Source: Candidatus Wolfebacteria bacterium (lineage in GTDB: Bacteria > Patescibacteriota > Minisyncoccia > UBA6257 > UBA9933). Taken from it: 37,506 nucleotides of DNA. Location of the stretch: positions 1 to 37,506 of the forward strand of contig JACRPK010000022.1 of assembly GCA_016214005.1 (NCBI GenBank), read 5' to 3'. The notes under the pieces were generated by a model. The model was not told the DNA's origin and made no database searches. It saw only the letters and a list, made by a program, of their open reading frames with translations. The position numbers were made by a program, and so were the translations under genes. This document shows positions 1-37,506 of the stretch, piece by piece; position 1 is the stretch's first letter; each line of letters opens with the position of its first letter.

Positions 1-816
1 GCCGCGACTTTTGACTCAAACCTTTTGCCCGGAGTAGACAATCAATATGAAATAGGCTATTCAACCAATCAAAGATGGAAAAACATCTCTATTTCTAATC
101 TTCTTAATCTCGGCCAGCTTTCCGTTGATCCAGTTGGCGCGACAAACGGATCAATATATTACAATACAACCTCAAATTCGTTTAAAGGCTACGCTTCCAG
201 CACTTGGTCAACCATAAGCAGCCTTTGGAATTCTTCAAGTACAAGTATTTATTATAATGGGGGGAATGTGGGGATTGGGATGACGAATCCTACATCTAAA
301 TTTGTTATCGCCGATCAAGATTCACAAATGGTCTTCTCTCAAACAAGTACATATACGCTTATTGGCTCAGCAGGTATTAGTAATTATCCAACAGGTCGTG
401 ATATCAGACTTGCTCCCGGTGATGGATTTAGCACTACAATGACGATCGCAACAACCGGCAACATCGGCATCGGGACGACGGCGCCGGAGACAAAGTTAGA
501 TGTTGCGGGCTCAATTCGAACTAATGCCGTTTCAGCTACAATGGATAATGCTACATGGACAAGTCTGGGCTACAGTTTTCCAGCGAACATGGGCCACATT
601 CAGGTCATATGTTCAAATAACGTTAATAATTCTGGCATGTACATTGTCGCACATGACAACGGAGGCGTAAGTGCAGGTCTCGGAACGGTATATATTGGCG
701 GCGTGGGAAACTACTGGAGTTTCCGCAATAGCGCCGGGGTACTTGAAGTAAAAGGCTGGGACAGCTCACAGGGAGTTACGATTTCAGGCAGGTGCTCAAT
801 TCACGCTAGCCGTTAA
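1..816 (+). CDS. Surface/tail-fibre-like protein, 5'-truncated by window start; frame broken near its 3' end
   Basis: Frame 1 is open from base 1 (AATFDSNLLPGVDNQYEIGYSTNQRWKNIS...). Contains repeats typical of S74-type fibre proteins (GNVGIGMTNPTSKFVI, GNIGIGTTAPETKLDVAGSI). Stop at 816 follows an apparent frameshift. Confidence 0.7.
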   Translation, partial: AATFDSNLLPGVDNQYEIGYSTNQRWKNISISNLLNLGQLSVDPVGATNGSIYYNTTSNSFKGYASSTWSTISSLWNSSSTSIYYNGGNVGIGMTNPTSKFVIADQDSQMVFSQTSTYTLIGSAGISNYPTGRDIRLAPGDGFSTTMTIATTGNIGIGTTAPETKLDVAGSIRTNAVSATMDNATWTSLGYSFPANMGHIQVICSNNVNNSGMYIVAHDNGGVSAGLGTVYIGGVGNYWSFRNSAGVLEVKGWDSSQGVTISGRCSIHASR

Positions 817-1168
817 TGGAACAGCTTGGGTAACATCAGGCGCCTGGTCAGGTTCAGATATCAGATGGAAAAAGAATATTAAGCCATTGGAAAATTCATT
901 AAGCAAAATATTATCTCTTCAGGGAGTCAATTATGATTGGAAAAAAGAAGAATATCCTGATTTAAAATTTAATGATGGCCAACAAATCGGATTTATTGCC
1001 CAGGATGTGGAAAAAGTTTTTCCAGAAGTCGTATCTACCGATAACAACGGCTATAAGGGAATTTCTTATGATAAGCTTGTGCCGGCTTTAACGGAAGCCA
1101 TCAAAGAACAGCAAAAACAAATTGAAGAATTGAAAGCGGAAGTGAAGGAATTGAAAGCGGGGAGATAA
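788..1168 (+). CDS. Peptidase_S74 / intramolecular chaperone C-terminal domain, separated from upstream ORF by a frameshift
   Basis: Frame 2 reads AGAQFTLAVNGTAWVTSGAWSGSDIRWKKNIKPLENSLSKILSLQGVNYDWK...IGFIAQDVEKVFPEVV...LTEAIKEQQKQIEELKAEVKELKAGR; the SDxRxKxNI and GFIAQDVExVFPE motifs are characteristic of S74 chaperone domains. Confidence 0.8.
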   Translation, partial: AGAQFTLAVNGTAWVTSGAWSGSDIRWKKNIKPLENSLSKILSLQGVNYDWKKEEYPDLKFNDGQQIGFIAQDVEKVFPEVVSTDNNGYKGISYDKLVPALTEAIKEQQKQIEELKAEVKELKAGR

Positions 1169-1205
1169 ATTTGACTTTGGGATTTTGGAGGTTAAAATAA
1201 ATAAT

Positions 1206-1418
1206 ATGAATACGATTACTATTCCGAAAAATTTAATAAAAAATGATTTAATTGTGATGGATAAAGAAAGTTTTGAAAGAATATCTAAGGAAAATAAAGA
1301 ATTACATTTAGCAATAAAAGCAATTTTAGAGGGGGAACGGGCTTTGTTTTTGGGGAAAACTCAAAATTTTAAAGAATTTTTAAAAATTAGATTTCCCAAA
1401 TATGCCAAAAATCGTTGA
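1206..1418 (+). CDS. Type II antitoxin (copy 1)
   Basis: ATG at 1206 within ORF 1185..1418; MNTITIPKNLIKNDLIVMDKESFERI; overlaps the start of a RelE/YafQ-like toxin by 17 nt. Confidence 0.65.
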   Translation: MNTITIPKNLIKNDLIVMDKESFERISKENKELHLAIKAILEGERALFLGKTQNFKEFLKIRFPKYAKNR

Positions 1419-1671
1419 TTCGCATACTACTCCTAATTTTGGAAAGCAATTTGATAAATTGCCTAAAAATTTTCAGAAAATCGTGATTAGAAAAATACTG
1501 CTTTTTGAAAATAACCCTTTTCATCCGGGACTCAATACTCATAAATTGAAAGGTGGACTTTCCGCATTTTGGTCTTTTTATATCAATGATAATTTTCGAG
1601 TTCTATGTCGTTTTTTAAAAAATAATGAAGTTATCTATTATGATATAAACAGTCATGATATTTATAAATAA
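1402..1671 (+). CDS. RelE/YafQ/HigB-like mRNA interferase toxin (copy 1, intact)
   Basis: 89 aa; F..QFDKLPKNFQKIVIRKILLFENNPFHPGLNTHKLKG......FRVLCRF....VIYYDINSHDIYK matches the RelE-fold pattern; follows the antitoxin with overlap. Confidence 0.75.
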   Translation: MPKIVDSHTTPNFGKQFDKLPKNFQKIVIRKILLFENNPFHPGLNTHKLKGGLSAFWSFYINDNFRVLCRFLKNNEVIYYDINSHDIYK

Positions 1672-1673
1672 CT

Positions 1674-1739
1674 AAGGCTATTAAAACCCGGCAAAAACAA
1701 ATTGCAGAATCAAAAGCGGAAATTGACCACAATTTTTAG
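1674..1739 (+). pseudogene. Relic of an S74-gene C-terminal tail (duplicated fragment)
   Basis: Reads KAIKTRQKQIAESKAEIDHNF*, homologous to EAIKEQQKQIEELKAEVKELKAGR* of the S74 ORF ending at 1168. Confidence 0.6.
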
Positions 1740-1757
1740 CTGTGATAATGTTTAAAA

Positions 1758-1970
1758 ATGAATACGATTACTATCCCCAAAAATTTAATAAAGAACGATG
1801 ATTTGGTGATTATACCGCGTCAGAAATATGAAGAGTTTTTAAATTTGGAAAAAATAATCGAAAAAAAAATGGCCGAGGAGGCAGATATTGATTTAGCTGT
1901 TCAGATTTATAAAAAAGAAAAACGACAGGGGAAATTAAAAGTAATTGAATCTTTAATTGATTTAGATTAA
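1758..1970 (+). CDS. Type II antitoxin (copy 2)
   Basis: MNTITIPKNLIKNDDLVIIPRQKYEEFLNLEKIIEKK; N-terminus nearly identical to copy 1 at protein and DNA level. Confidence 0.65.
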   Translation: MNTITIPKNLIKNDDLVIIPRQKYEEFLNLEKIIEKKMAEEADIDLAVQIYKKEKRQGKLKVIESLIDLD

Positions 1971-1972
1971 AT

Positions 1973-2136
1973 ATGATTATCCGTATTTCTTCTAAATTCA
2001 AGAAATCTTATAAAAAATTACCGAAAGATGTAATTGGTCTTTTACTGTCGTCGGTCAATATAGAATAATGTTTTCTTTTGCAGATAAAAATAAAATAGAT
2101 TTTATTAATATTGGCACCCATGATATTTATAAATAA
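1973..2136 (+). pseudogene. Internally deleted, frameshifted RelE-like toxin remnant (copy 2)
   Basis: MIIRISSKFKKSYKKLPKDVI then, in another frame, WSFTVVGQYRIMFSFADKNKIDFINIGTHDIYK*, matching the N- and C-terminal parts of the copy-1 toxin (FDKLPKNF / FWSFYINDNFRVLCRF...SHDIYK). Confidence 0.75.
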
Positions 2137-2138
2137 CT

Positions 2139-2999
2139 ATGCATCCGCTTCACGATAAAAAAATAAAATTTTTGGAAGAGACGGCGAATCTTATCCGTCA
2201 GGATATTATTAAAATGCTCGTTGAAGCCGGCAGCGGGCACAGCGCCGGGCCTTTGGGGATGACAGATATTTTTACGGCTTTATATTTTCATATTTTAAAC
2301 CATAATCCAAAAGATCCGAATTGGGCTGACAGGGACAGACTGGTTTTATCAAACGGCCATATTTGTCCGGTTCAATACGCGGCTTTGGCTTGGGCAGGAT
2401 ATTTTCCAATGGAAGAAATGATGACTTTAAGAAAATTAGGCAGCCGCTTGCAAGGACATCCGCATCGCGGAGCATTGCCGGGTGTTGAAACAACTTCCGG
2501 TCCGCTTGGCTCTGGTCTTTCGCAGTCAGCGGGCATTGCCTTGGCAGCTAAAATGGATAATAAAAAATATCATATTTATTGCCTGATGTCTGACGGCGAG
2601 CATGATGCCGGCAATACCTGGGAGGCCGCGATGTTTATCGGAAAAAATAAATTAAACAATTTGATAGCGATTATCGACAGAAATAATATTCAGATAGACG
2701 GCTTTACCGAAGACATAATGCCTTTAGAATCTTTACGAAATAAATATGAATCTTTTGATTGGCATGTTTTGGAAATTAACGGTCATGATATGCGCGATAT
2801 TATCGCGGCAGTCAATGAAGCCAAAGCGGTTTTTGAAAAGCCGACGGTCATTATCGCCCATACGATTCCGGGCAAGGATGTGAGTTTTATGGAAAGCGAT
2901 TTTGCTTGGCATGGCATTCCGCCGAACAAAGACCAGGCAAAAGCGGCCTTGGCGGAACTTCGGACTTTGGGCGGAAAAATAAAAAGCGAACATCAATAA
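2139..2999 (+). CDS. Transketolase, N-terminal (TPP-binding) subunit
   Basis: GSGHSAGPLGMTDIFTALYF, GHPHRG.LPGVETTSGPLGSGLSQSAGIALAAKMD, LMSDGEHDAGNTWEAAMFIGKNKLNNLIAIIDRNNIQIDG. Confidence 0.93.
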   Translation: MHPLHDKKIKFLEETANLIRQDIIKMLVEAGSGHSAGPLGMTDIFTALYFHILNHNPKDPNWADRDRLVLSNGHICPVQYAALAWAGYFPMEEMMTLRKLGSRLQGHPHRGALPGVETTSGPLGSGLSQSAGIALAAKMDNKKYHIYCLMSDGEHDAGNTWEAAMFIGKNKLNNLIAIIDRNNIQIDGFTEDIMPLESLRNKYESFDWHVLEINGHDMRDIIAAVNEAKAVFEKPTVIIAHTIPGKDVSFMESDFAWHGIPPNKDQAKAALAELRTLGGKIKSEHQ

Positions 3000-3004
3000 A
3001 AATT

Positions 3005-3595
3005 ATGGAAATTACAAAATTATTCAGCATTAAAAAATTCGGAATGGGTTTGGCGATTATCATTGTTTTTAATTTATTTATCAATTACGGAATCAATACT
3101 TTTTATAAATCGCCGGAGTATAATAATTTTTGCAATCCCGAAAGATTGAAACAGGCGCTAAATATGCGCGAAAGTTGCGAAGCAGTCGGCGGATTGTGGA
3201 CGGAAAATGTCGGCTATGAAAGCAAAAGGCTTTACGCGCCTGTTAACGGAACAGAAAAGCCGATGCCCTTGGTGGAAATTCAAAGCCAGGAGCCGAAAGG
3301 CTGGTGCGATCAGGATTATACCTGCCGTAAAAATTATGAGGGGGAAAATAATATTTATCGCCGTAATGTTTTTATAGTCTGGATTATCGCCGGCGCTTTG
3401 GCGATTATTGGAAGTTTTTTTGTAGTCGCGGTTTCAATGCTTTCAACGAGCTTTATGTTTGCCGGACTTTTGGCGCTTTTAATCGGTACGCTTGAGTATT
3501 GGTCAGCGATGCAGGATTATTTGAGGTTCATAATTTTAGGAATTGTTTTGGCATTTTTGGTTTTTACGGCGTATAAAAAATTAAAAAATGATTAA
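3005..3595 (+). CDS. Hypothetical membrane protein (about 4 TM segments, Cys-containing loop)
   Basis: ATG at 3005 in ORF 2906..3595; one N-terminal and several C-terminal hydrophobic segments; loop with C-x(n)-ESCEAVGGLW..WCDQDYTC. Confidence 0.7.
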   Translation: MEITKLFSIKKFGMGLAIIIVFNLFINYGINTFYKSPEYNNFCNPERLKQALNMRESCEAVGGLWTENVGYESKRLYAPVNGTEKPMPLVEIQSQEPKGWCDQDYTCRKNYEGENNIYRRNVFIVWIIAGALAIIGSFFVVAVSMLSTSFMFAGLLALLIGTLEYWSAMQDYLRFIILGIVLAFLVFTAYKKLKND

Positions 3596-4577
3596 CAAAA
3601 TTGCAAAATTAAACAAAAAAATTTTTAAAGCCGATATAGAGCAGGCGCCGACGCGCGATGGCTATGGCAAGGGGCTAGTTGAGGCCGGAGAAAAAGATAA
3701 AAATGTTGTTGTTTTGTGCGCGGATTTGACAGAGTCAACTAGAAGTCATTGGTTTAAAGAAAAATTTCCTCAAAGGTTTATTGAAATGGGCGTGGCGGAG
3801 CAGAATATGGCAACCGTGGCGGCCGGACTGGGAATTTCCGGAAAAATTCCGTTTATTTCTTCTTACGCGGTTTTTTCTCCGGGAAGAAATTGGGAACAAA
3901 TTAGAACGACTATTGCCTATAATGATTCCAATGTGAAAATTTGCGGCGCGCATGCCGGAGTTTCGGTTGGTCCTGATGGCGCCACACATCAGGCGATTGA
4001 AGATATTGCTACTATGCGGGCAATGCCGAATATGAAAGTAATCGTGCCGTGTGATGCCATTGAAGCGCAAAAAGCGACGATTGCGGCAGCGCAAATTTAT
4101 GGACCGGTTTATTTCAGGTTTGCTCGGGAGAAAACTCCGATTTTTACCACTGAAAATTCTTCTTTTGAAATAGGAAAGGCTTATGAAATTTGGGCTGGCA
4201 AAAATCCGCAGATTGCGATTATCGGAGCCGGACCGGTTTTATATAATGCGTTGCTTGCTGCCCAAGAATTGGAAAAAGAAAAAATCAGCGTTATTGTTTT
4301 AAATTGTCATACCATTAAACCGCTTGACGAGAAAAAAATTATTGAAGTTGCGAAAAAATGCGGGGCCGTGGTAACGGTTGAAGAACATAATGTTATCGGC
4401 GGGCTGGGAAGCGCAGTAGCGGAAGTTTTGGCGAAGAATTGCCCGATGCCGATGGAATTTATCGGTATGCAGGACACTTTTGGCGAAAGTGGCGAGCCCG
4501 ATGATCTTATTGAAAAATATGGAATGGGAGCGAAAGATATTATTAAAGCGGTTAAAAAAGTTATTAAAAAAAAATAA
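3588..4577 (+). CDS. Transketolase, C-terminal (pyrimidine-binding) subunit
   Basis: ADLTESTRSHWFKEKFPQRFIEMGVAEQNMATVAAGLG, HAGVSVGPDGATHQAIEDIATMRAMPNMKVIVPCD, VEEHNVIGGLGSAVAE. Confidence 0.93.
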   Translation: MINKIAKLNKKIFKADIEQAPTRDGYGKGLVEAGEKDKNVVVLCADLTESTRSHWFKEKFPQRFIEMGVAEQNMATVAAGLGISGKIPFISSYAVFSPGRNWEQIRTTIAYNDSNVKICGAHAGVSVGPDGATHQAIEDIATMRAMPNMKVIVPCDAIEAQKATIAAAQIYGPVYFRFAREKTPIFTTENSSFEIGKAYEIWAGKNPQIAIIGAGPVLYNALLAAQELEKEKISVIVLNCHTIKPLDEKKIIEVAKKCGAVVTVEEHNVIGGLGSAVAEVLAKNCPMPMEFIGMQDTFGESGEPDDLIEKYGMGAKDIIKAVKKVIKKK

Positions 4578-4578
4578 A

Positions 4579-5613
4579 ATGTACGACATCATTACAATCG
4601 GCACGGCAACCAGAGATATTTTTTTGAAAAGTCCGTTTTTTAGAATAGTAAAAGACGGAAATTATTTTAAAAAAATCGGGTTTCCGACAGGCGAAGCTCA
4701 ATGTTTCGCTTTGGGAGGAAAAATTGACATTGAAAAACCGGTGTTTACGACCGGCGGCGGTGCCACTAACGCGGCCGTTAGCTTTGCAAGACAAGGATTT
4801 AAAACAGCGGCGGTTGTAAAGGTTGGCAATGATTTTTCAGGAAAAGAAATTTTGAATGAATTAAAATCTGAAAAGGTTTTTGCCTTTAATTTGAAGTCCG
4901 GCGAGGACACTGATTATTCGACTATTCTTTTATCGCCGACCGGCGAGCGGACGATTTTGGTTTATCGCGGCGCTTCAAAAAGTTTGGCGCTTAAAGAAAT
5001 TCCTTTCAAAAAAATGAAGGCAAAGTGGGTTTATATAACGCCCGGAAAAATTTCTTTTTCAGTGATGGGGGAAATTTTTGATTATTTTTATAAAAGGGGA
5101 ATTTTAATCGCTTTTAACCCTTCAAAGCGTTTTATTGAATTGGGAATTTCAAAAATGAGACCGTTTTTAAACAAAAGTAAGGTGATTCTTTTAAACCGCG
5201 AAGAAGCATCATATTTGACTGGGATTGATTTTCAAAAAGAAAAAGAAATTTTTAAAGTTTTAGACAAAGAAGTCCCGGGAATAGTTGTGATGACCGATGG
5301 AGAAAACGGCGCTGTTGTTTCCGACGGCCGAAAAATTTATAAATCAGAGATTTTTAAAGAAAAAAAAGTTGTTGACAGAACCGGCGCCGGCGATGCTTTT
5401 GGCAGCGGGTTTGTTGCCGGACTTTTGCAAAAAGGCGAGAAATGCGAGAAGGGATTGTGTAATATTGATAATATTGAATACGCTATCCGCTTGGCTTCGG
5501 CTAACGCCACTTCGGTGGTTGAGCATATCGGCGCCAAGGCCGGAATTTTGACTAAAAAAGATTTTGAAAAAAATAAAAGATGGAAGAATTTAAAAATAAA
5601 TGTTAAAATATAA
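4579..5613 (+). CDS. PfkB-family carbohydrate/nucleoside kinase
   Basis: ATG at 4579; TTGGGATNAAVSFARQGFKTAAVVKVGND and DRTGAGDAFGSGFVAGLL PfkB signatures. Confidence 0.9.
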   Translation: MYDIITIGTATRDIFLKSPFFRIVKDGNYFKKIGFPTGEAQCFALGGKIDIEKPVFTTGGGATNAAVSFARQGFKTAAVVKVGNDFSGKEILNELKSEKVFAFNLKSGEDTDYSTILLSPTGERTILVYRGASKSLALKEIPFKKMKAKWVYITPGKISFSVMGEIFDYFYKRGILIAFNPSKRFIELGISKMRPFLNKSKVILLNREEASYLTGIDFQKEKEIFKVLDKEVPGIVVMTDGENGAVVSDGRKIYKSEIFKEKKVVDRTGAGDAFGSGFVAGLLQKGEKCEKGLCNIDNIEYAIRLASANATSVVEHIGAKAGILTKKDFEKNKRWKNLKINVKI

Positions 5614-5623
5614 ATATTGAATT

Positions 5624-6022
5624 ATGGATAGCCACAAATTAACCCATAAAGATAAAAAAATTCTTGTCGTTGAAGACGAAAAGCCGATGAGAAGAGTTTT
5701 GGCTGATTCTTTGATTGCCGAAGGATTTTCGGTTTTAGAAGCGGAAAACGGAATTATCGGGCTTGATGTCGCGATGAGAGAGCATCCCGATCTTATTTTG
5801 CTTGATTTATTGATGCCGCAAATGGACGGCATTGAAATGCTTAAAAAATTGAGAGAAGACGCATGGGGAAAAAATGCCATAGTGATTGTTTTGACTAATT
5901 TGGGTGATACGGAAAAAATCGTTGAAGCCACCAAGTGCGGCGCTTATGGCTATTTATTAAAAACAAATTGGCGCATGGATGAAGTGATAAGAAAAATAGA
6001 AGGCTGTTTGTGCCAAAAATAG
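5624..6022 (+). CDS. Single-domain response regulator (CheY-like receiver)
   Basis: KILVVEDEKPMRRVLADSL...HPDLILLDLLMPQMDGIEMLKKLR...VIVLTNLGD....GAYGYLLKTNW. Confidence 0.92.
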   Translation: MDSHKLTHKDKKILVVEDEKPMRRVLADSLIAEGFSVLEAENGIIGLDVAMREHPDLILLDLLMPQMDGIEMLKKLREDAWGKNAIVIVLTNLGDTEKIVEATKCGAYGYLLKTNWRMDEVIRKIEGCLCQK

Positions 6023-6025
6023 CAT

Positions 6026-7273
6026 ATGAATTCTTCAATTACGGCATTGGCGAAAATTTTGAAAATTGAAGCGCCGATGCTTTTAAGTTTAGATCAAAAA
6101 ATGTCTCAGGCGGCCGGAAAAACCGGAACGCTCGATTTTATTTTTAACGAAAATCAAAAATTAACAGATGAAACTGTTGCGAAAATCAACGGCGATAAAA
6201 ATAGCGACGCTTATTATATTTTGGGATCTCTTAGAAAAACGATTTTTAACCACGAGGTAAAATTGAAAAATTTTTTGGAAAATATTCAGGGCGAAAATAT
6301 TTTTGAAAAATCGGTGGCCTTGGCGAAACAAATGGTAAAATTTGAAAAAGGACATTTTTTGAAAAAAGAAAATATTAAAAAAATATTGTTGTCGCGACCA
6401 CCGCAGCATTTAATGGAATATTTGGGATATAAAGATATAAATTTGCTTGTTGAAAAAGAAGATTTGACGGAATGTTTCAGCGCTTTGCGATTTACCGAAT
6501 CTAATGACTGGATGCACGAGACATTCAAAGAAGTTTATAGCCATTTTGCGCCGAGCGATTTTGAAGAGCGGGAAATTGAGGTAAAAGTTTTAGGAGAAAA
6601 ATGGCATGAAATCGCCGAAAGATTTGTTGCCAAAAAACACCATAATGTGAGCCATTTAAAAGAATTCGGCGTGATATTTTTGAATCCGATTGCGGAAAAT
6701 ATTCCGGGGAAATTGTTGCGCGATTTTTTGCTTTTTCTCCATTATTTTCATGAAGTTGATTTTTATTCAAAACTTTTTAAAAATTGCTTTAATTGTCCGG
6801 ATTTTTCCGGAAGGTTTCAGTCTCTTTTGCGCGGTGATGTAAAAGAAATTTTTGAGGCGAAAGATGGCCAGTGGCTGATTGTTCAAAGGTATCTGAGCAA
6901 AGAAAATCCAGATGATCCAAGATTATTTATGCCGCGCGTTAATCCTGAATCAATCCATTGGTTAAGGGGCGAGCGGGATTTCGCAGAGTATTTTAAAAAA
7001 ATTGGAGATAATGATTTGGCGATGTGGAGTGATTTGGGTTGGGTGGGCGCTTTTTTCAAGCGCGGCAATTTTGAAGAGCTTTTGAGCTTTGACATTGAAG
7101 ACAACGCGATGTCAGTCGTTTCTTTTATGGAGGGCCGCGGGTTGGAACAATTTTTTACTTATCATCAAACCGAGGCGATGTGGACAAGAATTTTTCAGGA
7201 GTATGTTGGCGGCGAAGAAAATATGGAGCGTTTTTTAATTGATAATTTCGACAAGGGAGTGATTAAATTTTAA
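6026..7273 (+). CDS. Conserved-looking hypothetical protein, 415 aa
   Basis: Long uninterrupted ORF starting 3 nt after the response regulator stop; no domain recognised by eye. Confidence 0.75.
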   Translation: MNSSITALAKILKIEAPMLLSLDQKMSQAAGKTGTLDFIFNENQKLTDETVAKINGDKNSDAYYILGSLRKTIFNHEVKLKNFLENIQGENIFEKSVALAKQMVKFEKGHFLKKENIKKILLSRPPQHLMEYLGYKDINLLVEKEDLTECFSALRFTESNDWMHETFKEVYSHFAPSDFEEREIEVKVLGEKWHEIAERFVAKKHHNVSHLKEFGVIFLNPIAENIPGKLLRDFLLFLHYFHEVDFYSKLFKNCFNCPDFSGRFQSLLRGDVKEIFEAKDGQWLIVQRYLSKENPDDPRLFMPRVNPESIHWLRGERDFAEYFKKIGDNDLAMWSDLGWVGAFFKRGNFEELLSFDIEDNAMSVVSFMEGRGLEQFFTYHQTEAMWTRIFQEYVGGEENMERFLIDNFDKGVIKF

Positions 7274-7337
7274 GTATATTTTATTGGTAGAGATACTGGC
7301 AAGAAAAGATTTTATGAGTTAGAATTTTTATAAAACT

Positions 7338-8213
7338 ATGGAATCTTTAAAACAAATAATTCAAGAAGCAAAAGATAAAAAAGTCGCTGTCGGACATTTT
7401 AATATTTCCGAATGCGTCGCTTTGAAAGGAATTTTTCAGGCAGCCAAGGAATTGAATTTGCCGGTGATTATCGGCGTTTCCGAAGGAGAGCGGGAATTTA
7501 TCGGAACAAAACGCGTTGCTTTGATGATAAAAAGCCTTCGCGAAGAATTTAATTGGCCGATTTTTTTAAACGCCGACCATACTCATTCGCTTGAAAAAAT
7601 AAAAGAAGCGGTTCTTGCGGGTTTTGACGCTGTTTTGTTTGATGGAGGCAAATTAGCGATTGAAGAAAATATCAAGAAGACCAAAGAGGTGGTTGAATAT
7701 GTTAGAAGTATAAATCCGAATATTTTAGTTGAAGGTGAACTTGGCTATATCGGTTCAAGCTCCACGATTTTAAAAGATATTCCCGAAGGCGCGGCCATTA
7801 AAAGCGAAGATTTGACGAAACCGGAAGAGGCTGCTTATTTTGTTAAAGAAACCGGAGTTGATTTGCTGGCGCCGGCAGTCGGTAATATTCACGGAATGTT
7901 TAAAAATTCTCCTAATCCGAATTTAGATATTAAAAGAATAAAAAATTTAAGCCAATCTGTTGATAAATTTGGGGCGCGGCTTGTGCTCCATGGCGGTTCC
8001 GGCATTAGCGACGATGATTTTATAAAAGCCATTGATGCCGGCATCTCAATAATTCACATTAATACTGAAATTCGTCTGGCCTGGAGACAAGGCGTGGAAA
8101 AAGCTCTTGCTCAAAATCCGGAAGAAATTACGCCTTATAAAATTTTGCCAACAGCCATTGAAGAAATAAAAAAAGCGGTTGAATTACGGTTGAGATTGTT
8201 CAATAGAATTTAG
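7338..8213 (+). CDS. fba: Class II fructose-bisphosphate (ketose-bisphosphate) aldolase
   Basis: VAVGHFNISECVALKGIFQAAKEL, FLNADHTHSLEKIKEAVLAGFDAVLFDG, VEGELGYIG, LAPAVGNIHGMF, LVLHGGSGISDDDF. Confidence 0.88.
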   Translation: MESLKQIIQEAKDKKVAVGHFNISECVALKGIFQAAKELNLPVIIGVSEGEREFIGTKRVALMIKSLREEFNWPIFLNADHTHSLEKIKEAVLAGFDAVLFDGGKLAIEENIKKTKEVVEYVRSINPNILVEGELGYIGSSSTILKDIPEGAAIKSEDLTKPEEAAYFVKETGVDLLAPAVGNIHGMFKNSPNPNLDIKRIKNLSQSVDKFGARLVLHGGSGISDDDFIKAIDAGISIIHINTEIRLAWRQGVEKALAQNPEEITPYKILPTAIEEIKKAVELRLRLFNRI

Positions 8214-9434
8214 ATGGCAAGATTTTTCTTGGAAAAAATTTTCCCCGATGGTGTTGTTCCGCGAGACGTAAAATTTCTTACATGGGCAACGACTGTGAGA
8301 TTTATGGGTTGGAGTTTTGTAGAATCGCTGATCCCGGTTTTTCTTTTTTCTTTTGCCCGCAATTATGCCGAGACTGGTTTATTGCGTTCAATTTTTGACA
8401 TTGTTTATATTTTAGCTGTTCCTTTTGTCGGAATTTTGGCCGATAAAATTTCTACCCGAACAATTTTGATTATCGGCATATTGTTTTATCCGTTTGTCGG
8501 ATTTTTTTATTTTTGGGCGGGAGTAACAGGAGTGGCGTTATTTATCGTCGCGGCGAGATTTTTTAATGGAATAGGATTCGCTTTTGATAGTATCGGTCGT
8601 AGTACTTATTTCAGAAAGCATGTTAATAAGCCGGTAATTTCAACCGCTTTTGGATATTTCGATTCCGTTACCAATTTTTTTTGGGTTTTGGGAGTGCTTT
8701 TCAGTTTGATTTTGATAAAAATTTTCCCCGTTCATGCGCTTTTTTTGGCGATTATTCCGACATCATTAATTGCCCTAGTGATGTTTTTTTATTTGAAAAA
8801 AGATGGCGGCAAAAATATTAAAGATGGGGTTGCAGGCATTTTTAAAGATGGAATTTTTTATAGCATGTGGAATGAAATGCGGGGCTGGAATAAAAATTTG
8901 CGACTTATCAGTTTTGTGACTTTTTATTTGGGATTTATCGGAGTGGTTAATAATTTTATAATCCCAATCGATGTTTATAAAAATGGAGGAAATTATCAGC
9001 AAATTATATTGATAGGAGCGGTTTTGGCTCTGCCTTATATTTTTGGTTTTTATCTTGGAGAAATAGCCGATGAAAAACGCAAAATTTCCGTATTAACCGG
9101 AATTGCTTTTATATCTTTATTTTTTTTATTATTGGCGTTTACGGAAAATTATGCGTTGAAACTTATTTTTGTTTTCGGATTAAGCCTGGCGTTTGATTTG
9201 ATTATTTTGGCTTTTGCCGGAATCACGACCCAGAGCGTCAGCGAAGAACATTACGGAAGATTGAGCAGTATTTTAGCCGACAGTGGTTCTTTGGGGGCGC
9301 TTTTTGGCCCGATTGTTTTGGGAATTTTGGCTGATATTTTGGGATTGCGTTCAACTTTTATAATTTTTTCTTTAATCAACATTGTCATTTTTATTCTTTT
9401 ATTGGTTCAGTTAAAAAATTTTAGTCAGAAATAA
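8214..9434 (+). CDS. MFS-type transporter
   Basis: About 12 hydrophobic segments; AVPFVGILADKISTRTILIIG loop 2-3-like motif; GPIVLGILADILGLRSTFI. Confidence 0.8.
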   Translation: MARFFLEKIFPDGVVPRDVKFLTWATTVRFMGWSFVESLIPVFLFSFARNYAETGLLRSIFDIVYILAVPFVGILADKISTRTILIIGILFYPFVGFFYFWAGVTGVALFIVAARFFNGIGFAFDSIGRSTYFRKHVNKPVISTAFGYFDSVTNFFWVLGVLFSLILIKIFPVHALFLAIIPTSLIALVMFFYLKKDGGKNIKDGVAGIFKDGIFYSMWNEMRGWNKNLRLISFVTFYLGFIGVVNNFIIPIDVYKNGGNYQQIILIGAVLALPYIFGFYLGEIADEKRKISVLTGIAFISLFFLLLAFTENYALKLIFVFGLSLAFDLIILAFAGITTQSVSEEHYGRLSSILADSGSLGALFGPIVLGILADILGLRSTFIIFSLINIVIFILLLVQLKNFSQK

Positions 9435-9456
9435 TCATTAAATTCGGTTTTTCTTA

Positions 9457-9485
9457 TTGACATTAATTCAGGCCGAGATTATTAT
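9457..9485 (+). promoter_or_regulatory. Promoter of rpsU, predicted leaderless
   Basis: TTGACA (9457-9462), 17-nt spacer, TATTAT (9480-9485); ATG begins at 9492. Confidence 0.7.
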
Positions 9486-9491
9486 AAAATT

Positions 9492-9704
9492 ATGTTAGAA
9501 ATCAAAAGAAAAGAAGGTGAATCGGTCAACGCTTTTTTATTTCGTTTTTCCAAAAGAATGAAACAAAGCGGAATTTTGCTTGAAAAGAAAAATCGCCGTT
9601 ATAAAAAAAGAACAGTTAGCAAAGCAAAAAGAAAAGCTTCCGCAATCTACCGCGACAAAAAGAAAAAAGAATATGCGGAAATGAGGAAAAAAGGATTGTT
9701 ATAA
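9492..9704 (+). CDS. rpsU: Ribosomal protein bS21
   Basis: ESVNAFLFRFSKRMKQSGILLEKKNRRYKKRTVSKAKRKASAIYR pattern of S21. Confidence 0.85.
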   Translation: MLEIKRKEGESVNAFLFRFSKRMKQSGILLEKKNRRYKKRTVSKAKRKASAIYRDKKKKEYAEMRKKGLL

Positions 9705-9720
9705 TTTATAAGGTCTATCA

Positions 9721-10176
9721 ATGCTTCAACAAGCAATTAACAGCGATATAAAAGAATTTTTAAAAGCCGGCAAAAGTTTTGAAGCCGGTATTTTGCGCTT
9801 AATGATTTCGGCTTTTAAAAATAAGGAGATAGAAAAAAGGGGGAAGGGAGAAGAAGGAGCTTTGACTGACGAAGAAATAATTGAAATTTTAAGCAAGGAA
9901 TCAAAAAAAAGAAAAGAAACTTCGGAAGTATACTTGCAAAATAATCGCCCTGAATTGGCTGAGCAGGAGTTGAAAGAATTAGAGATGATTAAAAAATATT
10001 TGCCAGCGCAATTAAGCCGTGAAGAGGTGGGAAAGATCGTTGATAAAGCGATTAAAGATTCAGGAGCAATGGGCGTCAAAGATATGGGCAAGACGATCAA
10101 GGCGGCAATGATTGAATTAAAAGGCAGGGCTGACGCGTCAATGGTGAGCGAATTGATCAAGCAAAAACTGGTTTAA
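9721..10176 (+). CDS. yqeY: GatB/YqeY domain protein
   Basis: LRLMISAFKNKEIEKRG, ILSKESKKRKETSEVY, E..IKKYLPAQLS.EE, MGKTIKAAMIELKGRADASMVSELIKQ. Confidence 0.9.
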   Translation: MLQQAINSDIKEFLKAGKSFEAGILRLMISAFKNKEIEKRGKGEEGALTDEEIIEILSKESKKRKETSEVYLQNNRPELAEQELKELEMIKKYLPAQLSREEVGKIVDKAIKDSGAMGVKDMGKTIKAAMIELKGRADASMVSELIKQKLV

Positions 10177-10177
10177 A

Positions 10178-10657
10178 ATGGGGAATATTATTGTTGCGTC
10201 AAGTTTAGAAAGGAAGTTTGAAAAATTGAATTCGGTTGCCAGGCGGGAATCTTTAAAAATTTTAAAAATTTTAAAAAAGGATAGAGTTTCCATTGAAATT
10301 TATTTGGTTGGCGACAGGAAGATGAGGGAATTAAATAAAAAATTTCGAGGCAAAGACAACCCGACCAATGTTCTAAGTTTTCAAAGCCCGAAAGGATTTA
10401 TTTTCCCCCAGGAATTTGGTGGATTTAAGACAAAAAATAAATTTTTAGGGGAAATTTATCTTGATATTTCGCAGATTAAAAAAGAAGCGAAAATTTTGTG
10501 GAAAATAAGCCTTGAAGATTTTTTTTTAAAATTGTTGATTCACGCTATTCTTCATTTATCGGGTTATGATCATAAGAAAAAAAGTGATAGAATAAAAATG
10601 GAAAAAAAAGAAAATTATGTATTTCACCGCCTTAGACATAGGATCATCTCAAATTAG
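10178..10657 (+). CDS. ybeY: rRNA maturation factor YbeY
   Basis: NPTNVLSFQSPKGF, LGEIYLDIS, HAILHLSGYDH zinc site. Confidence 0.9.
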   Translation: MGNIIVASSLERKFEKLNSVARRESLKILKILKKDRVSIEIYLVGDRKMRELNKKFRGKDNPTNVLSFQSPKGFIFPQEFGGFKTKNKFLGEIYLDISQIKKEAKILWKISLEDFFLKLLIHAILHLSGYDHKKKSDRIKMEKKENYVFHRLRHRIISN

Positions 10658-11873
10658 AGTTTTGGTTTCCGAAGCCCAAAAAAATGGCCAATGGTCTATT
10701 TTAAGAGTTTTTCAGGCTCCTTCTGGCGGATTAAAAAAGGGAGAAGTCGTTGATTGCGAAGAGGCGCAGATGAGTTTAAAAATTATTTTTGATAAAATTA
10801 AAGAATTTGATAAATCGGCTTTAAAAAATATTTTTATCGGCGTCAGCGGGGCCAATGTTAAATCAAGAAATTCAAAAGGTATTGTGGCGGTGTCTCGGGC
10901 AGACAATGAGATTTCTCAAGACGATATTGATCGCGTTATCAAAGCGTCTCAGGCGATTAAACTTTCTTCCAATCGGATGATTATTCATACGATTACCAGG
11001 GAATTTATTGTTGATGGCGTAAGTGATATTCGTGATCCATTGGGCATGGCCGGCACCAGACTTGAAGTTGATAGCTTGGTGATAGACGCTTTCAGCCCGA
11101 GCGTTAAAAATATTTTAAATATTGTTGAATCTTTGGAGGGCAGTTCGGCCGGATTAATTTATAATCCCATGGCCGCCAGCCGGGCGATTTTGACAAAAAA
11201 TCAAAAAGATCTCGGGGTGGTTTTGGTTGATATCGGTTTTGGCGTTACAACAATGAGCGTTTATGAAGATGGCAAGCTTCTCCATGTTGCCGGTTTCCCA
11301 GTGGGTTCTGCCAACATTACCAATGATTTGGCAATTGGGCTTAAGTGTTCGGTTAAAGCGGCCGAACTTATTAAATTGGTTTTCGGGCGCGCGGTTGTGA
11401 ACGAGGCTTCAAAAGAAAAAATAACGCCGGAAATTATTAAAAAGAAAAGCGGTATTAATATTTACGAACTTGACAAACATTTTAAATCTGTTTTTTCAGG
11501 TCGCGATGTCGCCGATATTATTGAAAGCCGGTTGACCGAAATTTTTGAATTTGTTAATAATGAGTTAAAGGCCATCGGAAGAGCCGGGCGGCTTCCGGCT
11601 GGGGTAATAATCTGCGGCGGCGCGGTTAAATTACCTGGCATAATAAATTTGGCAAAAAATGAGTTAAAATTAACGGCAGATGTCGGTTTTCCGGTTGCCG
11701 ATGAGTTTGAAACGCTTAATAGTGAAGAAGAAAACGATCTTAGCCAGCCGGAATTTTCAGTTGCCGTTGGATTGTCTTTGCTGGCAAAGGATCAGTGGCT
11801 TAGGGGGGGCGGAGCGCCGGCTTCAGATGTATTTTCATCCGTTAAAAAAATTTTTAAATATTTTGCGCCATAA
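10617..11873 (+). CDS. ftsA: Cell division protein FtsA
   Basis: TALDIGSSQIRVLVSE, FIGVSGANVKSRNSKGIVAVSR, VLVDIGFGVTTMSVYEDGKLLH, GVIICGGAVKLPGI. Confidence 0.93.
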   Translation: MYFTALDIGSSQIRVLVSEAQKNGQWSILRVFQAPSGGLKKGEVVDCEEAQMSLKIIFDKIKEFDKSALKNIFIGVSGANVKSRNSKGIVAVSRADNEISQDDIDRVIKASQAIKLSSNRMIIHTITREFIVDGVSDIRDPLGMAGTRLEVDSLVIDAFSPSVKNILNIVESLEGSSAGLIYNPMAASRAILTKNQKDLGVVLVDIGFGVTTMSVYEDGKLLHVAGFPVGSANITNDLAIGLKCSVKAAELIKLVFGRAVVNEASKEKITPEIIKKKSGINIYELDKHFKSVFSGRDVADIIESRLTEIFEFVNNELKAIGRAGRLPAGVIICGGAVKLPGIINLAKNELKLTADVGFPVADEFETLNSEEENDLSQPEFSVAVGLSLLAKDQWLRGGGAPASDVFSSVKKIFKYFAP

Positions 11874-11889
11874 AATATCAAAAAATATC

Positions 11890-13149
11890 ATGAAATCTAA
11901 AATAAAAAAAATAAAAAAGACTTCCATTAAAAAACGCGTTAATCGGAAATTAAACCGCTCTGGCAAAATAAGTAAAATAAATAATGGGGAAAAAGCGCAG
12001 AAAAAAGAGAAAAAAGACGATGCGGTAAAAATTAAAATTATCGGCGTCGGCGGCGCTGGCGGAAACGCGGTAACAAGAATGAATGAAGATTTTCCCAGAG
12101 TTATTGAGTCGGTTGTAATCAATACAGATATTCAAGATTTAGAATGCTGCGCAGCCAGAAAAAAAATTTATATCGGCAAAAATTTAACCAGGGGCTTGGG
12201 CGCGGGAATGAATCCGGAAATTGGCCGTCAGGCAGCTGAAGAAAATCAATCAGAAATTGCGGAGGCTTTAGACGGGGTAGATATGGTATTCCTGACGGCT
12301 GGATTTGGCGGAGGCACTGGCACCGGCGCTTTGCCGGTTGTGGCTCAAATTGCCAAGGAAATGGGGATTTTGACCATTGCTGTAATCACTAAACCTTTTT
12401 CTTTTGAGGGTTATGAGCGCCAAAGAATTGCCGAAGAAGGAATTTCAAAAATCAGAGACAAAGTTGATACTTTGATTGTTGTTCCCAATGACCGGATTTT
12501 TTCCGTTATCAATAAAAATACGACAATGGCGAAAGCTTTTGATGAGATTGACGAGGTTCTTAAAAATTCGGTTATCGGCATTGCCGAAGTTATAGCGTCT
12601 CCGGGAATTATCAATATTGATTTCGCCGATATTAAGGCGATAATTCAAAATGCCGGATCAGCTGTTATCGGCATCGGTTCTTCATGCGGAGCCGAGCGGG
12701 CGATTTCAGCCGCTAATTCGGCTGTTAATTCGCCGCTTTTGGAACTTTCAATTGACGGCGCCAAAAGGGTGCTTTTCAGCGTTTCCGGAAGCCGCGATTT
12801 GAAAATGAACGAGGTTAATGAAATCGCTAAAATGATTTCCGAGCGGGCGCATTCTTCCGCAAAAATTATTTTCGGCGCTTACAGCGGCCGAAAACTCAAA
12901 AAAGGAGAAATTAAAATAACTTTAATCGCTTCGGATTTTAACGGCGAGATCAGAAAAGATTCGAAAAATTTATCTTTGCCCAATCTTTTTGTTATAGACG
13001 GCGTTGAAAAGAAAAACGAAAACATTCAGAAAGAAACTGCTCTAGATTTTAGCGTCAAGCCAAAACAGCAAGATGTTAGAAAAGAAGAATTTGCGAATAA
13101 AGAAGATATTTGGGATATTCCGACATTTTTAAGGAAAAAGAAAAAATAA
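11890..13149 (+). CDS. ftsZ: Cell division protein FtsZ with basic N-terminal extension
   Basis: IKIIGVGGAGGNAVTRM, NTDIQDLE, AGFGGGTGTGALPVVAQIAKEMG tubulin signature, C-terminal DIPTFLRKKKK. ATG at 11890 preferred over ORF start 11680, which lies inside ftsA. Confidence 0.93.
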   Translation: MKSKIKKIKKTSIKKRVNRKLNRSGKISKINNGEKAQKKEKKDDAVKIKIIGVGGAGGNAVTRMNEDFPRVIESVVINTDIQDLECCAARKKIYIGKNLTRGLGAGMNPEIGRQAAEENQSEIAEALDGVDMVFLTAGFGGGTGTGALPVVAQIAKEMGILTIAVITKPFSFEGYERQRIAEEGISKIRDKVDTLIVVPNDRIFSVINKNTTMAKAFDEIDEVLKNSVIGIAEVIASPGIINIDFADIKAIIQNAGSAVIGIGSSCGAERAISAANSAVNSPLLELSIDGAKRVLFSVSGSRDLKMNEVNEIAKMISERAHSSAKIIFGAYSGRKLKKGEIKITLIASDFNGEIRKDSKNLSLPNLFVIDGVEKKNENIQKETALDFSVKPKQQDVRKEEFANKEDIWDIPTFLRKKKK

Positions 13150-13153
13150 AAGC

Positions 13154-15751
13154 ATGTTTAAATTTATTCAAAAAAGAAACGGCCAGCTGGTTCCGTTTAA
13201 AATAGAAAAAATTACCAACGCTATTTATAAAACATCAATTGCGATTGGCGATCCGAATTGGCAATTGGCCGGAGAGTTGGCAAATGAAGTTTTTAAGCGG
13301 CTTAATAAAAAAACTCCAAAAGGCGCTGTTCCGTCGGTTGAAGAAACCCAGAATGCCGTTGAAAAAATTTTAATTGAAACAGGTCATGCTCGAATGGCAA
13401 AGTCTTATATTTTATACCGCCAGCACCGCGCTGAAATCCGGCAAGAAAAAGAGCAAATTTTAAATAAATCGGAAATCGACGAGGTTGATAAAAAATTTGA
13501 TATTAACGCTTTGAGAGTTTTGGCTTCGCGCTATTTAAGAAAAGATGAAGATGGGAAAATCAGCGAATCGCCGAAGCAGCTTTTTGAAAGAGTGGCTATT
13601 CATACGACTATTCCTTCTTTATTTTATGATCAAAAAATTTATAAAAAAGGCGGCGGCGCTAAAGAACATCGTTTTGAAGATTTTGATAATTTTAAATTTG
13701 CCGGAAAATTTTTCATTGGCAAATATAAACTCAATCAATTTCATTTGGAAGGCGTAAAAAGGCTTTTTGACAGGCTTTCTAATCAAAGGAAAATTAAAGT
13801 TTCTTGGCAATCATTTTTAGATTTGCTTAAAAAAGGCTATTTTGACAAATATGAAGTTGAAATTACTTCATATTATAATTTAATGGTGAGCCGCCATTTT
13901 ATGCCCAATACTCCGGCTTTAGCGAATTTCGGCAATTATTTTGGTATGGGTAGCGCGTGTTTTGTGCTTGGCGTTGAAGATTCTATTGATTCAATTATGG
14001 CTACTTTAAAAGCCGCGGCAACTATTTTTAAATCCGGCGGCGGCGTGGGGTATAATTTTTCTCATTTGCGGCCAAGTGGAGATTTTGTAAAAACTACCGG
14101 TGGTGAATCTTCGGGTCCGATAAGTTTTATGTCTATGTTTGATAAGATGACCGAGGTAGTTAAGCAAGGCGGCATCAGGCGGGGAGCCAATATGGGGATT
14201 CTGAATTCTGACCATCCGGATATTGAGGAATTCGTTAAAGCTAAAGAAGGCAATAAGGCATTAAGAAATTTTAACATTTCTATAATGATGAAGCCGGAAT
14301 TTTGGCAGGCCATTAAAGAAAATAAGCCATATAAATTAATAAATCCGCGCAATGGGAAAGTCGTTAAAGAAATAGACGCTCAACAATTATTCAATATAAT
14401 CGCTTATCAGGTTTGGGAATCAGCCGAGCCGGGCATAGTTTTTTACGATCGCATTAATGAATACAATCCTTTTGCCAAATCTTTAGGGCCGATTGAATGC
14501 ACCAATCCCTGCGGCGAAGTTTTGCTCTATCCTTTTGAGAGCTGCAATTTGGGTTCTATTAATGTTTGGGAATATGTTAAAAAAAACGGCGGCAAAAAAC
14601 CGAGTTTTGATTGGGATAGCCTTGGTCGCGACGTGATTTTGGCGACTAAGTTTTTGGATAATGTCGTTGACATTAATAAATATCCGCTTAAAGAAATTGA
14701 AGAAATGAGTTTAAATACCAGAAAGCTCGGATTGGGTGTGATGGGAGTCGGAGATTTGCTTTTTGAGTTGGAGATTCCTTACGCCTCAAAGCAATGTTTG
14801 GAATTTATGGAGCGCTTGATGCAATTTATAAATTATCATTCGAAAATCGCTTCAATGGAATTATCCAAGGAAAGAGGTAAAATGCCCTATTTTGATAAAT
14901 CGTTTTATAAAGAAGGCAAACTTCCTTTTTCCGGATTTAAAGATAAAAAATCATGGGATTTTGATTGGAATGATATTATCAAAAAAATCAAAAAATACGG
15001 AATTAGAAATAGCTTTACAACTGTCATCGCGCCGACAGGTTCAATTTCTATGATTGCCGGCACTTCAAGCGGCATTGAGCCTATTTTCAGTTTGGTTTTT
15101 GAAAAAAGCGTAGCCATTGGCAATTTTTATTATGTTGATCCGGTGTTTGAAGAAAAAATGAGAAAAGAAGGTTTGATGGACGAAGATCTTATCAAAGACA
15201 CGGCGGTTTTAAATGGTAGCGTAAAAAATATTCCTTATATTCCCGAGCGTTTGAAAAAGATTTTTTCAACTGCTATGGATATTTCGCCCATTGATCATAT
15301 TAAGGTTTTGGCAGCTTTTCAGAAATGGGTTGATTCTTCAATTTCTAAAACTAATAATTTCCCGAGCGATGCCACAGTTGATGACATTAAAAAAGCTTAT
15401 TTAATGGCTTATGAATTGGGCTGTAAAGGAGTAACTGTTTATCGCGATAAATCTTTGACCCAGCAGGTTTTAATCGGCGGTAGCACAAAAAAGAAACATC
15501 ACGAAACTTCAAAGCTCGCGATTATCAAAGATGAAAAAGCCAAAGGAATGGCGGTTTATTCCGAAGCCGGAGCCAGCGCGGGTATAGGTTCAATGAATTT
15601 ATCGCCGGCCCAAGAATCAAAAAATGAATCTCAAAATAATTTTAATAATTTAAATGGCGGTGTTAAAAAATGTCCGTCTTGCAGCGCGCCTTTGGTAAAA
15701 CAAGAAGGTTGCATTAAATGTCCGGCTTGCGGCTGGGGAATGTGTTCTTAA
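13154..15751 (+). CDS. Ribonucleoside-diphosphate reductase, probably class II (adenosylcobalamin-dependent)
   Basis: N-terminal ATP-cone-like region; NTPALANFGNYFGMGSACFVLGVEDS; NPCGEVLLYPFESCNLGSINV; C-terminal CPSCSAPLVKQEGCIKCPACGWGMCS. No small subunit gene in the window. Confidence 0.87.
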   Translation: MFKFIQKRNGQLVPFKIEKITNAIYKTSIAIGDPNWQLAGELANEVFKRLNKKTPKGAVPSVEETQNAVEKILIETGHARMAKSYILYRQHRAEIRQEKEQILNKSEIDEVDKKFDINALRVLASRYLRKDEDGKISESPKQLFERVAIHTTIPSLFYDQKIYKKGGGAKEHRFEDFDNFKFAGKFFIGKYKLNQFHLEGVKRLFDRLSNQRKIKVSWQSFLDLLKKGYFDKYEVEITSYYNLMVSRHFMPNTPALANFGNYFGMGSACFVLGVEDSIDSIMATLKAAATIFKSGGGVGYNFSHLRPSGDFVKTTGGESSGPISFMSMFDKMTEVVKQGGIRRGANMGILNSDHPDIEEFVKAKEGNKALRNFNISIMMKPEFWQAIKENKPYKLINPRNGKVVKEIDAQQLFNIIAYQVWESAEPGIVFYDRINEYNPFAKSLGPIECTNPCGEVLLYPFESCNLGSINVWEYVKKNGGKKPSFDWDSLGRDVILATKFLDNVVDINKYPLKEIEEMSLNTRKLGLGVMGVGDLLFELEIPYASKQCLEFMERLMQFINYHSKIASMELSKERGKMPYFDKSFYKEGKLPFSGFKDKKSWDFDWNDIIKKIKKYGIRNSFTTVIAPTGSISMIAGTSSGIEPIFSLVFEKSVAIGNFYYVDPVFEEKMRKEGLMDEDLIKDTAVLNGSVKNIPYIPERLKKIFSTAMDISPIDHIKVLAAFQKWVDSSISKTNNFPSDATVDDIKKAYLMAYELGCKGVTVYRDKSLTQQVLIGGSTKKKHHETSKLAIIKDEKAKGMAVYSEAGASAGIGSMNLSPAQESKNESQNNFNNLNGGVKKCPSCSAPLVKQEGCIKCPACGWGMCS

Positions 15752-15758
15752 TTTTTTT

Positions 15759-17357
15759 ATGATTAAAAGAAAAATAGCGGTTTATCTTAAAAAAGCCGTT
15801 AAAATAAAAGATTTTGAGATGGAAGTTTTTATTCCTGAAAAAGATGATTTCGGCCATTATTCAACAAATGTCGCTTTGAAATTAGCGAAATTGAGTCAAC
15901 AGAGTCCGATGTTGATAGCGGAAGAGATTAAAAACGCGCTATCACTGGTGATAGCAAAAGATTTTTTTCAAAAAATTGAAGTTGCAAAACCCGGATTTAT
16001 AAATTTTTGGATTTCAAAAAAAGTTTTGCAAAGCGAATTGAAAGAAATTTTAAAGAAAAAAGAAAAATATGGCGCTGAAAATAAGAAAAAAGAGAAAATT
16101 CAGGTTGAATTTATTTCCGCTAATCCAACCGGTCCATTAACACTTGCCAATGGCAGAGGAGGGTTTTTCGGCGACGTCTTGAGCAATATTTTAGAATTTT
16201 GCGGATATAAAGTTGAGCGGGAATATTATGTCAATGACACAGGCAACCAAATTTTAACTTTGGGAAAATCAATTTTGGCCAATGCCGGAATTATAGATTC
16301 TGAAGAAAATTTTTATAAAGGAAGTTATGTTAAAAATTGGGCAAAGAAAAATTCGGCAATTATTAAAAAATATAAAAATAATTCTTTGAAGCTCGGTCAA
16401 GCGGCTGCTAAAGATTTTTTGAAAAATATAAAACAAGCTGTTCAAAAAAAATCGGGCATAAAATTTGATAGATTCACTTCGGAAGAAAAAGATATTCATC
16501 AAAAAAGTTTTATTAAAAAAGCTTTAAAAATTTTCAAATCAAAAAAGCTGACCTATGAAAAAGACGGAGCCTTGTGGCTTCAAACGACAAAATTTGGCGA
16601 TGAAAAAGACAGGGTTTTAATCACCAAAGACGGCTTCCCAACTTATTTTTTGGCGGATAGCGGTCATTTTTTAGAAACCAAAACGAGGGGATTTAAAAAT
16701 AAAATAATGATTTTGGGGCCGGATCACCACGGCTATGTCAGGCGCGCCAAAGCGGCAGCGGAAATTTTGGGGCTGAAAAATCTGCAAATTATAATCACTC
16801 AGGCGATGAGGTTGGTAAAAGGCGGCGAAGAAGTGAAAATGTCAAAACGAAGAGGAGAATTTATTACTTTTGAAGAATTGATCAAGGAGGTCGGAGCTGA
16901 TGCCGCTCGATTTTTCTTTTTGGTTCATTCAGCTGATACTCATATGGATTTTGATATTGATCTGGCAAGGGAGCGTTCAATGAAAAATCCGGTTTATTAT
17001 GTTCAATATGCCGCAGTGCGCGTTAATAGCATTATTAAAAAATTATCAAATATTAAACATCAAGCATCAAGAGTTGATTTAGGTTTGTTGAATACTAAAG
17101 AAGATTTGGATTTGATGCGATTGTTGGTGTGTTTTCCGGAAGCTATTGAAAGCTCGGCCCAAAGCCGCAATCCGCAGATTTTAGCCAGATATTCGCTAGA
17201 TTTGGCGAGGCAATTTCATAATTTTTATGAAAAAGAAAGAATAATCGGCGTTCAAAACGATTTGGTTTTAGCTCGCATGGAGCTTATTAAGGCAACTCAA
17301 ATAATTTTTAAGAATTTATTTAGTCTTTTGGGAATAAATTTGCCAAAGAAAATGTAA
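15759..17357 (+). CDS. argS: Arginyl-tRNA synthetase
   Basis: VEFISANPTGPLTLANGRGG, YYVNDTGNQI, ILGPDHHGYVRRAKAA, VKMSKRRGEFITFEELI, C-terminal anticodon-binding region. Confidence 0.93.
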   Translation: MIKRKIAVYLKKAVKIKDFEMEVFIPEKDDFGHYSTNVALKLAKLSQQSPMLIAEEIKNALSLVIAKDFFQKIEVAKPGFINFWISKKVLQSELKEILKKKEKYGAENKKKEKIQVEFISANPTGPLTLANGRGGFFGDVLSNILEFCGYKVEREYYVNDTGNQILTLGKSILANAGIIDSEENFYKGSYVKNWAKKNSAIIKKYKNNSLKLGQAAAKDFLKNIKQAVQKKSGIKFDRFTSEEKDIHQKSFIKKALKIFKSKKLTYEKDGALWLQTTKFGDEKDRVLITKDGFPTYFLADSGHFLETKTRGFKNKIMILGPDHHGYVRRAKAAAEILGLKNLQIIITQAMRLVKGGEEVKMSKRRGEFITFEELIKEVGADAARFFFLVHSADTHMDFDIDLARERSMKNPVYYVQYAAVRVNSIIKKLSNIKHQASRVDLGLLNTKEDLDLMRLLVCFPEAIESSAQSRNPQILARYSLDLARQFHNFYEKERIIGVQNDLVLARMELIKATQIIFKNLFSLLGINLPKKM

Positions 17358-17445
17358 AAAACAGCAAATTGCTCTTTATCAAAAATTGATAAAAAATTTA
17401 TTTATTTTTTAACTCTTTAAGCGATAATTTTAATATTATTGCCAA

Positions 17446-18315
17446 ATGTTTAAAAAATTTATTTTATCAATCATTGATAAGTATTTTCTCAATCTTTCGC
17501 GGAAAAGAGAGATTTTAATTAATCTTTTAATAATTTTTATTTTAACTTGTCCGGTTATTTTTCTTGCGGTTTATAGCGCCATAGCGGATTATAAAGAGCT
17601 CACTGAGGAAGTTTTTTCAAGGCATAAATCAATAGCCAATCTTTCTGCGGCAATTGTCAAAGAAAGGCTTGATCATATGGTTAATATCGGCCAGTCTTTA
17701 GCCTTGAGAAGCTCGGTAATAACTGCTTTAAAAATCGGCGATATGGCAGGACTAGATGAATCTTTTAAAATGGTTATTAAAGATTTTTCTTTTATTGACA
17801 GCATTTTTATAGCTGATATTAACGGCACAATGCTTGAAAGAACTCCTAATTCCCCTGGGAATATCGGTAAAAGTTTTGCTCATCGCGATTGGTATCAGGG
17901 CGCAAGCAAAAATTGGGAAATTTATGTTTCAGAAGTTTATAAAAGAACAGCTCAGCCGCAAATTAACGTGATGGCGATAGCATTTCCGATTAAAAATGAA
18001 AATAATAAGCCGGTCGGAATTTTAGTTTTGCAAATAAATCTTGATATTTTTTTAAGATGGTCAAAAGAAATAGAAGTCGGGCCTTCGGGCTTTGTTTATT
18101 TTGTTGACAGATACGGGCAAATTATTGCGCATCCTAAAATTGACATTCGAGACAACATTGTTAATTTTAATGACTTGCCGGCAATTAAAGAAATTTTAAA
18201 AGGAAATAGCGGAATAAAAATTTTTAATAATCAAAGCAAAGAGAATGCGCTTGTGGCTTATGATAATATTCCCCCTTATGGTTTTGGGGCATTAGTTGAA
18301 CAGCCGGAAAAATAA
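17446..18315 (+). CDS. Sensor histidine kinase, N-terminal Cache/TM part (interrupted by in-frame TAA)
   Basis: TM segment then Cache-like sensor domain (DSIFIADINGTMLERTPNSPGNIGKSFAHRDWYQGA...; GFVYFVDRYGQIIAHP); same reading frame as 18391..19485. Confidence 0.8.
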   Translation: MFKKFILSIIDKYFLNLSRKREILINLLIIFILTCPVIFLAVYSAIADYKELTEEVFSRHKSIANLSAAIVKERLDHMVNIGQSLALRSSVITALKIGDMAGLDESFKMVIKDFSFIDSIFIADINGTMLERTPNSPGNIGKSFAHRDWYQGASKNWEIYVSEVYKRTAQPQINVMAIAFPIKNENNKPVGILVLQINLDIFLRWSKEIEVGPSGFVYFVDRYGQIIAHPKIDIRDNIVNFNDLPAIKEILKGNSGIKIFNNQSKENALVAYDNIPPYGFGALVEQPEK

Positions 18316-18390
18316 GCGTTTTCTGAAAGGACAGATCATATTTTAAGCGATAGCTTTTTCTATCTGTTTATTTTTGTTTTTAATTCATCG

Positions 18391-19485
18391 GTGGCATTTT
18401 TTGTGGTGCAGATTTTAAATAGCTTAAATTATGCTCGAAAAAAAGAAAAGATTTTTTTAAGCAGCATCGGCGATGTCATTGTTGCCATAGACAGATATTG
18501 GAATATTATTTTGTGGAATAAAACAGCCAGTCAAATCACTGGCTGGTCGGAAAAAGAAGCAATAGGTAAGTCATTTCGGGATATTGTTAAATTTATCCGC
18601 GAACGAGACAGAAAAGAAGACGTTGTTTTTATTGAAGAAGCTATGCTTTATGGCCGGCCGTTTCCCATGGCCGAAGGAATGGTTTTGATAACAAAAGACG
18701 GCAGAGAAATTCCGGTCGGCGATTCGGCTTCTCCGATGTTTGATTTAAAAAACAATATTTCCGGCGTTATTATAATTTTTCGCGATTTGACCAACGAAAA
18801 AGAATCTCGGGCTTTGCATTCGGATTTCGCTTACGCTTCTCATCAAATGAGAACCCCGATAAATGTGGCTCTTTGGAACATTGAAAACGCTTTAGAGGAA
18901 AAAAATATTGACGAAATAAAAAACGACCTTAATATCGCTTATCTTTCTCTAAAAAAAGCCCACAAAGCGGCGGTTGAGCTTATCGAAGTTTCCGAAGTTG
19001 ACCAGAAAATGATTATTCCCAAATTTCAAGAAACTAAACTTGCCGAATTGATGGACGAAATTATTAAAAAAACAAAAGGAAGTTCATTGAATAAAGAAAT
19101 TAAAATCGTTGTTTCGCCGATACCGATGGCGGTGAGTATTGAAACCGATTCGGAAATTTTCAAAAAAGCGCTTTTGGAAATTGTTAATAATGCGATTAAT
19201 TTCGGCAAGGGCGCAGAAGTGAGAATTAATGTTATTTTTGAGCATGACGGCATTTTGATTGAAGTCCATGATTTTGGCGTCGGCATTCCGGAGAATCAGC
19301 AAACTTTGGTATTTACCAAGTTTTTTAGGGCCTATAATGTGCCTTCGGATATTGTCGGAGCCGGTTTGGGGCTTTACTTAAGCCGTGAATATATTAGATT
19401 ATTAAAAGGCAGGATTTGGTTTAAATCAGAAGAAAACAAAGGAACAATTTTTTATATCTTTCTGCCGATTAATCCGAAAAAATAA
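18391..19485 (+). CDS. Sensor histidine kinase, PAS-HisKA-HATPase part
   Basis: PAS (IGDVIVAIDRYWNIILWNKTASQITGWSEKEAIGKSF), H box SHQMRTPI, N box EIVNNAINFG, G boxes HDFGVGIP and GAGLGLYLSREYI. Confidence 0.9.
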   Translation: MAFFVVQILNSLNYARKKEKIFLSSIGDVIVAIDRYWNIILWNKTASQITGWSEKEAIGKSFRDIVKFIRERDRKEDVVFIEEAMLYGRPFPMAEGMVLITKDGREIPVGDSASPMFDLKNNISGVIIIFRDLTNEKESRALHSDFAYASHQMRTPINVALWNIENALEEKNIDEIKNDLNIAYLSLKKAHKAAVELIEVSEVDQKMIIPKFQETKLAELMDEIIKKTKGSSLNKEIKIVVSPIPMAVSIETDSEIFKKALLEIVNNAINFGKGAEVRINVIFEHDGILIEVHDFGVGIPENQQTLVFTKFFRAYNVPSDIVGAGLGLYLSREYIRLLKGRIWFKSEENKGTIFYIFLPINPKK

Positions 19486-19492
19486 TTTAAAT

Positions 19493-19897
19493 ATGAAATT
19501 TAAAATTCGCCGAATCTTATTGGTTATTTTAGGAATTTTTGCCGGTTTAGTTTTTTTGTTTATCGGCAAGACTCAATTTACTGATAATTCCGAAAAAATT
19601 GTTTTAAATATTGACGGTCGGGATTATACATTATTTACCGCTCGCACGACTATGGAAAGAACGCGCGGGCTTTCTGGAATTAAAGAGTTAAAAGGATCAG
19701 ATGGAATGATTTTTTATTTTGATTGGCCGCAGAAAATTTCTTTTTGGAATAAAAACACGTATTTAGATTTAGATTTAGTTTGGATGAAAGACGGAAAAGT
19801 TGTTGGCCGCGATTTTTTGCCTTCGGAAGACAAGACAGGATTGGTTGTTAAAGATTCTCCGCAAGAAATTGATTGGGTGGTGGAGTTGGTAAAATAA
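19493..19897 (+). CDS. DUF192 family protein
   Basis: TARTTMERTRGLSGIKEL...DGMIFYFDWPQKISFWNKNTYLDLDLVWMKDGKVV. Confidence 0.88.
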   Translation: MKFKIRRILLVILGIFAGLVFLFIGKTQFTDNSEKIVLNIDGRDYTLFTARTTMERTRGLSGIKELKGSDGMIFYFDWPQKISFWNKNTYLDLDLVWMKDGKVVGRDFLPSEDKTGLVVKDSPQEIDWVVELVK

Positions 19898-19917
19898 TTG
19901 GCAGCGCATTTATACTT

Positions 19918-19949
19918 ATAGGGATTCGATAATATCGGATCCTTATTTT
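19918..19949 (+). terminator. Hairpin followed by T-run between DUF192 gene and ileS
   Basis: ATAGGGATTCGAT-AAT-ATCGGATCCTTAT-TTT: 13-bp stem with two G-U wobbles. Confidence 0.6.
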
Positions 19950-19962
19950 CATATTGTTTTAT

Positions 19963-19991
19963 TTGAACTCAATAAGCTATCTTGCTAATAT
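19963..19991 (+). promoter_or_regulatory. Promoter of ileS, predicted leaderless
   Basis: TTGAAC (19963-19968), 17-nt spacer, extended -10 TGC-TAATAT (19986-19991); ATG at 19998. Confidence 0.6.
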
Positions 19992-19997
19992 AATAAA

Positions 19998-22900
19998 ATG
20001 GCAGAAAATAAAAAATTTAGCATTAATGAATTAGAAAAAGAGGTTTCGGAATTTTGGAAGAAAAACAGAATTTTTGAGAAATCTGTTGAAAAGCCGGCTG
20101 GTAAAAAACCAAAAGACGATTATGTTTTTTTTGACGGTCCGCCATTTGCCACCGGAACGCCTCATTACGGCCATATTGTTGCCAGTGTTATGAAAGACGC
20201 GGTGCCCAGATATTGGACAATGAAAGGTTATCGCGTAAAACGCCGCTGGGGCTGGGATTGTCACGGATTGCCGATTGAAAATATTGCCGAAAAAGAACTT
20301 AATATAAAACGTAAAAAAGAAATTGAAGAAATGGGGATCGGGAAATTTAATGAATTTTGCCGTTCAAAAATTTTCGGTTATGTTGATGAATGGAAAAAAG
20401 TTATTGACCGCCTGGGCAGATGGGTTGATATGGAAAACAGCTATAAAACAATGGATGCGTCTTTTATGGAGTCTGTTTGGTGGGTTTTTAAAGAACTTTG
20501 GGACAAAAATTTGATTTATGAAAATTATCGTTCAATGCATGTTTGCCCGCGATGTGAAACAACGCTTTCTCAGCAAGAAGTGAGCGAAGGGTATAAAAAT
20601 ATTAAAGATTTGTCTGCAATAGTTAAATTTAAATTAAAGCCAAATCAAGCAATTGGCAATTGGATGTCTGGTAATAGAACATATTTATTAGCATGGACAA
20701 CAACGCCGTGGACTTTGCCGGGCAATGTGGCCTTAGCTGTTGGAAAAAATATTCAATATTCATTTTCAGAAAAAGATGGAGATGAAATAATTTTTGCCAA
20801 GGATTCGCCAGTGGCTAAAATATTAGGAACTATTTCTAAAGGACCGGTTTATGGAGTAGAACTTATTGGGAAATTTTATGAACCGCTTTTTGATTATTAT
20901 TCAAAAGATAATTCGTTAGCTGGCGAATTAAAAAATCGTGAGCAGGGATGGCAAATTTACGCCGGAGATTTTGTTACAATAGAAGACGGCACAGGGATTG
21001 TTCATATCGCGCCGGCGTTTGGCGAAGATGATTTTAAATTGATGGAGAAATATAATTTGCCGTTTATTCAGCATGTTGGCATGGACGGAATTATCAAGCC
21101 GGAAGTGAAAGATTTTAGCGGTGTTGATCTTAAACCGAGGGCTAAAAATAAGCCCGAAGAAATAAGAGAAACAGATTTGCAAATAGTAAAATTTTTAGAA
21201 GATCAAGGAAAGATTTTTGATTCAAAAAAATACGAACATAGCTATCCGCATTGTTGGCGTTGCGACACGCCGCTTATTAATTACGCCACTTCTTCGTGGT
21301 TTGTGAATATTTTGAAAACCAAAGATAAGGCTATTAAATTGGCAAAAGGCATAAATTGGTCGCCTGAGCATATTAAAGAAGGCAGATTCGGCAAATGGCT
21401 GGAAGGAGCGCGGGATTGGTCAATTTCCAGACAAAGATATTGGGCATCGGCAATGCCGATTTGGAAATGCGCAAATTGCAAGGCGATAAAAGTTATCGGT
21501 TCTGTTGATGACATTAAAAAAAGCGTTAAAAAATCCGGCAATAAGTATTTTATAATGCGCCACGGCGAGGCCGAGCAGAATGTTAAAGATATTATTAATT
21601 CAAATATAGAAAATAATCATTTTCATTTGACTCAGAAGGGGAAAAAACAGGTTTTGGTTGCGGCTCAAAAATTAAAAAAAGGATTAAAAAAAGAAAACAT
21701 TGATTTAATTTTCGCTTCTGATTTTTTGCGGATAAAAGAAACAGCGGAAATAATCACTGAAAATATCGGCTTTGCTAAATCAAAGATTATTTTTGACAAG
21801 CGTTTGAGAGAAGTGAACACGGGAATATTTAATAATAAAAAATCGCAGGATTATCATGATTATTTTTCTTCGCTTGAAGAAAAATTTTATAAAATTCCGC
21901 CGGAGGGCGAAAATTTAACAGAACTTAAAAATAGAATCACGGAATTTTTATATGAAATTGAAGGCAAATATTCCGATAAAAATATTTTAATACTCAGCCA
22001 TGAATATCCGATTTGGTGTTTATTCGCCGGAGCTAAGGGATTTAATTTAAAAGAAGCAACGGGGATGAAAGAAGGACACAATGATTTTATAAAAACCGGA
22101 GAAATTTTAAATCTTAATTTTGCGCCGTTGCCGCATAATAATAATTATGAGCTTGATTTACATCGTCCCTATATTGATGAAATTAAATTTGACTGCGAGT
22201 GCGGAGGAAAAATGAAGCGGATTTCAGATGTTTTAGATACATGGTTTGATTCCGGTTCAATGCCTTACGCTCAGGCGCATTATCCTTTTGAAAATAAAAA
22301 AGAATTTGAAAAAAATTTTCCGGCTGAATTTATTGCCGAAGGATTAGATCAGACGCGGGCGTGGTTTTATTATTTGCATTGCATTGCTGCGGCCATAAAA
22401 AATTCGCGGGCTTTTAGCAATGCGATTGTTAATGGCATTGTTTTGGCCGAAGACGGAAAAAAAATGTCAAAGAAATTGAAAAATTATCCCGATCCGATAC
22501 ATATTATTGATAAATATGGCGCTGACGCTTTGCGGCTTTATATTCTGTCATCTCCGGTGGTGGCTGCGGAAAATCTTAATTTTTCAGAGGCCGGAGTTGA
22601 TGAAATTTATAAAAAAGTCATTATGAGGCTTTGGAATTCATATCAATTTTATGAAATGTATGGCGAAAAGATTAAAATTTCAAAATTTAAGATCAAAAAT
22701 TCAAAAAATATTTTAGATAAGTGGATTTTGGCGCGACTTAATCAATTAATTGCTGAAATTTCAAAGTCAATGGATGAATATAAACTTGATAGGGCAGCGC
22801 GGCCAATCGGCGATTTTGTTGAAGATTTATCAACTTGGTATATCCGCAGATCGCGGGAAAGATTTAAAACCGAAGGAAATGATAAAAAAGTTGCCATTGA

Positions 22901-23534
22901 AACGACGAAATTTGTCTTGGAGGAATTTTCAAAAGTCATCGCGCCCTTTGCGCCGTTTATGGCGGAAAAAATTTATCAAAATTTAGGCAATAAAAATTCC
23001 GTTCATTTGGAAAATTTCCCCAAAATTGATAAAAAAGCAATTGATAAAAAATTGATTGAAGCTATGGTGGAAATCAGAAAAATTTGCTCGCTTGGGCTTG
23101 AGGCGCGGCAGAAAGCGGGGATAAAAGTCAGGCAGCCTTTGTCAGAATTAATAATTAAAAATTTTGAATTAAGAAATAATAAAGAATTATTGGAATTAAT
23201 AAAAGATGAAATTAATGTAAAAGAAATTATTTTTGATAAAAATATTGCCGATGAAGTTGAATTAGATATTAAAATCACGCCGGAATTAAAAGAAGAGGGC
23301 CAATTGCGCGAATTAACTCGCGCTATTCAAGATTTACGCAAAAAATCCGGGTTTTTGCCGGAGCAAAAAATTATTTTAGAAATTCAAACAAATGCGGCTG
23401 GCGAAAAATTGATAAATAAATTTGAACCCGAACTTAAAAAAAATGTTGGCGTGAAAGAAATAAAAATAAAATCTGTTAATGGGGAATTTCTAAAAATAGA
23501 TGAATTTGAATTTAGAATAGAAATAAAAAAATAA
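19998..23534 (+). CDS. ileS: Isoleucyl-tRNA synthetase with internal histidine-phosphatase domain
   Basis: GTPHYGHI (HIGH), WDCHGLPIE, LAWTTTPWTLPGN (editing domain), DVLDTWFDSGSMPYAQAHYPFE, DGKKMSKKLKNYPDP (KMSKS). Internal insertion MRHGEAEQN...SDFLRIKETAEII...LREVNTG...LSHEYP. Confidence 0.95.
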   Translation: MAENKKFSINELEKEVSEFWKKNRIFEKSVEKPAGKKPKDDYVFFDGPPFATGTPHYGHIVASVMKDAVPRYWTMKGYRVKRRWGWDCHGLPIENIAEKELNIKRKKEIEEMGIGKFNEFCRSKIFGYVDEWKKVIDRLGRWVDMENSYKTMDASFMESVWWVFKELWDKNLIYENYRSMHVCPRCETTLSQQEVSEGYKNIKDLSAIVKFKLKPNQAIGNWMSGNRTYLLAWTTTPWTLPGNVALAVGKNIQYSFSEKDGDEIIFAKDSPVAKILGTISKGPVYGVELIGKFYEPLFDYYSKDNSLAGELKNREQGWQIYAGDFVTIEDGTGIVHIAPAFGEDDFKLMEKYNLPFIQHVGMDGIIKPEVKDFSGVDLKPRAKNKPEEIRETDLQIVKFLEDQGKIFDSKKYEHSYPHCWRCDTPLINYATSSWFVNILKTKDKAIKLAKGINWSPEHIKEGRFGKWLEGARDWSISRQRYWASAMPIWKCANCKAIKVIGSVDDIKKSVKKSGNKYFIMRHGEAEQNVKDIINSNIENNHFHLTQKGKKQVLVAAQKLKKGLKKENIDLIFASDFLRIKETAEIITENIGFAKSKIIFDKRLREVNTGIFNNKKSQDYHDYFSSLEEKFYKIPPEGENLTELKNRITEFLYEIEGKYSDKNILILSHEYPIWCLFAGAKGFNLKEATGMKEGHNDFIKTGEILNLNFAPLPHNNNYELDLHRPYIDEIKFDCECGGKMKRISDVLDTWFDSGSMPYAQAHYPFENKKEFEKNFPAEFIAEGLDQTRAWFYYLHCIAAAIKNSRAFSNAIVNGIVLAEDGKKMSKKLKNYPDPIHIIDKYGADALRLYILSSPVVAAENLNFSEAGVDEIYKKVIMRLWNSYQFYEMYGEKIKISKFKIKNSKNILDKWILARLNQLIAEISKSMDEYKLDRAARPIGDFVEDLSTWYIRRSRERFKTEGNDKKVAIETTKFVLEEFSKVIAPFAPFMAEKIYQNLGNKNSVHLENFPKIDKKAIDKKLIEAMVEIRKICSLGLEARQKAGIKVRQPLSELIIKNFELRNNKELLELIKDEINVKEIIFDKNIADEVELDIKITPELKEEGQLRELTRAIQDLRKKSGFLPEQKIILEIQTNAAGEKLINKFEPELKKNVGVKEIKIKSVNGEFLKIDEFEFRIEIKK
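21543..22120 (+). other. Histidine phosphatase (phosphoglycerate-mutase-like) domain embedded in IleRS
   Basis: In-frame KYFIMRHGEAEQN (RHG at 21558-21566), FASDFLRIKETAEI, LREVNTGIF, ILSHEYPIW (His codon at 21999-22001). Confidence 0.85.
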
Positions 23535-23540
23535 AATTTT

Positions 23541-25373
23541 ATGTGTGGAATAATTGGATATATTGGCAAAAATAACGCGGCGCCTATTTTGATTGAGGGA
23601 TTAAAGAGATTGGAATATCGCGGTTATGACAGCGCCGGCATAAGTGTTATTGATAAAAATGGCAATGTAAAAACTATTAAAAAAATCGGGAAAATTGAAA
23701 ATCTTGAAAAATCAATTAATGGGCAAATGGTTATTGGCGGACTGTGCGGCATTGCTCATACGCGCTGGGCAACCCATGGAATCGTCAATGAATTAAACGC
23801 TCATCCTCATTTTGATTGCCAAAAAAATATTTTTTTGGTTCATAACGGGATTATTGAAAATTATTCTGATCTTAAAGAAAAGTTGATTAAAGAAGGTCAT
23901 AAATTTATTTCTCAAACAGACACGGAGGTTGTCGCGCATTTGATTGAAAAATTTTTTGAAGGGAATTTGGAGAATGCAGTGGCGAAAGCTTTAAAAAATA
24001 TTAAAGGCGCTTATGGTTTGGCGGTAATTTCAAAAAAAGATCCGAATAAAATTGTTATTGCCAAAAAATCTTCTCCGCTTTTGGTCGGTTTGGGAGAAAA
24101 TGAATTTATCATTGCCTCCGATGCTTCGGCGATTTTAGCTTATACCAAGCAAATAATTCATTTAAACGATGGAGAAATTGCGGTTATTGGCAATGATAAA
24201 ATAAATTTTACCAATCTGGACCAAGAAATAATATCAAAAAAATCGGAAATTTTTAATGAAGATTTTAATAATGCGGACAAAGGTAAATATCAACACTTTA
24301 TGCTTAAAGAAATTTTTGAACAGCCAAAAACTTTAAGAAATTCAGTAATTGGCCGGTTAATTAAAAAAGAAGGATGGGCAAAATTGGGCGGTTTGGAAAT
24401 TATTGAAAATAAATTAAGGGAAATAGACAGATTGATTATCGTTGGCTGCGGCAGCGCTTATTTGGCTGGATTGGTCGGTGAATATATGCTTGAAGAATAT
24501 GTTGGATTGCCGACGGAAGTTGAGTTCGCTTCGGAATTTCGTTATCGTAAGCCGATTTTCGGGGAAAACACCGCCTTGCTTTGCATTTCCCAGTCAGGTG
24601 AAACCGCTGATACTTTGGCGGCTGTTGAAGAGGCCAAAAGAAAAGGAATTTTAACTCTGGGAATTGTTAATTCGGTTGGTTCGTCAATTGCCAGAAAAAC
24701 CGATGCCGGAGTGTATAATCATGTTGGACCTGAAATAGGCGTAGCTTCAACTAAGGCATTTACATCTCAATTAGAAATTTTAGTTTTACTTACTTTGTTT
24801 TTGGGAAGACAGAGACAGATGTCTTTGGTAATGGGTCAAAGAATTATCAAGGAATTGGAAAGATTGCCTATTTGGGTTGAAAAAATTTTACGTCAAGCGC
24901 CGAAAATTAAAAAATTAGCTAAAAAATATTATAAATCAAAAGATTTTTTCTTTTTGGGAAGGAAATATAATTATCCAATTGCCATGGAAGGAGCTTTGAA
25001 ACTTAAAGAAATTTCTTATATTCATGCCGAAGGTTATGGCGCAGGAGAGATGAAGCATGGGCCGATAGCAATGATTGATAAAAATTTCATAACTTTTGGC
25101 ATTGCGCCGATAGATAGCGTTTATGAAAAAATGCTTTCTAATCTGGAAGAAATTAAAGCGCGAAATGGAAAAATTTTGGTGATTGCGACCGAAGGTGATA
25201 AAAAAATTCAAAAAATAACCAAAGACGTTATTTCTATTCCAAAAACGCTGGAAATGCTCACGCCTATTTTATCAGTTGTTCCGCTCCAGCTTTTCGCTTA
25301 TTATTGCGCTGTTTTTAATAAGCATGATGTTGATAAGCCTCGCAATTTGGCAAAAAGCGTTACGGTGGAATAA
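23541..25373 (+). CDS. glmS: Glutamine-fructose-6-phosphate aminotransferase
   Basis: MCGIIGYIG, LKRLEYRGYDSAGI, HTRWATHG, CISQSGETADTLAA, LAKSVTVE C-terminus. Confidence 0.96.
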   Translation: MCGIIGYIGKNNAAPILIEGLKRLEYRGYDSAGISVIDKNGNVKTIKKIGKIENLEKSINGQMVIGGLCGIAHTRWATHGIVNELNAHPHFDCQKNIFLVHNGIIENYSDLKEKLIKEGHKFISQTDTEVVAHLIEKFFEGNLENAVAKALKNIKGAYGLAVISKKDPNKIVIAKKSSPLLVGLGENEFIIASDASAILAYTKQIIHLNDGEIAVIGNDKINFTNLDQEIISKKSEIFNEDFNNADKGKYQHFMLKEIFEQPKTLRNSVIGRLIKKEGWAKLGGLEIIENKLREIDRLIIVGCGSAYLAGLVGEYMLEEYVGLPTEVEFASEFRYRKPIFGENTALLCISQSGETADTLAAVEEAKRKGILTLGIVNSVGSSIARKTDAGVYNHVGPEIGVASTKAFTSQLEILVLLTLFLGRQRQMSLVMGQRIIKELERLPIWVEKILRQAPKIKKLAKKYYKSKDFFFLGRKYNYPIAMEGALKLKEISYIHAEGYGAGEMKHGPIAMIDKNFITFGIAPIDSVYEKMLSNLEEIKARNGKILVIATEGDKKIQKITKDVISIPKTLEMLTPILSVVPLQLFAYYCAVFNKHDVDKPRNLAKSVTVE

Positions 25374-25378
25374 TTCCC

Positions 25379-25407
25379 TTGTTTTTTAAATTATTTTTTG
25401 TTATCTT
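25379..25407 (+). promoter_or_regulatory. Promoter of rpmH, predicted leaderless
   Basis: TTGTTT (25379-25384), 17-nt spacer, TATCTT (25402-25407); ATG at 25414. Confidence 0.45.
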
Positions 25408-25413
25408 TTAAAA

Positions 25414-25548
25414 ATGTCGTTAACTTATAATCCTAAAAAAAGAAAAAGGCGAAGGACGCACGGATTTTTGAAAAGGATGCGCAAGCCGGGCGGCAGAAAT
25501 GTTGTGCGCAGAAGAAGAGCGAAGGGAAGGAAAAAACTTACCGCTTAA
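25414..25548 (+). CDS. rpmH: Ribosomal protein bL34 (absent from the supplied ORF track, below length cut-off)
   Basis: [44 protein letters not shown], immediately upstream of rnpA. Confidence 0.95.
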
Positions 25549-25565
25549 TAATTTATTAAGGTCTT

Positions 25566-25889
25566 ATGTTGGCTAAAAAATTTCGGCTTCAAATCCAGAA
25601 TTGGCTTAATGACAGAAATAAAAAAATTTTTAGCCGAAAAAGCGAATTTTTTATTATTAAATCTTCTTCCAATAATCTTGGTTTTAGCCGGTTTGGCGTG
25701 ATTATCAGCAAAAAAGTTTCTAAATCAGCTGTTCGGCGGAATAAAATTAAGAGAATTATTTTTAATTTTATCCGGTTGAATAAATTGCATGAAATCGGAG
25801 GAAAAGATGCGGCGATAACGGTTTTGCCGGCTGCCGGACAATTGGAAAAAACAGAACTTGAAACTAATTTGAAACGATTATTAATATGA
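25566..25889 (+). CDS. rnpA: Ribonuclease P protein component
   Basis: SRFGVIISKKVSKSAVRRNKIKRIIFNFIR RNase P protein signature; between rpmH and yidC. Confidence 0.9.
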   Translation: MLAKKFRLQIQNWLNDRNKKIFSRKSEFFIIKSSSNNLGFSRFGVIISKKVSKSAVRRNKIKRIIFNFIRLNKLHEIGGKDAAITVLPAAGQLEKTELETNLKRLLI

Positions 25890-26608
25890 TTAAAGAAATT
25901 TTCAACGATTTTTTTTATCAACCGCTATTTAGCGCTTTGATTTTTTTGCGCGATAATATTCCCGGTCATGATTTGGGGATAGCCATTATTACTTTAACGA
26001 TTTTAATTAGGATTATTTTGTTGCCTTTATTTTATAAAGGCGCTAAAGACGCGGCGATAATGCAACGTTTGGCGCCGAAAATCAAAGAAATTCAAAAAAC
26101 CCACAAAGATGACAGAGAAAAACAAGCCAAAGCGATGATGGATTTATATCGAGAGCACAGAGTAAACCCGCTTTCTCAATTTTTGATTATCTTGATACAA
26201 CTTCCGGTTTTGATCGCTCTTTATTGGGTTTTTTTGAATGGTATCAAAGAAATTCCGGATATTAATTATTTTTTTCTTGGATCAATTGATCTGGGAAAAA
26301 GTAATTTAGCGATTGTGATTTTGGCGGCCTTAGCGCAATATTTTCAAGGAAAATTGGCTTTGCCAAAAACTCAAAGCGCTAAAAAGGGAGAAGAACTTTC
26401 GACAGCTGAAATAATGGGCAAGCAAATGGTTTTTATCGGCCCGATTTTGACAATCGCGTTTTTGGGATATTTACCTTCGGCGGTTGGACTTTATTGGTTG
26501 ACAACGTCTTTTTTTTCAGTTATTCAACAAATATGGATTAATAAGCAATTAAGAAATGCCGATGAAAAAAAGTTGATTGAAATGGACAAAAAGTTGCATA
26601 ATAAATGA
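25886..26608 (+). CDS. yidC: Membrane protein insertase YidC/Oxa1
   Basis: GIAIITLTILIRIILLPLFYKGAKDAAIMQRLAPKIKEIQ, VNPLSQFLIILIQLPVLIALYWVF. Confidence 0.92.
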   Translation: MIKEIFNDFFYQPLFSALIFLRDNIPGHDLGIAIITLTILIRIILLPLFYKGAKDAAIMQRLAPKIKEIQKTHKDDREKQAKAMMDLYREHRVNPLSQFLIILIQLPVLIALYWVFLNGIKEIPDINYFFLGSIDLGKSNLAIVILAALAQYFQGKLALPKTQSAKKGEELSTAEIMGKQMVFIGPILTIAFLGYLPSAVGLYWLTTSFFSVIQQIWINKQLRNADEKKLIEMDKKLHNK

Positions 26609-26609
26609 T

Positions 26610-27038
26610 ATGGAAAATTTTGAACAAAAAATTAAACAATTAATTGAGATGATGGGTTTTGGAGATTTTTCCGTGAATCAATCCGCTGAAAATGGCAGGT
26701 TTTCTATTTTTATAAACGATGATTTAATATCTGAAAAAAATTTGCCCAATATGGTAAATAATTTTGAGTGCGTTTTGAAATTAATGGCTCAAAAAAATGG
26801 GATTGAATCTATTTTTATAGATGTTAATAATTATCGCAAAAAACGCGAAGGCTTGATTTTAGATTTGGCGCGCGCCACAGCCAGAAGAGCGGTTGTTGAG
26901 AAAAAAGAAATGCCGCTTCCGGCAATGAACGCCTATGAAAGGCGATTAGTCCACACTGAACTTTCAAAGCATCCAGATATTAAAACCGACAGCGTCGGAG
27001 AGGGAAAGGAAAGATATATTGTAATAAAGCCGATTTAA
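26610..27038 (+). CDS. jag: Jag/KhpB-like R3H-domain RNA-binding protein
   Basis: R3H region LPAMNAYERRLVHTELSKHPDIKTDSVGEGKERYIVIKP; ATG at 26610; follows yidC. Confidence 0.85.
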   Translation: MENFEQKIKQLIEMMGFGDFSVNQSAENGRFSIFINDDLISEKNLPNMVNNFECVLKLMAQKNGIESIFIDVNNYRKKREGLILDLARATARRAVVEKKEMPLPAMNAYERRLVHTELSKHPDIKTDSVGEGKERYIVIKPI

Positions 27039-27922
27039 ATTCTGTTTATTAGGCTTTTAAATCCGAAATTTTCAAAATAAGCTGTTAATTTTTCTTTATT
27101 AAATTCGGCATAAGCCAATTCTTCAAGATTATTTATCTCAAGCGGAGCGTCGCGTCGAATGGTGGCGAGTTTTTTTGAAAAAAGCGCGATTTCTTGGTTT
27201 TCGAAAATTTTCGCATATTGTTTTTCAGCGCCCCCTTTTTCTAAAAAGTTTTCTATCGTGCCGTATTTTTGAAGAATTTGGCCGGCGGTTTTCGGGCCAA
27301 TGCCGCTAACTCCTTTGATGTTATCCGAGGCGTCGCCAACCAAGCCCTTATAATCTATCAATTGGCCTGGAAGAATCCCATATTTATTTTTTACTTCATC
27401 TTCGTTGTAAATTATTGTGTCGCTGATGCCTTTTTTAAAAGTTTCAACAACTATTTTATTATTTTCAACAAGCTGGAGAGCATCGGCATCGCCGGTTAAA
27501 ATTATTATTTTTAAATCAGGTTCATTTTTAAATTTTTCAGCAGCGGTGCCGATTAAATCATCTCCTTCAAATCCGGGAATTTCATAAGTTTTTATGCCAA
27601 AAGCTTTAAAAATATTATGAGCTTCAATAATTTGAGAGACTAATTCATCCGGCGCTTTGGGGCGGTGGATTTTATATTCCTCATACATTTCTTTTCTGAA
27701 AGTCGGCTCCGGTCTGTCAAAAAAAGCGGCGATATAATCGGGCATGTTTCCATTGATCCCGTCAACATCTGTTTTTTTATTGGGGTGGAGAATTTTTATT
27801 AAAATGCTTGAAAGGCCATAAAGCGCTCCGCTGGGCTTTCCGTCTTTGGTAATAAAAGGCGGCAGAGCGTGAAAACAGCGGTGAATTAAAGCATTGGCGT
27901 CTATTAAAAGCAAGATTTTCAT
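27035..27922 (-). CDS. Stand-alone 5'-3' exonuclease (PolA N-terminal-like)
   Basis: MKILLLIDANALIHRCFHALPP, EGDDLIGTAAEKF, LTGDADALQLV, YKGLVGDASDNIKGVSGIGPKTAGQIL; ends where a PolI exonuclease domain would end. Start taken as the internal Met. Confidence 0.9.
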   Translation of the reverse strand: MKILLLIDANALIHRCFHALPPFITKDGKPSGALYGLSSILIKILHPNKKTDVDGINGNMPDYIAAFFDRPEPTFRKEMYEEYKIHRPKAPDELVSQIIEAHNIFKAFGIKTYEIPGFEGDDLIGTAAEKFKNEPDLKIIILTGDADALQLVENNKIVVETFKKGISDTIIYNEDEVKNKYGILPGQLIDYKGLVGDASDNIKGVSGIGPKTAGQILQKYGTIENFLEKGGAEKQYAKIFENQEIALFSKKLATIRRDAPLEINNLEELAYAEFNKEKLTAYFENFGFKSLINRI

Positions 27923-27992
27923 AAATAGTATTTTACATAACAAATAAAATAATAACAAATAAAATTGACTGAAATTTTTAAAAGGCGTATTC

Positions 27993-27998
27993 TATAAT
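27993..27998 (+). promoter_or_regulatory. Candidate -10 box (TATAAT) for the two-gene cassette
   Basis: Perfect TATAAT; nearest TTGACT (27965-27970) lies 22 nt upstream, so the -35 is uncertain. Confidence 0.45.
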
Positions 27999-28057
27999 TA
28001 GTAATTTAAGGAGTTCTTTAAAAATTAAATATGCAAAATGGCGAAAGGAGGCGCGTC

Positions 28058-28651
28058 GTGGAAGTAGGGAAGAACCCGATAAAAAGCGGTGAGAATATAA
28101 TTGAAGAATGGGGATCAGTTATCAGAACTTTTTTCGGATGTTTCAATGGAGATATTTCAAGCGTTAAGATTCCCGAATATCTCGAAGAGTTTTCCGATGC
28201 GATTGTTATGCCTGGTGATATAACTTGCCAAAGACTTTATGAAAAAGCGCGTGAAGTATTTGGTTGTGACACTTCGGTTGATTTGATGGGGGCGAATTTT
28301 GACAGGGTGATTTCATCATCAAGACCGCGCTTGCCATATGCTGCAAGAATCCGTAAGCAAAATATACATTGTAGTTGCGGAATTTGCGGTTGTGATGTTG
28401 GAGAAACTTTAATGATTTCCGATATCACTCTCCCTGAATTTTTTCTTCTAATACTAAGGCATTATAAGGAATTCGGAAGCTTGTCTGATGAAAAAGTGGC
28501 AACGATTTGCGGCGGTTCGTATTTATCAAATGGAGGGATTCCTGTTGCGCGCTCAACGGAAAAAGGAATTTTTGTCAGCTGGACGCCTGGATTTAGAAAA
28601 TTTTCCAATAACTCTGCGCGTTTTAGAAAAGTAGTTATTAACAAATGTTGA
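28058..28651 (+). CDS. Hypothetical Cys-rich protein (about 197 aa)
   Basis: GTG at 28058 preceded by GAAAGGAGG with 6-nt spacing (preferred over ORF start 28031); contains IHCSCGICGCDVGETLM. Confidence 0.7.
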   Translation: MEVGKNPIKSGENIIEEWGSVIRTFFGCFNGDISSVKIPEYLEEFSDAIVMPGDITCQRLYEKAREVFGCDTSVDLMGANFDRVISSSRPRLPYAARIRKQNIHCSCGICGCDVGETLMISDITLPEFFLLILRHYKEFGSLSDEKVATICGGSYLSNGGIPVARSTEKGIFVSWTPGFRKFSNNSARFRKVVINKC

Positions 28652-28669
28652 CGAAAGGAGGTAAAAGGT

Positions 28670-29176
28670 ATGGGGGAGAGATCTATCCATAAAAGATGGT
28701 CTAGACCGCACAGTAAGATTGGGCAGGAAGATAAGCATGATTTTCACGATAGCATTGTTGACAGGATATTTGAAAATCCTCAGTTGTTGGGAAATCATTT
28801 TCCGTATAAAAACGGAGAGATTGTTTTGAAGGTAAAAGAGCCGCATCTTCCTAATTTTTATGCTACTAAAAATCGCGGAAGTGTTATTGATATTTTGGCT
28901 GTTTGCCGGGAAAGGAATTCTATTTATATAGTGGCGATTGAAGTAAAAGTAGGATATTTTCATAGAAGACGCGGTTTTAGCCAGATTGGGAAAGCTGCTG
29001 GATATTTTAAAAGGTGTTGGAAGGAGTGGATGATTTCCTCTGGCATTGAGAAATCTAATATAGATAATATAAATAATGTTTATTTTCTCGGAATCTTAGC
29101 CGAGAGACCGAATTACCCAGAAATAAACTTTGAAAAGTGGGTAAAGTCTCCAATGAGATTTTGCCTTAACGGATAA
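28670..29176 (+). CDS. Hypothetical protein with PD-(D/E)XK nuclease-like motif
   Basis: GAAAGGAGG ending 8 nt before ATG; SVIDILAVCRERNSIYIVAIEVKVGYFHRRRGFSQIGKAAGYFKRCW (D...ExK...QI..A..YF). Confidence 0.65.
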   Translation: MGERSIHKRWSRPHSKIGQEDKHDFHDSIVDRIFENPQLLGNHFPYKNGEIVLKVKEPHLPNFYATKNRGSVIDILAVCRERNSIYIVAIEVKVGYFHRRRGFSQIGKAAGYFKRCWKEWMISSGIEKSNIDNINNVYFLGILAERPNYPEINFEKWVKSPMRFCLNG

Positions 29177-29183
29177 TCTATTG

Positions 29184-29206
29184 GGAGCGGCTAAACCGCT
29201 CCTTTT
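29184..29206 (+). terminator. Rho-independent terminator of the two-gene cassette
   Basis: GGAGCGG-CTAAA-CCGCTCC-TTTT: perfect 7-bp GC-rich stem, 5-nt loop, T-run. Confidence 0.85.
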
Positions 29207-29237
29207 CATTTTTATAATCAAAATGTAATATTTTAAT

Positions 29238-30122
29238 ATGCCTGAGCTTCCGGAGGTCCAAACAATCGTAAGAGATTTAAATAAAAAAATTATTGGCCGA
29301 AAAATTATTGGTGTTTGGTTTGACGCGCCAAAAATAATTAAATTCGTCAGCCGGCGAATGAAGCCGAAAGATTTTGAAAAACAAATTAAGGGATTAAAAA
29401 TTGAAAATGTTAAACGCCGCGGGAAAAATATTCTGATTTATTTATCGGATAATCATTTATTGCTTATTCACCAAAAGCTCACTGGCCATTTATTGGTTGG
29501 CAAGTGGCAAATTAAAAATAATAAAGTTGTTTCATTGATTGGCGGGTTATTTAATGAAAGGGTTAATAATTACATTCATTTGATTTTTTATTTTGACGAC
29601 GGCTGGCAATTAGGACTTTCAGATTTAAGAAAATTCGCTAAAGTGATTTTCGGCAAGAAAGAAGAAATTGAAAATTTGCCTGAAATTAAAAATCTCGGAC
29701 CCGAGCCGTTAGATAAAAGTTTTAAGTTTGTAGAATTTATAAAATTGATAAGGCCGAAAAAGGGGAGAATAAAGCAAGTTTTAATGGATCAGAATATAAT
29801 TGCTGGCATTGGCAATATTTATGCTGACGAGATTTTGTGGTTTGCCAAGATTTATCCTTTTAAGCCGGCCAATAAATTAAGAGATGTTGAACTTAAAAAA
29901 ATTTATTCAACAATGAAAAGCGTTTTAAAAAAATCAGTAAAGCTTCGCGGAACTTCTATAAGCGATTATCGCGACACATCAGGAAAAGTCGGAGGATACG
30001 GAAATATTAGAAAAGCATATCAACGGGAAGGTGAACCGTGCGAACATTGCGGGAATTTAATTAAGCGAGTAAAATTATTTGGAAGATCAACTCATTTTTG
30101 CCCAAAATGTCAAATAAGTTAA
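29238..30122 (+). CDS. mutM: Formamidopyrimidine-DNA glycosylase
   Basis: MPELPEVQTIV N-terminus, LTGHLLVG, QNIIAGIGNIYADEILWFAKI, zinc finger CEHCGNLI...GRSTHFCPKCQ. Confidence 0.96.
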   Translation: MPELPEVQTIVRDLNKKIIGRKIIGVWFDAPKIIKFVSRRMKPKDFEKQIKGLKIENVKRRGKNILIYLSDNHLLLIHQKLTGHLLVGKWQIKNNKVVSLIGGLFNERVNNYIHLIFYFDDGWQLGLSDLRKFAKVIFGKKEEIENLPEIKNLGPEPLDKSFKFVEFIKLIRPKKGRIKQVLMDQNIIAGIGNIYADEILWFAKIYPFKPANKLRDVELKKIYSTMKSVLKKSVKLRGTSISDYRDTSGKVGGYGNIRKAYQREGEPCEHCGNLIKRVKLFGRSTHFCPKCQIS

Positions 30123-30123
30123 A

Positions 30124-30579
30124 ATGGATAAAATTGAAATCAAAAAGAAAATAATTGAATTTGCTAAAATAGAGCTGAAAAAAAAGATAGACTTTTTAAA
30201 TAAAATCATTGATGATGAGCAGAAAGAATCAGCTTCTCATAAGGGCAGAATGGAATCCCGATATGATACTTTTAAAGAAGAAGCCCAAATGCGAAGAGAT
30301 GCTTATAAAAAACAACTTTTTGATACTCAAAATTTATTATTAATAATTAATGAGATACCGCTTAAAATTAACAAATCAATTCAAATAGGCTCAATAATTG
30401 AAACAAATGAAAAAATTTATTTTATTTCTATTGGAGTATTAGGCCCAATAAAAATCAATAAACAAGATTATGTGCTTATAAGTCCCGAATCTCCAATTGG
30501 TCAAATTCTTTTACAAAAAAAGTGTGGAGATGAATTTGAATTTAGAGGAAAAAAAATAAAAATAAAAAATATTTTCTAA
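30124..30579 (+). CDS. GreA/GreB-like protein (coiled coil plus GreA C-terminal-like domain)
   Basis: N-terminal helical ASHKGRMESRYDTFKEEAQMRRD; C-terminal ISPESPIGQILLQKKCGDEFEFRGKKIKIKNI resembles the GreA C-terminal signature. Confidence 0.6.
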   Translation: MDKIEIKKKIIEFAKIELKKKIDFLNKIIDDEQKESASHKGRMESRYDTFKEEAQMRRDAYKKQLFDTQNLLLIINEIPLKINKSIQIGSIIETNEKIYFISIGVLGPIKINKQDYVLISPESPIGQILLQKKCGDEFEFRGKKIKIKNIF

Positions 30580-30640
30580 AATATTTTTAATATAAATTCA
30601 AATTAATTAAAAAACGCCGCGTGAGCTTGTAAGCTCTCAT

Positions 30641-30668
30641 TTGAAATTTTGCGCAAACTTTGTAGAAT
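30641..30668 (+). promoter_or_regulatory. Promoter of pyrG
   Basis: TTGAAA (30641-30646), 16-nt spacer, TAGAAT (30663-30668); ATG at 30681. Confidence 0.5.
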
Positions 30669-30680
30669 ATATTTAGAAAT

Positions 30681-32303
30681 ATGAAATATATTTTTATTGT
30701 AGGCGGTGTAATGTCGGGAGTCGGCAAGGGAGTGGCGGCGGCTTCTATTGGCCGGATTTTGAAATCTCGCGGCTTTGAGGTGACAGCTTTAAAGATAGAT
30801 CCCTATGTTAATATTGACGCTGGCACCATGAATCCGACCGAGCATGGCGAAGTTTTCGTTTTAAACGATGGCACGGAATGCGATCAGGATATGGGCAATT
30901 ATGAAAGGTTTTTAGACTGCGAATTGTCAAAAGATAATTATATGACAACTGGCAGCGTTTATCTTTCGGTGATAAATCAAGAAAGAAATTTGGAATACGG
31001 CGGTAAATGCGTTGAAGTGGTGCCGCATATTCCTTTGGAAGTGATCGAGAGAATTGATAAGGCAATTTTAAAAAATAAAGCGCAAATTGCGGTGATTGAA
31101 ATCGGCGGCACGGTTGGCGAATACCAAAATATTTTATTTTTGGAAGCAGTCAGAATGCTCAAATTAAAAAATCCAGACAGCGTTTCATTAGTCTTGGTAA
31201 GTTATCTGCCGATTTTAAATAATGATAGCGAAATGAAAACCAAGCCGACTCAATATGCCGTTCGAGCGCTTAATTCCGCCGGGCTTCAGCCGGATATTAT
31301 TTTGGCAAGATCAGCCATTGCTCTTGATAAAAAAAGAAAAAGCAAAATTGCGTTTAATTGTAATATTCGCGAAGAAGATGTGATTTCCGCTCCGGATGTT
31401 AAAAATATTTATGAAGTGCCGGTTAATTTTGAAAAAGACAATTTAAGCGAAAATATTTTGGGAAAATTAAAATTGAAGCCAAAGAGCCGCGATTTGAAAA
31501 AATGGCGTCAATTGGCCAATTTGGTAAATTCAACGAAAAAATCCGTGAAAATCGGCATTGTTGGAAAGTATTTTGGAAGCGGCGGATTTATTCTGACGGA
31601 TTCTTACATTTCAATAATTGAGGCTGTTAAACACGCGGCGTATTATTTTAAAGTTAAGCCGGAAATTATTTGGCTTGATGCTGAGGATTACGAAAAAAAT
31701 CCAAAAAATCTTAAAGAGCTTTCAAATTGCGACGGAGTGATCATTCCCGGGGGATTTGGCAGCCGCGCAGTGGAAGGGAAAATCGCCGCGATTAAATATC
31801 TGCGCGAGAAAAAAATTTCTTTTTTGGGAATTTGTTATGGCATGCAGTTGGCGGTGGTGGAATTTGCTCGTTCGGTTGCCGGCTTAAAAGGCGCTCATAC
31901 CACTGAGGTTGAGAGCGATATCCATCATCCAATAATAGATATTTTAGCTGAACAGAAAAAGCATTTGGAAAATAAAAATTATGGCGCAACGATGCGTTTG
32001 GGATCTTATCCGGCAGCGATTAAAAATGGAACAATCGCTTACAGCGCTTATAGATCCCCGTTGGTATCCGAACGCCATCGCCATCGTTATGAAGTGAACC
32101 CCGATTATATCGAGCGGCTTGAAAAAAGCGGTCTGATATTTTCCGGTTTTTCTCCTGACAAGCGCTTGATGGAAATAATTGAGCTTCCCAAAAATAAGCA
32201 TCCGTTTTTTGTCGCCAGCCAATTTCATCCGGAATTTAAATCGCATCCATTCAAACCCCATCCGCTTTTCAGGGAATTTGTAAGAACTTCTCTTAAAAAA
32301 TAA
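30681..32303 (+). CDS. pyrG: CTP synthase
   Basis: MKYIFIVGGVMSGVGKGVAAASIGRILKSRG, KIDPYVNIDAGTMNPTEHGEVFVLNDG, GFGSRAVEGKIAAIKYLRE, FLGICYGMQLAVVEFAR, HPEFKS. Confidence 0.97.
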   Translation: MKYIFIVGGVMSGVGKGVAAASIGRILKSRGFEVTALKIDPYVNIDAGTMNPTEHGEVFVLNDGTECDQDMGNYERFLDCELSKDNYMTTGSVYLSVINQERNLEYGGKCVEVVPHIPLEVIERIDKAILKNKAQIAVIEIGGTVGEYQNILFLEAVRMLKLKNPDSVSLVLVSYLPILNNDSEMKTKPTQYAVRALNSAGLQPDIILARSAIALDKKRKSKIAFNCNIREEDVISAPDVKNIYEVPVNFEKDNLSENILGKLKLKPKSRDLKKWRQLANLVNSTKKSVKIGIVGKYFGSGGFILTDSYISIIEAVKHAAYYFKVKPEIIWLDAEDYEKNPKNLKELSNCDGVIIPGGFGSRAVEGKIAAIKYLREKKISFLGICYGMQLAVVEFARSVAGLKGAHTTEVESDIHHPIIDILAEQKKHLENKNYGATMRLGSYPAAIKNGTIAYSAYRSPLVSERHRHRYEVNPDYIERLEKSGLIFSGFSPDKRLMEIIELPKNKHPFFVASQFHPEFKSHPFKPHPLFREFVRTSLKK

Positions 32304-32304
32304 A

Positions 32305-33120
32305 ATGTTGATTTTTTTATACGGGCCGGATTCTTACAGAAAGCGGCAAAAAATTAAAGAATTAGTTGGCGATTATCAAAAAAAACATCCATTTTTAGCT
32401 GTTGAGAGTTTTGATCTTGAGGAAGAATCAGAAGTATTTTCAAAGCTTAATAATTTTTTTTCAAGCCTTACGCTTTTTGAAAATATAAAGCTGGCTGTGG
32501 CAGAAAATATTTTAAACGCTGTTAAAGACAATAAAAGAGAAAGTAAGAAAATAATAAAGCTTTTTAAGGACAATTTAGAAAATAAAAATTTTGTTTCAAT
32601 TATCTGCGAAGATAAAAATCCGATCAAAGAATTCAGTTTTTTGCTTGAAAAGCCGGTTTTGTCTCAGGAATTTGAAAATTTAACAGGTAGCCAGCTTGAA
32701 CAATTTATAAAAAAAGAAGCCAAATCCAGAAATTTAGAAATTGACGATAAAATGATTGTTTCTATGGTAAAAATTTTTAAAGGTAATATATGGGGGTTAA
32801 TAAATGAGCTTGATAAATTGTTTTTATTCGGTAAAAAAATCAGCGTAAAAGATTTTGATGAAATTATTGACTATAAAGAGCAAAACGCTGATTTTTTCCG
32901 CCAGGTGAGCAATTTTGCTTTTTCCCGCAGTTTACCGCAAAAAATTGTTAATTTGGAAGTTTTATTAGAAACAGAAGATCCGGCAAAAATTTTTAATTTT
33001 TTAGCGAGTTTTTCTTCAAATTCTCTTGATTTGACCAGAAAATTTGCGGATTACGATGTATCAATAAAATCTGGTAAAATGGATTATGAAGAAGCGCTGG
33101 TGGAAATGGCGTTGAGTTAA
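32305..33120 (+). CDS. holA: DNA polymerase III delta subunit-like protein
   Basis: MLIFLYGPDSYRKRQKIKEL; FENLTGSQLEQFIKKEAKSRNLEID; NIWGLINELDKLFLF pattern of HolA. Confidence 0.75.
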   Translation: MLIFLYGPDSYRKRQKIKELVGDYQKKHPFLAVESFDLEEESEVFSKLNNFFSSLTLFENIKLAVAENILNAVKDNKRESKKIIKLFKDNLENKNFVSIICEDKNPIKEFSFLLEKPVLSQEFENLTGSQLEQFIKKEAKSRNLEIDDKMIVSMVKIFKGNIWGLINELDKLFLFGKKISVKDFDEIIDYKEQNADFFRQVSNFAFSRSLPQKIVNLEVLLETEDPAKIFNFLASFSSNSLDLTRKFADYDVSIKSGKMDYEEALVEMALS

Positions 33121-33130
33121 TAGTAATCAG

Positions 33131-33260
33131 GTTTAAAATTTTGAATTCTGAATTTTAATTAAATTTTGAATGAATAAATTTTGAATTTAAAATTAAAACA
33201 TTAAAACATTAAATCATTTATTTAAAATTCAAAATTAGAAATTAGAAATTAAAAATTTTA
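33131..33260. repeat. AT-rich low-complexity intergenic repeat with direct and inverted sub-repeats
   Basis: ATTAAAAC/ATTAAAAC/ATTAAATC tandem units, AAATTAGAAATTAGAAATTAAAAATT, and opposed TTTTGAATTTAAAATT / TTTAAAATTCAAAATT. Confidence 0.55.
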
Positions 33261-33264
33261 TAAA

Positions 33265-34170
33265 ATGGCTGACATCAATAAGCTTTTTCAAAATTATCTT
33301 AATTATCTGGAAATTGAGAAAAATCGCTCCCCGAAAACGCGGGAAAATTATGAGCGCTATTTAAAGTCGTTTTTTAAATTCGCAAAAATAAAATCAGAGA
33401 TTGATATCACAAATGACATAGTAAGGGATTTTAGGATTTTTCTGGCGCGCAGCAAAAATGAAAAAGGCGAGTATTATAAAAAAACCACCCAAAGTTATTA
33501 CATCATCGCTTTAAGGAATTTCTTGAAATTTTTGATTAAAAATGAATATAAAGTTTTAGCGCCGGATATGATTGAACTCCCCAAAACTCCTTCGCGCCAA
33601 ATTGAAATTGTTGAATATAAAGACTTAGAAAGGCTCCTTAGCTCGCCAAAAGGAGGAGATTTAAAAAATTTGCGCGATAAAGCGATTTTGGAAATTTTGT
33701 TTTCAACCGGACTTCGCATTTCAGAACTTTGCGCCTTAAGCAGATATTTTGACATTGATAGAGGAGAAATTACCGTGCGCGGCAAAGGAGATAAGTTGAG
33801 AGTTGTTTTTTTATCGGAGCGCGCTAAAGAGTCTTTAAAAAATTATTTGGCAAAAAGAACAGACGCGGAAGAGGCGATGTTTGTGAGTTTGACTAAGGCG
33901 AAAAATTCTAAAATTATCGGTCGAATTTTGCCGCGAACAATCCAAAGGTTGGTGAGTTTTTACGCTCGCAAAGCCGGCGTTATGGGAAAAATTTCTCCGC
34001 ATCAGTTGAGACATCAATTTGCCACCGATCTTTTAATCGGCGGAGCGGATTTGCGCGCGGTTCAGGAGCTCTTGGGGCATTCCAGCATTACGACAACTCA
34101 AATTTACACTCATTTAACCAATAAAGCGCTCCGCGAAGTCCATAAAAGTTTTCACGGAAGAAGGAGATGA
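33265..34170 (+). CDS. XerC/XerD-like tyrosine recombinase
   Basis: N-terminal SAM-like domain (NYLEIEKNRSPKTRENYERYLKSF), STGLRISELCAL, VRGKGDKLRVV, HQLRHQFATDLL, LGHSSITTTQIYTH. Confidence 0.93.
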   Translation: MADINKLFQNYLNYLEIEKNRSPKTRENYERYLKSFFKFAKIKSEIDITNDIVRDFRIFLARSKNEKGEYYKKTTQSYYIIALRNFLKFLIKNEYKVLAPDMIELPKTPSRQIEIVEYKDLERLLSSPKGGDLKNLRDKAILEILFSTGLRISELCALSRYFDIDRGEITVRGKGDKLRVVFLSERAKESLKNYLAKRTDAEEAMFVSLTKAKNSKIIGRILPRTIQRLVSFYARKAGVMGKISPHQLRHQFATDLLIGGADLRAVQELLGHSSITTTQIYTHLTNKALREVHKSFHGRRR

Positions 34171-34241
34171 TTTTATTGGAAAAATAAGATAATTTGTTTT
34201 GTTTGATTTGAAAAAGACAGATGAGAAAAATATTTTTAAAG

Positions 34242-34270
34242 TTGCTATTTTAAAAAATATTTTCTACTAT
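34242..34270 (+). promoter_or_regulatory. Promoter of ORF 34278, predicted leaderless
   Basis: TTGCTA (34242-34247), 17-nt spacer, TACTAT (34265-34270); ATG at 34278. Confidence 0.45.
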
Positions 34271-34277
34271 ATTAAAA

Positions 34278-34529
34278 ATGGCTGAAAATTTTGGAAAAAA
34301 AATAGATCCTTCTTCAGATGTTGAGATCCGCACAATGAAGTCGGATGTTGAGGCGATTAGAGCTGCTGGCGGAGATATTACTTTGGTATCCGGTCAGGCG
34401 CCCGGCAAAACGCTTGAAAGCGAAAATAGATCTCCGGTCTTTAAAATTAGCGCTGTTTTTGTTATTATTTTAATAATTATTGGAATCGGATTTTTAGCAT
34501 ATTATCTGGCATTAAAAATGATAAAATAA
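34278..34529 (+). CDS. Small single-TM hypothetical protein
   Basis: 83 aa; hydrophilic N-terminus then FKISAVFVIILIIIGIGFLAYYLAL TM segment. Confidence 0.65.
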   Translation: MAENFGKKIDPSSDVEIRTMKSDVEAIRAAGGDITLVSGQAPGKTLESENRSPVFKISAVFVIILIIIGIGFLAYYLALKMIK

Positions 34530-34679
34530 TCCCTCACCCTTCAAAGATTAAAAATAATAAAATTTGAAAAAAATATAAATTAATGTTAATATCTATTTAT
34601 AATAATTAAATTATCTTTAATAATTAATTCTTTGCTTTTTTAAAAATGGCAAAGAATAGATCTTTGAAGGGTGAGGGAT
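34529..34679. repeat. 151-bp element with perfect 20-bp terminal inverted repeats and an internal hairpin
   Basis: ATCCCTCACCCTTCAAAGAT (34529-34548) and its exact reverse complement (34660-34679); internal ATTCTTTGC / GCAAAGAAT stem (34627-34635 / 34649-34657). Confidence 0.85.
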
Positions 34680-35010
34680 GAATAAAAATGAAATGGAACA
34701 ATTAAAAAATCAGCTTGAAAATGAAAGAGAAAAAATTTTAAAAGAAATCAAAGAACATAAAGCAGTGCCGGATTTTGGCAGCGATGTTGATGTTGATGAA
34801 GAAACCGACGAGTCTGAGGGATATGGAAATGAACTTGCCATCGCTCAAACTTATAAAAATCGGCTTTCGGATATTGAAACAGCCCTGGAAAAAATAAAAC
34901 ATAATAAATACGGCGCTTGTGAAGAATGTAACAATGAAATTTCTTTTGATCTTCTTAAGATTGATCCCGAATCAAAACTTTGCCAAGATTGCAAGAAGAA
35001 AATTTTATAA
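34678..35010 (+). CDS. DksA/TraR-type C4 zinc-finger protein
   Basis: Coiled-coil N-terminus; YGACEECNNEISFDLLKIDPESKLCQDCKKK. Confidence 0.85.
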   Translation: MNKNEMEQLKNQLENEREKILKEIKEHKAVPDFGSDVDVDEETDESEGYGNELAIAQTYKNRLSDIETALEKIKHNKYGACEECNNEISFDLLKIDPESKLCQDCKKKIL

Positions 35011-35064
35011 AACTTTTATTTTTTCTTTATAAAAATTTTAACCTCTTTTTTATAAAATTAGAGA

Positions 35065-36612
35065 GTGAAAAATTTTTCTAAAGTTTATTGCGCCGAACTT
35101 GTAGGCATTAGCGCTAAACTTATTGAGGTGGAAACCGATGTTAATGTCGGGCTTCATTCTTTTAATATTGTCGGGCTAGCCGACAAAGCTTTAAACGAAG
35201 CTAAAGAGCGGGTAAGTTCAGCTTTAAAAAATTCCGGCATTAAGCCGCCAACTAAAGAGAATCGGAAAATCACCATCAATCTTGCTCCGGCCGACATAAA
35301 AAAGACCGGCTCCCAGTATGATTTGGCAATCGCTGTTGGCTATTTGCTTGCCACTAAACAAATTAAAAATTTTGATACTTCAGATAAAATTTTTATCGGC
35401 GAGCTTTCTTTAAACGGCAATTTGCGGCCAATAAATGGCAGTTTGAATATCGCCCAACTTGCCAAAAATCTGGGTTTCAAATTTTTATTTTTGCCGAAAG
35501 CCAACGCTTCGGAAGCTGCGGTTATTAATGGTTTGGAAATTATACCTGTGCTAGATTTGAATTCTTTAATTAGTCATCTAGAAGAAAAGGAAAAAATTCC
35601 ATTTCAAAAATTTAGAGAAACAGATTTTCCAAAAAATAATTTATTAGAAAATTTTATTGATATTTCTGAAATTAAAGGTCAGGAAAATGCTAAAAGAGCG
35701 TTAATGATAGCGGCTTCGGGAGGGCACAATATCTTAATGTTCGGCCCGCCCGGGGCTGGTAAAACCATGTTGGCTCAGGCTTATGTTTCAATTTTGCCAC
35801 TTCCTTCGATTGAAGAAGCGATTGAAATAACAAAAATTTACAGCGCAGCCGGTATGCTTGGAGATATGTCTTTTATTGATTTTCGGCCGTTTCGGGCTCC
35901 GCATCATAGCGCTTCAATGGTTGCAATTATTGGCGGCGGAACAAATCCAAAGCCCGGCGAAATAAGTCTGGCGCATCGCGGAGTTTTGTTTCTTGATGAA
36001 ATTGCCGAATTCAGGCGGGATTTGCTTGAATCTTTGCGCCAACCGCTTGAAAGCGGAAAGGTTTGCGTTTCCAGGGCAAAAAATATATTAAATTTTCCGG
36101 CTAAATTTTCGCTTGTGGCAGCGATGAATCCGTGCCCTTGCGGATATTTTGGCGATAGTGAAAAAGATTGCCGTTGCAGCGCCAATGAAGTTTTTCGTTA
36201 TCAAAAAAAAATTTCCGGGCCGCTGCTTGATAGAATTGATATTCAAATTAAAGTGCCGCGGGTAAAAATTGATGAAATTAGAAAGGGCAAGCGCGACAAA
36301 ATTTCAGCTGATAAAATTAAAAAAGCCGTGACAAGAGCGCGGGAAATCCAAAAACAGAGATTTTCAAAATTAAAAACAATAATTAGCCTTAACTCCGAGA
36401 TGAGTTCTAAAATGGTTGATGAAATTATCGGACTTTCAAAAGAAACTGAAGATTTTTTGAAAAATTTATTGGAAAAATCTTTTATTTCCGCTCGCGGATA
36501 TTATCGGATGCTTAAAATTGCCAGAACGATTGCTGATATAGAAGAAAGCGAAGAAATAAAAAACGCCCATTTATCAGAAGCGTTTCAATATAGGGCAAGG
36601 GAGAAAGAGTGA
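35065..36612 (+). CDS. comM: YifB/ComM family Mg chelatase-like AAA+ ATPase
   Basis: GTG start; VGLADKALNEAKERVSSALKNSG, LMFGPPGAGKTMLAQ, FRAPHHSASMVAIIGGG, GVLFLDEIAEFRRDLLESLRQPLE, AAMNPCPCGYFGD. Confidence 0.95.
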   Translation: MKNFSKVYCAELVGISAKLIEVETDVNVGLHSFNIVGLADKALNEAKERVSSALKNSGIKPPTKENRKITINLAPADIKKTGSQYDLAIAVGYLLATKQIKNFDTSDKIFIGELSLNGNLRPINGSLNIAQLAKNLGFKFLFLPKANASEAAVINGLEIIPVLDLNSLISHLEEKEKIPFQKFRETDFPKNNLLENFIDISEIKGQENAKRALMIAASGGHNILMFGPPGAGKTMLAQAYVSILPLPSIEEAIEITKIYSAAGMLGDMSFIDFRPFRAPHHSASMVAIIGGGTNPKPGEISLAHRGVLFLDEIAEFRRDLLESLRQPLESGKVCVSRAKNILNFPAKFSLVAAMNPCPCGYFGDSEKDCRCSANEVFRYQKKISGPLLDRIDIQIKVPRVKIDEIRKGKRDKISADKIKKAVTRAREIQKQRFSKLKTIISLNSEMSSKMVDEIIGLSKETEDFLKNLLEKSFISARGYYRMLKIARTIADIEESEEIKNAHLSEAFQYRAREKE

Positions 36613-37305
36613 TTATTTTGCCAGCGGATTTTTAGCGCCATGAACTTCGTAATGCAAATGGCAGCCAGTTGGGCCGTGAGTATTGCCGGTATTGCCCATA
36701 TAGCCGATTAATTCCTTGCTTTTAACATATTGTCCGGTTGAAACAGTGGCTTTTTCAAGGTGGGCATAAAGAGTTTGAATATTATTGGGATGTTCGATTC
36801 TTATATAATTTCCATAGCCGCCGCTCCAATTGTTATCAATAGATTCTTCCATAACAAATCCTTCAAAAGCCGCATAAACCGGCGTACCGCAGCTGTTGGC
36901 TATGTCAACAGCGTTAAAAGCATGAAGTTGCCCCCAATTCCAGCCGATGGTTGGTGGAAATAATTTGTCGCTTTTGTCTGTTTTTTGGACCGTTGATTTG
37001 ACAGACAGAGCATTGCTTGCAAGAATCTGAGTTAAGGCGTCGGAATCGGTTAAATTTTCACGATTATCAATAAATTCGTTTGAATCATTAATATCGGCTG
37101 ACGCCAAAAGAGAATCATTAAGTTCAATACTTGGGCCGCCGAGATTCTTTTGATAAGCTGCGTTGGCTATAAAACCAGGAATAACAGAATTTTTGTTTAA
37201 AAGAGCAAAATTTAACCACAAAACCCCTAAAATTAAAAGCCCCCACAATGCTTGCGAGGTTGAAATCGAGGCTTTAATTCTGAATTTTTCGGAAAATTTT
37301 GCCAA
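36613..37305 (-). CDS. M23-family metallopeptidase (LytM-like), TTG start, N-terminal TM
   Basis: GWNWGQLHAFNAVDIANSCGTPVYAAFEGFV...NYIRIEHPNNIQTLYAHLEKATVSTGQYV...GNTGNTHGPTGCHLHYEVH. Confidence 0.9.
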   Translation of the reverse strand: MAKFSEKFRIKASISTSQALWGLLILGVLWLNFALLNKNSVIPGFIANAAYQKNLGGPSIELNDSLLASADINDSNEFIDNRENLTDSDALTQILASNALSVKSTVQKTDKSDKLFPPTIGWNWGQLHAFNAVDIANSCGTPVYAAFEGFVMEESIDNNWSGGYGNYIRIEHPNNIQTLYAHLEKATVSTGQYVKSKELIGYMGNTGNTHGPTGCHLHYEVHGAKNPLAK

Positions 37306-37416
37306 ATATTTAATTTTGCTTAAAATAATACTAATAAATTAATTTTATCAAAGCCTTAATAAAAGTCAATAATAAGAAACTATCTGCCTGTGGATAACTT
37401 TTAGGGCTTAAATTAT

Positions 37417-37506
37417 ATGAATTTATCGCATAAAGATTTAAATAAAAGCCAACAAGAAGCTGTAGACAACCTTAATGGTCCGCTTTTAATAGTTGCCGGA
37501 GCCGGC
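37417..37506 (+). CDS. UvrD/PcrA-like superfamily I helicase, truncated by window end
   Basis: MNLSHKDLNKSQQEAVDNLNGPLLIVAGAG: Q-motif (LNxxQxxAV) followed by the start of Walker A. Confidence 0.85.
   Translation, partial: MNLSHKDLNKSQQEAVDNLNGPLLIVAGAG

Follow-up and report, generated by a model that had tools for sequence, protein, structure and literature searches.

A predicted histidine-phosphatase domain inserted in a patescibacterial isoleucyl-tRNA synthetase, and the recurrent association of such domains with isoleucyl- and valyl-tRNA synthetases

The window analyzed here, a stretch of 37,506 nucleotides from a Candidatus Wolfebacteria genome, carries on its forward strand, as do all the features described below unless stated otherwise, a gene that we term the ileS-RHG fusion (19998-23534). 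It is one uninterrupted frame of 1178 codons and codes for an isoleucyl-tRNA synthetase (IleRS) with an inserted histidine-phosphatase domain. An NCBIfam profile search recovered the IleRS equivalog model TIGR00392 (ileS) with 852 bits (cut-off 621), and this is the single IleRS found at that level in the genome of the window. The catalytic core contains the HIGH-type signature as HYGH (residues 56-59; 20163-20174) and the KMSKK signature (residues 822-826; 22461-22475), both intact, as are the CP1 editing-domain motifs WTTTPWTLP (233-241) and GTGIVHIAP (331-339; 20694-21014 for the two). Within the latter, W233-T236, W238, G331, G333 and H336 are invariant in a full-length alignment of fused IleRSs (A2; 77 rows, 35% mean column identity). 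The closest solved IleRS is PDB 8c8v (715 bits), as against 291 bits for the 921-residue IleRS1-type chain 8c9e; going by the types assigned to these P. megaterium structures (PMC10485003), the sequence places the synthetase part of the fusion in the IleRS2 type. An AlphaFold2 model of the whole protein has a mean pLDDT of 91.9 and a pTM of 0.88. The fusion gene thus appears, as far as its sequence goes, to encode an intact IleRS, which is predicted to aminoacylate tRNA-Ile.

Two further observations may be noted. The swapped form of the first signature, GXHH, is frequent in related IleRSs (a crude pattern count among the fused proteins gives 62 GxHH vs 76 HxGH, the window protein being HYGH), and this form has been tied to mupirocin hyper-resistance (PMC10485003). 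Further upstream, positions 13154-15751 code for an adenosylcobalamin-dependent class II ribonucleotide reductase.

The inserted block comprises residues ~510-716 (21525-22145), about 207 in all, and lies between the two cysteine pairs of the zinc hairpin: the CxxC of its first half (C491, C494; 21468-21479) comes shortly before the insert and the CxC of its second half (C733, C735; 22194-22202) shortly after it, followed by DVLDTWFDSG. As a result the SRxRYW and WFDS motifs are 276 residues apart in the window protein, as opposed to 68-94 in insertion-free relatives, and 449-467 apart in proteins with two tandem domains. The full protein matches the Pfam His_Phos_1 domain (PF00300) over residues 518-688 (21549-22061) with 96 bits (E = 3e-27; cut-off 21.7), and the segment on its own does so with 99.9 bits (E = 1.9e-28). 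An earlier, sequence-only reading of this DNA had proposed an RHG phosphatase inside the IleRS frame at 21543-22120. This span falls within the block as delimited here, the profile match bears out the proposed family, and the cysteine pairs and the DVLDTWFDSG motif that it gave as flanks were correctly recognized.

All the motifs quoted in that reading are likewise present, namely the RHG motif, with R521 and H522 as the expected phosphate-binding arginine and nucleophilic histidine (21558-21563), SDxxRxxxTAE with R578 of the phosphate pocket (21729-21731), LxExxxG with E605 as the expected acid/base (21810-21812), and the second catalytic histidine, H668 (21999-22001). Across 131 copies of the domain the first three positions are always occupied by R, H and R, the fourth is always E or D (E in 107 of the 108 IleRS copies) and H668 is kept in 130, the exception being a copy in a valyl-tRNA synthetase (ValRS; L123). 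The entire R-H-R-E/D-H set is found in 130/131 copies overall and in every one of the 108 IleRS copies, the mean pairwise identity of which is ~32%; in alignment A2 the residues R521, H522, S574, R578, E605, E638, R646 and H668 are invariant. A pseudo-domain is ruled out by these invariant catalytic residues. That the insert might be degenerate or serve a purely structural role, e.g. as an additional tRNA-binding surface, would suit its location at the zinc hairpin, and appended domains do serve structurally in eukaryotic synthetases, but with all catalytic residues kept in 108 IleRS copies we regard this as scarcely credible. In one closely related pair of inserts (L016/L017) dN is 0.035 and dS 0.298, i.e. 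a dN/dS of ~0.12, which indicates purifying selection; this pair is unsaturated, the remaining ones being more divergent and many of them having saturated dS.

When modeled alone with AlphaFold2 the domain attains a pLDDT of 94.5 and a pTM of 0.90, as expected of an insert that folds autonomously. Foldseek searches with this model show an alpha/beta/alpha fold shared with superfamily members (probability 1.00; TM ~0.7-0.8 by query length), with a phosphoserine phosphatase as the top match (PDB: 4ij6/4ij5; E ~1e-13), and Foldseek and profile searches together point to PspA-type phosphoserine phosphatase, PhoE, TIGAR, Rv2419c and CobC as the nearest relatives. On the strength of its profile match and predicted fold we assign the domain to branch 1 (PF00300) of the RHG histidine phosphatase superfamily, as a member of the PhoE/PspA/CobC-like kind. 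None of the named RHG equivalogs (dPGM, CobC, PspA, GpmB and SixA) is recovered at its NCBIfam cut-off, the scores being 90 of 225 bits for dPGM_arch, 63 of 163 for CobC, 59 of 350 for PspA and 43 of 74.5 for SixA; hence the substrate cannot be read from homology. Residue conservation, purifying selection and the confident fold give good support to the prediction of a catalytically competent phosphatase within the IleRS, i.e. a bifunctional protein, the inserted domain of which is likely to be an active phosphomonoesterase.

As dPGM_arch is the top partial NCBIfam match, and the fused ileS directly follows a soluble pyrophosphatase gene in two genomes of family f9, one could envisage that the domain stands in for the cell's own phosphoglycerate mutase or pyrophosphatase. 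However, besides an enolase the genome of the window codes for a metalloenzyme of the iPGM type (PF01676) and for a soluble pyrophosphatase, which makes such replacement roles very improbable, and PF01676 is present in 40 of the 41 genomes searched; moreover, PPi is not normally hydrolyzed by RHG phosphatases. We accordingly reject replacement of the mutase, in view of the iPGM-type enzyme, and disfavor that of the pyrophosphatase, the cell having a soluble one of its own. The only other RHG match in the genome of the window (G000:C15; L244:2833-4032, reverse strand) is a 399-residue protein resembling 6-phosphofructo-2-kinase/fructose-2,6-bisphosphatase, which combines a Pfam 6PF2K match of 191 bits with His_Phos_1 and is unexpected in a genome of 0.64 Mb.

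The same architecture recurs both in a set of 100 relatives and in a sample of 381 genomes from across the phylum. Of the loci that were fetched and have a long IleRS frame, 168 contain the insert and 20 lack it, and as these 168 come from unrelated assemblies and are identical in architecture, a chimeric assembly, which the sequence-only reading had named as a possible source of the join, is ruled out. In one phylum-wide sample 11 of the 12 genomes of the window's class possess a fused IleRS, and the fusion is near-universal in this class, which is likely to correspond to Paceibacteria/Parcubacteria. The relatives bear names such as Wolfebacteria, Nomurabacteria, Yonathbacteria and Paceibacterota, which point to the Patescibacteria. 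Outside the class IleRSs are mostly insertion-free and 930-1080 residues long, although the fusion turns up in scattered families. The 80 top-ranking relatives from a scan of 85,462 species, each represented by one genome, comprise 75 that lie inside an IleRS and five separate genes, four of which are directly upstream of ileS; these scans rank by similarity and may have missed rare fusions beyond Patescibacteria. An apparent member from Spirochaetia (L152) was set aside, because its genome (G476) and one of the window's own family (G013) agree contig by contig in their IleRS matches, and the title of L152 therefore looks wrong. A separate RHG gene of the insert clade also occurs in a genome titled archaeon AR19 (L217), where it nests among the bacterial inserts, suggesting transfer. 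In family f27 (L055, L056 and L057) in-frame TGA codons are found throughout ileS, at 3-12 per match, which suggests that TGA is recoded.

The insertions are not confined to one site. Within IleRSs RHG domains occupy three sites, with up to three copies per protein: IleRSs of family f106 have two in tandem, that of L114 has two at different sites, and that of L116 (3-4382, +) has three. NCBIfam-typed ValRSs with RHG domains were also recovered (L120-L123, L132 and L139-L141), most of them with the domain at the homologous hairpin and two with it in the loop after WFSS. In phylogenetic trees the ValRS inserts and the second copies fall outside the main insert clade. All the large domain-bearing frames that were fetched and typed proved to be IleRS or ValRS, with no LeuRS, MetRS or ArgRS among them. 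In two loci (L125:1481-2869, +; L126:1323-2660, -) a PGM-like RHG domain is fused instead to a membrane protein with a VTT (DedA-like) domain.

Other enzymes have entered such synthetases as well. The IleRS of L118 (1138-5490, -) has a GNAT domain in the loop after WFESG and an RHG domain ahead of the anticodon-binding domain, and the ValRS of L140 (327-4157, +) has three extra enzyme domains, namely HAD, serine hydrolase and RHG. Thus GNAT, HAD and serine-hydrolase domains are each found inside single IleRSs or ValRSs of other Patescibacteria, from which it follows that these loops may take up small enzymes generally; the restriction of RHG domains to IleRS and ValRS could stem from a permissive loop that both enzymes share and not from a common substrate. 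The window protein itself scores 307 bits with NF040702, the NCBIfam model for IleRS with a GNAT domain, far below the cut-off of 1999, and its 1178 residues contain no Pfam match to a GNAT domain.

A further line of evidence comes from genomes in which the two functions are encoded apart. In the set of 100 relatives a separate copy of ~200 residues scoring at least 195 bits, the level at which fused copies score, is present in 7 of 14 genomes with an insertion-free IleRS from the same order vs none of 79 with a fused one. The associated Fisher p of 4e-7 is uncorrected for relatedness and overstates independence, since the positives all come from families f12 and f23, two in number. Other lineages, at least four, have the separate RHG gene as the immediate upstream neighbor of ileS (L143, L144, L185, L215, L221 and L225). 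In L215 the two frames share an ATGA and in L225 they overlap by 8 nt; in L144, L185 and L143 they are a few to ~20 nt apart. The separate copies nest at several places within the clade of IleRS inserts (SH-aLRT 98; tree without L221), and a tree of IleRSs from which the inserts were removed requires at least nine changes between fused and free states, for which gain and loss are indistinguishable. No high-scoring separate copy was found in four insertion-free lineages of the order (f17, f27, G084 and G092), and the partnership with RHG is to that extent dispensable.

Some of the neighborhoods contain additional genes. In L145 (3878-8501, +) an RHG phosphatase gene is followed by one for an HD_4 domain (RelA/SpoT-type HD) and by an insertion-free ileS, and in two loci of family f9 (L248 in G029 and L074 in G069) the soluble pyrophosphatase gene overlaps the start of the fused ileS; each case being a single lineage, they give at most a faint hint of nucleotide by-products or signaling. 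In L134 (G161) an RNase HI gene lies directly upstream of the fused ileS; RNase H-RHG fusions are known from elsewhere.

How far do these patterns speak for a role in charging? One account would have an ordinary metabolic phosphatase lodged in a permissive loop of a well-expressed class Ia synthetase, with co-expression as its only link to charging. It would be in keeping with the GNAT domain in the IleRS of L118 and the HAD and serine-hydrolase domains in the ValRS of L140, with the nearest solved relatives PspA, PhoE and CobC being metabolic phosphatases, and with the genes directly upstream of ileS, among which argS is far commoner than a separate RHG gene (33 vs 5 of 116 loci). Nevertheless, RHG domains from several branches occur at three positions and in two synthetases, the large domain-bearing frames that were typed are all IleRS or ValRS, and a coupled upstream gene is found where the domain is unfused. 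A single accident is insufficient to explain such repeated insertions and coupled genes, and we consider this account rather unlikely, though it is the main rival of the reading given next.

We favor instead, with a probability of roughly 0.55, a functionally coupled small-molecule phosphatase that is tethered to isoleucine and valine charging. Recurrence supports the tie to charging: the gene adjacent to ileS, the insertions in ValRS and the multiple sites within IleRS together argue for a selected partnership rather than one accident. The association of RHG domains with Ile/Val charging in Patescibacteria is itself observed, and we infer that selection has held the two together. RHG enzymes attack terminal phosphate groups by way of a phospho-histidine intermediate. 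The inserted domain would, in the same manner, take a terminal phosphate off a phosphorylated small molecule, either a metabolite or a nucleotide, which is formed at the synthetase or regulates it, and the tethering would both set the dosage of the phosphatase and place it at the site of charging. The sequence-only reading had likewise envisaged a bifunctional enzyme linked to charging or editing; the competent phosphatase and the link to charging are upheld in the qualified sense given above, but no sign emerged of a part in editing or of action on an aminoacyl-adenylate product, and the aminoacyl-adenylate itself is an unlikely substrate because its phosphate bears two substituents. A narrower version, in which the RHG domain is a partner dedicated to Ile/Val charging and its substrate a nucleotide or phospho-metabolite that the synthetase produces or senses (candidates include alarmones, products of dinucleotide breakdown and inhibitors that resemble nucleotides), is put forward more tentatively; if true, IleRS and ValRS would be bifunctional enzymes of charging and clean-up or signaling.

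Alternatively, the target might be a macromolecule, i.e. the synthetase itself, a partner protein (for instance at a phosphohistidine) or tRNA, with the phosphatase tuning charging. Regulatory domains are typically tethered in cis, and the SixA branch is reported to act on phosphohistidine, with nucleoside diphosphate kinase among its targets (PMC12934123). Yet the neighbors of the domain in both sequence and fold are small-molecule phosphatases, and the 43 bits that SixA scores on the segment fall below the scores of dPGM_arch, CobC and PspA, leaving a regulatory protein or RNA phosphatase improbable beside the tethered small-molecule phosphatase.

What makes the fusion of wider interest is that, throughout a class of bacteria, an essential and ancient enzyme has become stably joined to a second one that is itself complete, with repeated parallel fusions and separate-gene versions, a pattern of recurrence that usually signifies a real functional link. 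Should the substrate relate to charging, there would be an unrecognized chemical step at the isoleucine and valine tRNA synthetases, and the separate versions coupled to ileS, along with the mutable RHG histidine, make the link testable outside hosts that are hard to grow. The sequence-only reading knew of no experimental description of such a fusion, and our search of the open-access full-text literature, which found no published account of an RHG-IleRS fusion, agrees with it. Both halves belong to known families; it is their merger, its class-wide spread, the repeated fusions and the separate genes that are undescribed in that literature.

Comparison with known systems clarifies what is shared and what is distinct. 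The synthetase part has its catalytic, editing and anticodon-binding domains and its signature motifs in common with the IleRS2-type enzyme of P. megaterium (8c8v) and that of T. thermophilus (1ile), but none of the solved IleRSs found has a match that continues into the insert, the zinc hairpin of the window protein being longer by ~207 residues. The inserted domain shares its fold and catalytic residues with PhoE (1h2e), PspA-type phosphoserine phosphatase (4ij5) and CobC (6e4b), its best matches in sequence and structure, at ~21-23% identity in the fold search, differing from them in being embedded in a tRNA synthetase. The proteins described by NF040702 and the IleRS of L118 likewise contain a small enzyme domain within an IleRS, but this is a GNAT domain, in L118 at another loop. 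Among published systems the nearest analogue found is MutT1 of mycobacteria, a Nudix protein with a C-terminal RHG domain, the activity of which has been described as unknown (PMC11784022). MutT1 and the bifunctional RNase H/acid phosphatase both join an RHG domain to an enzyme that handles nucleotides or nucleic acids, as is the case here; they are, however, tandem fusions, whereas the domain of the window is inserted into the synthetase.
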